Below, piece after piece: positions 1 through 64,000 of a DNA stretch of 64,000 nt (position 1 is the first letter of the stretch; every line of letters starts with the position of its first letter). The DNA is from Paraburkholderia aromaticivorans (lineage in GTDB: Bacteria > Pseudomonadota > Gammaproteobacteria > Burkholderiales > Burkholderiaceae), in NCBI RefSeq assembly GCF_002278075.1, contig NZ_CP022992.1:248001-312000 (forward strand), given 5' to 3'. Under the pieces are notes generated by a model. It saw nothing but the letters and a program-made list of their open reading frames with translations. It had not been told where the DNA came from and searched no databases. The translations under genes and the position numbers were made by a program.

Positions 1-553
1 GATTGAGTGCAGTCAGGTAAGCGACGAGATCGAGCGCCTCCTGCGTGGCGACGACCTGGCCGCCGGCTGGCGTGAATTGCGGCGGCAGCGTCACGACCTT
101 GTCGTTCGGTCCAGGATGCGCGACCACCTTGAAGAGGAACGGGTACGACGGCATCACGCTTCCAGGCGTCACACTGCGTGGCTGGTACAGGTGAGCGAGA
201 TGCCAGTCGACGCTAGGCTGCCGTGCGCCGATGTTGAACAGATCCGGGCCGGTGCGCGACACGCCCAGCAGGTGCGGGTAGTCGTACGCATAGTCGGCCG
301 ATACCGACGGGCGGCCCCAGCCGCGCAATGCGTCCGGACCCAGGGTCGCCGCCAGCGGCTGCTGCGAGTGGCAATACACGCAACCCATGTTGACGTATGT
401 GGCGCGGCCGCGCAGTTGTGCGATGGTGTACGGCTTTAGCTGTTCGGGCGGCGATTCGTCCTGCAACTCGCGATACGGCAATGCGACCAGCACGAGCGTG
501 GCGATCGCCAGCATGATCAGCGCGCCGATGACGATGGTGAGAACCCGGTTCAT
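1..553 (-). CDS. ccoO: cbb3-type cytochrome c oxidase subunit II (mono-heme c), 3' end outside window
   Basis: Leftward gene starting at ATG 553 and running off the window edge after about 184 codons. The protein has one N-terminal membrane helix (about residues 4-25), then a periplasmic cytochrome c domain with a single heme motif, GCVYCHSQQ, near residue 57. RTGPDL, the DWHLAHLY block and a VMPSYPFLF block carrying the likely methionine ligand follow. This is the CcoO/FixO pattern: the subunit passes electrons to CcoN at the cytoplasmic membrane. The start lies 2 bp past the ccoN stop, so the two genes are one operon. Downstream subunits (ccoQ, ccoP) are expected beyond the edge but cannot be seen. 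The family is secure; only the missing C-terminus is uncertain. Confidence 0.93.
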   Translation of the reverse strand, partial: MNRVLTIVIGALIMLAIATLVLVALPYRELQDESPPEQLKPYTIAQLRGRATYVNMGCVYCHSQQPLAATLGPDALRGWGRPSVSADYAYDYPHLLGVSRTGPDLFNIGARQPSVDWHLAHLYQPRSVTPGSVMPSYPFLFKVVAHPGPNDKVVTLPPQFTPAGGQVVATQEALDLVAYLTALN

Positions 554-555
554 GG

Positions 556-2220
556 TCAGACTCCTGTGGACGGCGCGCCGCCGATAAGCGCCTGGCCGGA
601 GCGGATCGTCCCGCGGTCGAGTAGCATCGCGAAGAAGTGCCATGCGAATACGAGGTGCCCGGCGGTCATCAGCACGCCACCGAACGTTCTGGCTCGCAGG
701 TAAGGCGCGAGCACGTTGACGGAATCCATGAAGGGCCGCGTGGCATCAAGCATTGCGATGCCCTGCAGAACACCGCCGATGCTCAAAAACACGAAGTAGA
801 TCGCGAAGCCGATCACAGCCAGCCAGAAATGGAGGGAAATCAACTTCGGATAGGGCCACTCCCGCTCCAGTACGCGTGGCATCACGAAATAGATCGAACC
901 GAACATGATCATCGAGTAAAAGCCGTACAGGCCGAGGTGCGCATGCGCGACCTTGTACTGTGTGAAGTGCACGAGGCGATTGAAGAACGGCACGGCTTCG
1001 AGCGAGCCTTGCAGCGAAACGAGTGTGTACAGCGCGGCGCCCAGTACGACGAAGCGCAGCGTGGGCGAATATCGCAGCGTCGCGAAGCGCCCGACCACCG
1101 TCATGTGCTGATTGACGCCGACCGCGAGGACGGGGATCAGCATCATCACGCTTTGCACGACCGAAACGCTTTGCAGCCACGCTGGCACGGGGCCGCCGAG
1201 CAGATGGTGAATGCCGGCCTGGCTATAGAACATCGCCAGCGCCCAGAAGCCGACCAGCGAGAGGTTGTACGAGTAGATAGGACGGCCGAGCACCTTCGCG
1301 ATGAAGTAATAGGCCGAAGCAAGACCGAACGGCGTAAGCCACAAGCCAAGCACGTTGTGTGCGAACCACCAGTTGACGATCGCCTGCTCCACGCCGAAAT
1401 GCACGTATGGCACTTTCGCGACGACATACAGGATCGGAAACCAGAGCAGGGCCGCAGCGATGTACCAGACCGAAACGTACAGGTGGTCCACATTGCGGCG
1501 GGATAGCGTCAAAAATAGCGGCACGGCTGACAGTGCGCCGCCGATCGCCAGAAGAATGCCGATCTGCCACGGAATCTCGAGCCACTGCAGGCCGTCCGTC
1601 CAGCCCGCGAGTATCGCTACGACACCGGCCGCGACGCCGGCATTCCATAGACCGGCACCCGCGACGGCGTAGTGCTCGCCGACGAGACGGGTCTTCAGCA
1701 GCCGCGGCAGCATCCATAACGAGATGCCCAGTCCTGCCATCGATGCCCAGCCATAGATCACCATATTCAAGTGCGCGGTTCTGATGCGGCCGAACGTCAG
1801 CCAGGCCGATTGGACCAGAAAATCCGGCGACGTCAGCTTTTGCGAGGCGACCAGGCCGGCGAGCGAGCCAAGCACCAGCCACAGGATCGACGACGCGAGA
1901 AACGCGAACGCGGCGGTGCGGCTCGACCTGTCCTGCGCTTCGCGGGCCAGCAAATCAGGCCGCGTGTGCACGGCTCGTTGCGCGTCGCCGTGCGGCGTCG
2001 AAGCGTTGCCATTGCTTTCGGCCCTCTGCAGCGCGCTGCGTTGCGTCGACGAAATCGCGGGTTCTTCGACCGTGCCAAGTTCACCGGTTTCGAATATCAC
2101 TTGTGCCGCCTCGGGGCCGGCCCGCATCAAACCCCGTGTCTGTGCCCATATGAACATGAAGAGCCCGAGCACGGAAATGAGAAACGACAGCGCGAGCAAC
2201 GCGCCGAGTGTGAGCGTCAT
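556..2220 (-). CDS. ccoN: cbb3-type cytochrome c oxidase subunit I with CcoS-like N-terminal extension
   Basis: Catalytic heme-copper subunit of a high-affinity proton-pumping oxidase. It is strongly hydrophobic with about 12-14 membrane segments. Visible ligands include the low-spin heme histidine in TAHLNMVIYG, copper-ligand histidines in WWFAHNVLG and AGIHHLLGG, and the heme pair in VAHAHLGLYG. Before the first oxidase helix sits a separate helix followed by a FETGELGTVEEP stretch, which resembles the small assembly protein CcoS fused to the N-terminus. I chose ATG 2220 (554 residues) because a GGGGGC stretch precedes it. An in-frame GTG at 2271 would add 17 residues but has no ribosome site. 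Next gene is ccoO, 2 bp on. Function is secure; the exact start and the CcoS reading are inference. Confidence 0.92.
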   Translation of the reverse strand: MTLTLGALLALSFLISVLGLFMFIWAQTRGLMRAGPEAAQVIFETGELGTVEEPAISSTQRSALQRAESNGNASTPHGDAQRAVHTRPDLLAREAQDRSSRTAAFAFLASSILWLVLGSLAGLVASQKLTSPDFLVQSAWLTFGRIRTAHLNMVIYGWASMAGLGISLWMLPRLLKTRLVGEHYAVAGAGLWNAGVAAGVVAILAGWTDGLQWLEIPWQIGILLAIGGALSAVPLFLTLSRRNVDHLYVSVWYIAAALLWFPILYVVAKVPYVHFGVEQAIVNWWFAHNVLGLWLTPFGLASAYYFIAKVLGRPIYSYNLSLVGFWALAMFYSQAGIHHLLGGPVPAWLQSVSVVQSVMMLIPVLAVGVNQHMTVVGRFATLRYSPTLRFVVLGAALYTLVSLQGSLEAVPFFNRLVHFTQYKVAHAHLGLYGFYSMIMFGSIYFVMPRVLEREWPYPKLISLHFWLAVIGFAIYFVFLSIGGVLQGIAMLDATRPFMDSVNVLAPYLRARTFGGVLMTAGHLVFAWHFFAMLLDRGTIRSGQALIGGAPSTGV

Positions 2221-2271
2221 GGCTGTAAAGCCCCCATTTGTTCGAAGGAAATCGGTGGCGACATCGGTCAC

Positions 2272-2810
2272 GCTTGTGCGACTCTGGGGAATCCCCGTGA
2301 CTTATTTCGTCCACCACAATCGCCGTATGCAGACGGTTGTCGATCCCGGCACGTCGGCTGAAAAGCAGTATGGGACTCGCGCTCACATATGTAATATGCA
2401 TTTTTGCGATGCGATTCATGCTTTATTGATATGCATCCGCGCCGCGGCGGCGCCTGTTCCGCTGGGCATGTCCCATGCACCCGTGGACCTGTCAAGTCGC
2501 GTTGCCTGCCAAACAACCAGCAGACGTCACTGTGATGTTTTTTCGAAAACGCATCGGCGCTGGCGTTGCATGACTGCGATGGGTGCGGATGCAGGTATTG
2601 ACAGAACAGCGCGGCATATCCGTTTGGTATCCGAAGCAACATCTTCACGCTCGGAAGCAGACCTTCGCAAGGCGAGGCGGGGGGCCGACGCGAACGGCCG
2701 TTATGGCCGACGACTTTCTGGATCGAGTCTGTACCCGAATGTCCGGTACCTGGGCGTAGCCGACGCTCAAATGTCCGCGCGAAAGCGCGGCCCAACGGCC
2801 GTAGATGGCC
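2272..2810. promoter_or_regulatory. Noncoding upstream region of ccoNO with a possible FNR-type half site
   Basis: No convincing gene lies in these 539 bases; the frames open here are arginine- and serine-rich shadows. On general grounds the cco promoter should be here. TTGAT at 2426-2430 followed after four bases by ATCCG (2435-2439) is an imperfect match to the FNR/ANR box TTGAT-N4-ATCAA, with only the first half good. It lies about 205 bp before the chosen ccoN start. Such boxes commonly drive cbb3 oxidase genes at low oxygen, so this is a reasonable but weak candidate. Confidence 0.3.
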
Positions 2811-3082
2811 CAGAGTGTGTCAAAACACCTTTTTGAATTGCTAAAATATCTCGTCCGATAGCGGAGGCGAGCGAGATGAAGCGGTTCGTTCAAGGCGACA
2901 ATCGTACTCAAACAATCCTTCTTCCTGAATCGCTCGACGACTATGTAGCGGATACCAATCCGGTCCGCGTAGTCGACGTCTTTGTCGATGAGCTGGATCT
3001 TCATCAGCTTGGATTTGAGGGCGTCGAACCAGCGCTTACCGGACGACCTGCGTATCACCCGGATGTGATGCTTAAGATCTAC

Positions 3083-3400
3083 TACAAGGGCTTCCCCATT
3101 CAGCACAAGTCCGATGGAGTCCCTGGTGTTGCCTGTTGCGTTGCCTGCAATGTTTAAGAAGGTGAAGGACTGCGATACTACAAACGGTCATGTCGGGCCA
3201 ATCGCCCGGACCCTGATGAAAGACGCACGCGAGGACCTAATTCATCTATCGGGAACGGATACTCCAGTAGATCTTCCAGGTACTCCCCGCGCGGGTCCAA
3301 CCCACTTCACATCACTGTTGGCAGCGCAAAGTGATCTTCTATCTATTCATGGTTCTGACCGCCGTGGAGAAGGTCCGATTGAAGAATGCGGCAGTGCTGG
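3083..3400 (-). ncRNA. Candidate bridge-RNA region of the IS1111-group element
   Basis: Noncoding stretch 3' of the leftward transposase. In IS1111-group elements this side encodes the bridge RNA, whose loops pair with target and donor DNA. The plus strand here contains GTAGATCTT at 3267-3275 and CAGGTA at 3277-3282. Both words also occur, adjacent and in swapped order, at the restored IS1182 target (complement of 3074-3082 and of the bases from 4548). That is more matching than chance suggests for 320 bp and may mark a target-guide loop. I did not fold the RNA, and the strand logic of the pairing was not fully resolved. Confidence 0.35.
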
Positions 3401-4429
3401 TCAGGCTTCCACCGGTTCTAGTTGGAAAGCATCACCGTACTTCAAAACCGCCCACGCCATCCGCGCATTCTTGGCGGCAATAGCGACCGCCGCGCGCCAG
3501 TATCCACGCCGCTCAACGAGGCTCCTGATCCACCGGCTCAGCCGGTCTTGCTTATCCCGCAGATTTGCCATCACGGCGCGTGCGCCGCTTACCAGTAGCG
3601 TACGTACGTAGGCGTCGCCAGCCTTGGTTATGCCTCCGAGCCGGGCTTTGCCACCACTGCTATATTGCGAAGGCGTCAATCCAAGCCATGCAGCTACCTG
3701 CCGGCCGTTCCTGAAGTCGAGGGCGGCGCCGAGAGTGGCGAGCAATGCGCTGGCCGTGGTGGGCCCTATCCCGCGCAATTCCATGAGCCTGCGGCTGCGC
3801 TCATCCTGGCGCGCAAGCTCACCAATGGCACGATCGTACTCGCCGAGACGCTCTTCCAGCCGATTGATGTGTTCGAGCAGATCTCGAATGCAGCGATTTG
3901 CCCAGCCAGGCAAGGCATCATCCATACGGACCGCGATGTTGCTGCGCAACTTTCCCGGGCTCTGCGGCAACACAATGCCGAACTCGGACAGAAGGCCGCG
4001 CACACGGTTATAGGTCGCTGTGCGCTCTTCGATAAAACCCTGACGCGTGCGATGCAGGCAAAGGGCCGCCTGTTGGTGTTCGTCCTTAAGGGGCACAAAC
4101 CGCATGTTAGGCCGCGTGACAGCTTCACAGATGGCAGCCGCGTCAGCGGCATCGTTCTTGCCCCGCTTGCCTGACATCCGGTACGGCGCAACCAGTTTCG
4201 ACGCCATGAGCTTTACCGTGTGCCCGTGTTGCTGGAACATCCGTGCCCAATGGTGTGCGCCTGAGCAGGCTTCCATACCGATCAGACAAGGCGGAAGTTG
4301 TGCGATAAGTGCCGCCAATTGATCGCGCATGACACGTGGCTTGATCAGTACGGCTTTGCCGGCCTTGTCCACACCATGAACGGCAAAGACGTTCTTTGCA
4401 AGATCGATTCCTAACGTAGCAAGGGTCAT
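3401..4429 (-). CDS. IS110-family (IS1111-group) transposase
   Basis: 342 residues, full length for the family. The N-terminal DEDD RuvC-like domain shows GIDLAKN (D9), GMEACSGAHHW (E53) and GKNDAADA (D93, D96). The C-terminal Tnp domain has the helix-hairpin-helix LRGIGPTTASALL (about 218-230) and the serine motif PSQYSSGGK (S257 or S258), the nucleophile in IS110 recombinases. The protein works with a bridge RNA rather than by DDE chemistry. Start ATG 4429 fits family alignments (MTLATLGIDLAKNVFAVHG). It appears intact. It sits inside the IS1182 transposase gene on the opposite strand. Confidence 0.93.
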   Translation of the reverse strand: MTLATLGIDLAKNVFAVHGVDKAGKAVLIKPRVMRDQLAALIAQLPPCLIGMEACSGAHHWARMFQQHGHTVKLMASKLVAPYRMSGKRGKNDAADAAAICEAVTRPNMRFVPLKDEHQQAALCLHRTRQGFIEERTATYNRVRGLLSEFGIVLPQSPGKLRSNIAVRMDDALPGWANRCIRDLLEHINRLEERLGEYDRAIGELARQDERSRRLMELRGIGPTTASALLATLGAALDFRNGRQVAAWLGLTPSQYSSGGKARLGGITKAGDAYVRTLLVSGARAVMANLRDKQDRLSRWIRSLVERRGYWRAAVAIAAKNARMAWAVLKYGDAFQLEPVEA

Positions 4430-5903
4430 GAACTTCTCCTGATGTCGATGCGGTTAAACGATCGGGACCGAACAATGGTACGCCGATGCTGGTTCGCGGC
4501 TTCCGCCGAAACATCGGGATGGGGAAGTCCCTTTCATTCATCTACGGCTACCTGAACCGAATTCAATCCAGTCGACGGCTTGAGCGCGAGGCACAGCGCA
4601 ACGTCGAATTGATGTGGCTCACGGGTCGTCTGGTGCCCGACTTCAAGACCATTGCGAGGTTCCGCAAAGATAATGGCAAGGCGATCCGCAGCGTCTGTCG
4701 CCAGTTCGTTGTGCTGTGCCAACGCCTGAACCTGTTCTCCGAGGCGCTCGTTGCGATAGACGGCAGCAAGTTTAAGGCTGTGAACCATCGCGATCGCAAC
4801 TTCACGAGCGCGAAACTGGAACGCCGCATGCGGGATATCGAGGCAAGCATTAGCCGTTATCTGGTAGAAATGGACACCGCCGATCGTCAGGAGCCGACGA
4901 TCGCGAAGGCGAAGACAGAACGGCTGCAAGACAAGATTGCGGCTCTCAAGGAGCAGATGCAAATCCTCAAACAGGTCGAAGTCAAGCTCGACGCGGCACC
5001 GGACAAGCAGGTGTCGCTCACGGACCCGGACGCGCGTTCGATGAAGACTCGGGGAACCGGAGTCGTCGGCTACAACGTCCAGGTAGCGGTCGATGCAAAG
5101 CACCATTTGATCGTCGCGCACCAGGTCACCAATGATGGAATTGATCGAGACCAACTCACGTCGATGGCCAGGCTGGCGCGTACGGAAATGGGCGTTGATA
5201 AACTTACGGCAGTTGCCGATCGCGGTTACTACAAGAGCGAAGAGATACTCGCATGCCACGAGGCCGGCATCACGGTGTTTGTTCCTAAGACAAAGACCTC
5301 GGGAGCGACCGCTGACGGCCGCTTCAGCAAAGACGATTTTATCTACGATGCCGAGAAGAACGAGTATCGATGTCCGGCAGGCGAGCGTCTCGTATGGCGC
5401 TATACAACAACCGAACGTAGCCTGAAGTTTGATCGCTACTGGAGTTCGCAGTGCCAACAGTGCTCGTTGAAAGACAAATGCACTCCGAGCACCGAACGCC
5501 GGGTAACGCGCTGGGAGCACGAAGGATTGCTCGAAGAGATGCAGGCCCGGCTTGATCTCGCCCCCGACATGATGCGTATCCGACGACAGACCGTCGAGCA
5601 TCCCTTCGGCACGATCAAGGGCTGGATGGGCGCAACTCATTTCCTGACTCGCACTATCGAGCGGGTGAGCACCGAGATGAGCTTGCACGTGCTTGCCTAC
5701 AACATGAAGCGGGTTATCAAGCTTCTCGGTTCAGAAACGGTTATGAAAGCGATGCGGGTGTGAAACCCGTATGTGACTCACCGTCTCCGCAATACATTCG
5801 GCACTGAATTGACGTTTGTCGTGCCACAATCGATACGCCCCAATCTACCAACGAGCCAGCGCGCCCTCAAATTTCCGCCGGCTGTGCGTTTTGACACACT
5901 CTG

Positions 5904-6664
5904 AGCCGTTCCTTGCCGTACTTGCGTGAGAGCGACAGCAGTCCGAGGCACGCGCGATATCCCATCTCGGGGTGCGGCCGGTTGGTCAGCAGGTGTTTGA
6001 CGATCGCCTCGGCACCGGGACCGACGGAGGCGCCCCAGTTCAGCAATCTCCCGGGCGTCCATTCCATGTGGGCGCGGTGCGCCGCCGGCATGTGCTCGGG
6101 CAACGTCGTATGCTTGTTCCGGAGTCGGCTGCGGGCGTGGGCGGCAACGCGCTTGCCGCGGTGCAGGATCTCGACGCCGTGGCGGGTGACGCGCGCGTAG
6201 ACCTCCTGACGTACGAGGCTGTGCGGGACGCTGTAATAGTGGTGATCGACTTCGACGTGGTAGTCGATATTGACGCGGCACTTCACGAAGGTCGCGATCT
6301 CGTAGCGGCGTGCCGGCAGGGGGCGCAGCGCTGGCCGATCAAGCCGCTCAAACCATTCGCGGCGATTGCCCTCGAGCTTCTTGAACGGTCGTTGGTTCAG
6401 GTCGACGATCAGCTTGTCAATCGCCTTGTTCAACTCGGCCAGACTGTAGAAGCGGTGGTTGCGCAGCCGCGCGAGGATCCAGCGCTCGACGATCTGTACG
6501 CCGACCTCGACCTTCGCCTTGTCCTGCGGCTTGCGCGGCCGCGCCGGCAACATGGCGGTCGCGTAGTGGTTCACGAAGTCCTGCGTGGTGTTGCCCAGCA
6601 CCGGTTCGTAGCGATCCGCCTTGGCGATCAGCGCCTTCGGGTTGTCGGGCACCAGCAGTTCGGG
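5904..6664 (-). pseudogene. istA: IS21-family istA transposase, C-terminal half only (first IS21)
   Basis: Leftward open frame coding the later part of Ist[11 protein letters not shown], then [23 protein letters not shown] (integrase core with catalytic acidic residues), then the C-terminal region [12 protein letters not shown] and [15 protein letters not shown]. It begins abruptly at 6664 next to the RIT inverted repeat and is cut at its 3' end by the IS1182 end at 5903, where the frame becomes unrelated. Sequence differs clearly from the istA half at 10474-11400, so this is a second IS21 lineage. Its N-terminal half and istB are absent from the window. Confidence 0.88.
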
Positions 6665-6746
6665 TAATCAGCAGCTTCTCGTAATGCGCAGGAGTGACGC
6701 GGGATCGGCGCCGTTGCTGAATTCTGGTCGCCGGTTCCTTCACATT
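6665..6746 (+). repeat. Left terminal inverted repeat of the RIT element
   Basis: 82 bp from TAATCAGCAGCTTCTCG to GGTTCCTTCACATT. It pairs with 10393-10473 in inverse orientation with about three differences (an extra base near 6697 and one or two substitutions). It lies between the istA fragment and the first recombinase gene, whose ATG is about 50 bp further on. Confidence 0.88.
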
Positions 6747-6798
6747 ATCTCGATGGTGCCATGCTCGAGGTGCGACCAACCGCTTGAGGAGGCGCGCC

Positions 6799-8055
6799 AT
6801 GTCCCATCAGCAAACAAAGCACGAGCTGCTGCTCTGCAAACTCGAGCGGCGTCTGGTAGGCGAGCGATACTGTGTGCAGATCAGGAATCGCTATCTGGTA
6901 GTCGCGGCAAACTTCCTTCGATTTCTCGATAGGCGACGAATACGTATTGAAGCTACGGGGCCAACAGACATCTCCGCGTATCTTCAATGTGAACTTCGGC
7001 GCTTCCGGCGTCACCACGGTCACTCGCCACTCTCCCTGCCGGGCTGGAGAGCGTCTCACACGACTGGCATTCATCAGCTGCTGCGCTTGGCTATTGGCAA
7101 GTGGCCGCCCGATTCGGTCCCTTCCAGTGTCAACGCAAGGTTTAATCGGAAACTGTGCACGGAGTACGGTCAATGGCTCCGGGAGTGGCGAGGGCTGGCC
7201 GACGAAACAGTCGACGGCCTTTTGGCCGAAGCACAACGATTCCTGTGTTCCGATGGTCGGTGCAAAGGCGCGCAAACGTTGATGCATATGACAGTGCCGG
7301 ATATCGATTGCTATCTGCAACGCCGAGTTTCGTTGCTGCGTCGGGTATCGCGTAAAGGTATCGCGTCGGGGCTTCGCAGCTTCGTTCGCTACCTATATGA
7401 GACGGGGCGTACCGATCGCGATCTTTCTCGGTTCATCATTGTCCCAACAACGTATGCATACGAGTCTATTCCCTCGGCGCTACGCCCCGCCGATATCAGC
7501 GCGGTCTTGGGAGCCACGCGCCACGACCGTTCTCCGATAGGGCTACGCGACTACGCCATTCTGATGATGCTCTCGACGTACGGCTTACGTGCGGGAGAGG
7601 TAACGCGACTGCGTCTGGAAGATATCGATTGGAGAGCCGATCGATTTTACGTCCGTCATACCAAGACTGGATCGCAGTCAGTCTTGCCGTTGCTTCCGAG
7701 TGTCGGCGATGCTCTGCTTGACTACTTGCGACGAGGACGACCAGCCTCAGATGTGCGCGAGATATTTGTTCGCGCTCGGGCACCCTATCGCGGCTTTCGC
7801 AATGGTTCGAGCTTGTACACACCGGTGCGTCGACGGCTCGAAGCAGCCGGGATATATCCAGTTGGCAAATGCGGTCCGCACGCATTTCGACACGCCCGCG
7901 CTATCAGCCTGCTTCGCGCTGAAGTTTCGGTAAAAGGGATCGGGGACCTATTGGGACATCGATCTGCCGGGTCTATAGCTGCGTACCTGAAGTTGGCTAC
8001 GGAGCATCTTCGCGGCGTAGCCCTTGACGTTCCGAACTCGGAGAGGCAGCCATGA
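6799..8055 (+). CDS. RIT tyrosine recombinase, first of three
   Basis: 418 residues from ATG 6799, chosen for the GAGGAGGCG ribosome site just before it (an earlier in-frame start lacks one). The C-terminal catalytic domain of the phage-integrase/XerD class is complete: GLRAGEVTRL with the first arginine, the lysine in HTKTGSQS, HAFRHARA with the His-x-x-Arg pair, and LGHRSAGSIAAYLKL with histidine and the nucleophilic tyrosine. The N-terminal half should be the arm/core-binding part. The stop overlaps the next start by four bases (ATGA), so the trio is translationally coupled. RIT recombinases are thought to act together; individual roles are not known. Confidence 0.9.
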   Translation: MSHQQTKHELLLCKLERRLVGERYCVQIRNRYLVVAANFLRFLDRRRIRIEATGPTDISAYLQCELRRFRRHHGHSPLSLPGWRASHTTGIHQLLRLAIGKWPPDSVPSSVNARFNRKLCTEYGQWLREWRGLADETVDGLLAEAQRFLCSDGRCKGAQTLMHMTVPDIDCYLQRRVSLLRRVSRKGIASGLRSFVRYLYETGRTDRDLSRFIIVPTTYAYESIPSALRPADISAVLGATRHDRSPIGLRDYAILMMLSTYGLRAGEVTRLRLEDIDWRADRFYVRHTKTGSQSVLPLLPSVGDALLDYLRRGRPASDVREIFVRARAPYRGFRNGSSLYTPVRRRLEAAGIYPVGKCGPHAFRHARAISLLRAEVSVKGIGDLLGHRSAGSIAAYLKLATEHLRGVALDVPNSERQP

Positions 8056-9392
8056 AGCGACTCTGGCCTGATGCCGACGAAGGTTGCATCGAACGCTTTA
8101 TCGTGGAATTGGGAGCCCGCAACGCAAAGACGCCCGTCGTTTACCGATGCATTCTTTCCGGCTTCCAACGGTTCGTCACGCAGTACGATCGCGGGCGATC
8201 ACTCGATCAGCAAACAATCGAAGCGTGGTTGCGCGAGCGAATTGCACAATGGCCTTTGCACATTGTGTTTCATCGCGCGCGTCTCGTCGACCGGTTCCTC
8301 GATTTTCTCGAGACAGAAGGATCGATTGCGAGCAATCCGCTACACGAACTGCGGATGCAATACGGTCAGCGAACGACAACGCCCATAGTGCGTGCACTAC
8401 TATCGTCTTCGTCAGAGACAGCGCTTGAAGCCCTACGTCCGCTTCCCCGCTTTGGAAGTTTTCTCGGTCCACTCATGCTCTACCATGTCACGTTAATGCG
8501 CGACATGGGCTACCGCTACGAGACGCCAGCAAATCGATTTTTATACTTCGATCGCTATCTGCAGAAGAATCCGCATCTGGACGGCCAACCTCTGGCCGTT
8601 CTTCTGCAAGAATGGCGAGCCATATGTCCGACGCCAGAGCACGCCTGGCAGTGCCAGGAGTTGGGGCGCGATGTCGCCAAGGCATGGCGACGCTTCGAGC
8701 CAATGATTTCCGTGCCCAAGCCTGACCTCCGACTCCGTCAGCAGTTGGAGCAACAGCGACGGCGTCCCCACATCTACACAGAGCAAGAGGTGCAGCTCCT
8801 GCTTGAAACTGCACGGCGATTTCCCTCTCCATACGCACCGCTTCGACCTCTGAGCCTGTACACAATGCTCGTTCTTGCATACTGCACTGGACTACGCTTG
8901 GGCGAGATCGATATTCGGGAGGTGAAGTTCTTTAAATCGAGGACATTACCGGTTCCCAAAAGCGTAGTGGTTGCACTGCGCGAATACCTACATGCGCGGC
9001 GACTGGCGGGCGGCCCACAGCAGGCAGAGTCAGGCCTGTTCTGGCATCAGCAACGGGCCGGGCGCTACTCCTATGTGATGACCGAGAAGCTTCTAGTACG
9101 AGTGCTGCGCCTCTCTGGCGTAAAGCCAGACAGAGGCCGGCTTGGGCCACGCATTCATGATCTTAGGCATACGTTCGTCGCAAATCGAATGCTTGCGTGG
9201 TATCGCGAGGGGGTCAACCCTCAGGCTCGCCTTCCTTATCTCGCCACGTATCTCGGCCACAGGGACATTAATTCGACTCTGGTCTATTTGACCATCACGA
9301 ATGAACTGCTGCAACTGGCAGGCGCGCGCTTCCGTGCTTTCGGCGCACAAAGCCTGCACGTCGACGAAGGAGTGGACAATGAGACCGATTGA
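8052..9392 (+). CDS. RIT tyrosine recombinase, second of three
   Basis: 446 residues starting at the ATGA overlap with the previous gene. It is the largest of the trio because of a longer N-terminal region (about 260 residues) before the catalytic domain. Catalytic motifs: CTGLRLGEID with the first arginine, HDLRHTFV, LGHRDINSTLVYL with the nucleophilic tyrosine. The stretch between GLRLGEID and HDLRH (VKFFKSRTLPVPKSVV) is shorter than in classical integrases but keeps the lysine. The 3' end overlaps the third gene by 14 bp. Confidence 0.9.
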   Translation: MKRLWPDADEGCIERFIVELGARNAKTPVVYRCILSGFQRFVTQYDRGRSLDQQTIEAWLRERIAQWPLHIVFHRARLVDRFLDFLETEGSIASNPLHELRMQYGQRTTTPIVRALLSSSSETALEALRPLPRFGSFLGPLMLYHVTLMRDMGYRYETPANRFLYFDRYLQKNPHLDGQPLAVLLQEWRAICPTPEHAWQCQELGRDVAKAWRRFEPMISVPKPDLRLRQQLEQQRRRPHIYTEQEVQLLLETARRFPSPYAPLRPLSLYTMLVLAYCTGLRLGEIDIREVKFFKSRTLPVPKSVVVALREYLHARRLAGGPQQAESGLFWHQQRAGRYSYVMTEKLLVRVLRLSGVKPDRGRLGPRIHDLRHTFVANRMLAWYREGVNPQARLPYLATYLGHRDINSTLVYLTITNELLQLAGARFRAFGAQSLHVDEGVDNETD

Positions 9393-10383
9393 TCCTTTGC
9401 CAAGATTGCTCCAGGAATTTTTCTACTCACACATGCTGGAACAGCGCAATCTTTCCGCCCATACGGTGCGATCATATCGCGATACCTGGAGACTATTCCT
9501 GCGGTTTTCGGCAACACGGCGCAAACGGTCCGTAGCCACACTCGTGCTGGGCGACCTTACCGCAGCCATGGCAGGAGCCTTCTTGCAGCAATGTGAGCAA
9601 GAACGCAAGGTTACGGTCGGTACTCGAAACTGCCGATTGGCCGCGCTGCACAGCTTTTTCTCGTTTGTCGCTGAACGGGAGCCCATATACGCGGCACAGT
9701 GCGCCGAAGTACTGCGCATTCCCACGAAGCGTGAAGCCATTCGCGCACCATTCTATCTTGAGCCGGACGAAGTCGATGCCATTATGTTGCAGCCGGACCG
9801 CACAAGACTTGAGGGCCTACGCGATCACGCGCTACTTTGTTTTCTCTACAACACCGGTGCACGCATCCAGGAAGCGCTCGATGTTAGCCCCCAACGTATT
9901 CGATTCGATCCACCGTCTTACGTGCGATTGATCGGCAAGGGTAAAAAAGAGCGGATTTGTCCTCTATGGCCAGAAACCGTCCTCGTGCTTAAAGCACTAC
10001 TCAAGCGCCAACCGCGCGCGGACAACGATCCCATTTTTGTCAATCGCTATGGCGTACCTCTGGGAGCGTCTGGAGTTCGCTATAAGCTCGCACAGTACGT
10101 TCAGGCAGCCGCAAAGACAGTTCCTACCTTGTCCTTGAAGCGCGTATCTCCGCACAGTTTCAGGCACGCGGCTGCCGTCCACCTCGTAGCAGCGGGCGTA
10201 GACGTCACCGTGATCCGCAGCTGGCTCGGCCACGTGAGTTTGGACACTACCAATCACTATGCACAGGCAAATCTCGCTACGAAGCGCGCGGCACTCGAGC
10301 GTCTTGAGCCGGCCTCGAAGAGAAAGAGGCCGCCGCGATGGAAGCGCGACAATGATCTGCTTGCGTGGCTAGATTCCCTTTAA
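9379..10383 (+). CDS. RIT tyrosine recombinase, third of three
   Basis: 334 residues from ATG 9379, preceded by a GAAGGAGTGG ribosome site inside the end of the second gene. It has a typical XerC/D layout: a SAM-like core-binding domain (LPRLLQEFFYSHMLEQRNLSAHTVRSYRD) and a catalytic domain with NTGARIQEAL, the lysine in GKGKKERICP, HSFRHAAAVHL and LGHVSLDTTNHY. All catalytic residues are present. The gene ends 10 bp before the right inverted repeat. Confidence 0.91.
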   Translation: MRPIDPLPRLLQEFFYSHMLEQRNLSAHTVRSYRDTWRLFLRFSATRRKRSVATLVLGDLTAAMAGAFLQQCEQERKVTVGTRNCRLAALHSFFSFVAEREPIYAAQCAEVLRIPTKREAIRAPFYLEPDEVDAIMLQPDRTRLEGLRDHALLCFLYNTGARIQEALDVSPQRIRFDPPSYVRLIGKGKKERICPLWPETVLVLKALLKRQPRADNDPIFVNRYGVPLGASGVRYKLAQYVQAAAKTVPTLSLKRVSPHSFRHAAAVHLVAAGVDVTVIRSWLGHVSLDTTNHYAQANLATKRAALERLEPASKRKRPPRWKRDNDLLAWLDSL

Positions 10384-10392
10384 GCCCCTCTT

Positions 10393-10473
10393 AATGTGAA
10401 GGAACCGGCGACCAGAATTCAGCAACGGCGCCGGTCCCGCTCACTCCTGCGCATTACGAGAAGCTGCTGATTA
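10393..10473 (-). repeat. Right terminal inverted repeat of the RIT element
   Basis: 81 bp starting AATGTGAAGGAACC just after the third recombinase stop and ending GAAGCTGCTGATTA at the istA junction. It mirrors 6665-6746. Beyond it the bases GTCGAGGTCCTGGTGCCC code VEVLVP of IstA. Confidence 0.88.
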
Positions 10474-11400
10474 GTCGAGGTCCTGGTGCCCGACAACCTG
10501 AAGTCCGGCGTGCGCAAGGCGAATTTCTACGAGCCAGATATCAACCCGACCTACCAGGAGATGGCCTCGCATTATTCCGTGGCCATCATTCCTGCACGTG
10601 TCAGAAAGCCCCGCGATAAGGCCAAAGCCGAGCTGTCGGTACTCCTGGCCCAGAGATGGATTCTCGCGAAGCTGCGCAACCAGCGCTTCTTCAGTCTGGA
10701 CGCGGCCAACCGGGCCGTCGCCGCGTTGCTTGTCGAGCTGAACAACCGGCCGTTCAAGAAACTGCCGGGCTGTCGACGCAGCGCGTTCGAGGAGTTCGAT
10801 CGTCCGGCGCTGCGGCCGCTTCCCGAGAAGCCATACCAGTACGCGGAGTGGATCGTGGCCCGCGTGGGTCCGGACTATCACATCGAGGTGGACGAGCACT
10901 ACTACTCGGTGTCGTACCGGTACGCGCGTGAACAGGTCAATGTGCGCGTCACGGCCAACACCGTCGAGATCTTCCATCGCGGTCAGCGCATTGCCGCCCA
11001 CGGCAAGAGCGCCCGCCGTCGTTTCCATACCACCATCGACGCGCACATGCCGCCGGAACATCAGGCCGTCGTGAAGGGCTGCGATCCACAGCGGCTGCGC
11101 AACTGGGCCACCGACATTGGTCCGCATACCGCGGCCGTTATCCAGCACCTGCTCGGCGCGCGCAAGCATCCGCAGCAGGCGTACCGCGCCTGCCTGGACG
11201 TGCTGCGCATGGGCAAGGACTACGGGCGCGACCGGCTCGAAGCCGCCTGCCGTCGCGCCATCGATCTGAAAGCGCCGAACTACAAGTTCATTGCCTCGAC
11301 GCTGAAGAACGGCCTGGACCGGGAGCCCGAAGCGGCTGCTGCCCAGGCCGACCTGCCGCTCGTGCACGCCAACGTGCGTGGGCCTTCCTATTACCACTGA
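10474..11400 (+). pseudogene. istA: IS21-family istA transposase, C-terminal half only (second IS21)
   Basis: Open frame coding [16 protein letters not shown], then the integrase core end ([24 protein letters not shown]) and the C-terminal domain through [19 protein letters not shown] to [15 protein letters not shown], ending at 11400. The first half of IstA, with the helix-turn-helix and the first catalytic aspartates, is missing because the frame starts at the RIT repeat. It is 18 bp upstream of istB in the normal IS21 order, so this half and istB belong to the same original element. Confidence 0.9.
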
Positions 11401-11418
11401 AATCAACAGGGAGTTCTT

Positions 11419-12177
11419 ATGCTTGAACATCCGACCGTCGACAAACTGCACGCACTGCGTCTCACCGGCATGGCCGCCGCCCTTGCCGAACAGCAGGCCC
11501 AGGACGGCATCGACCGGCTGGGCTTCGAGGAACGTCTCGGGCTGCTGGTCGAGCGCGAAGCCAGCCAACGGGAGTCGCGACAAACAGCCGCGCGGCTGCG
11601 CCGCGCGAAACTGAAGTTCCCCGACGCATCGCCCGAGGACATCGACTATCGAACTGCGCGCGGCCTCGATCGTACGCTCACCGCTCGGCTGCTGACCTGT
11701 GAGTGGATTCGGGAGCGCCAGAACCTGATACTGGTCGCGCCGACCGGGCTCGGCAAGAGTTGGTTGGCCTGCGCGTTCGCCGTTCAGGCATGCAGGCAGG
11801 GCTTCTCCGTCTGCTACCTGCGCGTGCCCAAACTCAACGAGGAACTGGCCATCGCACACGGCAGCGGCCGCTACGCACGCTGGCTCGCGCAACTCGCCAA
11901 GACGGACATCGTCATCCTCGACGATCTGGCGATGGCTCCACTCACCGACTCCGCGCGACGTGATCTGCTCGAGGTCCTCGACGATCGTCACGGCAATCGC
12001 TCCACGCTGGCGACAAGCCAACTGCCAGTGGACCACTGGCATGACGCGATCGGCGAACCCACTGTTGCGGACGCGATCCTCGACCGGCTCGTACACAACG
12101 CTCATCGCATCACGCTCGCAGGTGAATCGATGCGCAAGACGCGAAGCCGGTTGACTGCGAAGTCGCAGTCCGAGTAA
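11419..12177 (+). CDS. istB: IS21-family helper ATPase IstB
   Basis: 252 residues, normal length for IstB. The AAA+ core has Walker A APTGLGKS (107-114), a slight variant of the usual GPPGTGKT, and Walker B DIVILDDLAMAP. The N-terminal helical region (MLEHPTVDKLHALRLTGMAAAL) is the standard IstB start. IstB selects the target and recruits IstA, so with istA truncated here the element cannot move alone. A GGGAG ribosome site precedes the ATG. It is followed directly by the IS21 terminal repeats. Confidence 0.93.
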   Translation: MLEHPTVDKLHALRLTGMAAALAEQQAQDGIDRLGFEERLGLLVEREASQRESRQTAARLRRAKLKFPDASPEDIDYRTARGLDRTLTARLLTCEWIRERQNLILVAPTGLGKSWLACAFAVQACRQGFSVCYLRVPKLNEELAIAHGSGRYARWLAQLAKTDIVILDDLAMAPLTDSARRDLLEVLDDRHGNRSTLATSQLPVDHWHDAIGEPTVADAILDRLVHNAHRITLAGESMRKTRSRLTAKSQSE

Positions 12178-12211
12178 AAAGGCAAAGCTCCCGCGTCGCT
12201 GCGTCCTGTTT

Positions 12212-12303
12212 GTTCGCGATGGCGTGGAATCCCTGTTCGCTTTGCCGTGGAATCGGCGTTCGCTTTAGCCTGGAATGGATGTTCGTTTTGCGTGGAATAC
12301 GCA
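12212..12303 (+). repeat. IS21 right-end array of four 23-bp direct repeats
   Basis: Four tandem 23-bp units at 12212, 12235, 12258 and 12281, all starting GTTCG and sharing TGGAAT at the same offset. The last ends TACGCA at 12303. Multiple terminal repeats ending in CA are the transposase-binding ends of IS21 elements. The matching left-end array is not in the window. Confidence 0.8.
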
Positions 12304-12416
12304 ACCAGCACACGGCCATTCGGCTGCCGGAGACTCTCTGACCAATCGCGCGACCGGTCGGACAGCATCCGTTGTGAGATGATATGAACAATCTCGCGAC
12401 TACAGCGGCGTAATAA

Positions 12417-14741
12417 ATGACCAAGCTTGCCTTCGTTGCCTATCCTTCCAAAGACCAGTCTCTGCTGGGGATTTTGCGCAGTGCCGTAAAGAAAGTGACG
12501 GCAAAAACGCAAGACGTCAGGTATGAGCGATGGGAATTCAATGATATCGCGGGCACACCATTGATTTCCCCCATCATTGAGAAAATAGACGAATCAGCTT
12601 TCATTGTCGCTGATATCACCTATCTAAACCTCAACGTGGTTTATGAAATTGGTTACGCGATCGGAAAATCAAAAAGGGTTTTCTTAATCAGGCATTCGAA
12701 GACAAAGGGCGACCGCGATATTGCAAAGCGAATTGGGATTTTCGACACGCTCGGGTTCTCCGAGTACGAAGACGATGAGTCTTTGGCGCACCGTTTGACG
12801 GGAGAGATAGGAGAAATCCCTCTGTCGATTCAGAACCCAATCGATACGAAGGCGCCGGCATATGTCGTAGAGCCCCCGCTGAAGGGCGCTGCAGCAACCA
12901 TGATGACCTCGCGCCTAAAGAAAGCGCGCTATAAATACAGAAGCTTTAATCCCACAGAAGACTCGCGCCTTTCGGCCGTTGATGCTATCAAGCAAGTGGC
13001 CTCATCGGCCGGGGTACTCGTCTCCTTCGAACGGGAGGACAAGGATTGGGCGCAGATCCACAATGTTCGAACGATGTTCGTTGCGGGACTCGCGCATGGC
13101 ATGGAGCGCCCGACGCTGATCTTAGCGCCCTCTGATTTTACCTCGCCACTGGATGTCCGGGACGATGTGAAAACTTATGGCCACCCAGACGATATTGCGG
13201 AACACATCGCCGGCTTGGTCTTGGATGTGACGGACTATCTTCAACAAGTCGAACCCCCGGCAAGAGGGGCGGACAGATCTCTTCAAAATCTGACATTTGG
13301 TGATCCGACCGCGGAAAACGAGATGACCACTCTGTCAGACTATTACATGCAGACCGATCAGTTTAATCGAGCGCTTCGAGGAGAAGTGAACTTAGTAGTA
13401 GGTCGAAAAGGATCGGGCAAAACGGCACTGTTTTTACAACTTCGGGACAGAATCAGGAGCGACAAACGTAACGTAATGGTCGACTTGAAACCCGAAGGAT
13501 ATCAGCTCATTAAACTCAAAGAAGATCTTCTTACATATCTGACAGAAGGGTCGCGCCAGCACCTTATTACTGCGTTCTGGGAATATTTGCTTCTGCTAGA
13601 AGTCGCCTACAAGGTATTAGAAAAAGACCGCGTCATACACAAGCACAATCACGATTTGTTCGACAAATATGTTCGATTGGAAGCAGCATATAAGGTTGAG
13701 AGCTTTTCGACAGAGGGGGACTTTTCCGAGCGCCTCCTCACGTTGTCGAATCGAATTGCGCTTGAATATCGATCACGCTACGGCGATAAATCGGACACCA
13801 GACTCTCGGTCGAGGACGTCACTTCTTTAGTATATTCGCATGATATCAGGGCGCTACGGCAGAGTCTGTCCGATTATCTGGATGAAAAGCAATCGGTCTG
13901 GATATTGTTTGACAATCTTGACAAGGGCTGGAATACCTCTGGTGTCGATGTTATAGATACCATTGTTCTTCGTTGCCTAGTAGAAGCCGGGCGTAAATTG
14001 GAGCGTGAGATGCGCAAGCACGAGCAACGCCTCTCGTGCCTAATATTCATCCGCAATGATGTGTATGAATTGTTGATGAAGGGGAGCGCGGACTACGGAA
14101 AAGACATGCGCGCAGTGTTGGATTGGACCGATCCCGACATGCTGAGAGAAATGTTGAGGCTTAGGCTGGTCGCGAATATCAAGGCGGCGGGCGGTGAGCG
14201 CGATTTTGAGAAGATCTGGCGACAGGTGTGTATCTCCCATTACCGGGGAGAGGAAACATCCGCCTATATGATAGAGCGCTCTTTGATGCGGCCGCGAAAC
14301 TTGTTGAAAATATTTTCTCATAGTAAAGGATTCGCAAACAATTTCCTACACAGCCGGATTGAGGAGTCCGATATCGAAAAAGGGATCAAAGCTTATTCGC
14401 AAGATTTGCTAATCGAACTGGATCACGAATTATCGGACGTGTTCCCCGATACTCCGGACGTTCTTTATGGATTTCTCGATCATAAACCGGTTGCGAGCCG
14501 TTCTGAAATCGAGGAAACACTTCTGTCAGTAGGTGTTAGGCCCGACGCTACGAGTAAAGTGTTCTCCTTCCTGATTTACTATGGTGTTCTAGGTCTGCTT
14601 GTCGACGGAGAAGTGCAGTACATTTTCGACGTAAATTACGACTCTAAAATCCTCACTGCTCGAGCGCAGAAGCAGGGGGATAATGCACAGTTTGCGATAA
14701 ACCCCGCGTTTCGAGACGCATTGGGAATCGCGCAACCGTAG
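12417..14741 (+). CDS. Large P-loop NTPase (Sll1717-like) with tandem TIR-/deoxyribosyltransferase-like N-terminal domains
   Basis: 774 residues. Residues 1-115 form a Rossmann-type nucleotide-binding module: LAFVAYPSKD, AFIVADITYLNLNVVYEIGYA with a conserved glutamate (E77), then KRVFLI. Residues about 170-245 look like a second, more divergent copy (YKYRSFNPTEDS, AGVLVSFERE, MFVAGLAHGMERPTLILAP). Residues about 300 onward are a P-loop ATPase with Walker A GRKGSGKT (329-336), Walker B VWILFDNLD (494-502) and a following sensor-like CLIFIRNDVY. The C-terminal 150 residues look like a winged-helix/helical tail. Base use is more AT-rich than its neighbours, suggesting separate acquisition. TIR-like domains fused to NTPases are typical of anti-phage proteins, so defence is the best guess. 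No obvious partner gene is adjacent. Confidence 0.7.
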   Translation: MTKLAFVAYPSKDQSLLGILRSAVKKVTAKTQDVRYERWEFNDIAGTPLISPIIEKIDESAFIVADITYLNLNVVYEIGYAIGKSKRVFLIRHSKTKGDRDIAKRIGIFDTLGFSEYEDDESLAHRLTGEIGEIPLSIQNPIDTKAPAYVVEPPLKGAAATMMTSRLKKARYKYRSFNPTEDSRLSAVDAIKQVASSAGVLVSFEREDKDWAQIHNVRTMFVAGLAHGMERPTLILAPSDFTSPLDVRDDVKTYGHPDDIAEHIAGLVLDVTDYLQQVEPPARGADRSLQNLTFGDPTAENEMTTLSDYYMQTDQFNRALRGEVNLVVGRKGSGKTALFLQLRDRIRSDKRNVMVDLKPEGYQLIKLKEDLLTYLTEGSRQHLITAFWEYLLLLEVAYKVLEKDRVIHKHNHDLFDKYVRLEAAYKVESFSTEGDFSERLLTLSNRIALEYRSRYGDKSDTRLSVEDVTSLVYSHDIRALRQSLSDYLDEKQSVWILFDNLDKGWNTSGVDVIDTIVLRCLVEAGRKLEREMRKHEQRLSCLIFIRNDVYELLMKGSADYGKDMRAVLDWTDPDMLREMLRLRLVANIKAAGGERDFEKIWRQVCISHYRGEETSAYMIERSLMRPRNLLKIFSHSKGFANNFLHSRIEESDIEKGIKAYSQDLLIELDHELSDVFPDTPDVLYGFLDHKPVASRSEIEETLLSVGVRPDATSKVFSFLIYYGVLGLLVDGEVQYIFDVNYDSKILTARAQKQGDNAQFAINPAFRDALGIAQP

Positions 14742-15340
14742 TAGATATCGCCTGCGGTAGATGATCATTGAAACGGTGTGTTGCTGATTGCACCGTAGAC
14801 CTGCTATGCGGGGGTCCCTGCGCGGCGCCAACAAACTCGCGGTTCGCGGGGCGGTTGGCCGTTGCAGCGTCGGCCGGGCGCATGACGCAAGAGGACCCGA
14901 ACCACCAGGAAGTCTCGGTACAGTCAGCCGCTTCAGGAGCGCTCACCCGTCAGGAGCAACAGACAGACGGGATGCGGAACCGGCGACAACGCCGAATACG
15001 GAACGACCGACTCAACTTGCGTCAGTGGCGGTTGTAGCTCGCACAACGGCCGTAGCCAGCGCGGCGGCTCCAGTGGGCGACTCAGGTTCGATCGGCGCCG
15101 GTCGGGCCGACCGCACAAGCTGGTGGTTAATTGTTGCGATGCAGTATGCCGCATCAACCACCTAATAACGGATACCCCAATTTTCTCAAGGCGCGATCGT
15201 GCCGAGGAACTTCATGCCTGCTAAAGCCGCTTCTGGCACCTGCCGCAGCAAGCTCAGCTTGGACCCGACATAATGGTGGGCGCACGGCCGCTCGCGCTGA
15301 TCGGGCACAATAGACGTTCCAACCCGTCCGAGGAGCGTTC
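14742..15340. other. Intergenic region with no recognisable gene
   Basis: About 600 bases. The open frames here (for example leftward 14653-14946 and 14933-15157) have no ribosome sites and shadow-like composition. The end at 15320-15340 has GAGGAGCG before the next ATG, with AATAGA further upstream as a possible -10. Confidence 0.5.
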
Positions 15341-15784
15341 ATGCCCGCCCGAATCCCGCTTGATCCGAAGCTACCGCGCGGCTTCGATGACACGCCAAAC
15401 GAGGATCGCACCAAAGAGGAACTGGATGCCTGGTGGGATCATCCTTTCGGCGTGACGCGATCTGACGGAAGCATTGAAGTCCGATGCCTGCACGGCGGCG
15501 CGTGGGACCGGTCATCGTCCCTTGGAATCGCCGAGGACTACGACAAGGCTTGCGCGCTGGCGGCCGAAAAGCTGGCGGAATGGTTGAACTACCCAGAGCG
15601 TCCGACGTTTTACCTCGACCTAAAGCCGAGCGTCGTGTTGATGCCGCAGCGGCCCGACGAAGAGATGCGGATTCTCGCGACATTCGAGACGGCCGAGGAA
15701 GCGAGCGCCTATATCCGCGAGCACTACCCGAAGGCGCTGGCGGGGTCCGGCACTACTGGGCCGATGGACGGCGAGCACGCTTGA
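15341..15784 (+). CDS. Hypothetical protein, 147 residues
   Basis: Clean start with GAGGAGCG seven bases before ATG. A soluble, acidic protein without signal or membrane segments. Notable are the DAWWDHPFGVTRSDGSIEVRCLHGG block and a C-terminal EEMRILATFETAEEASAYIREHYPKA segment that looks like a small alpha/beta fold. Codon use matches GC-rich neighbours, unlike the preceding NTPase. I do not recognise the family. It stands alone, with about 380 noncoding bases after it. Confidence 0.6.
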   Translation: MPARIPLDPKLPRGFDDTPNEDRTKEELDAWWDHPFGVTRSDGSIEVRCLHGGAWDRSSSLGIAEDYDKACALAAEKLAEWLNYPERPTFYLDLKPSVVLMPQRPDEEMRILATFETAEEASAYIREHYPKALAGSGTTGPMDGEHA

Positions 15785-16161
15785 GCGCGCCGCCCGGCCG
15801 TTGGTCACGCGCCGCCCGGGTTCAGGACGGCCCCCATGTTGCGCTCTAGAGATCGAGGATCTCGAGGCCGTCCTCGCCATCGTCCATCAGTAGCCTGACT
15901 CGCTCACACCTGGAGCCTCATACCGGGATGCCAGCAAGCCGTGCTGGCTCCCGCCTCGTTCCCGATTGGAATCTTCCAACTGGAGGCCGGACTGCTCCTT
16001 GACCAAGCAGTCGGGCAGTGAAACTGCCTCTCGTTATCCCCCGGCACTTCCCGAACGGAACCCCCTATACCCGGGCAAGCAGGCTCAGGTCTTGCGATGG
16101 CTTGAGACAGCGTGCGGTGTCGGTATAGTCAATTCAGACCGCACGCGCCGCTGAAGGCGTC
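15785..16161. promoter_or_regulatory. Intergenic region with a sigma-70-like promoter
   Basis: 377 bases without a convincing gene. TTGAGA at 16102-16107, 16 bases, TATAGT at 16124-16129 form a good promoter about 30 bp before the next start codon. The rest shows only GC-rich inverted repeats. Confidence 0.5.
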
Positions 16162-16392
16162 ATGGCTGGCGACTACTGGTTAGGCTACGTTTCTGTCTAC
16201 GCAGTAGGTCGACTGCGCAACGAGTTCCTAATGCACCTGGGCACAACGATGAAATACTTCCGAATCCTCCTCGCCGATGGTGTCTACCACTACGCGACCG
16301 GCAACAGCGCGAAAGAGGTACGCACGAAGTTTGAACGCGACCACCTGAGCCTGCCGAAAGTCTCGCGCGTCAAGTTCCGCGGCTACGCCTAA
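16162..16392 (+). CDS. Small hypothetical protein
   Basis: 76 residues from ATG 16162, which has AAGGCG upstream and lies about 30 bp after a good promoter. An in-frame ATG at 16249 would give 47 residues (MKYFRILLADGVYHYATGNSAKEV and on), and that second half is the more protein-like part. Basic, soluble, no membrane segment. Family unknown. The start is uncertain. Confidence 0.5.
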   Translation: MAGDYWLGYVSVYAVGRLRNEFLMHLGTTMKYFRILLADGVYHYATGNSAKEVRTKFERDHLSLPKVSRVKFRGYA

Positions 16393-16474
16393 CACGCCGC
16401 CTGCCGCGTGCGGGTAGTCGGTCTCCGGCGTCGCCCGCCAGGTGCGGGCGATTCCCAGTAGAAAGTGAATGGCT

Positions 16475-17392
16475 TCAAGTCTTTGGCCGACGCTCCGTGA
16501 GCTTGGCGTTGAAGTCGTCTAGGAGCGCTTGAACAAGACCCGACGCGAAGCGCTGGTCTCGCACCAAGGCATCATCGTCGGCCTGGTAGTGGAACTTTGC
16601 ATAGGCTACTGCTCCAGCCTTTTCGTATCCCTCGCCATGTTCGTCATCGCAGAAGCGGCGGTGCAAGGCCGAGAGTCCCGCTTCGATCGCGCCGGGGTGA
16701 GCCTGCGACAGCGCCCGCTGCACGAACAGTTCGCCAACCTCGTCGATTGTTCCCGCATACCGCAGCACGTGGATGAGGTCGGCGGCATCCTTGTTTTCCA
16801 TACGGTCGTCCAGCGCCAAGGCCTTCAGAATGACGAAGGCAGGCACGTCGGCGAAGCGAACCACCTCAGTAGAGATACCTCCGCCGTCCAACAAGTGGCC
16901 CGTGACCTCGCGTTCCTGAAACCAATCGTGCACGATGCCGGCGTACTTCACGGCTAGCGCGGAGACGCGTTCACCGTCGACGTTCACCGCTCTCCCGGGC
17001 TGCGCATCGCCAGCGTCGCGAAGGAACTCAACGAGCACAAACATATGCTCGTCTACCCGCCGCTTCCACCGCCACGAAGACGCACTACCCACACCATTGA
17101 CGTGGCGCTCGAATCCGCGCGCGGCAAGCTGGTCGGCCAACGCGGCGTAGCCATCGCCCTGGGCGATAACCTGAATGTTGAGGACGACGTCGACGTCAGA
17201 CGTTCCAGCGTGTGCGGGCACGTTCGGCGGCACTTCAGGCGTAAGGTACCGTGGCACCAGACCGCCCACGAGACGCAGCGTGTTCTTGAGGCCGCCGAAT
17301 GCGCCAAGCAGGGTGAGCAGGGTGCGCTCGCATGCGGCTGTAACGTCGGCATCGTAGCCTGCGGCGTTGGTCGGTTTGGCGCCATTGGCCAT
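16475..17392 (-). CDS. AbiEii-like nucleotidyltransferase, toxin of a type IV toxin-antitoxin pair
   Basis: 305 residues. A DNA polymerase-beta-like nucleotidyltransferase signature is seen at residues 42-71: LVGGLVPRYL, then TSDVDVVLN with the acidic pair D66/D68. Later KYAGIVHDWF and a KALALDDRMENKDAADLIHVL block match the AbiEii/MenT group, in which a KDxxDL motif follows the first acidic residues. Members modify tRNA or otherwise block growth and give abortive infection. Its ATG (17392) follows the TAA of the upstream AbiEi-like gene with no gap, so the two are translationally coupled, antitoxin first as usual. Confidence 0.78.
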   Translation of the reverse strand: MANGAKPTNAAGYDADVTAACERTLLTLLGAFGGLKNTLRLVGGLVPRYLTPEVPPNVPAHAGTSDVDVVLNIQVIAQGDGYAALADQLAARGFERHVNGVGSASSWRWKRRVDEHMFVLVEFLRDAGDAQPGRAVNVDGERVSALAVKYAGIVHDWFQEREVTGHLLDGGGISTEVVRFADVPAFVILKALALDDRMENKDAADLIHVLRYAGTIDEVGELFVQRALSQAHPGAIEAGLSALHRRFCDDEHGEGYEKAGAVAYAKFHYQADDDALVRDQRFASGLVQALLDDFNAKLTERRPKT

Positions 17393-18505
17393 TTATAGCT
17401 CCAGTCGTTCGAGAACGTGTTGGGCCAGTTCCTTGTTTCTGCCGCGTCCGTCGAGCAGGTCGAGGTAGAGGATGAAGGGGCTGGCGAAATAAGACGGGTA
17501 CTCGGGATGTACGTCGCGAAACAATAGGCTCGCGCCGCTGCGCTCGACCAGGGTGACGTTTGCGCCCTTGTCGGCCGGCTTGAGTTGCAGCGTCTTCGCA
17601 AGCTGCTCTGCGTGCCCCGGCGGGATAATGATCTCGGCGGTATCAACGCTGGTAAGCAATGGAGCGTAGACGTTGGCGGCGGCCGTGCCAGTGAATGCCA
17701 AGTCGAACGAGAACCCGCCCTTGTCGATCTTGTACGTCAAGTGCGTGAGCAGCAACTCGGGGCGATCCGCGAATAAGTACCAGCGGGTGCGTTGCTCCTT
17801 GCGCTTTGTCCAGTGCTCGGCCCAAGCGTCCAGCAGCTGCCTCGGCTTCGTCAGCCGCCGTCGAAGGGTGCGGCCAGCCCCGCTGGACTCGCACCATTCA
17901 CGCCGCTCCAATTCCTGCAGCACCACGGAGCACGTATAGGACGAGCTCTGAGTCATATAGGCGAGTTCGCCCCCGGTAAGCCATTCGTTTCGGTGCACCA
18001 GCAGCGCGTGAACTACCATTTCGCGCGAGTCGGTGAACAGAGCGGTGGCTTCCTTCCTTGCCGACGCCTGCTCTGGGCGTTCAATGTTGATGAACCAATT
18101 GCGCCAACGCAGAAACAGGTTGCCATTCCTCTCGAAATAGCCGATCCCGCGCTTTCGGAGCAAATCCCTTGCGCCAGGGCTCAGCGACTCAGCGGCAACC
18201 AGGGTGATCAAATCCTGCTGGCGCTCGGAGGCGAGCTTGTATTCGTCGAGCTTCCACACTGCCTCCCGGATATCCCGCGGATAGGCGTGGCGAAGCGTTT
18301 CCACGGCGATATCGGCCGATTTGCCTCCGGCAAGAAGCGTGATCAGGCGGTCGAGCCGCAGTCCGTCTCCGGTCAGATGTTCGGCCTGCCGGGTAACGAT
18401 CTGCCCGTCTGTGGCCTCTGCGAGAGCGGCGCAGAGCTCCTCCGCAACCTCGGCCTCGTAGGTGAGGCGGGCGGTCGCCTTCTGACTGTGAGCGGACTTT
18501 TCCAT
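17393..18505 (-). CDS. AbiEi-like antitoxin / transcriptional regulator
   Basis: 370 residues. The middle region FTDSREMVVHALLVHRNEWLTGGELAYMTQSSSYTCSVVLQ is a winged helix-turn-helix, followed by the AbiEi C-terminal region (FADRPELLLTHL, FTGTAAANVYAPLLTSVDTAEIIIPP). The N-terminal 130 residues contain a restriction-enzyme-like look (IVTRQAEHLTGDGLRLDRLI, GYFERNGNLFLRW) whose role is unclear. AbiEi antitoxins neutralise AbiEii and repress their own operon by binding inverted repeats. Three palindromes lie just upstream (18533-18601). Start ATG 18505 lies about 28 bp downstream of the nearest one. Confidence 0.75.
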   Translation of the reverse strand: MEKSAHSQKATARLTYEAEVAEELCAALAEATDGQIVTRQAEHLTGDGLRLDRLITLLAGGKSADIAVETLRHAYPRDIREAVWKLDEYKLASERQQDLITLVAAESLSPGARDLLRKRGIGYFERNGNLFLRWRNWFINIERPEQASARKEATALFTDSREMVVHALLVHRNEWLTGGELAYMTQSSSYTCSVVLQELERREWCESSGAGRTLRRRLTKPRQLLDAWAEHWTKRKEQRTRWYLFADRPELLLTHLTYKIDKGGFSFDLAFTGTAAANVYAPLLTSVDTAEIIIPPGHAEQLAKTLQLKPADKGANVTLVERSGASLLFRDVHPEYPSYFASPFILYLDLLDGRGRNKELAQHVLERLEL

Positions 18506-18532
18506 TGCGCGTTAGGCGGAAATGAGTAATTT

Positions 18533-18601
18533 TGCTGATCAGCATAGGATACAACAAAAGCTATGCTTTAGCAAAATCGGCTAGTTTAGCTGTTCAGCTA
18601 A
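18533..18601 (-). promoter_or_regulatory. Three palindromic operator candidates for the AbiE-like pair
   Basis: Perfect palindromes upstream of the leftward AbiEi-like gene: TGCTGATCAGCA (18533-18544), TGCTTTAGCA (18564-18573) and TTAGCTGTTCAGCTAA (18586-18601). All share GCT...AGC arms. The region is AT-rich compared with its surroundings, as expected for a promoter. AbiEi proteins are known to autoregulate by binding such repeats. Confidence 0.6.
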
Positions 18602-18698
18602 GGATGATTGATCAGCTACGGAAATGTGTTGAAGTGGCCCCATTTCGTCGAAACACAGGCAAAGGCGGTATCTGTTTTTGCCGTTTCCGGAACAGATC

Positions 18699-19105
18699 CT
18701 ACGCGTCGTCAGCGGCCAAGCGCGCGATGTGCAGGAGCCCTTTGCGCGATGACGACGTTCGCATTGTGCGAAACGTCTTGCGCACCGTTTTTGAGGACCA
18801 TGAGCGGTATCTGCGAGGCGATCTTCTCCCACTCGGCAAGGAGGAGGGCGGGGTTCGGGTGCGTCTTGAAAGCACGCCCAACGCCTGGCTGGAGTTCTGG
18901 CACTCAGTACTTCATGCCGTTCAAGGACGAGGCGGAGGTGGTACGCACCGGCCGACGCGTGTGCCGATGGTCTGCCGGATCTGGTCGATCTGTTGCGAAA
19001 GCTCGATCCGGAGATGTTCAGTCCGCAGGCTGCGCGGCCATCGCCGCGTATGCGGAATCGAATGCGATGCCTTGGTCGGGCTCAGGCGGCGAGTCGGTGC
19101 TCGTA
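18699..19105 (-). pseudogene. Decayed copy of the 24.8-26.5 kb segment
   Basis: Mosaic of remnants. 18709-18891 (leftward) codes KTHPNPALLLAEWEKIASQ and on, nearly identical to the gene at 24804-25073. At 18886-18950, on the opposite strand, comes GWSSGTQYFMPFKDEAEV, which matches the gene at 25187-25480. At about 19079-19105 is the last part of an SRAP gene (YEHRLAA), the same 3' end as at 25565. So the region is the duplicated segment after an internal inversion and deletion of nearly all of the SRAP gene. No intact frame remains. Confidence 0.7.
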
Positions 19106-19143
19106 ATCGAGCGAAACATGCCCGGATGGGCGCTCATTCGGGA

Positions 19144-19172
19144 TTGCTGTCCGATCGCGCTCTCCATACCCT
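19144..19172 (+). promoter_or_regulatory. Shared-type promoter (TTGCTG, 17 nt, TACCCT)
   Basis: -35 TTGCTG at 19144-19149 and -10 TACCCT at 19167-19172 with a 17-nt spacer. The 25 bases before it (CCCGGATGGGCGCTCATTCG, from 19121) recur before the second copy at 26608 and, more loosely, at 36959 and 41866. It lies about 30 bp before the gene at 19203. Confidence 0.55.
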
Positions 19173-19202
19173 GCTTCCTGGTGCTTAACGCGAGAAGCGG
19201 TG

Positions 19203-19577
19203 ATGAACATGGAAGTCCAGAGCGAGGTCCTGATCGAGGCGGGCCCGGAAAATAAACCGGTCCCCAGTTCCGAGGCGAAGCGTTTTGCCGAGGACATCCG
19301 CAAGGCCATCGAAGCCAGCTTGCCTGTCGGCCCCAGGAAAGTCTCGCTGATGCCGTATCGGTACGGCAGCGGCGAACTGCTCGGATTCGACTGGTCTGAC
19401 GGCGAGAACAACGTTTTCGCCGTGACCTTCCATATCGCCGAGGCGCCGTCGCTCCCGAGTGCCGAGCATATTGGAGCGGTGAGCGTAGATGTGGGCGTGA
19501 CCGACATGACGGATGCGCTTCATCTCGCGCGGCTGATCGTCCAGGCGGTCAACGGCAACACCGGCGTCGATCTGTAA
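19203..19577 (+). CDS. Conserved hypothetical protein (copy 1 of a duplicated gene)
   Basis: 124 residues, about 94% identical to the protein at 26690. A small alpha/beta protein: a charged N-terminal helix (SSEAKRFAEDIRKAIEASL), strands (KVSLMPYRYGSGELLGFDWSDGENNVFAVTFHIAE) and a C-terminal helix (TDMTDALHLARLIVQAVNGN). I chose ATG 19203 because the second copy starts at the same codon. Family unknown. It is followed after 35 bp by the partner gene, also duplicated, so the two form an operon behind the shared promoter. Confidence 0.65.
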   Translation: MNMEVQSEVLIEAGPENKPVPSSEAKRFAEDIRKAIEASLPVGPRKVSLMPYRYGSGELLGFDWSDGENNVFAVTFHIAEAPSLPSAEHIGAVSVDVGVTDMTDALHLARLIVQAVNGNTGVDL

Positions 19578-19612
19578 GCGCAGACATGCCCACCGCGCGC
19601 TCCGGAGGGGAC

Positions 19613-20183
19613 ATGCCCCGGCCACTGGAAAATCCCGAACGGAAAGAGGACGAGAGCCTGTTCTCGCTGGCGCTGAACGCAAGGTGCGAGTCCGCGCTGA
19701 TGTGGCTGTACGTGACCTCGGGTGACGTGGGAACGCCGGCGTTCAACCAGCACCGACGCAGGGCGTATGAGCTTGCCCGACGCGCCGGGTATCACTACGC
19801 GGACGAGCCGATTCCGCATCTACTGAGGGACGATGACGATCTCATCCAGGCATGGGAACACGGCATCCATGACCAGCAGGTCGAGCAACGCGAAGCGCAG
19901 GCGGTCGTCGAACGCGAGGGCATCAAGAAGCTGATTGCGGCGAAAGACTGGCCGGCACTCAAACTCCCGTTTCCGGAACAGATTCTCGAAACGCTTCGTG
20001 ACAGGAAGCCCGTTCACGTCGAAGGCCACGGCCTTTATTCCGAAGAGGACTACATCTACTGCGTGAACCCGTACGGCATCGAACTCCTCGTGAGCCATGT
20101 CGCAGGATCTCACTCCCGACGATATCGAGCACTTCCTTGCGGATATGGTGCTCGGTGAGGAATGGGGCCCGGTACCGCATTGA
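19613..20183 (+). pseudogene. Copy 1 of the duplicated partner gene, frameshifted near its 3' end
   Basis: Start ATG 19613 follows GGAGGGG. Protein matches the intact copy at 27095 (MPRPLENPERK, ALNARCE, YADEPIPHLLRDDDDLI, LPFPEQILETL). At about 20105 the frame changes. The continued frame gives SHSRRYRALPCG and stops at 20158, while the other frame gives DLTPDDIEHFLADMVLGEEW and stops at 20183. The latter aligns with NELSVGDLDVLLADIARGQPW of copy 2. So a one-base indel truncates this copy. The N-terminal 165 residues could still be made. Confidence 0.6.
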
Positions 20184-20297
20184 CGCTCGACACCTTGAAT
20201 TCCGCGCTTCGTCCGGCACGATGGGATGACACCGTGGATTCCCCTGGGCTATCCACCGCGAATCACCCGCGAGCTATTTCGCAGGACCGAAGAGAAA

Positions 20298-20591
20298 ATG
20301 ACCGAATCGAAGAATACACCTCGCAAGCCTCGCCACCTGCCTGACCCGAACTTCGTTTCGACGACAGTGGATCAGTGGGGTGGAAGGCTCGTCGAATGCC
20401 GCGACCTATGGGACGGATACAGTCTGGACGATGCGGTCCTCGACAGTACGCCCCTGAAGAAGTGCCAGTGGGCGACGCTCTTTGCGTACATGCACCGGCG
20501 CTTCGGTCCGACGATGCCACCGGCCTCTCAACCTGATCCCGGTAGGAACTGGTTTTTCAACCCGAATGGGATGGTCAACACAAATGGCTGA
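20298..20591 (+). CDS. Hypothetical protein, 97 residues
   Basis: ATG 20298 is preceded by GAAGAGAAA. The frame is also open upstream to 20226 (MTPWIPLGYPPRITRELF and on), so a longer form of 121 residues is possible. Features: KPRHLPDPNFVSTTVDQWGGRLVECRDLWDGYSLDDAVLD, aromatic and acidic, no membrane segment. The stop overlaps the next start by 8 bp. Family not recognised; gene order suggests one operon with the zinc-finger and FlhC-like genes that follow. Confidence 0.55.
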   Translation: MTESKNTPRKPRHLPDPNFVSTTVDQWGGRLVECRDLWDGYSLDDAVLDSTPLKKCQWATLFAYMHRRFGPTMPPASQPDPGRNWFFNPNGMVNTNG

Positions 20592-21231
20592 CATGGACAC
20601 GAAAGCGATCGCGCAAGCCCCCAAGGATCTCGACTGGACGAGCGTGCCGGTGCGAAAGCGGGAAGCAATCGAGAAGGCGATCGCGGCGCTCGAGCACGGC
20701 GATCTGAATGCGCCGCCGATTCCGATGCTGCTGTTCTGCCCGGCATGTGGTCTGCAACACGTCGACGCGCCCGAGCCGGCGCGCGATGGCGTGAAGGCGT
20801 GGGATAACCCGCCGCATCGTTCGCACAAGTGCCATGCGTGTGCGACGGTATGGCGGCCGGCGGACGTGCCGACGGTCGGCGTGGCCAGCATCCAGACGTC
20901 CGGACAGGCGGATAACTGGGATCGTTCCGCTCACACCGTCGCGGCCGGCGCGGTACGAACGGTAACCATCGACGAGGTCGAAAAGAGCCTGCTGCGCAAG
21001 CTGCTCAGCTTTGCGCGGGAGATCGACATCAAGTGGCATCGCGACCGCAACGAAATCTGTCGCATCAAGCTGGACGTGCGCGATGGCGATTCGATGGCCC
21101 CACGCCTGATCGAGCATCGTGTCGATCTCATTCGGGAATTCGTGTCGACGGCCCGGAACGCATTTTCCCCCGGTGGCGGGGCGGGCGGCGAGCTCGTGAC
21201 GCCGAATCAAACGACCGAGGCGGCGCGGTGA
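20584..21231 (+). CDS. Zinc-finger protein of the type found in phages and plasmids
   Basis: 215 residues. A putative zinc site is clear: LFCPACGLQHVDAPEP followed 25 residues later by HRSHKCHACATVWRPADVPTVG. This is a CxxC plus HxCxxC arrangement common in phage-borne proteins of Proteobacteria. The C-terminal half is helical and charged (SLLRKLLSFAREIDIKWHRDRNEICRI). Molecular role unknown; nucleic acid binding is plausible. The last bases overlap the GTG start of the FlhC-like gene (GTGA), so the two are co-translated. Confidence 0.65.
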   Translation: MADMDTKAIAQAPKDLDWTSVPVRKREAIEKAIAALEHGDLNAPPIPMLLFCPACGLQHVDAPEPARDGVKAWDNPPHRSHKCHACATVWRPADVPTVGVASIQTSGQADNWDRSAHTVAAGAVRTVTIDEVEKSLLRKLLSFAREIDIKWHRDRNEICRIKLDVRDGDSMAPRLIEHRVDLIREFVSTARNAFSPGGGAGGELVTPNQTTEAAR

Positions 21232-21791
21232 GTCAGGTAACGCGTAGACCGATCACCGGCGCGGCCCGAAAGAGCGTGCTCGGCGAGGTTAGGGAGGTCA
21301 CCCTGGCGATCGAACTGATCGAGCTCGGTGCGCGGTTGCAACTGCTGGAGTCCGAGACCAGCCTGTCGCGCGAGCGTCTGACAAAGCTCTACAAGGAGAT
21401 CAAGGGCGAGTCGCCACCGAAAGGCATGCTGCCGTTCTCGACCGACTGGTTCATGACGTGGCAGCCGAACATCCATTCCTCGCTGTTCTACAACATCTAC
21501 CTCTTCATGCTGCGGGAGGCTCGCTGCGATTCGATCCAGGCGATGGTGAAGGGTTACCGGCTCTACCTGGAAAACGTCGAGCGGGACAACGACGAAGCGG
21601 TGCTGACTCTCACGCGCGCCTGGACGCTGGTGCGCTTCTTCGATTCGGGTTTGGTCACGATGGCGCCGTGCACGCGCTGCGGCGGGAAATTTGTCATGCA
21701 CGCACACGATCCGCATCACGGCTACGTGTGCGGCCTTTGCGCGCCGCCGTCGCGGGCCGGCAAAACCCGCAAGGCAGCGGTGACGGCCTGA
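21228..21791 (+). CDS. flhC: FlhC-family transcriptional activator
   Basis: 187 residues from GTG 21228, overlapping the previous stop. Length and features match FlhC: an N-terminal helical region (REVTLAIELIELGARLQLLESETSLSRERLTKLYKEIKG) that contacts DNA, and a C-terminal zinc site with C148, C151, C168 and C171 (APCTRCGGKFV, GYVCGLCAPP). Chromosomal FlhC works with FlhD as FlhD4C2 on flagellar promoters. No flhD-like gene is present here, so this copy either uses the host FlhD or acts on element promoters. Orphan flhC genes on mobile DNA of Burkholderiales are a recognised pattern, from memory rather than a search. Confidence 0.85.
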   Translation: MSQVTRRPITGAARKSVLGEVREVTLAIELIELGARLQLLESETSLSRERLTKLYKEIKGESPPKGMLPFSTDWFMTWQPNIHSSLFYNIYLFMLREARCDSIQAMVKGYRLYLENVERDNDEAVLTLTRAWTLVRFFDSGLVTMAPCTRCGGKFVMHAHDPHHGYVCGLCAPPSRAGKTRKAAVTA

Positions 21792-21841
21792 GGGCGACCA
21801 ACCGGACTGATTCCAGACAAGAACCCTTCACAACCAAACCC

Positions 21842-23263
21842 ATGCGCTATCAAACCCAATCCGCGAATTCTCAAGGCCTGCTCCTGTTCGAAGACGAAGA
21901 AACCGCCGCGCGGCGAGCCGCGATCGACGAGCTGCACGTCCGGACCGCGATCTACACCGCCAGCCCCGTCGTCGATGACCTGCTCAACCGCCTCGGCTGG
22001 CCGGACGGGAACGGCCGTCTCGTGGATCCGAGTTGCGGCGACGGCATGTTCCTCGCGCGTGCGCTCGACGCGCTGCTCGCCGCCAGGCCGGCAGGGTTCG
22101 ATCCGAGAGGCCAGATCGAGGGGTGGGAGATTCACCCGGCGGCGTGCGTCGATGCGCGATCGCGCGTTGCGGTCGTTCTTGCCTCGCACGGCTGGTCACC
22201 AGCCCGCGCGGCGATGCTGGCCAACGACATGGTCCACAACCGGGATTTCCTGACGGACGGGCCGACGACGCCCCAGTGGGACATCGTGGCCGGCAACCCG
22301 CCGTATCTGCGCGCCGCCAACGTGCCCGATCTGCTCCGGAACGAATACAGCCGCCACGTGCCGGACTACGCGCGGGCCGACATGCTGCACAGCTTCCTCG
22401 AGCGTTGCAGCCGCACGGTGCGCCCGGCGGGCCGTATCGGGCTAGTGACGGCGGACAGGTGGATGGTCAACGCAGGAGCGAGCCGTCTGCGCGAGCGGCT
22501 CGGCCAGCGCCTGTCGCTCGCCCACGTGGAACGTCTGAGTGCCGAGACGGCGTTCTACCGGCCAAAACAGCGCCGCGCCGGCTCGCCGCCGCGCGTGCAT
22601 CCGGTGGCCGTGGTGCTCGTATCCGACGACGGCGCCGGGCAGAACCTGAGCGGCAAGCCGATCCATCCGGGTGTGGATGAGTCCCGCTACGAGGACATGC
22701 AGCTGCTCGGTGACTTCGCGGACGTGCGCATCGCGCCGTGGCTCGGTACTGAAGGGGTGTTCGTGGTCGACGCTGCGACGGCTCGCAGCCTGCCACCCGA
22801 GTGCCTGGTGCCGGCCGTCGATACGGACGATATCCAGAACGGAAAGCTCGGCACGCCGACACGCTGGGCGATCCGCACGTACCCCGGCGAGGAACCCGCG
22901 CCGGAAGTTATGGCGCATCTGGCGAGCCGGATGCACCTGATGGCCAAACGCGGCCGGCAGGGCAAGGTATGGATGCCGCCGGAGTCCTTTCACACGTTCG
23001 ATCTGTCGCGCGAGTCGCTGATCGTGCCGCGGATCGCGAAGACGCCCAAGGCCGTGCGCGTGCCGCCGGGCATCCTGCCGATCAATCACAATCTGAGCAT
23101 CGTCGCCGGCGGCGCGGCCACGCTCGATGAGGTCGAGCAGGCGCTGGCGTCCCCAATCGCGGCAGAGTGGGCGCGGGACTACGCGCAGCGCCTTGAAGGC
23201 GGTTACCTGTCTCTTACGACGACGCTCCTGCGGCGCATGCCGATGGCGAATGTCCCGGCCTGA
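21842..23263 (+). CDS. Orphan N6-adenine DNA methyltransferase
   Basis: 473 residues from ATG 21842. SAM-binding motif I is VDPSCGDGMFL (61-71) and the catalytic motif IV is GNPPY (151-155), the NPPY form of N6-adenine methylases. GRIGLVTADRWM lies in the usual later fold position. The C-terminal 250 residues (YRPKQRRAGSPP, DTDDIQNGKLGTPTRW, TLLRRMPM) resemble the target-recognition half of Eco57I/TaqI-like enzymes. No restriction endonuclease or specificity gene is nearby, so it looks like a solitary methylase that protects the element or alters gene expression. It starts 50 bp after flhC. Confidence 0.85.
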   Translation: MRYQTQSANSQGLLLFEDEETAARRAAIDELHVRTAIYTASPVVDDLLNRLGWPDGNGRLVDPSCGDGMFLARALDALLAARPAGFDPRGQIEGWEIHPAACVDARSRVAVVLASHGWSPARAAMLANDMVHNRDFLTDGPTTPQWDIVAGNPPYLRAANVPDLLRNEYSRHVPDYARADMLHSFLERCSRTVRPAGRIGLVTADRWMVNAGASRLRERLGQRLSLAHVERLSAETAFYRPKQRRAGSPPRVHPVAVVLVSDDGAGQNLSGKPIHPGVDESRYEDMQLLGDFADVRIAPWLGTEGVFVVDAATARSLPPECLVPAVDTDDIQNGKLGTPTRWAIRTYPGEEPAPEVMAHLASRMHLMAKRGRQGKVWMPPESFHTFDLSRESLIVPRIAKTPKAVRVPPGILPINHNLSIVAGGAATLDEVEQALASPIAAEWARDYAQRLEGGYLSLTTTLLRRMPMANVPA

Positions 23264-23379
23264 CCGCGCATGGACGCGAGAGAAATTTGGTCAGGATTGT
23301 TGAGAAGGCCCCCAGTTGGTCTGCTGGCATGGATGTACCGTTTCAACGACGAGCAGTGCCAGTGAAGCAAGGAAAACGA

Positions 23380-23610
23380 ATGCGCCCATCATCGAGTTGT
23401 GAGTATGGCACTCGAGAGTGGATATTCGCGACGTGTCGCGAAAGCGGATGCCCGATCGTGAAAGTTCAGAGCGACGATACTCGTGGCAAATGGTTGGAGA
23501 AATGTTTCCCACAGCTGAGCGATGCAGAAATCGTGCAGCACGCGCTCGCCGGCACCTGCGGTTTCTGTCAAGGAAATGCAGAGACCGATGTCGCCAGCGT
23601 CAACGGATAG
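23380..23610 (+). CDS. Small cysteine-containing hypothetical protein
   Basis: 76 residues from ATG 23380, chosen for AAGGAAAA just upstream; the frame is open to 23287 but without a ribosome site. Six cysteines, including CEYGTREW, CRESGCP, KCFPQL and GTCGFC, suggest metal binding. Charged and soluble. Family unknown. Confidence 0.5.
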   Translation: MRPSSSCEYGTREWIFATCRESGCPIVKVQSDDTRGKWLEKCFPQLSDAEIVQHALAGTCGFCQGNAETDVASVNG

Positions 23611-23630
23611 ACGAAGTGATAACGTAAACC

Positions 23631-23774
23631 ATGGTCACCACTTGGCTGATTCAGCATGGAATGCTGGCGACGATGGCCTCCGAGCTTGCGGCATGCGGCG
23701 CTGCGGCGCTTATCCCCATAGCGATTTTGGTTTTCGCGGTCATGCCGCTCTCTATGCTAACTAGAGGCTGGTAG
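23631..23774 (+). CDS. Small membrane protein, 47 residues
   Basis: ATG 23631 to TAG 23774. One hydrophobic helix (AALIPIAILVFAVMPLSML) near the C-terminus after a neutral N-terminus. No strong ribosome site. It ends 7 bp before the ligase gene, and its 3' end supplies the AGGGAAAA used by that gene, so it may serve partly for coupling. Moderate evidence only. Confidence 0.35.
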   Translation: MVTTWLIQHGMLATMASELAACGAAALIPIAILVFAVMPLSMLTRGW

Positions 23775-23781
23775 GGAAAAT

Positions 23782-24426
23782 ATGCCGCTGCCCGTCATTG
23801 AAGCATCCGACCTGATGCTTGCAACGGTCCGCAAGCAGCCATTCTCCGATGAGGAATGGCTTTTCGAACTGAAATATGACGGTTTTCGTTGCCTTGTGCG
23901 CAAGTCGAGCCGCACCGTCGATCTTGTGAGTAGGGCGGGTAATCCGCTGAACGTCTCGTTTCCCGAGATCGTGGAGGCAGTGGCGGCGGTTCGCGGCGAG
24001 TTCGTTATTGATGCGGAGCTTACCGTCGATGAAGAATCAGGGCGCTCGTCGTTCGACCGCTTGCAGAGGCGAGCGGTCACGAAGCGTGCGATAAGCGTTC
24101 GTGCGGCGATGCGCGAGAATCCGGCGCGGCTCTATGTATTCGACGTGCTGGCGTTGGGCAGCAACGATCTTCGCAAGTTGCCACTGTCCGAACGCATTCG
24201 CCATTTGCGTGATGCTTTTGAGAGCACCCAGACGATGCTCCACGCGAGTGGCATTGTAGGTGCAGGCGAGTGGGTTTTCGATCAAGTGCGCATGCGGGAC
24301 CTGGAAGGGATGGTTGCAAAGAGGCTGGCGTCGCCGTACACACGTGGGCGGACTCGCGATTGGCTCAAGGTGAAGAATCCGGGCTACAGCCGCCGTGCCG
24401 CATTAGGGTTCGGCAAGGAAGCTTGA
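23782..24426 (+). CDS. ATP-dependent DNA ligase, adenylation domain only
   Basis: 214 residues. Contains the nucleotidyltransferase motifs in order: WLFELKYDGFR with the adenylated lysine K31 (motif I), DLVSRAGNPLN (Ia/III region), EFVIDAELTVDE (III), ARLYVFDVLAL (IIIa), DLEGMVAKR (IV) and WLKVKNPGY (V). This is closest to the ligase domain of LigD-type enzymes. The usual C-terminal OB-fold domain (about 100 residues) is absent, so activity on nicks would be limited or need a partner. Good ribosome site (AGGGAAAA). No Ku or polymerase domain gene lies nearby. Confidence 0.85.
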   Translation: MPLPVIEASDLMLATVRKQPFSDEEWLFELKYDGFRCLVRKSSRTVDLVSRAGNPLNVSFPEIVEAVAAVRGEFVIDAELTVDEESGRSSFDRLQRRAVTKRAISVRAAMRENPARLYVFDVLALGSNDLRKLPLSERIRHLRDAFESTQTMLHASGIVGAGEWVFDQVRMRDLEGMVAKRLASPYTRGRTRDWLKVKNPGYSRRAALGFGKEA

Positions 24427-24437
24427 CGGAAGAACGA

Positions 24438-24691
24438 GTGAAGAAGATTGAATTGCCCCAGACGGTTTCTGTTGCAGCTCTGGTGATCGTCGATGCCATT
24501 TCGGTGACCGGAGGGGCGTACGTCGGATTCGGCAAGGGTTACGAGCGCGGCAGCTTCGACGGCCACCAAGAGGCGACCCGTAACACTCCTCGGGGCTATC
24601 GGCGATGATGACGAGCGGGTTTTCGATTCGATCGACGGATGGCGTCGAAAAACACTACGTCCTCAAACCGGTCGAAGTTCAGCTTCACTGA
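24438..24691 (+). pseudogene. Frameshifted small membrane-anchored protein, paralogue of 52270-52524
   Basis: GTG 24438 gives MKKIELPQTVSVAALVIVDAISVTGGAYVGFGKGYERGSFDGHQEATRN and stops at 24608. In another frame at 24604-24691 comes MMTSGFSIRSTDGVEKHYVLKPVEVQLH. The intact paralogue at 52270 reads continuously through both parts (FYKGYQRGSDDGKLEAARN ... MTSGINVRQLDGTDKRYILTPVE). So a frameshift near 24595 splits this copy. Function unknown; it has one N-terminal membrane helix. Confidence 0.6.
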
Positions 24692-24803
24692 CCACGAAAA
24701 AGCGAGTTGCCAGGAATGAGCGGGGATCTTACGTCAATTCCCGGATGGATCTGGCACAACCACCGGGCGGACGGACGCCTGAGCACGCGGCCCGACCGGT
24801 GGG

Positions 24804-25073
24804 TCACGCGCCGCTCGGTCGACCGTCGTCAGCCGCCATGCGGGCTATGTGCAGAAGCCCCTGCGCTATGACGACGTTCGCGTTGTGCGAAACGTCTCGC
24901 GAACCGTTTTTTAGGACCATGAGCGGCATCTGCGAGGCGATCTTCTCCCACTCGGAAAGGAGAAGGGCGGGGTTCGGGTGCGTCTTGAACAGCACGCCCA
25001 ACGCCGCGGTGAATACCGACGCCGGGTCGGCGCCGTCGGCTTGAGGCAAGTCAGTCTGAGGTAGGTCCGTCAC
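24804..25073 (-). CDS. Hypothetical protein (intact copy of a duplicated gene)
   Basis: About 89 residues from GTG 25073; a longer frame to 25106 lacks an ATG or GTG. The conserved block KTHPNPALLLSEWEKIASQMPLMVLKNGSRDVSHNANVVIAQGLLHIARMAAD is repeated in the decayed copy at 18709, and strong conservation between the two shows this frame is or was real. A helical soluble protein. Oriented leftward, away from the neighbouring rightward genes. Confidence 0.5.
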   Translation of the reverse strand: MTDLPQTDLPQADGADPASVFTAALGVLFKTHPNPALLLSEWEKIASQMPLMVLKNGSRDVSHNANVVIAQGLLHIARMAADDGRPSGA

Positions 25074-25186
25074 GATGCTATCCGATAAGTGCGCTGAAGA
25101 TGCCAACCGGTCAGGCTCGAAGTTCCCGAAGCGGGTAGCCGGCCTGCTGCGGTCGTGAGAGGCTCGCGCGCCCGGCCGCGGCGCGT

Positions 25187-25480
25187 TCAGTGCGGCTTGT
25201 CGAACGAGAGTGGCGGCGTGCCCGGTGTCCAGCGAGGCAGCTCTGTGAAGCCAAGTCCCAACAGGAACTCGCGAACTTCCGTCTCGTCCTTGAAGGGCAT
25301 GAAATACTGAGTGCCGGAACTCCAGCCTGGCTGGAGGGTTTCAACGACAGGATACCGTCCATCCGTCGACATGCGCCCCATGCGAAAGACTGCGCCCGGC
25401 GCCGCGCGTTTGCCGATCTCATCGTTCATTGCGATCAGCCAGCCGTCCACCACTTCCCGAACTATTACCGTCATCATCAT
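25187..25480 (-). CDS. Hypothetical protein, about 97 residues
   Basis: Leftward, starting at one of three consecutive ATG codons (25480, 25477, 25474) after GACGGG. Protein: MTVIVREVVDGWLIAMNDE, FRMGRMSTDGRYPVVETLQPGWSSGTQYFMPFKDETEVREFLLGLGF. The second half is repeated, on the other strand, in the decayed segment at 18886. Family not recognised. It lies between the SRAP gene and the 24804 gene, same strand, so the three may be transcribed together. Confidence 0.5.
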   Translation of the reverse strand: MMMTVIVREVVDGWLIAMNDEIGKRAAPGAVFRMGRMSTDGRYPVVETLQPGWSSGTQYFMPFKDETEVREFLLGLGFTELPRWTPGTPPLSFDKPH

Positions 25481-25564
25481 CCCGTCGAAAAGGGTTCGGC
25501 GCACGCGCCCATGAGCGGATTCTACCCGCGCCGTGTAGGCGGAATCGAATGCTGGCCCCCGGGT

Positions 25565-26524
25565 TCAGGCGGCGAGTCGGTGCTCATAATAGGGTCGGTC
25601 GCGGTCTTCAAGAATTGCGTACTGCGCCGCGAGGTTCGCCGGATCCGGGTTGAGCCAGGCGTCGACGTTCTCGGGCTTGATCGGGATGATGCACCGGTTG
25701 TGGCCGGCGGCCGCCACCTCGGGTGGGGGCTCGTCGGTGATGGCGGCGAAGGAGAGTAGGTCAGGATCCTTGCCGTTCGACCAGTGCGACCACAGGCAGG
25801 CAACAAGCATCCGATGCTGCGGATTCGGTGCGAACTCCAGCACCACGTTTTCTTCCTCTTCGCCCTCGGCGAGTTCCCGGTGCTCCAGATTGTGACGCTT
25901 CACGTTCTCGAAGAACTTGTCCACGATGAGGATGCCGTGCGTGTGGCCAAAGAGCGGCTTCCAGAAGCCCTCGAGGTTGTCGAGCCGCGAGTTATAAGTC
26001 CCGGGGAAGCGTACATCGTAATTGGCCGGCTTGCCCGCAATGCGGCAGAGATACCGCATCGGCTTGACGACGCGCCGTCCGTTCTCCATCACCATCACCG
26101 GCGCGTAGTGGCTGGGGAAGATACGCGAATCGCGGTCTTTCGGCGTGGTGCGGCGAAGATCCTCTAGCTGGCGTAGTGACCAGTCGATCTTGTTGGTCGC
26201 GATGCGCTTGTCTTCGGTGGCGGCCTTGGTCACCTTGGTTTGCAGCACGCGCTCTGCCTTGGCCAGTCGCTCGCGCTGCTTGAAGATGGCCTGCTCGAGC
26301 TTCGTCACCTGCTGCGCACGAAATTCGTCGATGAAAGTCTTCGCCTGGCGCTCCTTGTCCGTCGCCGGATGGGCGAACGCGTCCTCGACGCCTTTCGGCA
26401 CCAGCACCTTGCTGCCCTGGACGCGCTCAAAGAAGAGGTGAGTGAACTCGTCGATGTCCAGGTCCGCGCCGAATTCCCTCACGTACTTCCGGTAATCCGC
26501 CTCAATCTGAGCCGAATAGCACAC
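25565..26524 (-). CDS. SOS response-associated peptidase (SRAP/YedK/HMCES family)
   Basis: 319 residues. The catalytic cysteine is residue 2 (MCYSAQ), which forms a thiazolidine crosslink with abasic sites in single-stranded DNA after methionine removal. Other active-site residues: N178 and R180 in GTYNSRLDNL, E206 in VDKFFE and H275 in AAGHNRCIIPI. An insert (residues about 55-120, charged and helical, with QQVTKLEQAIFKQRERLAKAERV) makes it longer than YedK (222). It protects abasic sites on ssDNA, in line with the ligase, UmuDC and UDG-like genes on the same element. The 3' end of a second copy survives at 19079-19105. Confidence 0.9.
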   Translation of the reverse strand: MCYSAQIEADYRKYVREFGADLDIDEFTHLFFERVQGSKVLVPKGVEDAFAHPATDKERQAKTFIDEFRAQQVTKLEQAIFKQRERLAKAERVLQTKVTKAATEDKRIATNKIDWSLRQLEDLRRTTPKDRDSRIFPSHYAPVMVMENGRRVVKPMRYLCRIAGKPANYDVRFPGTYNSRLDNLEGFWKPLFGHTHGILIVDKFFENVKRHNLEHRELAEGEEEENVVLEFAPNPQHRMLVACLWSHWSNGKDPDLLSFAAITDEPPPEVAAAGHNRCIIPIKPENVDAWLNPDPANLAAQYAILEDRDRPYYEHRLAA

Positions 26525-26630
26525 GGCAACCTCCGGTCTGTTGGGTTCACACGATGATAACGGACGCGACGGGGACGAGAGCGAGCTTGCAAATCGAGCG
26601 AAACGTGCCCGGATGGACGCTCATTCGGGA

Positions 26631-26659
26631 TTGTTGCCCGGTCGAGCTCTCCCTACCCT
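26631..26659 (+). promoter_or_regulatory. Shared-type promoter (TTGTTG, 17 nt, TACCCT)
   Basis: -35 TTGTTG 26631-26636, -10 TACCCT 26654-26659, 17-nt spacer. Preceded by CCCGGATGGACGCTCATTCG, as in the first copy at 19121. About 30 bp upstream of the duplicated gene pair. Confidence 0.55.
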
Positions 26660-26689
26660 GCATCCTGGCGCATAACGCGAGAAGCGGGG

Positions 26690-27064
26690 ATGAACATGGA
26701 AGTCCAGAGCGAGGTCCTGATCGAGGCAGGCCCGGATAACAATCCGGTCCCCAGTTCCGAGGCGAAGCGTTTTGTCGAGGACATCCGTAAGGCCATCGAA
26801 ATCAGCTTGCCTGTCGGGCCCCGGAAAGTCTCACTGATGCCGTATCGGTACGGCAGCGGCGAACTGCTCGGCTTCGACTGGTCGGACGGCGAGAACAACG
26901 TTTTCGCCGTGACATTCCATATCTCGGAGGCGCCGTCGCTCCCGAGTGCCGAGCATATTGGAGCGGTGAGCGTAGATGTGGGCGTGACCGACATGACGGA
27001 TGCGCTGCTTCTCGCGCGGCTGATCGTCCAGGCGGTCAACGGCAACACCGGCGTCGATCTGTAA
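26690..27064 (+). CDS. Conserved hypothetical protein (copy 2 of a duplicated gene)
   Basis: 124 residues from ATG 26690, nearly identical to 19203-19577 (differences such as DNNP for ENKP, EIS for EAS, LLAR for HLAR). The duplication extends over the promoter and into the next gene. Conservation of the frame with mostly conservative changes argues for a functional protein. Role unknown. Confidence 0.65.
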   Translation: MNMEVQSEVLIEAGPDNNPVPSSEAKRFVEDIRKAIEISLPVGPRKVSLMPYRYGSGELLGFDWSDGENNVFAVTFHISEAPSLPSAEHIGAVSVDVGVTDMTDALLLARLIVQAVNGNTGVDL

Positions 27065-27094
27065 GCGCGGCCCGCCGCGCGCTCCGGAGAGGAC

Positions 27095-27676
27095 ATGCCC
27101 CGGCCACTGGAAAATCCCGAACGGAAAGGGGATGAAAGCTTGTTCGCACTGGCGCTGAACGCGCGGTGCGAGTACGCGCTGATGCGACTGCGCATCGTCG
27201 CGGACGAGATCGGCTCGCCGGCGTTCAACCACCACCAGGCCCAAGCAAACCGGCTCGCCGCACGCGCGGGCTACCTCTACGCCGGCGAGCCGATCCCGAC
27301 CCTGCTGCGCGATGGCGAAGAGCTTGAGGACGCATGGAATGATGGCGTCAAGAAGCGTGAAGAGGAGCGCCGCGCGGCCGGCGAACAGATCCGCCGCCCC
27401 GATATCGAGAAGCTGATCGACGAGAAGGACTGGTATGCCCTTGGTCTGCCGTTTCCGGAACAGATTCTCTGGAGCCTTAAACGCGGAGATCGCGTTCGCA
27501 TCCGGTGGCACTTCCTGACTCCGGACGTGAACAGCGTGACCTACGGCAACCCGTACGGGGAAGCCACGTTTTTCGGGACTCTCAACGAACTGTCGGTGGG
27601 GGATCTCGACGTGCTCCTGGCCGATATCGCACGAGGCCAGCCGTGGCGGCGCGTTCGGTACCGGAGCGGGGAGTGA
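27095..27676 (+). CDS. Conserved hypothetical protein (copy 2, intact)
   Basis: 193 residues from ATG 27095 behind GGAGAGG. Charged helical middle (LRDGEELEDAWNDGVKKREEERRAAGEQIRRPDIEKLI) and a C-terminal part with YGNPYGEATFFGTLNELSVGDLDVLLADIARGQPWRRV. It shows what copy 1 (19613) should look like without its frameshift. Similarity to copy 1 falls from near identity at the start to about 40% further on, so the copies have diverged or recombined. Role unknown; operon partner of 26690. Confidence 0.65.
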   Translation: MPRPLENPERKGDESLFALALNARCEYALMRLRIVADEIGSPAFNHHQAQANRLAARAGYLYAGEPIPTLLRDGEELEDAWNDGVKKREEERRAAGEQIRRPDIEKLIDEKDWYALGLPFPEQILWSLKRGDRVRIRWHFLTPDVNSVTYGNPYGEATFFGTLNELSVGDLDVLLADIARGQPWRRVRYRSGE

Positions 27677-27768
27677 GACCGTCCGGAGCCTTGAAACGAA
27701 GCGACGTTCCGGTACGGTGAAGCTTTGCCGGGACTGACCGATGGACAGAGTACAGCAGGGGTGCCGAG

Positions 27769-28413
27769 ATGAGCGATGAATTCAGGATGCAGTTGGGCGG
27801 GATCGATGGGGTCGGCGATGATGGATTCACGATCAAGACGATCTGCGGGTGCCGGATCGTCTATGGGTCCGTGCCGCTGTCCTCATTCCCGATGCTGACT
27901 CACGGATTCAGCAAGAAGGCGCTGATGGCGACGGCTATTGCAGACCTCATCGGCGCGACATTCGTGATCGGCGAGCCGACCGCGCTCGACGAGCTGCGTC
28001 AGATGGATCTCCCGGTTTCGGCAAAGCGTCATGCTGACTATCTCGCCGCGATGAACCTCGGTCTGATTGCTGTCTCCATGTGGCTGCGCAGGGGCGAGCG
28101 CGGCAAGTCGTCGAACGCGATGTGCAAGGCCATCTACGGCGTGCCGGCGGACGCCGGAACGGAGTACCCCCACGATCCGGACGATCTGCGGCGCTGCCTG
28201 TTGTTCCTCGAGGCGACCGGCGCGCAGGACCAGTTGCAGAAGATGGCCGAGGTTTCCCCCGAATGGTCGCGACTCGTTTCCAGATGGGATGAACTGGCGG
28301 CGCGCTTTGCCGAAGAGACGGCAGCGGGCAAGCAGGCGCCGAAGACCTACGCGCTGATGCAGGAACTGGTCGGACAGACACGATCGGCCGGATGGGAGAG
28401 AGCAGGATGTTGA
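27769..28413 (+). CDS. Hypothetical protein, 214 residues
   Basis: ATG 27769 preceded by GGGGTGCCGAG. N-terminal half forms strands (GFTIKTICGCRIVYGSVPLSSF) followed by helices (FSKKALMATAIADLIGATFVIGEPTALDELRQ). The C-terminal half resembles a helical protein (DPDDLRRCLLFLEATGAQDQLQKMAEVSPEWSRLVSRWDELAARFAEE) of the kind seen in phage and plasmid early regions. A promoter-like TTGAAA, 16 nt, TACGGT lies about 70 bp upstream. The stop overlaps the next start. No named family recognised. Confidence 0.65.
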   Translation: MSDEFRMQLGGIDGVGDDGFTIKTICGCRIVYGSVPLSSFPMLTHGFSKKALMATAIADLIGATFVIGEPTALDELRQMDLPVSAKRHADYLAAMNLGLIAVSMWLRRGERGKSSNAMCKAIYGVPADAGTEYPHDPDDLRRCLLFLEATGAQDQLQKMAEVSPEWSRLVSRWDELAARFAEETAAGKQAPKTYALMQELVGQTRSAGWERAGC

Positions 28414-28649
28414 CGCGAGACCAGGACACGTGCCCACACACCGAGCAGCGGCCCGTCGAGAACCGGTCGATTGGCCCGGATGGAAACGAGGTCGTCGACG
28501 TCGAGCGCGTTGAGTTCTCAACCATGGACGATATCGACCTGCACCGCGTGAAATGCCGGCTGTGCGGCAAGATCGGCTACTACTCGGGGGCCGCGCGGGC
28601 GTTCTACGAGGACGGCATCAAATCGCCGGGGATTTCCGGACTGGAGTAG
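28407..28649 (+). CDS. Small zinc-ribbon-like protein
   Basis: 80 residues from ATG 28407, with GGGAGAGAGCAGG just upstream inside the end of the previous gene. Cysteines in CPHTE near the N-terminus and CRLCGKIGYYSG near residue 53 could form one zinc site. Otherwise acidic and soluble. Overlap with 27769-28413 implies co-translation. Function unknown. Confidence 0.6.
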   Translation: MLTRDQDTCPHTEQRPVENRSIGPDGNEVVDVERVEFSTMDDIDLHRVKCRLCGKIGYYSGAARAFYEDGIKSPGISGLE

Positions 28650-28654
28650 GAGCT

Positions 28655-28678
28655 ATGCGGAATACCGTGTGGAAATGA
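28655..28678 (+). promoter_or_regulatory. Seven-codon upstream ORF coupled to the next gene
   Basis: GGAG at about 28648 is ideally placed for ATG 28655, which reads seven codons and stops at TGA 28676-28678. That stop overlaps the ATG (28675) of the following gene as ATGA. The following gene has no ribosome site of its own, so it is probably translated by re-initiation after this mini-ORF. Confidence 0.4.
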
Positions 28679-29103
28679 CCATGACCGAGCAAGTTGAGAA
28701 AACGGAATTTCGTCTGGGGATCGTATCCGCTATGGCTGCCAATAGGCGCGATGAGCCAGCACTACGCAATCCGAGCGAGGTGCTTCGCCAGGTGTTCGGT
28801 GCCCACGGCCGACGGCGCTATGAGTTTGGAGCGGCAGAGTTCAACGGCGCTTGCGCCTTGATTCAGCCTTCGGAAGCCTTTGAACGAGAGTGCGCCTCGG
28901 GGGTGCCGGTTAGCGACCTTCACGGCCCGGGCGCCGTTTGGGCATGGTTCGTTGGCTCGCCGCGTGCGTTCACGTTCGGCTTCGTCGGCTCGTCGGGATG
29001 GGCGACTCGCAAGATGCGCTCGCAGCTGGCAGCGGAATACGAGGCTGTCACCAGCCGGCGGACCCGCGGGCTCGGTAGCGTGACACCGGAGAAGAGACCA
29101 TGA
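28675..29103 (+). CDS. Hypothetical protein, 142 residues
   Basis: Starts at ATG 28675 or 28681, both close to the stop of a seven-codon leader ORF. Basic N-terminal half (MAANRRDEPALRNPSEVLRQVFGAHGRRRYEFG) and a glycine/aromatic central part (GPGAVWAWFVGSPRAFTFGFVGSSGWATRKMRS). No clear signal peptide. The last bases overlap the start of a small membrane protein gene (ATGA). Not recognised. Confidence 0.5.
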   Translation: MTMTEQVEKTEFRLGIVSAMAANRRDEPALRNPSEVLRQVFGAHGRRRYEFGAAEFNGACALIQPSEAFERECASGVPVSDLHGPGAVWAWFVGSPRAFTFGFVGSSGWATRKMRSQLAAEYEAVTSRRTRGLGSVTPEKRP

Positions 29104-29255
29104 CTCCATATTCCGTTGCTTTAATCGCGGCGATTCTCTGCGCTGTTGCCGGGTATGTCATCCGGAAAAGACGAAAGGCACGTGCGCGTGCCGAGCAGGA
29201 CTGGAAGCGTGCCGTCTACAATCCGCGCGAATTCAGACGGGATCGCCGTGGCTGA
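29100..29255 (+). CDS. Small membrane protein, 51 residues
   Basis: ATG 29100 overlaps the previous stop (ATGA). One hydrophobic helix (SVALIAAILCAVAGYVI) directly followed by a strongly basic cytoplasmic tail (RKRRKARARAEQDWKRAVYN, then REFRRDRRG). This is the pattern of small inner-membrane proteins with N-out topology. The tight overlap and clean composition support it despite the short length. Confidence 0.5.
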   Translation: MTPYSVALIAAILCAVAGYVIRKRRKARARAEQDWKRAVYNPREFRRDRRG

Positions 29256-29271
29256 CCAAGGAAACCTTCCG

Positions 29272-29580
29272 ATGCTCACTGAACAACAGCCCCCGGAATT
29301 TGTGCTTGCTGGGTATGCCGGATCGAGCGATTACGAGCGCCTCGCCCGGGTAGCCCGCAAGGCCAGCATCATCTGTATCGTCGATTACGACATGCCTGGT
29401 GTCGGGACCGTTCGGGACATCGCGCGCACGCAATACACCCTGCATCGGGGAGAGGAAGTGTTCATGGTGTGCGCTCGAGGGATCTCATACATCCACGCGT
29501 TCGGCAAGGCCGATTTCATTGGGCTCTGCGAGCTTCGGCATGTCGAATTTATCGAGCCTCCGCACAGCGCGGCGGCTTAA
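29272..29580 (+). CDS. Hypothetical protein, 102 residues
   Basis: Start ATG 29272 preceded by AAGGAAA; an in-frame GTG at 29248 lacks a ribosome site. An alpha/beta protein with short hydrophobic strands (ASIICIVDYDM, EEVFMVCARGISYIHAF, DFIGLCELRHVEFIEPP). No signal peptide or repeats. Unknown family. One of a run of closely spaced genes from 27769 to 32620 that probably form one transcription unit. Confidence 0.55.
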   Translation: MLTEQQPPEFVLAGYAGSSDYERLARVARKASIICIVDYDMPGVGTVRDIARTQYTLHRGEEVFMVCARGISYIHAFGKADFIGLCELRHVEFIEPPHSAAA

Positions 29581-29602
29581 CGGGAAGTGAGAGGAAAGGA
29601 AC

Positions 29603-29890
29603 ATGGTCGTGGCGGTGATTGGTTTGAGCATGGTCTGTCTGCTGTTGAGTCTCGCCGTCTGGAGGCTTTTCCAGATCGTCGAGTCGGACATGCGTCATTT
29701 CGACGACCCGGCAAGACTCCCGTCCGTACTCGGGGCAATGGCGCGGCGGGTGAAGCAGGGCGGAGAGTGGAGTCAGCTGGAACTGATGCGCCACTACTTG
29801 CGTTTGGCGTTGCCAGACGTCGATCGCATGCGGCACGACGTCGGCGACCACAAGATGCGCGAATCGAAGCGGGCTGCGCAAGCCCACTGA
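29603..29890 (+). CDS. Membrane-anchored hypothetical protein, 95 residues
   Basis: Strong ribosome site (GAGAGGAAAGG) before ATG 29603. One N-terminal membrane helix (VAVIGLSMVCLLLSLAVWRLF) then a soluble helical tail (DDPARLPSVLGAMARRVKQGGEWSQLELMRHYLRLALPDVD). Likely faces the cytoplasm. Function unknown. Confidence 0.55.
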   Translation: MVVAVIGLSMVCLLLSLAVWRLFQIVESDMRHFDDPARLPSVLGAMARRVKQGGEWSQLELMRHYLRLALPDVDRMRHDVGDHKMRESKRAAQAH

Positions 29891-29937
29891 CATGCAGGAA
29901 TAGAGTTCCGGGTGACCGGTCACGTTAGAGGATCCTG

Positions 29938-30360
29938 ATGAACGAAACGCTGAAGGCCTTGTTCCGCTATATCAAGCGGGAAAACTGCGATCCGACGTGG
30001 CAGGGGATTCGCGACATCGTACTCGGCGCGATCTATCACCCGGAGATGCGATACGTCGAGGTGGTGAAAGTCCTTCTGACCGCGTACACGCAAGCGCTGA
30101 TGGAACCGCGCTTCGAGTTACCCGGCCGGCACAACGCGGCCGAAGATTTGCTGCTCGCGCCGATCAAGGGTCACCACGCCATCGACTTCATGGGTCCGTC
30201 CTCGCTCGAGACGCGCTACTCGGTCGAGCAGTTCTACGGCGCGATGATCGAGAAAATGATGGGTGATCTTCGGAGCTGCAGGATCGACTGGTGCCGCGGT
30301 GAAATCTGGCCCGAAGAGAACGCGTCGGCTGTGGCTGCGCCGGCGCTGGAAAGCAGGTAG
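29938..30360 (+). CDS. Hypothetical protein, 140 residues
   Basis: ATG 29938 preceded by AGAGGATCCTG. An entirely helical, soluble protein (LKALFRYIKRENCDPTWQGIRDIVLGAIYHPEMRYVEVVKVLLTAYTQALM) with WCRGEIWPEE near the end. No known domain recognised. Followed by GTAGCCGGGGAAATTCG, which can serve as a ribosome site for an alternative start of the next gene. Confidence 0.55.
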   Translation: MNETLKALFRYIKRENCDPTWQGIRDIVLGAIYHPEMRYVEVVKVLLTAYTQALMEPRFELPGRHNAAEDLLLAPIKGHHAIDFMGPSSLETRYSVEQFYGAMIEKMMGDLRSCRIDWCRGEIWPEENASAVAAPALESR

Positions 30361-30415
30361 CCGGGGAAATTCGATGTGTGGATGCCGAACCGAGGGTGGC
30401 GTCCGAAGGATTGAC

Positions 30416-30775
30416 ATGATTTCAGAAGACCGAATCTTCTGGCTTGACCACATGCCAGAACCCGAAGCCCGCGAGAAGCTGGGCGGACAGTTTGCGTATG
30501 CGATCGCGTTGGGGCGAGCCTACTGCGTGCGCTGTGTGCAGGAAGCGCGGCTCGCGGACGATATTGAGCGGTACGCCGCCTACCAGACAGCCGTCCGCGT
30601 CGCCCGCCTGATCGAATGGATCAACGAGCACGATCGACCTGAGCCGACGCTTTTTAATGGCGACGGCACGCTGACCGTGGCGACGACTGCGGTCGAAGCC
30701 AGCGGCCGGACCTATGTCGAGCATGACGTGATTCCTGCGACGATGCGCGCGGCTCGCGATCTGCTCGGTTATTGA
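30416..30775 (+). CDS. Hypothetical protein, 119 residues
   Basis: ATG 30416 has GAAGGATTG before it; an in-frame ATG at 30374 with GGGGAAA upstream is an alternative that adds 14 residues. Helical N-terminal half with YCVRCVQEARLADDIERYAAYQTAVRVARLIEWINEH, containing a CxxC that may be chance. The C-terminal part is TLFNGDGTLTVATTAVEASGRTYVEHDVIPATMRAARDLLGY. Not recognised. Confidence 0.55.
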   Translation: MISEDRIFWLDHMPEPEAREKLGGQFAYAIALGRAYCVRCVQEARLADDIERYAAYQTAVRVARLIEWINEHDRPEPTLFNGDGTLTVATTAVEASGRTYVEHDVIPATMRAARDLLGY

Positions 30776-30793
30776 CGGACAGCGGGTAATCGT

Positions 30794-31120
30794 ATGCCTG
30801 AGCGCGTGCAGCTGAAGCGAACCAAGGGATGGCGCATGCCTCCGAATACCGTCAAGGTGGACCGCACAACGAAGTGGGGTAATCCATTCGTCGTCGGGAA
30901 AGAGGCTCCGTTTCTGCCGGGTTGCATCGTTCGGGATCGTCGGCACGCCTGGAGCCTGTACCTTGGCTTCGCGCCGCTGAATGAGCGGCTCGTCGCGGCG
31001 GCACGTGTCGAGCTCCGCGGGAAGAATCTCGGGTGCTGGTGCCCGAAACCCACGCAGCCATACGAGGACGATTGCTGCCACGCGAGCGTGCTGCTGAAGC
31101 TGGCGAACGAAAAAGCGTGA
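30794..31120 (+). CDS. DUF4326 domain protein
   Basis: 108 residues. The DUF4326 signature is clear: QLKRTKGWRMPPNTVKVDRTTKWGNPF at the start, RHAWSLYLGF in the middle and ELRGKNLGCWCPKPTQPYEDDCCHASVLLKLAN at the end, with conserved cysteines and histidine. These small proteins occur in phages and plasmids, often close to NADAR or nucleotide-processing genes, as here. Biochemical function is not established; a nucleotide or base-processing role is an inference from context. Confidence 0.8.
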   Translation: MPERVQLKRTKGWRMPPNTVKVDRTTKWGNPFVVGKEAPFLPGCIVRDRRHAWSLYLGFAPLNERLVAAARVELRGKNLGCWCPKPTQPYEDDCCHASVLLKLANEKA

Positions 31121-31176
31121 TGAGGGCGAGAGAAAATATGAACGTGCATTCATTCGACTAGGAAAACGACTGCGTT

Positions 31177-32001
31177 ATGGACAGTCTCAAAAAGTTCGCG
31201 GACGAGCTCCGCAAGATGGCGAAGCCGGGCGAGCAGCTGCGACCGTTTGTATGCGACGGATCGCCCCTCGACTGCAGCGTGTTCATCGTCGGCAGCAATC
31301 GGGCGACGAGGCTCGCAAGCGAGTTCTGGACGTATTGGAATGACGGTCGCGGGGTCGACAAGGCCCGCTTCCAGTCGGAATACGGTGACTATCGGCGATC
31401 GCGCGGAAAGCCCGAAATCGCCCACTCGCGCAACGCGCTCGAGGTGCTGGTGAAGAGCTGCGCGCCGCTCCGCTGCCTGGAGACCAACGTTTTCGGCGTG
31501 GCAACGGATACGCGGGACGAACTGCTCGCGGCACCGACGCAAGGGATCAGCATCCTCCCGTATCTCGTTGACACCATCAAGCCGCGTTGGATCATCGCAC
31601 ATGGCGTGATCGCCGGCAGGGCGGTATCGGCATACGAGACGAAAGCGACCATCGTCAGGTTGCCGGACCTGAGGAAGGTCGCACATGCGGATCTGAAGCG
31701 ACTCGGGCGACGAATTGTCGACTCGATGCTCCAGGAGGGTACGAGTGGGCATCCCAAGCACGTTGCAACACTGGAGCGCGGCGACACCGAGCCGGAAAAC
31801 GTGGATACTGCCGAACCCGGTTTGCCGGAAACTCGGCTCGGGGATGCGCTAGACATGCTGGGAAGCAGGGTTTCGGGCGATGCGGATTATCGAAACACCA
31901 TCGTCCAGGCTATCCTGTCGGTTGCGCGGGTCTACAACGACGCCTCACTGGAAGCCGCGTGCGAACGCGAGATCGAGCGTAGCTGCGTATCGGCGGGGTG
32001 A
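31177..32001 (+). CDS. Uracil-DNA glycosylase-superfamily-like protein
   Basis: 274 residues. The N-terminal 170 residues follow the UDG-like pattern: SVFIVGSNRATRLASEFWTYWND (glycine loop), RFQSEYGDYR, SRNALEVLVKSCAPLRCLETNVFGVATD (the ETN block), and PYLVDTIKPRWIIAHG. The last 80 residues are acidic and look like a separate tail. The catalytic residues of classical UDG are not obvious, so it may act on another base or be a binding protein. Spacing to the NADAR gene is 4 bp, suggesting joint expression. Confidence 0.55.
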   Translation: MDSLKKFADELRKMAKPGEQLRPFVCDGSPLDCSVFIVGSNRATRLASEFWTYWNDGRGVDKARFQSEYGDYRRSRGKPEIAHSRNALEVLVKSCAPLRCLETNVFGVATDTRDELLAAPTQGISILPYLVDTIKPRWIIAHGVIAGRAVSAYETKATIVRLPDLRKVAHADLKRLGRRIVDSMLQEGTSGHPKHVATLERGDTEPENVDTAEPGLPETRLGDALDMLGSRVSGDADYRNTIVQAILSVARVYNDASLEAACEREIERSCVSAG

Positions 32002-32005
32002 CGCG

Positions 32006-32620
32006 ATGAAACAGGCGATCGAATTTTACCGAGCCAATGAAAAGCCTTACGGTGCGTTCAGCAACCTCTTTCGGCGCGAGATCGAGATCAACGATTCGCG
32101 ATTCCCGACCGTTGAGCACGCGTACCAGTCACTTAAGCCACGCGATCCGCGCGTACGCGACTGGTTGATGTCCGCGCCGTCGCCGTCGCTCGTTGCACTC
32201 GCCGCCCACGTCCTGCCTTCAAACGATGCAGATCCTACCGAGATCATGGGGCGGACGGCCGATGCGCTGCTCGGCTTCCATACCCGTCCGGGCTGGTCGC
32301 GGCTGCGCTACCCGTGGATGCTTGCCTGTCTGCGTTCGAAGTTTATGCAGCATGCCGATCTGCGCGAGTTGCTGCTCGCAACAGGCGATACCCAGATTGT
32401 CGAGGCCGGCCGAATCGACGACGACGCCGGTCGTCGGTGGGGAATCGTCAATGGCCGTGGCCAGAATTATCTCGGACGGATGCTCATGCGCGTTCGCGCC
32501 GAGCTCGCTGGAACGGTCTTTCCGGACGCTGATCTGGATGCTCGCCTTCACGATGGCGCGGATCCCCTGCGTGCAGCGTTGAACATCTCGATCGCAACAG
32601 CTATTGCAAATGCAGCATGA
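32006..32620 (+). CDS. NADAR domain protein (N-glycosidase / ADP-ribose processing family)
   Basis: 204 residues from ATG 32006. Motifs of the YbiA/NADAR fold: IEFYRANEKPYGAFSNLF, FPTVEHAYQSLK with the catalytic-type glutamate E37, the RYPWMLACLRSKFMQHADLRELLLATGD block, then WGIVNGRGQNYLGRMLMRVR. Known members cleave N-glycosidic bonds of riboflavin intermediates, or remove ADP-ribose from guanine as antitoxin to DarT1-type toxins. No DarT-like gene was found nearby, so a role in nucleotide salvage or phage counter-defence is inference. It belongs with DUF4326 and the UDG-like gene. Confidence 0.85.
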   Translation: MKQAIEFYRANEKPYGAFSNLFRREIEINDSRFPTVEHAYQSLKPRDPRVRDWLMSAPSPSLVALAAHVLPSNDADPTEIMGRTADALLGFHTRPGWSRLRYPWMLACLRSKFMQHADLRELLLATGDTQIVEAGRIDDDAGRRWGIVNGRGQNYLGRMLMRVRAELAGTVFPDADLDARLHDGADPLRAALNISIATAIANAA

Positions 32621-32732
32621 AAATGATTCGGCAACCGCAAACCAGGATACGGGCTAACTCGTCGGCAACCAGACACGCGTAATTTCGGTAACCAGTCATC
32701 GCTTTGTAGTCACCAAACCAACAGGAGAAAAT

Positions 32733-33080
32733 ATGCCTCAAGCCGCCGCCCTCACTACTCTCGTCAATCAGATGCCGTTCACTCAGTTGATCGGTGGTCT
32801 GTATTCGTCCATCTGGATCAAGAAGAAGGCAGTCGAGTATGCCGTCTCCGGTCGGAGGAAGTCCGATGACGCCGTCGTGTCGCTTGCGGGTGCTGGCGCA
32901 CCGGCCCTCGTGATCGATCTCGATGGAGTGCTGGGCGATGCGAAAACCGTCGATGTGGAAGTCGGCGGCGCGGCCTACGGTATCACGAAGATGGCGATCG
33001 TCGGTGGGACCGAATACGCCATGACGGAACATGCCCGGATCCCGCCGGCGGCCCGAGGCGTGCCGACCATCGTCATCTGA
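32733..33080 (+). CDS. Hypothetical protein, 115 residues
   Basis: AACAGGAGAAAAT before ATG 32733 is a strong ribosome site. Features: VNQMPFTQLIGGLYSSIWIKKKAVEYAV, ALVIDLDGVLGDAKTVDVEVGG (the VIDLDGVL resembles a HAD motif I but no further HAD motifs follow) and a conserved-looking TKMAIVGGTEYAMTEHARIPPAARG. Soluble. Unknown function. A 110-bp leader separates it from the NADAR gene. Confidence 0.55.
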   Translation: MPQAAALTTLVNQMPFTQLIGGLYSSIWIKKKAVEYAVSGRRKSDDAVVSLAGAGAPALVIDLDGVLGDAKTVDVEVGGAAYGITKMAIVGGTEYAMTEHARIPPAARGVPTIVI

Positions 33081-33203
33081 CCGGGAATGCGCGTCGCGCG
33101 GAAGCGTCCCACTACGGCCGGTTGCCGTCCCAGCGCCGTAGCCGAAGCGGTCGCGGCGCCGGCGTCCGGCAAGCGCAAATAGATGCGAGGAAGACAAGAA
33201 AAC

Positions 33204-33416
33204 ATGGGCATTCTCGAAAGGGCGGCGCTCGTACCGCTAACAGCGAACGAGCTGACGCAGGCAAAACAGATCATCGCGTTCGATGGGGTGTGCGTGGCGC
33301 ACATCCAGCGGCAATTGGGGATTGGCTGGAACAGGGCGGCTGACCTCGCAGAAGCGATCGTTGGAAGGGACGCCCTGCCGGATGTCGCGAAGAACCGCTA
33401 CGCGCGGCGCTCGTGA
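33204..33416 (+). CDS. Solitary FtsK-gamma-like winged-helix protein
   Basis: 70 residues from ATG 33204. The segment AKQIIAFDGVCVAHIQRQLGIGWNRAADLAEAIV closely follows the FtsK/SpoIIIE gamma-domain signature (sxxxlQRxLxIGYNRAAxLxExME), the part that reads KOPS sequences. Here it stands alone without a translocase, so it may be a small DNA-binding regulator. The upstream leader (33085-33150) has GC-rich hairpins including CGGCCGGTTGCCG. Confidence 0.65.
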   Translation: MGILERAALVPLTANELTQAKQIIAFDGVCVAHIQRQLGIGWNRAADLAEAIVGRDALPDVAKNRYARRS

Positions 33417-33571
33417 AACCCTGAAGGAGTTGGGCGAGTTCCTGTAGGGAAGGGAACTCGCCGGCCGTGTCGTGCTAGCTCTGCGCTGCATGGGATATGC
33501 GCGAACCAACCTGGGCGTTCTGCCTGGCCGTCGCCCGCGTTCCCCATCGCTTCCAACGTGCGAGCAAGACA

Positions 33572-33934
33572 ATGTCCAAATATGCCCCCCTCGCAGACTA
33601 CCTCCGCAATCTTGACCGGAACGAAGTCACGCTCTCTTTCGACGAGATCGAACGGATCCTCGGCTTCTCCCTGCCTCCGACCGCCAGCCGGTTCCGGCCG
33701 TACTGGTCCAATTCCGGCGTGAAAGACGGACATCCGGGCCGGCTATGGCGCGACGCGGGTTGGCGCCAGGTCCGGATAGACCTCACTGGCCGGCATGTCT
33801 CCTTCCGTCGCGCCGATGCGATGACGTCCGACCTGGAAAGCAAGACCATTCCGGATCGGTCCGAGGACCAGCCATCGGCAACGGGCTTGACTCGCCGCCA
33901 CGAGCGTTTTCTTGAAGCTGAACACAATCGCTAG
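33572..33934 (+). CDS. DUF7662-like protein
   Basis: 120 residues from ATG 33572 (frame open upstream to 33497). N-terminal block KYAPLADYLRNLDRNEVTLSFDEIERILGFSLPPTASRFRPYWSN, then GRLWRDAGWRQVRIDLTGRHVSFRRAD. This follows the pattern YxPLxxYLxx...LTFxEIExILGxxLPxSA...WW of a domain common in bacterial accessory genes, recalled as DUF7662. Biochemical role unknown. The last 40 residues are low-complexity and polar. The next gene begins after a 206-bp leader. Confidence 0.65.
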   Translation: MSKYAPLADYLRNLDRNEVTLSFDEIERILGFSLPPTASRFRPYWSNSGVKDGHPGRLWRDAGWRQVRIDLTGRHVSFRRADAMTSDLESKTIPDRSEDQPSATGLTRRHERFLEAEHNR

Positions 33935-33976
33935 TTGCGCCGCCGCTCGGAGCGCTTGGTGACGAGCGTGGATAGC

Positions 33977-34005
33977 TTCCTGACAGGAATTCGGGGTATA
34001 TTAGA
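33977..34005 (+). promoter_or_regulatory. Shared-type promoter (TTCCTG, 17 nt, ATTAGA)
   Basis: TTCCTG at 33977-33982 inside the palindrome TTCCTGACAGGAA. The 17-nt spacer leads to ATTAGA at 34000-34005; TATATT at 33997-34002 is an alternative -10. It would start a transcript with the structured leader of the gene at 34141. Confidence 0.5.
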
Positions 34006-34017
34006 GGCTCATATTGA

Positions 34018-34140
34018 CGGTAGCTGGGCCGCAAACCAGCCAGCGCGCTTTCTCGTGATTCAACGCACGTCAGTGCACTATCAACCCGCCGGGGCAGATT
34101 CCCGACGGGGGCCTGCTTCGGACTTCGACAGGAGCAGGCT
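34018..34140 (+). ncRNA. Structured 5' leader A with Shine-Dalgarno hairpin
   Basis: Three potential hairpins in order. (1) GGTAGCTGG / CCAGCC at about 34019-34045. (2) CCGCCGGG / CCCGACGG at about 34087-34108. (3) GCCTGCT (34111-34117) / AGCAGGC (34133-34139), whose 3' arm overlaps the ribosome site GGAG five to eight bases before ATG 34141. Leaders B (34976-35093) and C (35738-35815) repeat this plan with compensating base changes, so the RNA fold appears conserved. Folding would hide the ribosome site. Confidence 0.55.
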
Positions 34141-34581
34141 ATGCAATATCCCCAAGTTCAGATTCCAACGGACAGCAAGGTTCATCGGGACAGTAGGCAG
34201 TTTCCCGTTCTCTCCATTAACGGACGACTTTTTGGCCACCTTGATGAGGAGCCGGTTACTGGCGGCGCCGGTTTCTACCGGCACACGTCTCGCGGCATTA
34301 CTCTCTACAAGGGAGATCGAATGCCATTTGCTTACGCAGTAGCCAACGATCGCCAGGGTTACTTCTTCGTGACGGCCCACATGACGAACGAAGGTGTGCG
34401 GTACATGTTCTCGACTTGCTCTAGCGACGCGAACTATCTGGGCATTCACGACATGTCGTGCCGAGAAGAGAGCGAACTCGCCAGCGGACTACGGAAGCAG
34501 ATCGAATCATTCGAACGCGGTCGTGCCGTGATGAAGGCCGTCGGCGAGCTGCAGAACCGGCCGCAGCCGGGATCGAAATGA
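34141..34581 (+). CDS. Hypothetical protein, 146 residues, behind structured leader A
   Basis: ATG 34141 is fixed by the GGAGCAGG ribosome site in the leader hairpin. Mixed alpha/beta protein: QFPVLSINGRLFGHLDEEPVTGGAGFYRHTSRGITLYKGDRMPFAYAVANDRQGYFFVTAHMTNEGVRYMFSTCSSD, then a C-terminal helix (ELASGLRKQIESFERGRAVMKAV). No membrane segment. Family not recognised. It is followed after 15 bp by a small gene and then a terminator, so promoter, leader, two genes and terminator form one unit. Confidence 0.6.
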   Translation: MQYPQVQIPTDSKVHRDSRQFPVLSINGRLFGHLDEEPVTGGAGFYRHTSRGITLYKGDRMPFAYAVANDRQGYFFVTAHMTNEGVRYMFSTCSSDANYLGIHDMSCREESELASGLRKQIESFERGRAVMKAVGELQNRPQPGSK

Positions 34582-34596
34582 CTGAGGATGACGATC

Positions 34597-34800
34597 ATGG
34601 AGTTCGTCTTTGTTGAGGGCGATGAACAGGGGAGCCCTAGGTTCTTTGTGCCCGCGCTCGCGCTAGAGCGCTGTGAGGTGCTGCGCGAGGAGCACGGCGA
34701 CAATGTCGACATCATCCCGAATGGCAACGGCTGGGAGATCCTATGCATGGGCCGAGAGACCGTCGCGGACGTGCGTGAATTTCTCGCATCAACTTGCTAG
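34597..34800 (+). CDS. Small hypothetical protein, 67 residues
   Basis: Start ATG 34597 has GAGGA upstream (an earlier ATG at 34588 is possible). MEFVFVEGDEQGSPRFFVPALALERCEVLREEHGDNVDIIPNGNGWEILCMG: acidic, small alpha/beta, soluble. Ends 48 bp before a strong terminator. Unknown. Confidence 0.55.
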   Translation: MEFVFVEGDEQGSPRFFVPALALERCEVLREEHGDNVDIIPNGNGWEILCMGRETVADVREFLASTC

Positions 34801-34847
34801 ATGACGCGCCGGCGCCCAGCCGACAGTCGCTCTACACGCAACGCTCA

Positions 34848-34890
34848 CCCGCCGCGCTTCCCTCAGCAGAGGGGGCCGGCGGGTTTTTTT
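34848..34890 (+). terminator. Rho-independent terminator
   Basis: CCCGCCG (34848-34854) pairs with CGGCGGG (34877-34883), followed by seven T (34884-34890). Closes the unit ending at 34800. Nearly the same stem occurs at 36831-36871. Confidence 0.85.
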
Positions 34891-34930
34891 GCCTTGTGGC
34901 TCCGTGGAAACCGCATTCAGCGCGCAGGTG

Positions 34931-34959
34931 TTCCTGATGGGAAGTATTCGCGGTATGAT
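34931..34959 (+). promoter_or_regulatory. Shared-type promoter (TTCCTG, 17 nt, TATGAT)
   Basis: TTCCTG 34931-34936, TATGAT 34954-34959, exactly 17 nt apart. It drives leader B and the gene at 35094, right after the terminator of the previous unit. Confidence 0.6.
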
Positions 34960-34975
34960 TGGCGGACATTACCAC

Positions 34976-35093
34976 CGGTAGCTGGACCGTTAGCCAGCCT
35001 GTGCGGCATCCGCCGCGAGTCAATCACCCTTGCGGGGCTTGTGTCCCGCTAATGGGGGCACCTGCTTCGCGTTTCCACACAGGAGCAGGTACC
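34976..35093 (+). ncRNA. Structured 5' leader B with Shine-Dalgarno hairpin
   Basis: Same plan as leader A. (1) GGTAGCTGG / CCAGCC at 34978-35000. (2) GCGGG / CCCGC with outer CCC/GGG arms at about 35028-35057. (3) ACCTGCT (35060-35066) / AGCAGGT (35084-35090), with AGGAG of the ribosome site in or next to the 3' arm. The closing pair of hairpin 3 is A-T here and G-C in leader A, a compensating change. Confidence 0.55.
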
Positions 35094-35594
35094 ATGAATC
35101 AAGTTCATCCCCAGCGTTATCGAACCACTACCTGGGAGCGGGCGCGTGTTGCACATCTGCGGGGGCGCCCGGATTTCGCGCGGCACCTTCGCGGGATAGC
35201 TCGCCCAATGCAGATCAGCTATCAACGACTCATGCAGGCATACAACGGCGAACCCGTTGGCGTCGAGTGTCGCGAGCGGGAGCGCGATGCGTGGGCATTC
35301 GTTGTTCCAGAAATGTCCGGTTCCGGGCGTTGGCGCATCCAGCGATTCGATCTGGACGGGTTCGTTGGCCATATGTGCTTCGACACTCTCGCGATAGCTG
35401 TCGAGAACATGTTGCAGGAGGGCTATCGCATCCTGGACGCCGGCGCGCTCGACAGAGTTGCCGCGACGAACCGTTGGGCGAAGGGGATCAAGCGTGCTGC
35501 TGTAGTCCAGCGGTGCCAGGAAGGACTGATCACCTACGCGCAGATGCTCGACGAGCTGCGGCGTATGCAGGAGGAAGCAACAGCCGGTTCCTGA
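35094..35594 (+). CDS. Hypothetical protein, 166 residues, behind structured leader B
   Basis: ATG 35094 directly after the leader hairpin. Basic N-terminus (QRYRTTTWERARVAHLRGRPDFARHLRGIARPMQI), a beta-rich middle (RDAWAFVVPEMSGSGRWRIQRFDLDGFVGHMCF) and a helical end (ENMLQEGYRILDAGALDRVAATNRWAKGIKRA). No recognised domain. The first four residues (MNQV) are identical to the next gene behind leader C, which suggests the leader has spread together with the start region. Confidence 0.6.
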   Translation: MNQVHPQRYRTTTWERARVAHLRGRPDFARHLRGIARPMQISYQRLMQAYNGEPVGVECRERERDAWAFVVPEMSGSGRWRIQRFDLDGFVGHMCFDTLAIAVENMLQEGYRILDAGALDRVAATNRWAKGIKRAAVVQRCQEGLITYAQMLDELRRMQEEATAGS

Positions 35595-35737
35595 CCGGAG
35601 GCTCTCATCGTCGCAGCCACCTCAGTGCGCCGAGGCGGACAAGGGTGTCTGTGTTTGGATCTTGCGGTTCCCAGCCCGCTATGCTCGAGGGCAAGTAGTC
35701 GACTCGATATCCGTTTCCCCCTAGAGGGGCAACGGGC

Positions 35738-35815
35738 CTGAATTGAGTTTTTAAACCCTCGCGGGGACGCTCCCCGCTGGGGAGCGCTTCTCGCAATCAA
35801 CTTTGGAGAAGCAAC
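35738..35815 (+). ncRNA. Structured 5' leader C with Shine-Dalgarno hairpin
   Basis: CTCGCGGGG...CCCCGC and, overlapping it, GCTCCCC (35769-35775) / GGGGAGC (35779-35785) give two mutually exclusive folds. They are followed at once by GCTTCTC (35786-35792) / GAGAAGC (35806-35812), whose 3' arm carries the GGAG ribosome site for ATG 35816. The stem sequence differs fully from leaders A and B while pairing is kept. No promoter of the shared type was found directly upstream, so it may be read from the preceding unit. Confidence 0.5.
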
Positions 35816-36811
35816 ATGAATCAAGTGAAAATGCCGGAAATCATCTGGGCGTTCAACGGTTTCGCTACGGAAATCGCCAAGGTGGACGAAGTTGCGATCG
35901 GTCACGTAGCGCTCCGCGGCCGTCCGGATTCCGACGACGCTTACGAGGTGGTTCTCTACAACTCGGAAGGCGAAAAGAACTCGTGGTCCGGGAAGCCGGA
36001 GCCGGCTGCAACCGCCCATGTGGGCCCCGAGCAGGACAAGGCGACATTCCTAAAGATGGTTGAAGAGGCGCTGGAACGCGGCACACCCAGCGACGTTTTG
36101 ACGATCATGAAAAGGAACCTGCAGCGCAATGGTTCCTTCCCGGAGCGCGTGCGATTCAACTGGGGCTTTCACGATGGCACTGCAGAAGCGGAGCGTGCGG
36201 CGGTCAGGGACATGGAGGTTCATCAGGATCGCGCCTATGCACACGGCTATGTCCGTGGCGTACTGGCATGGAAGAACCTGGGATACCGTCCCGAGACGAG
36301 CGATGAAGCATGGTCAGCCTACCAGAACCATCCCATCGGGGGACATGCAACGGGGAAACTGCCGGAAGTCTCGGTGGCAACACCCGTGAGTTCGCCAAAG
36401 GCCTACCGCGTCGAAGTGAGTGGCGGCGGCGATCTGGATAAGTCGCCTGGTGTCGCGATCTTCGAGGTAAGTGAGGAGTCGGCCCGGAATATCGTCAAGC
36501 TGTCCTCGGTGGTCAGGGCAAACGACCTGTCCAAGGTCGAGAAGTACGACTGTCGCGCTCAGTATCTTCAGTACGATCCGGAGACTGATCCTGATGACGC
36601 GCTGGATGCGGGCGAAGAGAACGCCGTCCGTTCCGAGTGCGACATGCTGGTGGTTACCGATGACGCGTTTTACTTTCGAGCCTATGTGAAGCACACGGAC
36701 GTTGCAGTCGAGTGCGCGTCACAATCGATCGCGGAACTGGCGGCGCACTTCGCCATTCCGTTCGAAGACCCGAGGCACAAGCGGGGCAATTCGTCTTTCC
36801 CCACCATGTAA
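35816..36811 (+). CDS. Hypothetical protein, 331 residues, behind structured leader C
   Basis: ATG 35816 set by GGAG in the leader hairpin. Two regions: residues 1-180 (WAFNGFATEIAKVDEVAIGHVALRGRP, RVRFNWGFHDGTAEAERAAVRDM, GYVRGVLAWKNLGY) and, after a serine/proline linker, residues 200-331 (RVEVSGGGDLDKSPGVAIFEVSEESARNIVKLSSVVRAND, MLVVTDDAFYFRAYVKHTDVAVEC). Soluble, acidic. The second half looks like a small alpha/beta domain but is not recognised. Closed by a strong terminator at 36831. Confidence 0.6.
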   Translation: MNQVKMPEIIWAFNGFATEIAKVDEVAIGHVALRGRPDSDDAYEVVLYNSEGEKNSWSGKPEPAATAHVGPEQDKATFLKMVEEALERGTPSDVLTIMKRNLQRNGSFPERVRFNWGFHDGTAEAERAAVRDMEVHQDRAYAHGYVRGVLAWKNLGYRPETSDEAWSAYQNHPIGGHATGKLPEVSVATPVSSPKAYRVEVSGGGDLDKSPGVAIFEVSEESARNIVKLSSVVRANDLSKVEKYDCRAQYLQYDPETDPDDALDAGEENAVRSECDMLVVTDDAFYFRAYVKHTDVAVECASQSIAELAAHFAIPFEDPRHKRGNSSFPTM

Positions 36812-36830
36812 TCCGTCAACATGAAGTCCG

Positions 36831-36871
36831 CCCGCCGTGTGCTCCCGAAAGGAGCACCGGCGGGTTTTTTT
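36831..36871 (+). terminator. Rho-independent terminator
   Basis: CCCGCCG (36831-36837) and CGGCGGG (36858-36864) enclose an inner stem GTGCTCC / GGAGCAC; seven T follow (36865-36871). The outer stem is the same as at 34848. Confidence 0.88.
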
Positions 36872-36982
36872 ATTGGGGCGTCCGATTTGCGAAATTGCGA
36901 AATTTCGCAAGTTTTGTGTGGGGAACTTCCGAGCCGCCCTCGCGGAGGTCAGAAAGAGGCCCGAATAGGCGCTCATTCCGGA

Positions 36983-37011
36983 TTCCTGCGCGGACTCGGC
37001 ATCAATAGAAT
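36983..37011 (+). promoter_or_regulatory. Shared-type promoter (TTCCTG, 17 nt, TAGAAT)
   Basis: TTCCTG 36983-36988 and TAGAAT 37006-37011 with a 17-nt spacer. The preceding GCGCTCATTC matches the upstream element of the copies at 19131 and 26618. Drives the gene at 37082. Confidence 0.6.
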
Positions 37012-37081
37012 TTTGGTCAGGGGATCCTGCCGCTACCTTGAACAGCGACACGCCCATATCGGATAACTGACAGGAGCTCGA

Positions 37082-37474
37082 ATGCAACCGGAACACCTTT
37101 GGAACATGCTCGTGGGGACCACCATCATGGATTCCGCGACGTCGGGGTACGCGACTCGCGTCGGACGGCGGCCCATGCCGCAAAAGCTGAAAGATCTCCT
37201 GGAACTCCGCAATCTCCCGCCCGACAGCTGGACTGACAACGACCGCGCGCTCGTGGAAAGCGTGCGCGGTCTGGCGAAGGTACTGATGAACGGACCGCTC
37301 CTGCAGGAAGACGTGGCCTCGATGGGTATCGGCCTCGGCGTCTCGAAGGAACTGATGGTCTGTCTCGCCGCATTCGCAGAACCCGCGGGAGCCGCAAGAG
37401 AAGGTGAGGGCGGAACGGGCCGGCCGACGCAGAACACCCGTGACGTCATGCTCTCGAGTCTCCGAGTACTCTGA
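37082..37474 (+). CDS. Hypothetical protein, 130 residues
   Basis: ATG 37082 preceded by GACAGGAGCTCGA. Helical protein: LWNMLVGTTIMDSATSGYATRVGRRPMPQKLKDLLELRNLPPDSWTDNDRALVESVRGLAKVLMNGPLLQEDVASM, then a low-complexity glycine-rich tail. No recognised domain. A single-gene unit with its own promoter, followed by three hairpins ending in a terminator. Confidence 0.6.
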   Translation: MQPEHLWNMLVGTTIMDSATSGYATRVGRRPMPQKLKDLLELRNLPPDSWTDNDRALVESVRGLAKVLMNGPLLQEDVASMGIGLGVSKELMVCLAAFAEPAGAAREGEGGTGRPTQNTRDVMLSSLRVL

Positions 37475-37490
37475 CTAACATCAAATAAAA

Positions 37491-37610
37491 AACAGCTTCC
37501 CAATAAGAAGCTGTTGTGACATACTGAAGCTCTCTCAGGTTCTAGCACGGCCCTCGAAATGGCTAGAACACTTTTGAAGCGTCGCCCTGGAAAGTGCGAC
37601 GCTTTTTTTT
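37491..37610 (+). ncRNA. Three-hairpin region ending in a terminator; possible small RNA
   Basis: Three perfect stems in a row: AACAGCTTC/GAAGCTGTT (37491-37515), GTTCTAGC/GCTAGAAC (37539-37569) and AGCGTCGC/GCGACGCT (37578-37603) followed by eight T to 37610. The last is a good terminator for rightward transcription. The first, read leftward, is followed by a run of T and could terminate umuC transcripts. The compact structure may be an independent small RNA or just a bidirectional terminator plus an extra hairpin. Confidence 0.5.
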
Positions 37611-37653
37611 ATTCACGTGTCTCCGGCGTCACCGCCTGTCCGGGTCGTGCAGC

Positions 37654-38949
37654 CTAAGCACGTACGATCGGCAGTTGGTTCCAATCGGTCGTATAGGCTG
37701 GTGTTAGCCGCTCCGGTCGGTGCCGCCACTCCTGCGCGAGTCCAGCGCCGGCTAACTTCACGGTGCCGCGACCAAAGCGCGCGTTCAGTGCGTCGATCGT
37801 CTGCATCAGCGCTTGCGGATCTCGGCCATTGCCCGTCATTGGCTCGTCGGCCCCGAACAGCTCCAGTTGCTCGACATCGACCGAACTGAGGTCGAACAGC
37901 ATCACGCCCGCTTTCGCATAGCGGACCCCTTGCCTGAAAATTCCGCGTAGCGCGTATCGTGCGGCTTGGACGATCTGCCGGGTGTCTTGGGTTGCCGGTG
38001 TCAGTCGGATCGAGGTCGCGGCGGAGAAAGGCGCTTCCCGCTCCCGAAACGGGCTGTTGCGGATGAAGACCTGCAGCGCGCCCGCACGCGAGCGCTGCGC
38101 GCGCAGACGGTGCGCAGCGCGCTCAGCAAATTCCGCGATCGCCTCGGCGAGTTCGGCTTGATCGAGCACGACGCGGCCGAACGAGCGCGACGTCATGATC
38201 TGCTTGCGCGGCGCAGTGTCCGCGCCCAGGTCGATGCAGGGCGTGCCGCGCAGCTCGCGAACAGTCCGGGCAAGGACCACCGAAAACTCGCCCGCAATCG
38301 CCTCGGGGGCGGCGCGTGCGAGGTCGAGTGCTGACGCGATGCCCAGTTCGCGCAGCCGCGGCGCTAAGCGCGGCCCTACACCCCATACGTTGCCGACGTC
38401 GACTTCCCTCATCAGGGTCGCCAGCGCACCGCGCGGCATCGCAGTGAGGTCGCACACGCCGTTCCAGTGCGGCCGCTTCTTGGCTACATGATTGGCGAGC
38501 TTAGCCTGGGTGTAGGTTGAGCCGATGCCTACGCACGTTGGGATGCCGACCCATTGCAGCACGCGAGCGCGCATCTGTTGCGCGTAGTCGGTCAGGTTGT
38601 CACGAATGCCGTCGACGAACAGAAACGACTCGTCGATGCTGTAAATATGCTGGTCAGGCCCGAACTGCCCGATGATGGCCATCATGCGATCGCTGATGTC
38701 CGCGTACAGTTCGAAATTCGCGGAGAGTGCGACGAGGCCTGCGTCGCGCTCCAGGTGGCGAATCTCGAACCAAGGCTGGCCCATCTTGATCCCAAGTGCC
38801 TTGGCTTCTGCCGTGCGTGCGATCGCGCAGCCGTCGTTGTTTGACAGAACGATTAGCGGCCTGCCGACGAGCGCCGGGCGGAACACCCGTTCGCACGAGC
38901 AATAGAAACTGTTGCCGTCGATCAGCGCGACGGGGCGCGACGTCTTCAC
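37654..38949 (-). CDS. umuC: Translesion DNA polymerase V subunit UmuC
   Basis: 431 residues from GTG 38949, overlapping the umuD stop (GTGA). Y-family polymerase motifs: ALIDGNSFYCSCERVF with catalytic D11, and HIYSIDESFLF with D106/E107. NVWGVGPRLAPRL (helix-hairpin-helix) follows in the thumb, then the little-finger domain and a UmuC-type C-terminus. Forms Pol V with processed UmuD and copies past DNA lesions with RecA. A longer frame to 38985 would overlap umuD deeply and lacks a better start. Common cargo of plasmids and integrative elements. Confidence 0.95.
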   Translation of the reverse strand: MKTSRPVALIDGNSFYCSCERVFRPALVGRPLIVLSNNDGCAIARTAEAKALGIKMGQPWFEIRHLERDAGLVALSANFELYADISDRMMAIIGQFGPDQHIYSIDESFLFVDGIRDNLTDYAQQMRARVLQWVGIPTCVGIGSTYTQAKLANHVAKKRPHWNGVCDLTAMPRGALATLMREVDVGNVWGVGPRLAPRLRELGIASALDLARAAPEAIAGEFSVVLARTVRELRGTPCIDLGADTAPRKQIMTSRSFGRVVLDQAELAEAIAEFAERAAHRLRAQRSRAGALQVFIRNSPFREREAPFSAATSIRLTPATQDTRQIVQAARYALRGIFRQGVRYAKAGVMLFDLSSVDVEQLELFGADEPMTGNGRDPQALMQTIDALNARFGRGTVKLAGAGLAQEWRHRPERLTPAYTTDWNQLPIVRA

Positions 38950-39386
38950 GGCAACGCCTTGATGCAAAACGTCGCCACGCCCCATATTTCGAGCACGTTA
39001 CCGTCACGTGGGCGGAGGTCCGGGAACGTGGGATTGGCGGCCTCCAGTTTGACGATGCCGCCGCGTTGATAGAGCCGCTTGACGGTCAGTTCACCGTCGA
39101 CCACCGCCACGACGATATCGCCGTGGCTCGGTCGCACCGCGCGATCGACGATCAGGCGATCGCCGTCGTCGATTCCCGCGTCGCGCATCGACGGGCCGCT
39201 GACGGTCAGGAAATAGGTCGCGAGCTGGTGGCGGATCAGGACCTGATTCAGGTCGATACGTGAAACTGCGTGGTCCTGCGCGGGTGATGGGAAGCCCGCC
39301 GGAACGCGCGCGAGAACTTCGGCCACGTGCACGGGCTTGCCGCAGTCGATCTGTGGCGCGGCGTTGGGGTCCGGGGTGGCGGACAT
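38946..39386 (-). CDS. umuD: Pol V accessory protein UmuD, self-cleaving
   Basis: 146 residues. LexA-like S24 peptidase fold: the cleavage site is probably A30-G31 in RVPAGFPSP, the catalytic serine S66 is in GPSMRDAGI and the general base K103 is in ELTVKRLY. RecA-stimulated cleavage gives UmuD', which joins UmuC. First gene of the umuDC pair; ATG 39386 lies 15 bp downstream of a perfect SOS box. Confidence 0.95.
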   Translation of the reverse strand: MSATPDPNAAPQIDCGKPVHVAEVLARVPAGFPSPAQDHAVSRIDLNQVLIRHQLATYFLTVSGPSMRDAGIDDGDRLIVDRAVRPSHGDIVVAVVDGELTVKRLYQRGGIVKLEAANPTFPDLRPRDGNVLEIWGVATFCIKALP

Positions 39387-39401
39387 GGCGAATCCTTGGA
39401 C

Positions 39402-39417
39402 CTGTACAAAAATACAG
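39402..39417 (-). promoter_or_regulatory. LexA (SOS) box of umuDC
   Basis: CTGTATTTTTGTACAG on the minus strand: CTGT, eight bases, ACAG, a perfect match to the CTGT-N8-ACAG consensus. It sits 15 bp before the umuD start, so binding would cover the promoter. Confidence 0.9.
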
Positions 39418-39529
39418 TATTCTGCACCAACGAACTCCGGGCGCGAACTTTCGCATGTTCACACGCAGCATTTTTTGGCGATTTGCCTACACGGTTGAGT
39501 TCGCTGCTAGTACCCCCAGCCCTCGAATC

Positions 39530-39557
39530 TTGCGATTTTGACGACGACAACTATAAT
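39530..39557 (+). promoter_or_regulatory. Promoter of the Xre-RES pair with flanking inverted repeat
   Basis: TTGCGA (39530-39535), 16 nt, TATAAT (39552-39557). The -35 word is repeated in inverse as TCGCAA at 39568-39573, so TTGCGA...TCGCAA brackets the -10. This would suit autorepression by the antitoxin. Confidence 0.6.
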
Positions 39558-39588
39558 GTCGGCAGAGTCGCAAATTTCGGAGGGCGTC

Positions 39589-40224
39589 ATGATTCAAGTC
39601 CATGAAGACTCAAACGCGGACGTAGTGTTGAGCCTGCCGCTCCCGCGCGGCACAGATCCGGTCGTCGCTTCCTCGCTGCAAAAGGGGATCGAAGAGTTGC
39701 TGGTTGTCCTTCTGGCCACGCCTCAATGGGAAACAGGGCTTTTCCAGCGCGCGGATGAAATCGCCCGGGCTTTCTCGGGCCTGTCGGCGCCGGCGGCACC
39801 GTTGATCGAGGAGCGTATCCGGCGCCAGAAGACCATGCGTGAGGTTTTCGCGCGGGGCGACTGGCTTACGGCAGAGCAGATCAATGCGCTGCAGGCGACG
39901 CCGCCCGCCAACAAGGCTCAACCCGCGAGTGACTGGAAGCGGCGAGGGCGTGTCTTTGGTGTGGCGTTCAATGGCAAGGAATACTTCGCGGGCTACCAGT
40001 TCGACGCGATGTGCCAGCCGCTGCCTGTGATCAAAGACCTCCTCGAGGCGCTTGGGCCAGTGGAGGATTCGTGGAAGATCGCGGCGTGGTTCCATTTCCC
40101 GAACGGATGGATTGCCGGGCGTGGCGTACATGAGGCCGAACCGGTTGCGCCGCGGGACGCACTCGACCGTCGTGATGACGTCGTTGAAGCCGCCCATCAT
40201 CTGCACGGGGAGTATGTCGCCTGA
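39589..40224 (+). CDS. Xre/MbcA/ParS-type antitoxin of a RES toxin
   Basis: 211 residues from ATG 39589 behind a perfect GGAGGGCG ribosome site. The C-terminal region has the toxin-binding domain: EERIRRQKTMREVFARGDWLTAEQI, KRRGRVFGVAFNGKEYFAGYQFD, PLPVIKDLLEALGPVEDSWKIAAWFHFPNGWI. The N-terminal part probably gives dimerisation or DNA binding. Stop and toxin start share bases (TGATG), the usual antitoxin-first order. Likely represses its own promoter through TTGCGA repeats. Confidence 0.8.
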   Translation: MIQVHEDSNADVVLSLPLPRGTDPVVASSLQKGIEELLVVLLATPQWETGLFQRADEIARAFSGLSAPAAPLIEERIRRQKTMREVFARGDWLTAEQINALQATPPANKAQPASDWKRRGRVFGVAFNGKEYFAGYQFDAMCQPLPVIKDLLEALGPVEDSWKIAAWFHFPNGWIAGRGVHEAEPVAPRDALDRRDDVVEAAHHLHGEYVA

Positions 40225-40862
40225 TGACCGGCCTGCACGCACCTGGTGCGGCGGAGCCGTTCACCGTCCTGCCCATTTCCAGAGAGGATGTACCGGCTTG
40301 GTATCACGCATATTGCACCCACCCTCACGGCACGGCGTCGACCACGTTCTCCGAAGGCTGGGGCAATACGCGGTTCGCGCCGATCAATCTCCCGGACGGT
40401 TCGCCCGTCCACACGTGGTACGCGGCGAGCTCGTTCGAGTGCGCCATCATGGAGTCGCTTTTCCACGATGTGACGCTCAATCCGCCTGGGGTGTTCTATC
40501 TCGACCGGTTGACGAATTACCGGATCGCGAAGGTGCTTCTGCCTGACCCGATCCATTGCGTCAGCTTCCATACGCCGTATCTGCCCGCCCTGGAACTGGC
40601 GCGGGCCGATCTGATCGATAGCATCCCGGCCAAGTATCCGCAGACCCGCCAGTGGTCGCAAGCCGCGCACGATCAATGCCCCACGGCGGAGGGGATCGCG
40701 TACGGCTCCCGCAGGAATGACGCCGGCCGGTGCGTCATGCTTTTCGGGCAGAGGCTGTCATCACCCGGTCTCTACGTTCTCGGCGATGACTCACTGGCGG
40801 TCGATCCGCTCCGGAGTAAGGTATTGCAGCTGGCGGACAGCCTGAAGATCTCCGTCATCTGA
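40224..40862 (+). CDS. RES-domain toxin (NAD+-degrading type)
   Basis: 212 residues. RES motifs: the arginine in GWGNTRFAPIN (R50), the glutamate in FECAIMESLFHDV (E77) and the serine in GIAYGSRRN, which name the domain. The family is related to ADP-ribosyltransferases; characterised members degrade NAD+ and stop growth until neutralised. It is larger than minimal RES toxins (about 150) owing to an N-terminal extension. Directly downstream of and overlapping its antitoxin. Confidence 0.87.
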   Translation: MTGLHAPGAAEPFTVLPISREDVPAWYHAYCTHPHGTASTTFSEGWGNTRFAPINLPDGSPVHTWYAASSFECAIMESLFHDVTLNPPGVFYLDRLTNYRIAKVLLPDPIHCVSFHTPYLPALELARADLIDSIPAKYPQTRQWSQAAHDQCPTAEGIAYGSRRNDAGRCVMLFGQRLSSPGLYVLGDDSLAVDPLRSKVLQLADSLKISVI

Positions 40863-41108
40863 CCGAAGGCGCTCGCATTGGCACTCTTTCGAAGTTCCGG
40901 ACGGAGCGAAGGGAGACGGTCCGTGCAAGTCGTTGATCTCGTCGCAAGAGCTTGATCAAGGCTCGCTGTTAGGTACAGTGTTGATTCGATACGCGATAGG
41001 CGAAGAAGGAAAAGGCGATGACGCTTCCCATCAAACCGCAGAAACTATGGCTGGGCTGCATACACACGCCGTCGAGAAATCGACACCCTTAAGCCGGAAA
41101 TAACGCCA

Positions 41109-41312
41109 ATGAGTCGCTACATTCAGATCGCTCCCGGCGTCCTGTTCGCTGCCGAGGTGCTGAGCGCCGAATGGGGTCGCGAACATCGACAGTATCCACC
41201 CGCTGCGCAGCCTACGTCTGTCACGCAATCCACGCGGCGAGCGACCAGCGCAGTCTCCGAAGACAAGCGCGACGCACGAGAAGTCAACATCGGTCAGATG
41301 GAACTGTTGTGA
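41109..41312 (+). CDS. Small hypothetical protein, 67 residues
   Basis: MSRYIQIAPGVLFAAEVLSAEWGREHRQYPPAAQPTSVTQSTRRATSAVSEDKRDAREVNIGQMELL. The N-terminal third is protein-like and the rest is polar low complexity. No strong ribosome site. The region before it (40863-41108) repeats the GGCACTCTTTCGA upstream element seen at 41876, with TTCCGG at 40895 but no good -10. Low to moderate support. Confidence 0.4.
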   Translation: MSRYIQIAPGVLFAAEVLSAEWGREHRQYPPAAQPTSVTQSTRRATSAVSEDKRDAREVNIGQMELL

Positions 41313-41325
41313 AGGAAAAGCCAAG

Positions 41326-41808
41326 ATGCGTGAAATGACCATGGCCGACGCGATGCGCCTAGCCATCAATTTGCTTCGGGATTCTGCGGAATCCCGAAAG
41401 ATGCCATCCGGAGAACCGCTTGGCGACGATGCAACTGCGGTTCATGCAGCTGCCGCGGACGAATTGAGTGCGTTGTTGTCGCCTCGGCCAGGGGAGCGCG
41501 ACGCCGCTTTTCCCGTCGAGTTGGACCCATCGTTCATTCGAGTGAGTATGGACATGTGGCGCAAGGCGACGGACATGCAGATCCCATTGCACGATGCGTT
41601 CAAGATTCATTTCATGGAGCGGCGTAAATCGCTCCTTGAAGGTTTCGAGAAGACGGGAAAAGCATGGCTCGCCATGTTGCGGGCCATGAAACCCACATCA
41701 AATGCGAGTGAGCTCGTGGCTCTACGCGCCGACATCGAGGAGTTCGTGAGGTGGGCTGAGGACGGCCTCGAAACGCTAGCGCGTCTCGGAAGCGGTCACG
41801 ACGCCTGA
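41326..41808 (+). CDS. Hypothetical protein, 160 residues
   Basis: ATG 41326 preceded by GAAGGAAAAGCC. Helical, soluble, acidic: MADAMRLAINLLRDSAESRKM, VHAAAADELSALLSPRPGER, FKIHFMERRKSLLEGFEKTGKAWLAMLRAMKP, ELVALRADIEEFVRWAEDGLETLARLGSG. The C-terminal half is probably coiled coil. Unknown family. Follows 41109-41312 by 13 bp. Confidence 0.6.
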   Translation: MREMTMADAMRLAINLLRDSAESRKMPSGEPLGDDATAVHAAAADELSALLSPRPGERDAAFPVELDPSFIRVSMDMWRKATDMQIPLHDAFKIHFMERRKSLLEGFEKTGKAWLAMLRAMKPTSNASELVALRADIEEFVRWAEDGLETLARLGSGHDA

Positions 41809-41889
41809 CCACCCGTTCGGTTGGCTACTAGAAGGTCGTCCAGTTCGGAATCTGACCGGAAAGACGCCCGCATGGGCACTCTTTCGAGA

Positions 41890-41918
41890 TTCCGGACAGG
41901 AAGCGTTCTCCCTACAAT
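41890..41918 (+). promoter_or_regulatory. Shared-type promoter (TTCCGG, 17 nt, TACAAT)
   Basis: TTCCGG 41890-41895 inside the near-palindrome TTCCGGACAGGAA; TACAAT 41913-41918, 17-nt spacer. The upstream CGCATGGGCACTCTTTCGAG (from 41870) is close to that at 40874. About 140 bp before the gene at 42062. Confidence 0.55.
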
Positions 41919-42061
41919 CGCTTGCACTGGCCGCAAGAGAGTGATCTAGGCGCGGGGTTCGCAGGCTGTCTTGGCGCAGTGCTGTCTGCGCGGCACCGAT
42001 TGGCCGCTTCCTGACCGGATATGACAAACGCGCATTACGGTCTAAACGCCAAGGAACACAC

Positions 42062-42574
42062 ATGATGGTAGCGAGCGGGATGGACACTCAGAGCTTCATC
42101 CCTGGTGACCGGGTCTTTCTGGTGATTGCCGAGCCAGCGACCGGCAGCGCGTCGGTCTGGGTCGGCGCGACCCACGAAGAGGTGATGAGCGCATTGAAAG
42201 CGGTCGGCAAATCGGTGTTGCGGATCATCAACCTGACGGAACTGGAGAGCTGGATGGAGAAGGCGGTCGCGACCATTCTCAATCACAAGGCTCAGGCCCT
42301 ACCGGCAGGCACCGCGAGCAGCATGAATGATCTCATTCGTGACGGCATGGATGGCTATTTCGTAGCGTTCGGCGAGCACGTCAAGGGTGCTGTCGATGCC
42401 GCGCTCGGCAAGGCCACGAGTGAAGCGGATCGTGGCCGAGTAGTTGGGAAGATGCTGGCTGCCGGCCGCACGGTGACTCTGGCCGTGCCGTTCGACCTAT
42501 TGAACGTCACGATGCAAAGAATGTTGGCGGTGCAATCGGGCCAAGCAGATCCCGATCGAGTTATCTGCCACTAA
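42062..42574 (+). CDS. Hypothetical protein, 170 residues
   Basis: ATG 42062 with CAAGGAAC upstream. Begins MMVASGMDTQSFIPGDRVFLVIAEPATGSASVWVGATHEEVMSALKAVGKSVLRIINL, a small alpha/beta unit, then helices (NDLIRDGMDGYFVAFGEHVKGAVDAALGKAT, RVVGKMLAAGRTVTLAVPFDLLNVTMQRM). Not recognised. The stop is followed after 6 bp by the GGAAAACA leader of the next gene. Confidence 0.6.
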   Translation: MMVASGMDTQSFIPGDRVFLVIAEPATGSASVWVGATHEEVMSALKAVGKSVLRIINLTELESWMEKAVATILNHKAQALPAGTASSMNDLIRDGMDGYFVAFGEHVKGAVDAALGKATSEADRGRVVGKMLAAGRTVTLAVPFDLLNVTMQRMLAVQSGQADPDRVICH

Positions 42575-42580
42575 CCGAAC

Positions 42581-42626
42581 GGAAAACACTTGGCGCGCAA
42601 GTGCCCCTCAGGTCGGCCGGTAGCCG
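42581..42626 (+). promoter_or_regulatory. Two-hairpin leader D1
   Basis: GGAAAACA (42581-42588) directly after the previous stop region, stem CACTTG (42587-42592) / CAAGTG (42598-42603), CCCC, then CGGC-CGGTA-GCCG (42614-42626). The same order of elements occurs before 53015, 55761 and 56327. It ends 20 bp before ATG 42646. Confidence 0.45.
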
Positions 42627-42645
42627 AAGATACGAGTGATCTGGA

Positions 42646-42927
42646 ATGACAACAGTTTCCCTGATCGAAGAAATCCGGAACTACGCGGAAGGCCGAAAGA
42701 GTGACGTTGCTCGCGGCGCCGAGACGCCCGCGTTGGCTGCGCTCATGGTCGAGAAGTACGGCGAGGGCCTTGCGAAGGCGGTACATCTGATGGGCGCAGA
42801 CAATGGCGACGTGATGCGCGAGCTCGACCGCTTGGTACGCGAGATTGACCCGCAATATCCAAAGCATCGGCAATACCGCTTTGAAGCGCGTCCTGCCGGC
42901 CTTGCGATCAACGACGAAGTCTACTGA
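42646..42927 (+). CDS. Hypothetical protein, 93 residues
   Basis: MTTVSLIEEIRNYAEGRKSDVARGAETPALAALMVEKYGEGLAKAVHLMGADNGDVMRELDRLVREIDPQYPKHRQYRF: a compact, helical, soluble protein. GATCTGGA lies before the ATG. It follows two-hairpin leader D1. No family recognised. Confidence 0.55.
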   Translation: MTTVSLIEEIRNYAEGRKSDVARGAETPALAALMVEKYGEGLAKAVHLMGADNGDVMRELDRLVREIDPQYPKHRQYRFEARPAGLAINDEVY

Positions 42928-43007
42928 GAGCCGATCCATCGGCTGACGGGCCAGCGGCATAACGAGGGAACAATCCTCCCCACAACAAATCCACCAGCAC
43001 CCCCACT

Positions 43008-44216
43008 ATGCTAATCAAGTCTGCTGATGACAAAGAGGCTTTGATCAGAACGCTCGAAGCAATCAAGAGGGTTCCTGGCCTGTCGGCCCACAAACGAATG
43101 TTGGTGGAGCAGGAGCTTCGAACGACGATAGCGGGGGTGAGAGGCGAAGCCGACACTGCCTATGAAATCGAGTTCTATTTGGGAGAGAGCCAGAACACGA
43201 TGATCCTTCATGATCTGCGCTTCGAACTGGAAGATGGCCGTTCAGTGCAGATTGATCATCTGCTGATCCACCGTACCGGGAAGATCTGGGTTCTGGAAAG
43301 CAAGCGTGTTGCGAAGGGGATCAAGATCACCGAGGACGGCGAGTTTCTTCGCTGGAATGGCCGGACTTACGATGGGATGGCGTCGCCCCTCGAGCAAAAT
43401 AGGCGACACGTCGAGGTGTTGCGTGCAGTGCTTCGTCATGTGAAGTCTTCGTTCGAAATCAGGAGCATTCACTCGTACGTGGTCGTGTCATCCAAGGCTC
43501 GGATCGATCGCCCGCGGAAAGGAAAGTTTGACACCGCGCTCATCGTCAAGGCCGATCTCCTTTTGCAGAACTTTGACAAGGACCTCGACAAGTTAGGCTT
43601 CTTCGACGTGGTCGGCGCGATCTTCGCCAGTGGCGGGCACAAGGACCTGGCACAGGAGCTAGTTACGCTTCACCGTCCGATCGAGTTCGATTATGCGGCC
43701 CGCTTCGATGTACCCCGCGAGGCTATCGAGCGTCAGCTCAATCCCACTCCTGCGACGATTGTTTCGCCTGCCGCGACAGACAAACAGGCCGAGTCCGCTG
43801 CGGCGCCGAAAGTCGCTGCTGCACCTAAATCCTCCCCCGATTCGATGTCGTGGCCCGACGGCTACGGTCCCGACATCCCTGCGGACAAATGGGTACCACC
43901 GAGCGTGCGTGGCACCTTCGCGGGGCAGTCTTCTCCCGCAGAATCCGTCATGACCGCGCAACGTGCCAGCAGCGAGGCAGGTCCACAATCGAGTGGCGAT
44001 CATCGGTGTCGACACTGTCGGTCCACTGCACTTATGGTGACGTACGGCCAGTACGGATACTACTTCAAGTGCCAGGACTGCGAAGGGAACACCCCGATCA
44101 AGGTCAGTTGCGGACATGATGGGCATAAAGAGCGCATTCGGAAAGAAGGTGAGAAGTTTTACCGAGAATGCGCAGCTTGCGATACGAGTCGCCTGTTTTA
44201 CGTCAATGGCCGATGA
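43008..44216 (+). CDS. NERD-domain nuclease-like protein with C-terminal zinc ribbon
   Basis: 402 residues. N-terminal NERD domain of the PD-(D/E)XK superfamily: GVRGEADTAYEIEFYL (E47), GRSVQIDHLLIHRTGKIWVLESKR with D83 and E97/K99, then QNRRHVEVLRAVL. A proline/alanine linker (about 240-310) leads to a zinc ribbon: HRCRHCRSTALMVTYGQYGYYFKCQDCEGNTPI, with further cysteines CGHDG and CAACD. It likely nicks or cuts DNA or acts on damaged ends; NERD proteins occur in plasmids and defence islands. No strong ribosome site; start ATG 43008 chosen as the first in frame. Confidence 0.82.
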   Translation: MLIKSADDKEALIRTLEAIKRVPGLSAHKRMLVEQELRTTIAGVRGEADTAYEIEFYLGESQNTMILHDLRFELEDGRSVQIDHLLIHRTGKIWVLESKRVAKGIKITEDGEFLRWNGRTYDGMASPLEQNRRHVEVLRAVLRHVKSSFEIRSIHSYVVVSSKARIDRPRKGKFDTALIVKADLLLQNFDKDLDKLGFFDVVGAIFASGGHKDLAQELVTLHRPIEFDYAARFDVPREAIERQLNPTPATIVSPAATDKQAESAAAPKVAAAPKSSPDSMSWPDGYGPDIPADKWVPPSVRGTFAGQSSPAESVMTAQRASSEAGPQSSGDHRCRHCRSTALMVTYGQYGYYFKCQDCEGNTPIKVSCGHDGHKERIRKEGEKFYRECAACDTSRLFYVNGR

Positions 44217-44438
44217 TGGCCATGCTTCATGGTGGGGAACCAAAGAAGTCACACACGCCGAGGCGTGGTTGCCGGAACCAGCGGGGCGCCGGTGTACCGG
44301 GTAGTCGACGGGAACTGAGACTCCGATAGTTTCAGTATCTCGCCGCGCGAATCACTCGAGGCGATCGCGGATAGCCTGAGCCGATCAAAGCAAACGGACC
44401 GCTGCGTGCTACCGCGAGGAGTGCCAGTCTATGGGCGC

Positions 44439-44846
44439 TTATTGCGGCCGTGTAGCGGGCTGCACCAGCGCGTAGTCCTTGAAGTCGTGCGGGCCGAGAG
44501 AGGATCGGAAAACGGTCTTGTTGCCGTCCTGGATGGGCGAGGCAAGTTCCTTCTCTGCCGAGTAGGCGTTGGCCCAGTCGACATAGATGCTCCCGTTGTT
44601 GCTCACGGTTCGGATGACACCGTGGACCTTCGGATCGTGAACATTGAAGATCTCGCGGCCGCGCATCGTTTCGACGTACCACGGAAGCTGATCGAGATGG
44701 ATGTTCCCGGCGTCTCGGGACGCCTTGATGGTCTTCGCCCGTGCGGCGTCGAATACTGCGCTATCGAAGGGAGTATTCGGGGCGGCCGGCGGCGTGCTCA
44801 CGTGCGGCTGATCGGGCAGGACGGTTTCGTATGCGACGTCGGTCAT
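44439..44846 (-). CDS. Hypothetical protein, 135 residues
   Basis: Leftward from ATG 44846 with CCGGAG upstream. Proline-rich N-terminus (TVLPDQPHVSTPPAAPNTPF), then a folded part DAGNIHLDQLPWYVETMRGREIFNVHDPKVHGVIRTVSNNGSIYVDWANAYSAEKELASPIQDGNKTVFRSSLGPHDFKDYALVQPA. No membrane segment. Unknown. It faces the rightward NERD gene; 222 bases without a gene separate them. Confidence 0.6.
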   Translation of the reverse strand: MTDVAYETVLPDQPHVSTPPAAPNTPFDSAVFDAARAKTIKASRDAGNIHLDQLPWYVETMRGREIFNVHDPKVHGVIRTVSNNGSIYVDWANAYSAEKELASPIQDGNKTVFRSSLGPHDFKDYALVQPATRPQ

Positions 44847-45400
44847 GGGCTGGCGCTCCGGTGAGGAGAGGCCAGAGTGCCATGCCAGCGCGCCATTGCA
44901 AGACGGTACGTGGTGGACCACGTTTGGCTTTCGGCGGTACATCTTCTTCCCACGGTTGGCGTGGCGAAAGATGAGGCACGCACCCATTTACCGGCCTCGT
45001 TGCCCTGCAATACGTCGCCGGGTTTCGAGATCCACCGACAGCCACTTCGACGGGAATCGGAGGTGATTTCGAGCGTCGTCATTCCCGTTTCCGCAACAGG
45101 CCGACCGTCGATCAGTTTGCGTGTCACAGCATCGATCACGACTACGGCCGTTGGTGCGACCGGGCGAATTGCCACCTCGGCCTCGGCAATCCATTGCTGG
45201 CGTTGCCCGCGCGATCGCGCTCGCCGCCTGACACGCAGGCCGATTCTTCCGAGCCTCGATCGCGATCTTGCCGGTCTTATCCGGCGATATCGTATGGCAC
45301 CGTGCGCATGGCGCGGAACGCCGAGACCTGGCTGTGCTTGACGCGGCCCAAGGACGATTGGGCGCAAATCCCACGGAAAGACATACCTGATAGGTCACGA
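44847..45400. other. Region of degenerate coding character
   Basis: Several overlapping open frames, none convincing. Leftward pieces such as VAPTAVVVIDAVTRKLIDGRPVAETGMTTLEITSDSRR (about 45067-45180) and MTYQVCLSVGFAPNRPWAAS (from 45398) look protein-like but lie in different frames and merge into arginine-rich shadows. This may be a frameshifted leftward gene whose stop would overlap the ATG at 44846. Not called as a gene. Confidence 0.35.
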
Positions 45401-45407
45401 TTCAAGA

Positions 45408-45436
45408 TTCCTGACAAGAATCGATCTCCCTAGAAT
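45408..45436 (+). promoter_or_regulatory. Shared-type promoter (TTCCTG, 17 nt, TAGAAT)
   Basis: TTCCTG 45408-45413, TAGAAT 45431-45436, exactly 17 nt. Drives the rightward gene run that starts at 45464 and continues with short gaps to about 50039. Confidence 0.62.
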
Positions 45437-45463
45437 GTTCGGCTACAAGGCAGAGAAGGGTCT

Positions 45464-45733
45464 ATGGCCAGCCTGCCGCGTCGTTTGCGCGCTCGTGCGC
45501 CGACGTGTTCAGCCGTGGGGCGCATCATGCCGGAAATTTCCCGTCAGGAATTGAGGCGGGCGTGGGGCGGGATCATCCAGCCGATTGAGCCTGCCTACAT
45601 CTATGAGCAGGCCAACCAGCTGGCGATGGAAGCATTCGAAGCGGCGATCGAGGAACTGACCGCCGCGCTCGAGGAACTTCCGGCGGGAGTCTGTGCGCAA
45701 TTCGACGTGGCTGAGGCGGAAGGGGAGGTCTGA
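45464..45733 (+). CDS. Hypothetical protein, 89 residues
   Basis: ATG 45464 with AGAAGGG upstream, 28 bp after the -10 box; an internal ATG at 45527 is an alternative. MPEISRQELRRAWGGIIQPIEPAYIYEQANQLAMEAFEAAIEELTAALEELPAGV: strongly helical and acidic, likely coiled coil. The first 20 residues are basic. The stop (TGA 45731-45733) abuts the next gene. Unknown. Confidence 0.55.
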   Translation: MASLPRRLRARAPTCSAVGRIMPEISRQELRRAWGGIIQPIEPAYIYEQANQLAMEAFEAAIEELTAALEELPAGVCAQFDVAEAEGEV

Positions 45734-45768
45734 CCTTCTGGCTGGCCCGCGAGCGCAAGCCGAAGCTG

Positions 45769-45969
45769 ATGTGGGCGTTTGGCCCGCGTGAGGCGGTTTT
45801 CGAGGATGCGATCGATCCGGGGCATTTCGAGGGGATCAGCATGCACGACGCAAAGGTCGCCACGCACCTGATCCGTGTCTGGCTCGAATCTGCCGACCGA
45901 AAGATCGCTTCCTACCCGGTCGCGACGCTGAGCGATACGCGCGAGCGACTGGCAACCGAACAGCAGTGA
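45769..45969 (+). CDS. Hypothetical protein, at least 66 residues
   Basis: MWAFGPREAVFEDAIDPGHFEGISMHDAKVATHLIRVWLESADRKIASYPVATLSDTRERL. The protein-like frame extends upstream as TFWLARERKPKL to a CTG at 45730. That CTG overlaps the previous stop (CTGA) and lies next to GGGGAGG. No ATG or GTG exists in that extension, so the start is either ATG 45769 or the unusual CTG 45730. Soluble, unknown. Confidence 0.5.
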   Translation: MWAFGPREAVFEDAIDPGHFEGISMHDAKVATHLIRVWLESADRKIASYPVATLSDTRERLATEQQ

Positions 45970-46051
45970 TGCTGTATGGAGGCGCCAGCGAGTCCCTGCC
46001 TGATGTTATGAAGGGCTAGCGGGCGCAAGTTTGGATCTTTCGGAGAAGTCG

Positions 46052-46579
46052 ATGACCCGTAACGAACGTATCAAGGAACTGCATCTCGAGCGCCGTAACC
46101 TCGCCGCGGCACTCACATGGCCGGAGAGCACCCCATTTCTGCTCAATCCGGATCCGGCTCAGCGAAAACGGCTTAAGGCTATTGGATGGATGATCGCCTT
46201 GCTTGTATTCGGCGTTCTCGCTCCGTTCAAGGGGCCGATCGACTCCTGGTCGAAGTCGTACGAAAACCGGCAAATGCGTCCCGCGATGGAGACCGCGATG
46301 CAGGCAGGCAACCGCGCTGCCGGCACGTGGCTCGCGCTGCACTTCCGCAAGGACTATCCGGGCCTGCTCCAGCAGGAAGTCGACGCAGGCGAGCCGACGG
46401 CGATGTTCCTGGTCGGCCGCCTGATGAGCGGATCCGACCATCCCGAGCGCGTGATCAAGATTGACCCGTCGATGTCGGCTTCCCAGGTGAAGGCGAAGGG
46501 CTTCGAGCTCATGCGTCGCGCAGCAGCGGCCGGCAATCAGGACGCGCTGAAGTACCTGATTCAGAACGGCGGCCTGTAA
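46052..46579 (+). CDS. Single-pass membrane protein with Sel1-like C-terminus
   Basis: 175 residues from ATG 46052 (CGGAGAAG upstream). Residues 1-40 are charged and cytoplasmic, about 41-60 form a membrane helix (AIGWMIALLVFGVLAPF), and the rest is outside. The end, AMFLVGRLMSGSDHPERVIKIDPSMSASQVKAKGFELMRRAAAAGNQDALKYLIQNGG, resembles one Sel1/TPR-like repeat with its alanine-glycine pattern. Likely a protein-protein interaction module; partner unknown. Confidence 0.62.
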   Translation: MTRNERIKELHLERRNLAAALTWPESTPFLLNPDPAQRKRLKAIGWMIALLVFGVLAPFKGPIDSWSKSYENRQMRPAMETAMQAGNRAAGTWLALHFRKDYPGLLQQEVDAGEPTAMFLVGRLMSGSDHPERVIKIDPSMSASQVKAKGFELMRRAAAAGNQDALKYLIQNGGL

Positions 46580-46618
46580 GCGGCCCCCCGAAACTCCATC
46601 CGAAGCGGAGACACGACC

Positions 46619-47056
46619 ATGACCAAGAAGATCAACGAGCAGATCACAGACTCGGCGCGTGAAAACGTCTGGCGGTTCGAAGGGATTTTCCACCTTGGCG
46701 CGATCGTCCAGCACGACTCGCTGCCGCCCGCATTCCGCGATGCGATCGACGAAGAACTGGTCGAGATCGCGAAGGCCGTGGGCGTTCCCGGCAAGAAGGC
46801 GCTTCGGATGGAGACGGATGAATTCGTCGAATACGTGCTGGACAAGAACCTGACGGGGCTACTCCTCAATGTCGCCACGCCGGTGCGTGAGTACTTCGAA
46901 GGCGACGACAGCTGCAGCTACGGTTTCAGCTGGGGCTATTACGGAACGGAATGGTTGTACGGCGAGGATCTGGCCGCGCTGCTGCCGAAGATCGAAGCAT
47001 GGGTCAGGGAGCGGAGCGACGAGGACCGTCGCAAGTCGGCCCGCAAGGCGGCGTAG
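46619..47056 (+). CDS. Hypothetical protein, 145 residues
   Basis: ATG 46619, GCGGAGACACGACC upstream. Acidic, soluble: DSARENVWRFEGIFHLGAIVQHDSLPPAFRDAIDEELVEIAKAVGVPGKKALRMETDEFVEYVLDKNLTGLLLNVATPVREY, then SYGFSWGYYGTEWLYGEDLAALLPKIEAW. No recognised family, though the aromatic SWGYYGTEW block is distinctive. Same operon as neighbours. Confidence 0.6.
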   Translation: MTKKINEQITDSARENVWRFEGIFHLGAIVQHDSLPPAFRDAIDEELVEIAKAVGVPGKKALRMETDEFVEYVLDKNLTGLLLNVATPVREYFEGDDSCSYGFSWGYYGTEWLYGEDLAALLPKIEAWVRERSDEDRRKSARKAA

Positions 47057-47094
47057 CCGGCCTTGTGCCACCAATCACAAGAAAGAGAAATCAC

Positions 47095-47697
47095 ATGCAC
47101 AACTTCTGGACCATCCTGATCCAAGGGCCGCACCTGCTGGCGTTGGATGTCCCTGTCGTCATCATGATGATGCTTGGGCCGTTTCTCGCATACGCACTGC
47201 TGCTCAAGCGGGCTCCGTCGATGTCCTCGGCAACGAAGCGACGCGCCGGCATCGCTTACCTCGCATCCGTTGCGCTGTTTCTCGGCGTGTATGTGGATTG
47301 CAACGCGACGGTCGCGGTTCCGCGCATCACGGTACCGACCGTATTCCGGGAACTCCAGACGCTCACGGACTACCAGGTCGTGTGCCGCTGGAACGTTGAC
47401 CAGAGCGATCATATGGCGTGGTCCGTCGCTCACGATCGCCTGCTCGCCGACGACGTGAAATGGCGCACCTCATATCTGGACATGACGCCGCATGCGCGGA
47501 CGGGCAAGGACGTTCCGTGTAAAGAGACGCCGGTGCCGATCAGGATCGACCAGGTCCAGACGGATCTGCATGCGGTCAACGTGTGGATGATCATCGGAAA
47601 GATCATCTGGCTGCTGGGATGCGCAGGCATCGGCTGGAGCCTGTTCACTGGGCTGGTGAGCGAGACCCGCCTGTCCGAGCGCAAGCCGTCAGCTTAA
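47095..47697 (+). CDS. Integral membrane protein, 200 residues
   Basis: ATG 47095 with AAGAAAGAG upstream. About three membrane segments: residues 14-37 (LALDVPVVIMMMLGPFLAYALLL), 52-67 (GIAYLASVALFLGVYV) and 165-187 (VWMIIGKIIWLLGCAGIGWSLF). The roughly 95-residue loop between segments 2 and 3 is soluble (CRWNVDQSDHMAWSVAHDRLLADDVKW). Family unknown; may work with the neighbouring secreted and anchored proteins at the cell envelope. Confidence 0.6.
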   Translation: MHNFWTILIQGPHLLALDVPVVIMMMLGPFLAYALLLKRAPSMSSATKRRAGIAYLASVALFLGVYVDCNATVAVPRITVPTVFRELQTLTDYQVVCRWNVDQSDHMAWSVAHDRLLADDVKWRTSYLDMTPHARTGKDVPCKETPVPIRIDQVQTDLHAVNVWMIIGKIIWLLGCAGIGWSLFTGLVSETRLSERKPSA

Positions 47698-47750
47698 TCG
47701 GCGATCCTCAGAGCCATTCATTCAACCCATCCGATCAGGAAATCAAATCC

Positions 47751-48287
47751 ATGAAGAGGAGTCTCATCTTGGCGCTGCTGGCGGTGGTGGGCGTTGCGAA
47801 TGCCGAACCGGTCAAGCGCATGGCTGGCCAGCCGATCCCGCAGATTTTCGCGATCGCCGGCGCCGACGAGCTGCGTCCGAACGCGGTCACGAGCCCCGAC
47901 GGCAGCATCCATCTCGTCTTCGGTCACGGCCCCATCCTTCCGCGCCCGCAGGTGCTGCTCCAGGACGAGGATGGCAAGAATCGCCTGGCGCTCTTCCAGG
48001 AAGTGGCACAGAAGGACCACATGGAGTATGTCCTGTACCGCACGCCCGCTGATGCGCCGATCGTCATCATCCTGAAGGAAGGTCAGCGCCAAGCCGTCAT
48101 CGTAACCGGCCCGAAGGCTTCGGACGTGACTGCCACCGCCGGCGTGGCCGGCGCGGCAATTGCCGTCAGCGCGCCCGTGGCCAAGGTCGTCGGCGCGAAC
48201 CGCGCCGTGGCCGGTACCGAGCGGCAAAGGTGCTCGATCGACGGCGTGAAGATAGAAGGCTCCGCCCGCATTACCTGCGCTGAGTGA
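47751..48287 (+). CDS. Secreted/periplasmic hypothetical protein
   Basis: 178 residues from ATG 47751. Clear signal peptide MKRSLILALLAVVGVANA with probable cleavage before EPV. The mature part has a beta-rich segment (PNAVTSPDGSIHLVFGHGPILPRPQVLLQDEDGKNRLALFQEV, MEYVLYRTPADAPIVIILKEGQRQAVIVTG) and an alanine-rich stretch that could be a second helix. Two cysteines near the end (CSIDGVKIEGSARITC) may form a disulfide. Function unknown. Confidence 0.6.
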   Translation: MKRSLILALLAVVGVANAEPVKRMAGQPIPQIFAIAGADELRPNAVTSPDGSIHLVFGHGPILPRPQVLLQDEDGKNRLALFQEVAQKDHMEYVLYRTPADAPIVIILKEGQRQAVIVTGPKASDVTATAGVAGAAIAVSAPVAKVVGANRAVAGTERQRCSIDGVKIEGSARITCAE

Positions 48288-48318
48288 CCGTCCGACACTC
48301 GTCCTCGCTAGCGGAGCA

Positions 48319-48747
48319 ATGACCATGAACCACGTCATGCACAACTTCAGCCCACGCGTTATTGCGCGGCGCGTCGCGCTCGGCCGGTGGGACTACTCGA
48401 CCGAGCACATCCTCGGGTTGCAGTTCACGATCAATTTCCTGGGGAAAGGGTTCGGACTCAAGGAGGCGCCTGCAAGCTTCCTGAGTCTGCGCCGCTGGCT
48501 GCTGACACGCGAGACCCCGCAGCACTTCAGCCAGATCGTCGAGATCTCGACCGGCAAGGACGGGCTCGTTGCGACCGGCTATGCCATGTATCCAGGCGGC
48601 TGGCTCTGCCAAGTGTACGAGAAGGATCTTCATGTCCCGGACGAAGACACCGAGGACACGAGGTTGAGCGGCGACAACAATGCGCGGCTCCTGCTCGACC
48701 AGATGAAAGAGCACCTCGAAACCGTGGCGACCAGCCGCAATCGATAA
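48319..48747 (+). CDS. Hypothetical protein, 142 residues
   Basis: Two close ATG codons (48319, 48325) follow TAGCGGAGCAATG. Soluble, basic start: NFSPRVIARRVALGRWDYSTEHILGLQFTINFLGKGFGLKEAPASFLSLRRWLLTRETPQHFSQIVEISTGKDGLVATGYAMYPGGWLCQVYEKDLHVPDEDTEDTRLSG. The mixed fold is not recognised. Part of the 45.4-50.0 kb operon. Confidence 0.58.
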   Translation: MTMNHVMHNFSPRVIARRVALGRWDYSTEHILGLQFTINFLGKGFGLKEAPASFLSLRRWLLTRETPQHFSQIVEISTGKDGLVATGYAMYPGGWLCQVYEKDLHVPDEDTEDTRLSGDNNARLLLDQMKEHLETVATSRNR

Positions 48748-48817
48748 ACCACGAACGGCGTGGCCACGGTGACTCACGACAAGCCATGACTGGCGGCACG
48801 ATCTGATGGAGGTTCCG

Positions 48818-49300
48818 ATGTTGAATGCAGAAGCAAGCAATGGAATGGAAACGAACGGCCTGCCCGCTGGTGCGCATCTCATGCCGTCATGGGGGCTCAC
48901 GCGGACCGGGGTGATCCGTTCCGACGTTGACGCCCAGAAGATGGCGCTGCGCGACTTCGGCGCAAAACCGGGCGATTCAGCCGAATTTGATTTCGGCGCG
49001 GGGTTTTCGCGTGGCGTCCAGTTCGGTCGCGCGACGGCCAGCGCCGACGTGCCTGCGTTCGCCTGGACGAAGGAACCGCCGAAAGAGCAGGGCCTGTACT
49101 GGCATTGGACCGGCGACCTCGACGCCCGGCCGGTGCCGCTGTCCGTGCTCTGGTCCGGAAGCACCAAGAAGTGCTTCGTCAGCATCGGCCAATACGGCAT
49201 CACTACCGCGATCGACTGCGATGCCTACGGCGGTTACTGGCAACCGGTCATCGAACCGAAGATGGACGTGTCGATCGGCTACTACGGGAGCGACGCATGA
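48818..49300 (+). CDS. Hypothetical protein, 160 residues
   Basis: Start ATG 48818 chosen for TGGAGG upstream (ATG 48806 possible). Beta-rich: RTGVIRSDVDAQKMALRDFGAKPGDSAEFDFGAGFSRGVQFGR, then ADVPAFAWTKEPPKEQGLYWHWTGDLDARPVPLSVLWSGSTKKCFVSIGQYGITTAIDCDAYGGYWQPVIEPK. The last part resembles the tryptophan-rich GxYW repeat found in small phage proteins. Stop and next start overlap as ATGA. Not otherwise recognised. Confidence 0.58.
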   Translation: MLNAEASNGMETNGLPAGAHLMPSWGLTRTGVIRSDVDAQKMALRDFGAKPGDSAEFDFGAGFSRGVQFGRATASADVPAFAWTKEPPKEQGLYWHWTGDLDARPVPLSVLWSGSTKKCFVSIGQYGITTAIDCDAYGGYWQPVIEPKMDVSIGYYGSDA

Positions 49301-49647
49301 ATCGGAGCGCGGAGCAATCCATTCCGGAACAGAGTCTCGACGAACTCGTTGCCGAGCGCAACCGGCTCAACATGGCAATCCGTGCAAAGCTGACCGATCC
49401 ATGCACAGACCTGACCGCTGAACAGTTGAATCGCCTGTTCGAGCACCCGGGCATGCCGACGGTTCTTGCCTGCTTCTATCGTGGGCGCAGCTTCAACAAG
49501 GACGATGGGACCGGGTACACGACGATCTTCGCGGCCGACGGCAGCGAGGTCACTTCCATCGGCGCAGACGTGGCGGAGGTCGACGAGGCTTATTACTCAC
49601 TGATCGGCCTCGAAAACCTGGCCGAACACGACGTGTTCGCCGTCTGA
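49297..49647 (+). CDS. Hypothetical protein, 116 residues
   Basis: ATG 49297 overlaps the previous stop. The N-terminal helix (QSLDELVAERNRLNMAIRAKLTDP) is followed by LTAEQLNRLFEHPGMPTVLACFYRGRSFNKDDGTGYTTIFAADGSEVTSIGADVAEVDEAYYSLIGLENLAEHDVFAV. Acidic and soluble. Unknown function; co-translated with 48818-49300. Confidence 0.58.
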   Translation: MNRSAEQSIPEQSLDELVAERNRLNMAIRAKLTDPCTDLTAEQLNRLFEHPGMPTVLACFYRGRSFNKDDGTGYTTIFAADGSEVTSIGADVAEVDEAYYSLIGLENLAEHDVFAV

Positions 49648-49673
49648 AGCAATTTTCCATCAGGAGGTCGGGC

Positions 49674-50039
49674 ATGTTACGAGAAGTAGCAATGTGGGGA
49701 CTGCTGGAGGCTATCGTCACGTTCGGTTTTGCCACGTACATGGGGCATTCCGCAAAATCCGCACTGGAAATTACTGGTGCTTTACTCATCGGCCCGCTGG
49801 TGCTCTTCCTCCTGATTGGAATCTTGGCGAGGCCGGTTGTTACCTTCATGGCGATTCGCGCCGAGCGGCGCCGCATCTCTATTGAAGCGCGGTATCCGCG
49901 CACGCGCGTCACGGCGCTGTCCAGCGGCAATTGGCTGGTCACGGACCTCGACACCGGAAAGACCCGGTGTGAACTCGAACGAGACGGCGTGACAATCGCC
50001 GACCGAAAACCCCGCCAAGCTGTGGCGGCGCGGTCGTAA
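49674..50039 (+). CDS. Small membrane protein, 121 residues
   Basis: CAGGAGGTCGGGC before ATG 49674 is an excellent ribosome site. Two membrane helices: residues about 8-24 (WGLLEAIVTFGFATYM) and 32-52 (EITGALLIGPLVLFLLIGIL). A basic cytoplasmic domain follows (RAERRRISIEARYPRTRVTALSSGNWLVTDLDTGKTRCELERDGVTI). Unknown role. Last gene of the run that starts at 45464. Confidence 0.6.
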   Translation: MLREVAMWGLLEAIVTFGFATYMGHSAKSALEITGALLIGPLVLFLLIGILARPVVTFMAIRAERRRISIEARYPRTRVTALSSGNWLVTDLDTGKTRCELERDGVTIADRKPRQAVAARS

Positions 50040-50300
50040 GACAAGGATCGGATAATCGCTGGGACTTGAACCGGAAGGCTCGTTCGGTAGAGTGGTGGCA
50101 AAACGGGGCAATCCCGCCGCCCCGCAAGGAATCCCATGTCGAACAGTAACATCGTGACGCTGCTCGCCGAGGCGCGCAGCGCGTTGTACGCAATCGCCAA
50201 GACTTACGACGATCACGAGCTGCGCGCCCGCGCGCTCGAAGTCTACGAGAGCACCACGCCGGAGACGATCCACGAAGATGCAGGCCGCGTGGCGAGCTTA

Positions 50301-51213
50301 GAGGCCAGTTCAAAAAGGCTGCTCCGTACGCCTGAAGATGTTCCAGCAGACGAGGGCGCAGCCGAATTTCAAGAATGCTTCGTGAATGTCAGCTCGACGA
50401 TCGAAGCGTATGCGAAGACGACGGAAGTTGTGGAGCCACGAGTGAGTCCGTTCAACGACCCAACGGAATTTGCCCAGACCACTGCCATGTTCAGTGCGGC
50501 GCCTGGCGATCACCGGTTTGATGCCGCGTTCGCGCAATCGTTGACGATGCGGATCGGAATCGTAACCACGATCGGCATAGATGACTTTGGGTCTCTGAAG
50601 TGGTCGGCCGCGCGTGCCGCGGATCGGGGGAATCGCGTCGACGAGCGGCAGCAACTGGGTGACGTCGTTGCGGTTCGCGCCGGTCAGGATGGCGCTGATG
50701 GGAACGCCATTGGCGTCTACGAGGATGTGGTGCTTGGAACCGGGTCGCGAGCGATCCGTGGGGTTCGGGCCAGTTTTTCGCCCGCCCCAACGGCTCGTAC
50801 CGACGAGGAATCGACGGCAGCGTATGAAAGATCGATCTGCCCGGCCTCGCGCAACTTGTCGAGCAGCAGTTCGTGTAGTCGATCCCATACTCCTGCTTTG
50901 CGCCAGTCGTTCAGTCGTCGCCAGCAGGTCGCGCCGGAGCCAAAGCCCAATACGGTCGGCAGGTAGTTCCATCGCAGACCGGTTTTCAACACGAACAGAA
51001 TGCCATTCAACGCCGCCCGATCCGATACGCGCGGGCGACCAGGATGCTCTTTGCGCCGGGGCTTGGGCGGCGGCAGTAACGGTTCGATCAGTGTCCACAA
51101 TTCGTCATCAATGATCGGCGCTTCCATCCCTTGGGTTCCATTGTTCAGGCATCCAAGGTTAACAGCTTGCCGAGAAAGTAAACAGCCCCCTCAGGGGTTT
51201 TTGAACTGGCCTC
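50301..51213 (-). mobile_element. IS5-family (IS427-group) insertion sequence
   Basis: 913 bp with terminal inverted repeats GAGGCCAGTTCAAAAA (50301-50316) and its complement (51198-51213), flanked by the 3-bp duplication TTA (50298-50300 and 51214-51216). A TNA duplication and two overlapping transposase frames are typical of the IS427 group. Orientation leftward. Inserted in the DUF551 gene. Confidence 0.9.
50310..51127 (-). CDS. IS427-group transposase made by -1 frameshifting
   Basis: Frame A (51127 to 50717) begins MEAPIIDDELWTLIEPLLPPPK and carries AAVDSSSVRA with the first catalytic aspartate. At the A-run of GAAAAAC (complement of 50774-50778) a -1 shift moves to frame B, which reads TGPNPTDRSRPGSKHHILVDANG, then VIYADRGYDSD (second aspartate) and FRWVVERTHSWL (glutamate), ending at 50310. 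The fused product is about 270 residues. Both frames are open as needed, so the element appears functional. Confidence 0.85.
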
Positions 51214-52269
51214 TTAGGATGGTATCGCCTGACGGATAGCCTCCCGGACCCCGACAGGTATCCCCGCGTATTGATCTATACCGAGGGCGTGGACTTCAAC
51301 GGTGAGCAGTTTTTCGATGTGAAAGCGGACTCGCTCAACGAGAACTCCTACGAATCGCCAGACGACCAGCCGGAAATCTGCCGGGCGGCGACGCACTGGA
51401 TGCCGCGTCCGTTCGTCGACCCTAATGCGCAGATGGCAGCACAGGCAGGCCAGTGGGTGCATTGTTCCCCGGCTCTGCTCAAGGCGGGCGTGAGCTGCGC
51501 TCACACACCGCGGCGTCCGTGCCAATGCCGGCCCGAAAACGGCGGGCACGATCACTTCATTGCGTTCAACGTCACCGAAGCCTCGCGGGCTACTGCCCAA
51601 ACTGAGTTAATGCGAGATCGTTCAATGGACAAATACCGCTTCTTCTATCGCATCGACGGGCTGGATCTGGTGCCGGGCAACAAGACGGCCGGATTCTGCT
51701 TTTCCGTCTTGACCCAGGCATTGGCCGATCTGATTCAGATTCAGGTCCCGTCCATCGAGATCGAGCGCCTGATGTCGGACGTCCACCAGCGAATCGCGAG
51801 GGTAGGCGGTTCCGTGTATGAAGCGGGACAGCAGGCCCAGATCCTGTTCGTCGAGGGAACGGCATGCCCGAGGGCCTTCATTGCGGATCCCCTGTTTGGC
51901 GGGAGTCTGGGCGCCGATCCTGAGACATTCGGCCGGCTGCACAGACCCGATCGGCTCGACTGGATCGGTCCCGAGGTGGAATACACTCCCCACAACTGCG
52001 ATACGCCGGATCAGGCCATTATTTTGGTCGTGCTGGTGCAGGCCTGGGCCGAGTACGCGCGGGCCAAGCTGCGAGACAGATCGCGGCAGCTTGAATAAGT
52101 GCGTCCTCTGGGTATAGTGGGTTAAGAATCGGGCAGTCGCGGCCGTTAACACCTAGGGCAAAACGATCACCCAAACCGATGCCTTTGCAACTACGCAGGC
52201 TGCGCCCACGAATTTCGACCCAGGATTCCAAGCAAAGCGGCGAGCGGTGGGGAAAAAACAGGGATAAAC

Positions 52270-52524
52270 GTGAAGAAAATTGCACTTCATCGAATAAGCC
52301 TGATCGCCGGCTTAGCGATCGTGGCCGCCACGTCCGCGGTGAGCAGCGCAAGTGTCGCCTTTTACAAAGGGTATCAGCGCGGCAGCGACGACGGGAAACT
52401 GGAAGCTGCCCGTAATTCGGCCTCGGCTTTGACACGCATAATGACGAGCGGAATCAATGTGCGCCAGTTGGACGGCACCGACAAGCGCTACATCTTGACG
52501 CCGGTTGAAGCGCAACCGCGTTGA
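52270..52524 (+). CDS. Membrane-anchored small protein, intact paralogue of the 24438 pseudogene
   Basis: 84 residues from GTG 52270. N-terminal basic start and one membrane helix (LIAGLAIVAATSAVSSASVAFY), then KGYQRGSDDGKLEAARNSASALTRIMTSGINVRQLDGTDKRYILTPVEAQPR. Homology with 24438-24691 supports the frame. TTGAAT, 16 nt, TATAGT at the end of the previous gene may be its promoter, though the leader would be about 150 nt. Function unknown. Confidence 0.6.
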   Translation: MKKIALHRISLIAGLAIVAATSAVSSASVAFYKGYQRGSDDGKLEAARNSASALTRIMTSGINVRQLDGTDKRYILTPVEAQPR

Positions 52525-52567
52525 GCGGGTGCAAGACACGATTTTGAGGTTGATTTAGAACGGGTCG

Positions 52568-52792
52568 GTGAACGACATGGCGAGAACAATTTGGAACAGG
52601 CTGAAGGGACTGCTTCTGATGGCATTTTGTGCCGGCACTTTGGCATGGATGCTGGGATGGCTCGCGAAACCGCTTCCACCCGGTAGTCTCAAAGACGCGC
52701 CAATGACAGCCGCGTGGTTGGCTCCAGGCGTGATGGGCTTCCCGGCACTCGCGTCGCAATCATCGCTGGCATTGCTGGGCTGCTTTACATGA
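52568..52792 (+). CDS. Possible small membrane protein
   Basis: 74 residues from GTG 52568 or ATG 52577: MARTIWNRLKGLLLMAFCAGTLAWMLGWLAKPLPPGSLKDAPMTAAWLAPGVMGFPALASQSSLALLGCF. One or two hydrophobic helices. No clear ribosome site. An overlapping frame (52714-53133) is also open. Weak support; included for completeness. Confidence 0.35.
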   Translation: MNDMARTIWNRLKGLLLMAFCAGTLAWMLGWLAKPLPPGSLKDAPMTAAWLAPGVMGFPALASQSSLALLGCFT

Positions 52793-52961
52793 CGGGCGTC
52801 TTCCCGTCGTTGAGGCGACTCAACATCGAAGTCGGTTCTCCGCCAGTGATGATGCCCATCAGGTTGTTCGTCATGGTCATTCCGCCGGTTACAGGGCCTT
52901 TGAAAAGCCCTTGCGTGCGACTAAATGGATGGGCCTGCCGCAAGCAAGGCCAAAGCAATTC

Positions 52962-52997
52962 GGCGCTCGAGCGCCCCGCACGAACGGCCGGTAGCCG
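52962..52997 (+). promoter_or_regulatory. Two-hairpin leader D2
   Basis: Stem GGCGC (52962-52966) / GCGCC (52971-52975) with TCGA loop, CCCGCACGAA, then CGGC-CGGTA-GCCG (52985-52997). It ends 17 bp before ATG 53015. Same plan as D1, D3 and D4. Confidence 0.45.
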
Positions 52998-53014
52998 GAA
53001 CTTGGAAGGCCAAG

Positions 53015-53389
53015 ATGAGGAAATTCGCGATCGCCTCCTTCGTTGCCGCTCTGCTCACGAGCCCGGCTTTCGCCGCGAACGTCGGGGGCGTAGTCGACCT
53101 GACTGCATACGACGCGGCACTTGCTCAAAATGAGCAAGCCGCTGTGCCGATTGAAAAGAGGCTGGTGAAGGAAGAAGTAGTGAAGCGCGAGCACGCCAAA
53201 GTTGATCGAGTCGATATTGTCTCGCCTGGCGTGGCAAGTGCCGTTTTTGCGGGTGGGATCGCAACTGTGAGGTTTGGCTTCAAGTCGCCCATGGACTGTC
53301 CCGTAAACGACGACCGCCAGTGTGAAAAGAAGTTTGAGGCCAATCCGCTCGGATTCGAAGTTTTGTCCTATAAGTCGCATCGCAATTGA
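53015..53389 (+). CDS. Secreted/periplasmic hypothetical protein, 124 residues
   Basis: ATG 53015, TTGGAAGG upstream. Signal peptide MRKFAIASFVAALLTSPAFA with cleavage before ANV. The mature part is charged (ALAQNEQAAVPIEKRLVKEEVVKREHAKVDRVDIVSPGVASAVFAGGIATVRFGFKSP) and has a likely disulfide pair (DCPVNDDRQCEKK). Follows two-hairpin leader D2. Unknown function. Confidence 0.62.
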   Translation: MRKFAIASFVAALLTSPAFAANVGGVVDLTAYDAALAQNEQAAVPIEKRLVKEEVVKREHAKVDRVDIVSPGVASAVFAGGIATVRFGFKSPMDCPVNDDRQCEKKFEANPLGFEVLSYKSHRN

Positions 53390-53416
53390 GCACACCAGAA
53401 AACAGGATACGACGGC

Positions 53417-53839
53417 ATGCGCACGCGCGTCTCTCATACACACCCGATCGGAAACGAGTCTTTGGCCACCGCACGTGTTGATGGCCTTACCGCGGCACGG
53501 CGGGCACGCCCGATCCAACATGTGCGGCCAGCAGCCACGCCTCGGCCGAACTGTCACGATGCCGTCGACGCGTGGGTGGCCACTCATACGGGCACTCAGG
53601 CCGTGCGCGGTTGGCTCGCACTCGAACTGGACGGCGCGTCGGTGCGCTTCGTTGCGCATTCAATCGTACGCAATGTTGACGGCATACTGTTGGACCCGAC
53701 CTTCTCGGAGGGCGAGCCGGCTCTCCCGTTTGTGCCACATCCGCGTGCGACCGGAGGATTCTTCTCGCTGTTATGTCGGCCCGGAGCGCCCTATGAGCTG
53801 ATGGTGTTCACCCGTAACGATGATGTCTTGCCTGACTAG
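53417..53839 (+). CDS. Hypothetical protein, 140 residues
   Basis: ATG 53417. N-terminal 50 residues are polar and basic and may be unstructured (HTHPIGNESLATARVDGLTAARRARPIQHVRP). The rest is folded-looking: CHDAVDAWVATHTGTQAVRGWLALELDGASVRFVAHSIVRNVDGILLDPTFSEGEPALPFVPHPRATGGFFSLLCRPGAPYELMVFTRND. HSIVRNVDG.LLDPTF resembles papain-like or transglutaminase-like small proteins of phages but no active site is certain. Moderate confidence that it is a gene. Confidence 0.55.
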   Translation: MRTRVSHTHPIGNESLATARVDGLTAARRARPIQHVRPAATPRPNCHDAVDAWVATHTGTQAVRGWLALELDGASVRFVAHSIVRNVDGILLDPTFSEGEPALPFVPHPRATGGFFSLLCRPGAPYELMVFTRNDDVLPD

Positions 53840-53844
53840 ATTCC

Positions 53845-53879
53845 TTGACTGAATTGATCTTGTAGTAGTCGAGTCAAGT
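53845..53879 (-). terminator. Hairpin just after the 498-residue leftward gene
   Basis: CTTGACT (about 53845-53851) pairs with AGTCAAG (about 53873-53879). Read leftward it follows the stop at 53883 by a few bases. There is no strong T-run, so it may be a weak terminator or an element end. Confidence 0.35.
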
Positions 53880-53882
53880 TTT

Positions 53883-55379
53883 CTACGCGGCGATTTTGAC
53901 CTGGTCGCACCAGGTGTTGATGGCCTGCTCGGCGGTGCGGAAGCTGTGCTGCAAAGACGCTGGCGAGGCCGCGGGCGCCTGAGGGCTGACCAATGCAAGG
54001 CCTGGGCGCAAGATGCGCGAGTACACGCGTGTGTAGAAGAGTGCCGTTTGCAGCCCCAGGTTGGTGAGCCGATAGCGGTGGGTCTTGGACACGCGCTCGA
54101 TCAGGCCATGCAAGCGCAGGCGTCGCAGCTCGTAGCTCATGCGCCCCGGGCCGATTTCGCCGGGACGCAGGCCCGGCAGCACGGCGTAGGCTTGCCGCAG
54201 GTCCTGATTGGTAAAGCCGCGTGCGACGAACACGAACATCACCAGCGCATGCAGGAGCGCTTGGACGTTCGGCTCGGCAAAGCGCAGCGCCGGTGCACGC
54301 TGCCCGTCAACATGACACGGACGCTGCAGGTCCTGGAACGCATCCTCGCCCAATGCACAGTCGTGGCTGATCTGCTCGATCTCGAGCATGCGCCGGTTGG
54401 CGGCAAAGCCGATGCGGCGCAACTCGGGCAAGTTGTGCAGCAGCCGTCCCACGCCGAAGTCGCGGGTGTCGTTGATGGTGGTTTCGGTACGCAGCGCCTG
54501 GCCCTCCTTGTGGTACTGCTTGATGCGTGAACGCTTGTAGTCGACATGCAGCGAAGGGGTGACCCCTTCGGTAATCACCCGGGTCCGAAAGCGCCCCGGG
54601 GTGCGCCGGTTGACGCGGCGATCGAAGATCAGTTGCACCTGGCCCGGGCGTCCGATGTCCAGGTTCTCGCGGATGACCTGCTCGAAGAAGATGCGGCCCG
54701 TCACGGGTCGATCGAGCACCTGGGTCAGGGCGAACTCGGCCTGCAGGATCGACAGCGCGTAGCGGTAGCCGGCGGCTCGATCGTGGCGCTCGAACGGATG
54801 CGGTAGCCGCGCGAGCCACTTGCGGAGCAGCCGATCAATCTTGCGCTCATCTCCGTTGATGCACAGCCTGGCGTTGTAGGGAAAGTAGGAACAGAACTTC
54901 AGGAAGAACGGGCCGAAGTCGTCGTCCACGCAGTAGAAGTAGTAGTGGTTCACCATCGCGCTGCCCTCGACCACCCACGGATAGCTCATGCCGGTGCGTG
55001 CACAACGGCGTCGCTCGGTGCGCACCACGCGCGCCTTCTCCTGGGCGCGGCCCACATACAGAATTCCTTCGTCGGCGTCGAAGCGCTGCAGATACTGCTG
55101 GGTGAGGTCGTCCTTGCGCTGGTGCTTGCTGAAGCTCACCAGATCCACACTCTGCCGGGCCACAAACCTCTCGATGTTGGCCACGAAGGCCTCGGTCTTG
55201 GGCGCCACCGTCGCGGTCGAGGCGAAGCGCTGACCGAGATGACCGCGCAGGTACCACACCACGCCACCTATGCGCTGCAACTGCGGCACATAAACGTTCA
55301 GGTACATCCGGTGGATGCACTCGCTCTCGAACACGACGTGATCGCGCAGAACTTCGCACACACTCTGTGATAACGTCAT
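53883..55379 (-). CDS. Large protein of unknown function with cloverleaf-like 5' region, possibly a mobile-element protein
   Basis: 498 residues, ATG 55379. Begins MTLSQSVCEVLRDHVVFESECIHRMYLNVYVPQLQRIGGVVWYLRGHLGQRFAS. Further blocks: VDLVSFSKHQRKDDLTQQYLQRF, HYYFYCVDDDFGPFFLKFCSYFPYNARLCINGDE (acidic cluster, then a conserved-looking aromatic run), GRPGQVQLIFDRRVNRRTPGRFRTRV, and a C-terminal winged-helix-like stretch LRQAYAVLPGLRPGEIGPGRMSYELRRLRLHGLIERVSKTHRYRLTNLG. From memory, similar proteins occur in many copies across bacteria without an assigned function, which suggests a transposon-like spread. I see no DDE, tyrosine or serine recombinase signature. Its ribosome site lies in the closing stem of a cloverleaf-like structure. 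Confidence 0.6.
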   Translation of the reverse strand: MTLSQSVCEVLRDHVVFESECIHRMYLNVYVPQLQRIGGVVWYLRGHLGQRFASTATVAPKTEAFVANIERFVARQSVDLVSFSKHQRKDDLTQQYLQRFDADEGILYVGRAQEKARVVRTERRRCARTGMSYPWVVEGSAMVNHYYFYCVDDDFGPFFLKFCSYFPYNARLCINGDERKIDRLLRKWLARLPHPFERHDRAAGYRYALSILQAEFALTQVLDRPVTGRIFFEQVIRENLDIGRPGQVQLIFDRRVNRRTPGRFRTRVITEGVTPSLHVDYKRSRIKQYHKEGQALRTETTINDTRDFGVGRLLHNLPELRRIGFAANRRMLEIEQISHDCALGEDAFQDLQRPCHVDGQRAPALRFAEPNVQALLHALVMFVFVARGFTNQDLRQAYAVLPGLRPGEIGPGRMSYELRRLRLHGLIERVSKTHRYRLTNLGLQTALFYTRVYSRILRPGLALVSPQAPAASPASLQHSFRTAEQAINTWCDQVKIAA

Positions 55380-55382
55380 GTC

Positions 55383-55472
55383 TGGCTCCGGTCGTCCACG
55401 GGGTCTTCGGACCCCATTGAGCTTCGAGCTCGTACATCTCTGGGCTTGTCCCAGCCGGCTCGACCGGAGCCA
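55383..55472 (-). ncRNA. Cloverleaf-like structured region before the 498-residue gene
   Basis: On the minus strand: a perfect 12-bp outer stem TGGCTCCGGTCG (complement of 55461-55472) with CGACCGGAGCCA (complement of 55383-55394). It encloses three small hairpins: CTGGG-ACAAG-CCCAG, GAGCT-CGA-AGCTC and GGGGTC-CGAA-GACCCC (complement of 55400-55415). The 3' outer arm contains the GGAG ribosome site and ends 3 bases before ATG 55379. Possible roles are a translational switch, an RNA bound by the encoded protein, or an element terminus. Confidence 0.55.
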
Positions 55473-55541
55473 CCTTACACCACCAGCGCTCCGCAGTCAC
55501 CCGTACCACTCGTCGGTCTGAGGCGGAGCCTCGTTAGGACT

Positions 55542-55694
55542 ATGGGAAACCAACTTGAGGTCGAGCGGAACCTCGCCGACCTGGAAACTGCACGTGCAAA
55601 CCTGACGAATCTTCGCCGGATCGTTGACACTATTGCTCGCTATGTCGATAAATGCCGCGACCTGCATTTGACTGATCGGCTAGCCCTCGACTGA
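55542..55694 (+). CDS. Small coiled-coil protein, 50 residues
   Basis: ATG 55542, TTAGGACT upstream. MGNQLEVERNLADLETARANLTNLRRIVDTIARYVDKCRDLHLTDRLALD is a continuous amphipathic helix, likely a coiled coil. The frame is open further upstream, but that part overlaps the cloverleaf region and is shadow-like. The stop is followed at once by GGAAAACA of leader D3. Confidence 0.5.
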   Translation: MGNQLEVERNLADLETARANLTNLRRIVDTIARYVDKCRDLHLTDRLALD

Positions 55695-55741
55695 GGAAAA
55701 CAACCGGCGCCAGCGGCGCCCCGTGTCCGGCCGGTAGCCGG
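55695..55741 (+). promoter_or_regulatory. Two-hairpin leader D3
   Basis: GGAAAACA begins at the stop codon (TGA 55692-55694). Stem GGCGCC (55706-55711) / GGCGCC (55715-55720), CCGTGT, then CCGGC-CGGTA-GCCGG (55727-55741). It precedes the frameshifted gene at 55761 by 19 bp. Confidence 0.45.
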
Positions 55742-55760
55742 CGCCATGGACAGGAACGCA

Positions 55761-56046
55761 ATGTACAAAGAGATTACGCCGTCGAACGATTGGTTCTTCG
55801 TGCATGACGGTCACAGTGAAAATGCACCGCCCGTTCTCTGGCACGTGGCCGCGTGGGGACCTGACCGAAGAAGGGGAAGTGGTCGGCCTCATCGGTGCTT
55901 TCGGTCGGGAGGACGGGAGTAAAGGGAGGACACCTCGCCTGATCCAGGTACCGGCCGTCCCCGGAAGTTATCTGCACCTCCGTCAGTTGACGGCTGCGGA
56001 GCTCGAGTTGGCGACGAAGAGATCCCGGCAACAGTCCGACGCGTAA
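55761..56046 (+). pseudogene. Frameshifted small gene
   Basis: ATG 55761 reads MYKEITPSNDWFFVHDGHSENAPPVLWHVAAWG and then leaves a sensible frame, stopping near 55923. The frame open to 56046 gives DLTEEGEVVGLIGAFGREDGSKGRTPRLIQVPAVPGSYLHLRQLTAAELELATKR. Together they make one smooth protein of about 95 residues if a one-base change near 55850 is undone, so this is a recent frameshift. Unknown family; behind leader D3. Confidence 0.5.
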
Positions 56047-56061
56047 AGACGGGAAAGGGCT

Positions 56062-56262
56062 ATGACACTGCGCTTTCAAGTATTCACTCAACGCGACGCG
56101 GCGAAGCCCAAGTTTTCCGCGCCCTGGTATTGGGTCGCATCCATGTATTCGACGTTCTTCTGCGGCCATGGCGACTATTGTCGAATCATGGACACCAAGC
56201 GCGGCGAGACGATGATGGAATGGGGCCGCGCGACGGGCACTAAAACACGTTACGACAGGTAG
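56062..56262 (+). CDS. Small hypothetical protein, 66 residues
   Basis: GGGAAAGGGCT before ATG 56062. MTLRFQVFTQRDAAKPKFSAPWYWVASMYSTFFCGHGDYCRIMDTKRGETMMEWGRATGTKTRYDR. Basic, aromatic, two cysteines. The stop TAG is shared with the GGAAAACA start of leader D4. Unknown. Confidence 0.5.
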   Translation: MTLRFQVFTQRDAAKPKFSAPWYWVASMYSTFFCGHGDYCRIMDTKRGETMMEWGRATGTKTRYDR

Positions 56263-56307
56263 GAAAACATCGGCGCGATCGCGCCCCCCGCACGGTCGGC
56301 CGCCGTG
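56262..56307 (+). promoter_or_regulatory. Two-hairpin leader D4
   Basis: GGAAAACA at 56262 directly after the stop. Stem GGCGC (56272-56276) / GCGCC (56281-56285) with GATC loop, CCCCG, then CACGG (56291-56295) / CCGTG (56303-56307). The second stem differs in sequence from D1-D3 while pairing is kept. It precedes ATG 56327. Confidence 0.45.
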
Positions 56308-56326
56308 AAAACGAACGAAGAGAATC

Positions 56327-56523
56327 ATGAGCACTCCCGTAGTCACCATTTCCGTAGAAACGATCAGCGACTCCCTTACTAAACAAGGGAATCCTGCTCT
56401 CTTTGAAACGCACATCGTTGGACTGCTCAACGAGGGCTATACGGTCGGCATCAGCAATGAAGGTGCGCTGACGAAGGTTTTCACCGACGCCGCTGAATTC
56501 GCTGCATGGTTCAACAACTTGCG
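56327..56523 (+). pseudogene. Truncated gene at the right edge of the accessory region
   Basis: About 65 residues look genuine: MSTPVVTISVETISDSLTKQGNPALFETHIVGLLNEGYTVGISNEGALTKVFTDAAEFAAWFNNLR. After about 56523 the frame continues to 56650 only by reading the complement of a spermidine-synthase fragment, so the original C-terminus is lost. Short acidic alpha/beta protein, unknown family. It marks the breakpoint between accessory and flanking DNA. Confidence 0.5.
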
Positions 56524-56524
56524 C

Positions 56525-56659
56525 CTCATCATCGGGCGGAATGTGAAACGTGTCGCGCAACGCGATCACCGCGGGATCGATCTCGATGGCCACTATCCTT
56601 GTATCCGGAAGATGCCGGTAGCAGTACTTGGCCAGCGATCCCCCGCCTAAGCCGATCAC
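56525..56659 (-). pseudogene. Fragment of a spermidine synthase-like methyltransferase-fold gene
   Basis: Leftward, 45 codons: MIGLGGGSLAKYCYRHLPDTRIVAIEIDPAVIALRDTFHIPPDDE. This is the nucleotide-binding heart of spermidine synthase-like proteins (GLGGGSL...VAIEIDP.V). The N-terminal part is cut where CMD-like coding begins (about 56660) and the C-terminal part is cut at the accessory region (about 56523). Clearly a remnant. Confidence 0.65.
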
Positions 56660-56957
56660 TGAAATTCATCTCGCCGACGCAGCCGCCCATCGTCGAGGCG
56701 ACCGCAAGCACTTCGCCCAACTCCTGCTCGGTCGCACCCAACTTCACCGCCTGCTGCACGTAGAACTTGAAACACGGCTCGCAGCGGGCCGAGATCGCCC
56801 ACAGCATCGCGGCCAGCGCCTTCAGAGGGGCCGGTAACGCGCCGTCGCTGAAGATGGCTTCCTGCCGCATCTGGTTGATGTGGTGGGCGGTGTTCTTTGT
56901 CAGCTTGCCGAACTCGGCCATCAGCCCCAAGGCCGGATCTATGTCGGTCAGTTGCAT
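56529..56957 (-). pseudogene. CMD/AhpD-like protein with lost C-terminus
   Basis: ATG 56957. About 98 residues are genuine (to about 56664): a carboxymuconolactone decarboxylase-like domain with CEPCFKFYVQQAVKLGATEQELGEVLAVASTMGGCVGEM, where CEPC is the redox CxxC of AhpD-like members. After MN the frame runs into the spermidine-synthase fragment read in another frame (FSDRLRRGIAGQVLLP), so the natural end is missing. The core domain may still fold. Confidence 0.65.
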
Positions 56958-57016
56958 GTTGTCTTCCTCACGGTTGCACGGTGGATGGATCTCTCCAGAT
57001 ATTCCGCACCTATCAG

Positions 57017-57832
57017 TTAGATCACACCCAGCAGTTCCTTCAATTTCACTGCTTTCGATCGACTTACCGGAACTACGGTGCGCTCTGCATCAGCCATGAC
57101 AAGATTTACGCTTTCATCAAATTTAATAAGCTCTACTGCATAACTAAGGCTAACGATGTGGCTACGGTGTACTCGCAAGTAGATGCTGTCGTCCAGTCGT
57201 AGTTCAAGATCTGACAGCGAAAAATTAGAGAGGTAGCGATCGTCTTTTGTGACAATTGTCGTGTAGTGGCCGTCGCCTTGGAAACGCACGATATCCTTGA
57301 GGTCGATCAGAATCATCCGATTCTTTCGATAGACGGGAAGTTTGAATAGGCGTCTCGGCGACGGGGCGTTGCTGGAGTTGCCGCTTGGACTTTGCCTAGG
57401 AGGTTCGGTTGTGATATCGGTCACGTCATAAAAAATCATACATGTGCCGCACATCCCTTGTAAACCTGCCATCCGGGAAACCTTGATCATCAATATTCTG
57501 TCAGGAATGTTGATCATCATCGCGAGCGGTGGCGGGGACTTCGCCGGACAACCGCCAGCATCTCTCGACTGCAGGAGAAAGCGGAGCTTGTCGCGGCTCT
57601 TCTCAGGGTGCAACTGCACCACGTCTATGCCGAATAGCTTGTCCTGCATTACACCTAGCGATTGTTGGGCAGCCGGTCCAAGGATCTGCAACGCGACATC
57701 ATTAAACGCCGTCACATGTCCCTCTGCACTGAGCCAAACCACCCCTGGATTGAACTGCTCAAGCTTATGGTGGAACGTCTCGTTGCGACGCGGATCCGTC
57801 GTCAGCATTGCAGGTTGCGCAAGCGGGTCCAT
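57017..57832 (-). CDS. rcoM: CO-sensing transcriptional regulator RcoM (PAS-LytTR)
   Basis: 271 residues. The N-terminal PAS domain (about 22-145) should bind heme; the C-terminal LytTR domain (about 170-271, FKLPVYRKNRMILIDLKDIVRFQGDGHYTTIV... to ERTVVPVSRSKAVKLKELL) binds DNA. RcoM of Paraburkholderia xenovorans uses His74 and Met104 as heme ligands, with Cys94 in the oxidised state. Here H75 (VVQLHPEK), C95 (GGCPAK) and M105 (PLAMMIN) occupy the same places with a constant offset of one. It activates the aerobic cox genes when CO binds. Divergent from ompW and the cox cluster. Confidence 0.93.
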   Translation of the reverse strand: MDPLAQPAMLTTDPRRNETFHHKLEQFNPGVVWLSAEGHVTAFNDVALQILGPAAQQSLGVMQDKLFGIDVVQLHPEKSRDKLRFLLQSRDAGGCPAKSPPPLAMMINIPDRILMIKVSRMAGLQGMCGTCMIFYDVTDITTEPPRQSPSGNSSNAPSPRRLFKLPVYRKNRMILIDLKDIVRFQGDGHYTTIVTKDDRYLSNFSLSDLELRLDDSIYLRVHRSHIVSLSYAVELIKFDESVNLVMADAERTVVPVSRSKAVKLKELLGVI

Positions 57833-58236
57833 TCAATGTCTCCATGCCCACGTGGGGGCCTTCCACGCTCCAGGCGGTCTATTTTCGTTGTATGTCTTTT
57901 CCGACATTCGCGCAAGTTTTCCTGGAATTGATGCAGATAAAGCCGACATTCAGGAAATTGCTTTGAATTGCTGCGCTGCGTTGTGAAATCCTCGGTCCAC
58001 TACGTGGCCTGACTGGCCCGCACAACGTGCACATTGTCCCAAGGCTGCGTAGCGCTGACAAGTGGCACCTACTGCTCGTCCAATGGCCGGACGGTGAGTC
58101 GAAGATCGGCGATGCCTCCGGGTGTGCAATGTGTTGGTATGGCCCTAGCACGGCCACGGATACATCGTTCGCGCTGCCGTCGTGTGTAGCGTCGGGCGCT
58201 GTAAAAAAAACTGAAGTTAGCCAATGGGGGGAGGAA
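57833..58236. other. Intergenic region between rcoM and ompW
   Basis: 404 bases with no gene. It holds the rcoM promoter, the RcoM-type motif at 57963-57995 and the long leader of ompW. A poly-A run (58203-58210) lies 26 bp before the ompW start. Confidence 0.6.
57963..57995. promoter_or_regulatory. Candidate RcoM operator 1
   Basis: TTGAATTGCTGCGCTGCGTT followed by GTGAAATCCTCGG. 28 of 32 positions match the site before coxM at 58939. It lies 131 bp from the rcoM start and 242 bp from ompW, so it could serve either gene. Confidence 0.55.
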
Positions 58237-58848
58237 ATGAAGCGCTGGTCACTCGGGAAATGGATTGTTGCTGCTGTGGCAGCGGCAGGCGCGACTTGCG
58301 CGCAAGCTGACCAAGGTGATGTGCTAGCGCGCTTCAGAGTATTGAGCATCGAGCCTGACGTGTCGACGTCGGGAACGTTATCGACGCTCAATATGGGGGT
58401 CAACAATTCCATCGTTCCGGAAGTCGATTTCACGTACATGGTAACGGGAAATCTCGGGGTCGAATTGATTCTCGGTATGACGCGCCATACGGTTACGTCA
58501 AGCCTGGGTGGGCTGGGCCGGGTCAGCCTTCTGCCGCCAACCCTCACGCTGGCCTGGCATTTCAATCCGCAAGGGAAGATACGCCCCTATCTCGGCGCCG
58601 GATTCAACTATACGTTGTTCTACAACAGTTCTTTGCAGGCGGGCGGTACGAGCGTTGGCGTGCACAACCATAGCTTCGGCCCGGCGTTGCAGGCCGGCAT
58701 CGACGTGCAAGTGACCAAGAAGATTTTCGTCAACGCGGACGTCAAAAAGCTGTTCATCAAGACGGATGCCACGCTCGACGGTGCCCCAATCGGAACCCTG
58801 AAGATTAATCCGTGGGTGGTCGGGATCGGTTTCGGCGTCAAATTCTGA
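58237..58848 (+). CDS. ompW: OmpW-family outer membrane protein
   Basis: 203 residues from ATG 58237 behind GGGGAGGAA. Signal peptide with cleavage after CAQA (MKRWSLGKWIVAAVAAAGATCAQA). The mature part alternates strands as in the eight-stranded OmpW barrel: DVLARFRVLSIEPD, IVPEVDFTYMVTGNLGVELILGMTRHTV, LLPPTLTLAWHFNP, IRPYLGAGFNYTLFYN, FGPALQAGIDVQVTKKIFVNADVKKLFIKT, and a terminal phenylalanine (FGVKF). OmpW forms a narrow channel for hydrophobic compounds. Between rcoM and coxM and behind an RcoM-type motif, it may be part of the CO regulon. Confidence 0.9.
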   Translation: MKRWSLGKWIVAAVAAAGATCAQADQGDVLARFRVLSIEPDVSTSGTLSTLNMGVNNSIVPEVDFTYMVTGNLGVELILGMTRHTVTSSLGGLGRVSLLPPTLTLAWHFNPQGKIRPYLGAGFNYTLFYNSSLQAGGTSVGVHNHSFGPALQAGIDVQVTKKIFVNADVKKLFIKTDATLDGAPIGTLKINPWVVGIGFGVKF

Positions 58849-58938
58849 TTTCTCAGCCATGCTCGTGTTTGCACCGCGTCCGCTTAACGTACGGTTGCCG
58901 ACGATTCGTGCACGTATTCGACCGTTCGAGAAATCGAG

Positions 58939-58970
58939 TTGAATTGCTGCGCTACGTAATGAAATACTCG
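58939..58970 (+). promoter_or_regulatory. Candidate RcoM operator 2, before coxM
   Basis: TTGAATTGCTGCGCTACGTA followed by ATGAAATACTCG, 57 bp before the coxM start. Differences from site 1 are confined to four positions. A site at this distance fits an activator of the coxMSL promoter. Confidence 0.62.
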
Positions 58971-59027
58971 ACAACAATAGACCGATGACGCTCCCCTTCA
59001 CAGGCGGATGATAACAAGGAGACATGT

Positions 59028-59894
59028 GTGATACCCCGGCCATTCGAATACCACGTTCCCCGGACCTTGCCAGAGGCAATCTCGCTGTTGAACGAGCATG
59101 GCGACGACGCGAAGCTCCTTGCCGGCGGACACAGTCTGTTGCCGATGATGAAGCTTCGCTTTGCCGATCCAGGTCATCTGATCGATCTGGGAAAGCTCGC
59201 CGAGCTCAAGGGTATCCGAGAAATCGGCAATGAAATCCGCATCGGGGCGATGACGACCGAGAACGAACTGATCTGGTCCGAGCTGCTGCAAAGGAAATGC
59301 CCGTTGATCGTCGAAGGCGCGCGCCTGATTTCGGATCCGCAAGTGCGCTATAGAGGCACGATCGGCGGCGACATCTCGCATGGCGATCCGGGTAACGACC
59401 ACCCGGCGTTGATGATGGCGCTGGATGCTTCGTTCGTGCTCGCCGGCCCGCAGGGCGAACGCGTCGTTCCGGCCGACGGATATTTTCTCGGCACTTACCT
59501 GACGCTGCTCGAGCCGGGCGAGATCATGACCGAGATCCGCATTCCGATTTCCGCGGAGGGCACCGGCTATTGCTACGCAAAACTGAAGCGCAAGACCGGT
59601 GACTTCGCGACTGCCGCCGCGGCGGTGACGCTGCGCATGAGCGGGGAGACCGTGAGCGACGTGCGCATCGCCCTCACCAACGTCGCGCCGGCGGCCATCA
59701 GGGCGACCGACGCGGAGCAATGCCTGCGCGGCAAGCCGCTCGACGACGAACGCATTGCCGAGGCGGTGCGCCTGGCGATGAGCATCTGCGAGCCGGTTGC
59801 CGATCTGCGCGGCGATATCGAGTACAAGACGGCGATGGCGGGCGAGATGACGCGGCGAGCGCTGCTCACGGCCTATCAGCGAGCAAAGCGTTGA
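59028..59894 (+). CDS. coxM: Aerobic CO dehydrogenase, medium FAD-binding subunit
   Basis: 288 residues from GTG 59028, AAGGAG upstream. FAD-binding motifs at the same positions as characterised CoxM: AGGHS (32-36) and TIGGD (111-115), followed by [10 protein letters not shown]. The subunit takes electrons from the iron-sulfur clusters of CoxS and passes them to quinone in the membrane. First gene of the structural operon; coxS starts 26 bp later. An ATG at 59024 is out of frame. Confidence 0.95.
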
Positions 59895-59920
59895 AAGACG
59901 GATCTACCCGGAGACATGTG

Positions 59921-60442
59921 ATGAGCAACAAGGTCATGGTGTCGTTCAAGCTGAACGGCAAGCAAACGGATGTGGTGGTTGAGCCGCGCGAGCTGCTGAT
60001 CCACACGCTGAGGGAAAAGTGCCTGCACACAGGGCCGCATATCGGCTGCGAGACGTCCCATTGCGGCGCCTGCACCGTCGATGTGAACGGTATGTCGGTC
60101 AAGTCCTGCACGATGTTGACGGTGCAGGCCGACGGCGCCGAGCTGTTGACGGTCGAAGGATTCGCGCAAGACGGGCAGTTGCACGCACTGCAGGAAGGCT
60201 TCATGCAAGAGCACGGTTTGCAATGCGGCTTCTGCACCCCGGGCATGATCACCCGTGCTTACCGGCTTCTAAAGGAGAATCCGTCTCCGACCGAAGAAGA
60301 GATCCGCTACTGGATGGCGGGCAATCTCTGCCGCTGCACGGGCTATCAGAACATCGTGAAGGCGGTGCAGTACGCCGCCCGCAAGCTGCGCGGCGAGGCG
60401 GTCGAGACATCGCATCCGCTGCTGGAAGCCAGCGCGCACTGA
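59921..60442 (+). CDS. coxS: Aerobic CO dehydrogenase, small iron-sulfur subunit
   Basis: 173 residues from ATG 59921. Two [2Fe-2S] clusters: plant-type ferredoxin cysteines C43, C48, C51, C63 ([17 protein letters not shown]) and the second set C102, C105, C137, C139 ([16 protein letters not shown]). It carries electrons from the Mo-Cu site in CoxL to FAD in CoxM. Ends 17 bp before coxL. Confidence 0.96.
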
Positions 60443-60459
60443 CCGACGGGAGACACGCA

Positions 60460-62871
60460 ATGGGAAATATCGACGCGAATCTCGAGCGGCTTGCGGCACT
60501 GGAGGGAATGGGCTGCTCCCGCAAGCGGCGCGAGGACCCGCGCTTCATCCAGGGAAAGGGAAATTATGTCGACGACGTCAAGATGCCGGGCATGCTGTTC
60601 GGCGTGATGGTGCGCAGTCCTTATGCGCATGCGCGCATCAAGAAGATCGACAAGACGCGCGCGCTCGCGCACCCTGGTGTGCATGCGGTGCTGACCGCCG
60701 AGGACCTGAAGCCGCTCAAGCTGCACTGGATGCCGACGCTCGCGGGCGACGTGCAGGCGGTGCTGGCGGATGAGAAGGTCTGCTTCCAGAACCAGGAGGT
60801 GGCATTCGTCGTCGCCGACGACCGCTATGTCGCGGCCGATGCGGCGGAGCTGGTCGAAGTCGAATACGAGGAGCTGCCCGCGGTGGTCGACCCGCTGCAG
60901 GCGCTTGCCCCGGATGCGCCGGTGATTCGCGAGGACATTCGCGAGAAGCTGGTCGGCGCGCACGGCGCGCGCAAGCACCCGAATCACATTTTTACGTGGA
61001 ACGTCGGCGACAAGGACAAGACCGCGCGCGCATTCGAAAACGCGGATGTCACGGTCGTGCAGGACATGCTGTATCCGCGCGTGCACCCATGTCCGCTGGA
61101 AACTTGCGGCTGCGTCGCGTCCTTCGACAAGGCGCGCGGGGACCTGACGGTCTACATCACGTCGCAGGCTCCGCACGTCGTGCGAACCGTGGTCGGCATG
61201 CTGTCGACCATTCCGGAGTCGAAGATCCGCATCATCTCGCCGGATATCGGCGGCGGCTTCGGTAACAAGGTTGGCGTGTATCCCGGGTATGTCGTGGCCA
61301 TCGTCGCGTCGATCGTGCTGGGGCGGCCCGTCAAGTGGATCGAGTCGCGTGCCGAGAACCTGAGCACCACCGCGTTCGCGCGCGACTATCACATGACCGG
61401 AGAGCTGGCCGCGGATCGCGACGGCCGGATCAAGGCACTGCGCGTGCACGTCACCGCGGATCACGGCGCGTTCGACGCATGTGCGGATCCGAGCAAGTGG
61501 CCGGCAGGCATGTTCCACGTCTGTACCGGCTCCTACGACATACCGAACGCGTTCGTGTCGGTCGACGGCGTCTACACCAACAAGTGTCCGGGCGGTGTCG
61601 CTTACCGATGCTCGTTCAGGGTGACGGAGGCGGTCTATCTGATCGAGCGGATGATCGACGTGCTCGCGCAAAAGCTCGGCATGGACAAGGCCGAAATACG
61701 TTTCAGGAATTTCATCCGCAAGGACAAGTTCCCGTATGCGACGCCGCTCGGGCTCGAATACGATTCGGGCGATTACGAAACCGCGCTCAGGAAGGTACTC
61801 GACGCCGTCGACTATCCGGCGCTGCGCGCCGAGCAGGCCGCGCGGCGCGCGGACCCCAACGCCGAGTGGTTAATGGGCATCGGCATCGTGACCTTCACCG
61901 AAATCGTCGGGGCGGGACCGTCGAAGATGTGCGACATCCTCGGCGTTGGCATGTTCGATTCGTGCGAGATCCGGGTTCACCCGGATGGTTCGGCGATCGC
62001 CCGCATGGGCACGATCACGCAGGGACAGGGCCACCAGACCACCTATGCCCAGATCATCGCGTCCGAGGCCGGGATTCCCGCATCCATGATCCAGGTCGAG
62101 GAGGGCGATACCGCAAGCGCTCCGTACGGTCTCGGTACCTACGGGTCGCGCTCCACGCCGGTTGCGGGTGCGGCGGTCGCGCGGGCGTCGCGGAAGATTC
62201 GCGAAAAGGCCCGGAAAATCGCCGCGCACCTGCTCGAAGTCAGCCCGGACGATGTCGAATTCGATGTCGACCGGTTCGTGCTCAAGGGGTCGGCCGATCA
62301 GTTCAAGACCCTGAAGGAAGTGGCCTGGGCCGCGTACAACAATGTCCCCGAAGGCATGGAGATGGGGCTGGAGGCGGTCGATTATTACGATCCGCCGAAC
62401 TTCACCTTTCCGTTCGGCGCCTATGTGTGCGTGGTCGATGTCAACCGCTATTCGGGCGAGACGCGGATTCGCCGGTTCTATGCGCTCGACGACTGCGGCA
62501 CGCGCATCAATCCGATGATCATCGAAGGGCAGATCCACGGCGGCCTGACGGAGGGCTTCGCGGTCGCGATGGGGCAGGAGCTTCCATATGACGAGGCCGG
62601 CAATCTGCTGGGCGGCACGCTGATGGACTACTTCGTGCCGACCGCTGTCGAAACGCCCCATTGGGAGACCGATTTCACCGTGACGCCGTCTCCCCATCAT
62701 CCGATTGGCGCAAAGGGCGTCGCCGAATCGCCGCACGTCGGATCGATCCCGTGCTTTACCGCGGCGGTGGTCGATGCGTTCGCGCACCTTGGCATCACCC
62801 ACATGAACATGCCCCACAACGCGTACCGCGTGTGGCAGCAAAGCCGTTCGCTCGGGCTGACGAGGCAGTAA
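60460..62871 (+). CDS. coxL: Form I CO dehydrogenase, large molybdopterin-copper subunit
   Basis: 803 residues from ATG 60460 (GGGAGACACGC upstream), the normal length. The form I signature AYXCSFR is present as AYRCSFR with the copper-binding cysteine at residue 384. This separates true CO dehydrogenase from form II (AYRGAGR) hydroxylases. Molybdopterin blocks include GGGFGNKVGVYPGY, QGQGHQTTYAQ, and IGAKGVAESPHVG with the active-site glutamate. It oxidises CO to CO2 at the cytoplasmic side of the membrane. Strong call; the operon order M-S-L is typical. Confidence 0.97.
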   Translation: MGNIDANLERLAALEGMGCSRKRREDPRFIQGKGNYVDDVKMPGMLFGVMVRSPYAHARIKKIDKTRALAHPGVHAVLTAEDLKPLKLHWMPTLAGDVQAVLADEKVCFQNQEVAFVVADDRYVAADAAELVEVEYEELPAVVDPLQALAPDAPVIREDIREKLVGAHGARKHPNHIFTWNVGDKDKTARAFENADVTVVQDMLYPRVHPCPLETCGCVASFDKARGDLTVYITSQAPHVVRTVVGMLSTIPESKIRIISPDIGGGFGNKVGVYPGYVVAIVASIVLGRPVKWIESRAENLSTTAFARDYHMTGELAADRDGRIKALRVHVTADHGAFDACADPSKWPAGMFHVCTGSYDIPNAFVSVDGVYTNKCPGGVAYRCSFRVTEAVYLIERMIDVLAQKLGMDKAEIRFRNFIRKDKFPYATPLGLEYDSGDYETALRKVLDAVDYPALRAEQAARRADPNAEWLMGIGIVTFTEIVGAGPSKMCDILGVGMFDSCEIRVHPDGSAIARMGTITQGQGHQTTYAQIIASEAGIPASMIQVEEGDTASAPYGLGTYGSRSTPVAGAAVARASRKIREKARKIAAHLLEVSPDDVEFDVDRFVLKGSADQFKTLKEVAWAAYNNVPEGMEMGLEAVDYYDPPNFTFPFGAYVCVVDVNRYSGETRIRRFYALDDCGTRINPMIIEGQIHGGLTEGFAVAMGQELPYDEAGNLLGGTLMDYFVPTAVETPHWETDFTVTPSPHHPIGAKGVAESPHVGSIPCFTAAVVDAFAHLGITHMNMPHNAYRVWQQSRSLGLTRQ

Positions 62872-62929
62872 CGCATTGCGATCGAACCGCAACTCGCGGC
62901 AACCCAAGCATTCCTTCTAAGGTGGGCTG

Positions 62930-63544
62930 ATGAAAGTCGTACTTGAAAAAGTGTTTCCCGTGGCGGCGAGCGCGGATGCCGCATGGCAGTTCCTGCAAGA
63001 TATCGAGGCGGTGGCCGGGTGCATGCCGGGCGCGAAGATAACCGAGCGCGTGGACGCCACGCATTACAAAGGCACGATCGGCGTGCGGCTCGGTCCGGCC
63101 TCGATGTCGTTCAAGGGCGATATCGAGGTGCCGACGATCGACGCGGCGGGTCGCACGTTGCATCTGATTGGCAAGGGCTCGGATTCGACCGGCACGTCTG
63201 GTGCATCGATGGACCTGGTCGCGACCGTGCGGGCCACCGGCGAGACTTGCGAGCTGGTCGGCAAGAGCGAGGTGGCGATGAGCGGAAAGGCCGCCGCGTT
63301 CGGCGGCCGGATGATGGACACGGTTGCCGACCAGATACTCAAACAGTTCGCGGCCAACTTTGCCGCGCGAGTCCAGGCATCGGAAGCGCAGCGCAATGCG
63401 GCGCCGTCCGGCGCGCCGGACGGCTCCCCGGCGGCGCCGGCGGCTGCCGCTGCCATGCCGCATACCGAACTGAACGGTTTGGCGCTGGCGTGGGCGGTCC
63501 TGCGCAGTTGGCTGCGCGGGATTTTCTCTCGCAAGACGGCCTGA
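62930..63544 (+). CDS. coxG: CO dehydrogenase membrane-recruitment protein CoxG
   Basis: 204 residues. SRPBCC/START-like domain (MKVVLEKVFPVAASADAAWQFLQDIEAVAGCMPGAKI, GDIEVPTIDAAGRTLHLIGKGSDSTGTSGASMDLVATV), an alanine/proline linker (160-180) and a C-terminal hydrophobic/basic helix (LNGLALAWAVLRSWLRGIF). CoxG anchors CO dehydrogenase to the membrane and has been linked to quinone delivery. Starts 58 bp after coxL. Confidence 0.9.
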   Translation: MKVVLEKVFPVAASADAAWQFLQDIEAVAGCMPGAKITERVDATHYKGTIGVRLGPASMSFKGDIEVPTIDAAGRTLHLIGKGSDSTGTSGASMDLVATVRATGETCELVGKSEVAMSGKAAAFGGRMMDTVADQILKQFAANFAARVQASEAQRNAAPSGAPDGSPAAPAAAAAMPHTELNGLALAWAVLRSWLRGIFSRKTA

Positions 63545-63558
63545 TTTCCGGGGGGGCC

Positions 63559-64000
63559 ATGTTTACGGACCGCATGACCGACGTGGTGAGCCTCCAGGAG
63601 AGCCTCGAGCGCCATGGATTCATTGCCGAGCGCAGCCTCGCGGCGACCCTGCTGTTGACGATGGAAATGCGGCGGCCGTTGCTGCTGGAAGGAGAGGCGG
63701 GTGTCGGGAAGACGGAGGTCGCGAAAGCGCTCGCTCGGCTGTCGAATACGCGCCTGATCAGACTCCAGTGCTACGAAGGTCTCGATACGCACTCGGCGTT
63801 GTATGAATGGAACTACCAGCGGCAGTTGCTTGCGATCAAATTGCTCGAACAGGACGCGCGGCCGGTTTCGGACAAGGAGCAGGATATTTTTTCCGAACGA
63901 TATCTGCTCAAGCGTCCGCTGCTCGAAGCGATAACGACGATGCCCGCGCCGGTCCTGCTGATCGACGAAGTCGACCGCACCGACGAGGCGTTTGAAGCGT
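63559..64000 (+). CDS. coxD: MoxR-type AAA+ ATPase CoxD, 3' end outside window
   Basis: About 147 residues visible from ATG 63559 (GGGGGG upstream; ATG 63574 possible). Walker A GEAGVGKT (45-52) and Walker B VLLIDEVDR near residue 134. CoxD is needed to build the [CuSMoO2] centre of CoxL by sulfuration and copper insertion. It follows coxG by 14 bp, with coxE and coxF expected next. Cut by the window edge. Confidence 0.93.
   Translation, partial: MFTDRMTDVVSLQESLERHGFIAERSLAATLLLTMEMRRPLLLEGEAGVGKTEVAKALARLSNTRLIRLQCYEGLDTHSALYEWNYQRQLLAIKLLEQDARPVSDKEQDIFSERYLLKRPLLEAITTMPAPVLLIDEVDRTDEAFEA

Follow-up and report, generated by a model that had tools for sequence, protein, structure and literature searches.

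The window analysed here, a stretch of 64,000 nucleotides, contains on its minus strand an insertion-sequence-like element of 1698 bp (53837..55534), delimited by identity borders, shared ends and empty sites. Compared with two homologous loci, L100 and L003, identity ends exactly at these two borders, so placed that the first base of the element is an A (55534) and its last three bases are CTA (53839-53837). Another CTA abuts the left end (55535..55537); from the left-end counts and from empty sites reading CTAG it is taken as target-derived, as is, from the right-end counts, the G beyond the right end (53836..53836). Between these limits, all on the minus strand, lie a left-end hairpin, GAGGC-TCC-GCCTC (55520..55532; identified from the sequence and by comparison with homologues), directly followed by AGACCGACGAG (55519-55509); a cloverleaf leader (55383..55472); a putative transposase gene (53883..55379), of 498 aa here and about 535 aa in relatives; and a right-end inverted repeat, CTTGACT ... 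AGTCAAG (53844..53878), which stops some 7 nt short of the right tip. Homologues keep this order: their left end resembles CTAACGAGGCTCCGCCTCAGACCGACGAG and precedes the cloverleaf and the gene, and their right end resembles CTTGACT...AGTCAAGGAATCTAG. The 90-nt finding described in an earlier note on this DNA is present, but the mobile unit is larger. Elsewhere in the window, two overlapping reading frames of 262 and 136 aa (50310-51127, minus strand) resemble one transposase read in two frames, which we take to be of the IS5 type.

The cloverleaf, assigned from its fold, a hand alignment, a strict folding test and sequence comparison, was confirmed on re-examination in both its coordinates and its stems. 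Its outer stem P1, of 12 bp (55472-55461 / 55394-55383), encloses three hairpins of 5, 5 and 6 bp, namely P2 (55454-55450 / 55444-55440), P3 (55431-55427 / 55423-55419) and P4 (55415-55410 / 55405-55400); the last has a CGAA loop and is drawn with 8 bp in the minimum free-energy (MFE) fold. Three bases separate the 3′ end from the ATG at 55379, and the 3′ arm of P1 includes the Shine-Dalgarno sequence GGAG (55386..55389), 6 nt upstream of the ATG. The computed MFE is -52.2 kcal/mol (z -6.35); the 200 dinucleotide shuffles used as reference average -31.0 (sd 3.3), and all of them are less stable. A tRNA or a known Rfam RNA is ruled out as its identity, since ARAGORN found no tRNA or tmRNA over the window and the cloverleaf of the window copy has no match to any Rfam family. 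The sole Rfam match in the window is ncS54, Burkholderia sRNA 54 (RF02871; 37528-37610, plus strand, 60.2 bits). A coding leader was also rejected: leader lengths are 85-106 nt, out of step with codons, although the reading frame stays open through the leader in the window copy. No promoter was seen. In the leaders of L007, L033 and L114 the stretch 5′ of P3 resembles a minus-10 box (TATTAG, TATGAG and TATGAA, respectively), and a transcription start there would yield transcripts without the 5′ arm.

The expectation that the stems are kept with compensating changes was borne out. A hand alignment of 17 loci, drawn from several phyla, contains 379 pair cells, of which 351 are standard pairs; with shuffled 3′ arms the share is 70.1% (sd 2.0, maximum 76.7 among 2000 shuffles). 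The alignment is biased toward structure, with P2 aligned by its loop, and the shuffle test preserves the arms, not relatedness. In P2 and P3 of this alignment, 9 of 10 scored positions have changed on both sides. The hosts include Burkholderiales, Acidobacteria, Chloroflexi, Capsulimonadaceae, Planctomycetes, Rhodococcus, Mycolicibacterium and others, although these labels are soft because many are metagenome bins. Leaders were aligned by hand because MAFFT put P2 and P3 wrongly across phyla. Those left out were L003 (identical leader), L018, L021 and L106 (like L012, bulged), L011 (cut contig), and L004, L019, L042, L117 and L118 (no clear cloverleaf).

High GC content could by itself yield a chance fold, and an earlier, lenient fold test, passed by 26 of 48 loci but also by 138 of 536 shuffles, was too permissive and was replaced. 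The strict automatic test requires an outer stem of at least 11 pairs, exactly three arms, and an end no more than 8 nt from the start codon. It is passed by 21 of 48 upstream regions, a set that includes near relatives, truncated copies and sibling families and from which L114 is absent, versus 25 of 576 shuffles; in both tests the start codons are uncertain at some loci. This difference, the z-score and the covariation make a chance fold of GC-rich sequence scarcely credible. Six of the 17 hand-aligned loci fail the strict test (L009, L012, L014, L016, L027 and L104), partly because of other start codons and partly because of differing MFE folds, while L164, L165, L102 and L105, from outside the hand alignment, pass it. 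The same test detects no cloverleaf in L107-L111, in L166-L169, or in the sibling families L073, L077 and L080. Homologues therefore carry the stems upstream only in part: the cloverleaf is a feature of a subfamily, and diverged members do without it. Because diverged and sibling members fail the test, mobility in general does not require the cloverleaf.

The leader is better conserved than the coding sequence. Between the window copy and L003, 90/90 leader positions are identical, as against 1360/1497 in the coding sequence; for L100 the values are 87/90 and 1389/1497. In the 17-locus alignment, G-U (14) and A-C (11) pair cells are about equally frequent, and thus RNA and single-stranded DNA are both compatible as the folding molecule.

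That the locus is a mobile element, as the earlier note had suggested, is strongly supported by exact shared ends, many differing flanks and matched empty sites; the boundaries are conserved across genomes, with the same ends in homologues. In one genome of Caballeronia arationis, 20 loci have the same right end and diverge right after CTAG, and in Cupriavidus sp. amp6 this is true of 6 of 7 loci. When 58 genomes of the C. arationis group were queried with the right flanks, unoccupied relatives were obtained for 8 of the 20 sites. In the empty sites at 97-100% identity (L005, L045, L057 and L058) the flank is preceded by CTAG; L058 has one further relative, at 92%, with CTAA, and the empty sites at 82-89% (L052, L053, L055 and L059) read GTAG, CGAG, CCAG and CTGG. 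Among the other flanks, L054 is a dispersed repeat whose relatives are unaligned 5′ of it, L050 matched only itself, and 10 gave nothing among the loci retrieved. Left junctions were recovered for 4 of the 8 sites, including L052 and L055, all with CTA abutting ACGAGG; four sites thus have a left junction, a right junction and a related empty site. These junctions and empty sites identify the insertion target as CTA^G. At the left end of the window copy the corresponding cut would be CTA^A.

The junction counts agree with this. Right ends read CTAG in 47/47 matched loci, where the pattern required CTA[AG]; by eye, L010, outside these matches, ends in CTAA. Left ends (n=28, i.e., 33 pattern matches minus 3 by chance and 2 that are opposite arms of palindromic ends) read CTAA in 21 cases, CTAG in 4, and CCAG, CTGA and CTAC in one each. 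The element therefore has what defines an insertion sequence: its ends recur unchanged at many sites, and relatives have empty sites. For the window copy itself, a search of 59 genomes including its own gave only a weak 66-base match in one other; the Cupriavidus flank L037 gave only 40-48-base matches in 4 of 59 other genomes, and no empty site was found for L114. An IS701-type copy directly abuts the CTAG that ends L115 (Rhodococcus) on the right, and by eye similar sequence on the right flank of L103 and the left flank of L115 suggests the same arrangement there. In the Acidobacterial copies L012 (near 681), L009 (near 253) and L021 (near 2811) the left end is a long palindrome just 5′ of the cloverleaf, in which the left-end sequence occurs twice, inverted, with arms of about 22-28 bp (by eye).

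A structured non-coding region adjoining a transposase gene is also what would be expected if the leader were a guide RNA directing target choice, as it does in IS110/IS1111 elements. However, near-identical empty sites share CTAG alone, the 20 C. arationis copies differ beyond it, and diverged members are without the leader structure; a guide role is therefore very unlikely. Nor did Pfam assign the protein to the DEDD transposases of IS110/IS1111.

At E 1e-60, an Acidobacterial phylum sample of 297 genomes yielded relatives in 7, and a Chloroflexi sample of 400 in 9; at E 1e-30, a sample of 399 from the order of the window yielded 1, namely the window's own genome. These counts are low estimates, because draft assemblies easily lose multi-copy repeats. 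Viral contigs contain one locus, and Caballeronia, Rhodococcus and Mycobacteriaceae carry some copies on plasmids. The family, called multi-copy in the earlier note, is so in other genomes but is single-copy in this one.

Scans against Pfam and NCBIfam gave no family match for the protein. It has at least 8000 homologues; in two listings of the 120 best matches these are nameless or 'hypothetical' save for two stray automatic names. PADLOC returned no defence match for P0001 and P0121, and PHROGs only weak regulator-like matches, which reached E 0.01 at best and involved no more than 2 of 8 members. The length of 498 residues holds for the window, whereas close homologues are listed mostly at about 535 aa: 38 residues after E178 are missing here, corresponding to 114 bp at approximately 54845..54848 by comparison with relatives. 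Copies without this gap occur elsewhere, and the window copy, lacking 38 conserved codons, is probably dead.

The fold predicted for relatives comprises an N-terminal TBP-fold domain and a C-terminal MarR-like winged helix. In a ranking of folds, TBPs come first, followed by the three Rep_trans rolling-circle nickases; Foldseek used by itself gave no convincing PDB match, and its scores were weak. A catalytic pattern of D, D, K/RxYxK and RxE is invariant in 18/18 aligned relatives, a count made after dropping L017, frame-shifted there, and L169, which is short. In the window these residues are D23, D152, K287-x-Y289-x-K291 and R297-x-E299; in P0001 numbering they include D23, Y327-x-K329 and R335-x-E337. 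KxYxK and RxE sit on neighbouring predicted strands.

Rep_trans enzymes (PF02486; RepDE, RepSTK1; PDB 4cwc, 4cwe and 4cij) share with this family the TBP fold, here predicted, as well as a Tyr within R/K-x-Y-x-K, an R-x-E motif and an additional pair of invariant Asp. The Rep_trans motif list includes an N′ Asp, a motif III Tyr-x-Lys and a motif IV RxE (PMC5714925). All three have counterparts here (D23, Y327-x-K329 and R335-x-E337), with D23 read as the probable N′ Asp because it is placed on the first strand. Motif I, RxD, was not found: D152 is invariant, with no R two residues upstream. The PF02486 model gave no match by hmmscan or in a six-frame search of the genome G000, and hhalign against two Rep_trans members gave 0.1%. 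The present family also differs in its fused winged helix and in residing on a transposing element rather than on a plasmid or phage replicon. On the modelled fold and the motifs, a Rep_trans-like transposase is a supported prediction. The archaeal Rep-Arvir proteins of viruses and plasmids (DUF7845, PF25227), as described in the part of the source consulted, combine a TBP-fold catalytic domain, a MarR-like winged helix and a hairpin DNA partner (PMC13107129); domain order and partner type are the same as here, but on archaeal replicons rather than a bacterial insertion element, and PF25227 is absent from the Pfam matches of our family.

The TBP-like fold might instead be coincidental, with another transposase chemistry (e.g., DDE) producing a 3-bp CTA duplication. 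CTA at both ends is formally such a duplication, and the Foldseek scores are weak; against this are the invariant KxYxK and RxE on adjacent predicted strands, hairpins near both ends, and L003, with CCA on the left and CTA on the right, which later mutation could also explain. We regard this alternative as improbable. IS200/IS605 elements have subterminal hairpins, insert after a short fixed sequence with no ordinary target duplication, and encode a small HUH Y1 transposase. Insertion into CTA^G, 3′ of a fixed sequence, and the end hairpins are common to both, whereas the proteins of the present family are of 535 aa, an invariant HUH pair is absent from their alignment, and Pfam returned no transposase match.

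As to the leader, all 13 leaders tested have a GGAG, GGAGG or GAGG site at a spacing of 5-10 nt from the start codon, within or at the P1 3′ arm. In computed folds its unpaired probability is at most 0.031 in 10 of 13, and 0.25-0.49 in L010, L018 and L021. With the leader truncated 70 nt upstream of the start codon, i.e., without the 5′ arm, this probability rises to 0.23-0.60 in eight leaders and slightly, to 0.07-0.08, in L013 and L033; it decreases in L010, L018 and L021. The translational switch proposed earlier would fit this anatomy, in which GGAG is buried in a conserved outer stem; switching or throttling itself we infer. Because the stem buries GGAG, throttled translation is the likeliest role, and we consider it probable that the cloverleaf is the leader of a transposase combining a TBP-fold, Rep_trans-type tyrosine nickase with a MarR-like winged helix, and that its outer stem occludes the ribosome site. 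Little transposase would then be made from transcripts starting upstream or in the left end, keeping its level low and silencing read-through transcripts. Such effects are known for other elements, among them IS10, IS200 and ISPpu9, and in IS200 mRNA structure reportedly limits the transposase. For ISPpu9 of Pseudomonas putida, the sections consulted describe a 5′ untranslated region folded so that the ribosome site of the transposase is buried, a reporter activity 26 times as high when this structure is weakened, and antisense RNAs acting there, but no cloverleaf or comparable protein (PMC8450116).

Three conserved arms exceed what occlusion needs, so the transposase may bind the cloverleaf. 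It would then be a ligand, whether in RNA form, for autoregulation or cis preference, or in the form of single-stranded DNA beside the left end, for end recognition, with burial secondary. Similar sequence around P3 in L007, L010, L033, L114 and L115, the leader conservation in excess of the coding sequence, and the near-equal G-U and A-C counts fit this proposal, as does the MarR-like domain of Rep-Arvir, proposed, in the part consulted, to read a hairpin origin (PMC13107129). Conversely, L166 has the same left-end type yet, by the strict test, no cloverleaf, and the ribosome-site spacing in all 13 leaders speaks for translation; on balance a primary ligand role seems unlikely, if less so than a DDE-type chemistry.

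In the mechanism we favour, with throttled translation, the winged helix would locate the element, and the Tyr (Y327 in P0001), together with a metal that D23, D152 and E337 coordinate, would nick a single strand 3′ of CTA at both hairpin-bearing ends; once freed, this strand would be inserted into a CTA^G site elsewhere, with CTA as the only scar. A literature search over titles and abstract openings, with subscription papers and preprints mostly outside its coverage, found no description of a Rep_trans-type transposase or of a cloverleaf leader of this kind. The chances are about even that these elements form a new transposon class, in which a Rep_trans/TBP-fold tyrosine nickase, in place of HUH, DDE or DEDD enzymes or serine or tyrosine recombinases, makes single-strand moves into CTA^G, and the enzyme reads a cloverleaf leader to set its own level. 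If so, bacteria would have a second, unrelated fold for single-strand-type transposition, and plasmid initiators, archaeal Rep-Arvir enzymes and insertion sequences would be linked. For a nameless family this supplies a putative role, precisely located ends, a target and a predicted active site that can be tested, and its leader is a structured RNA (or DNA) that crosses phyla.

Sibling proteins of 505-553 aa are encoded at L080 (1435-2952), L073 (1432-2994) and L117 (4245-5906). KxYxK...RxE is present in L080 and L073, which fail the strict cloverleaf test, and L080 has an ArsR/MarR-type winged helix; the three are possibly a second group of such elements.
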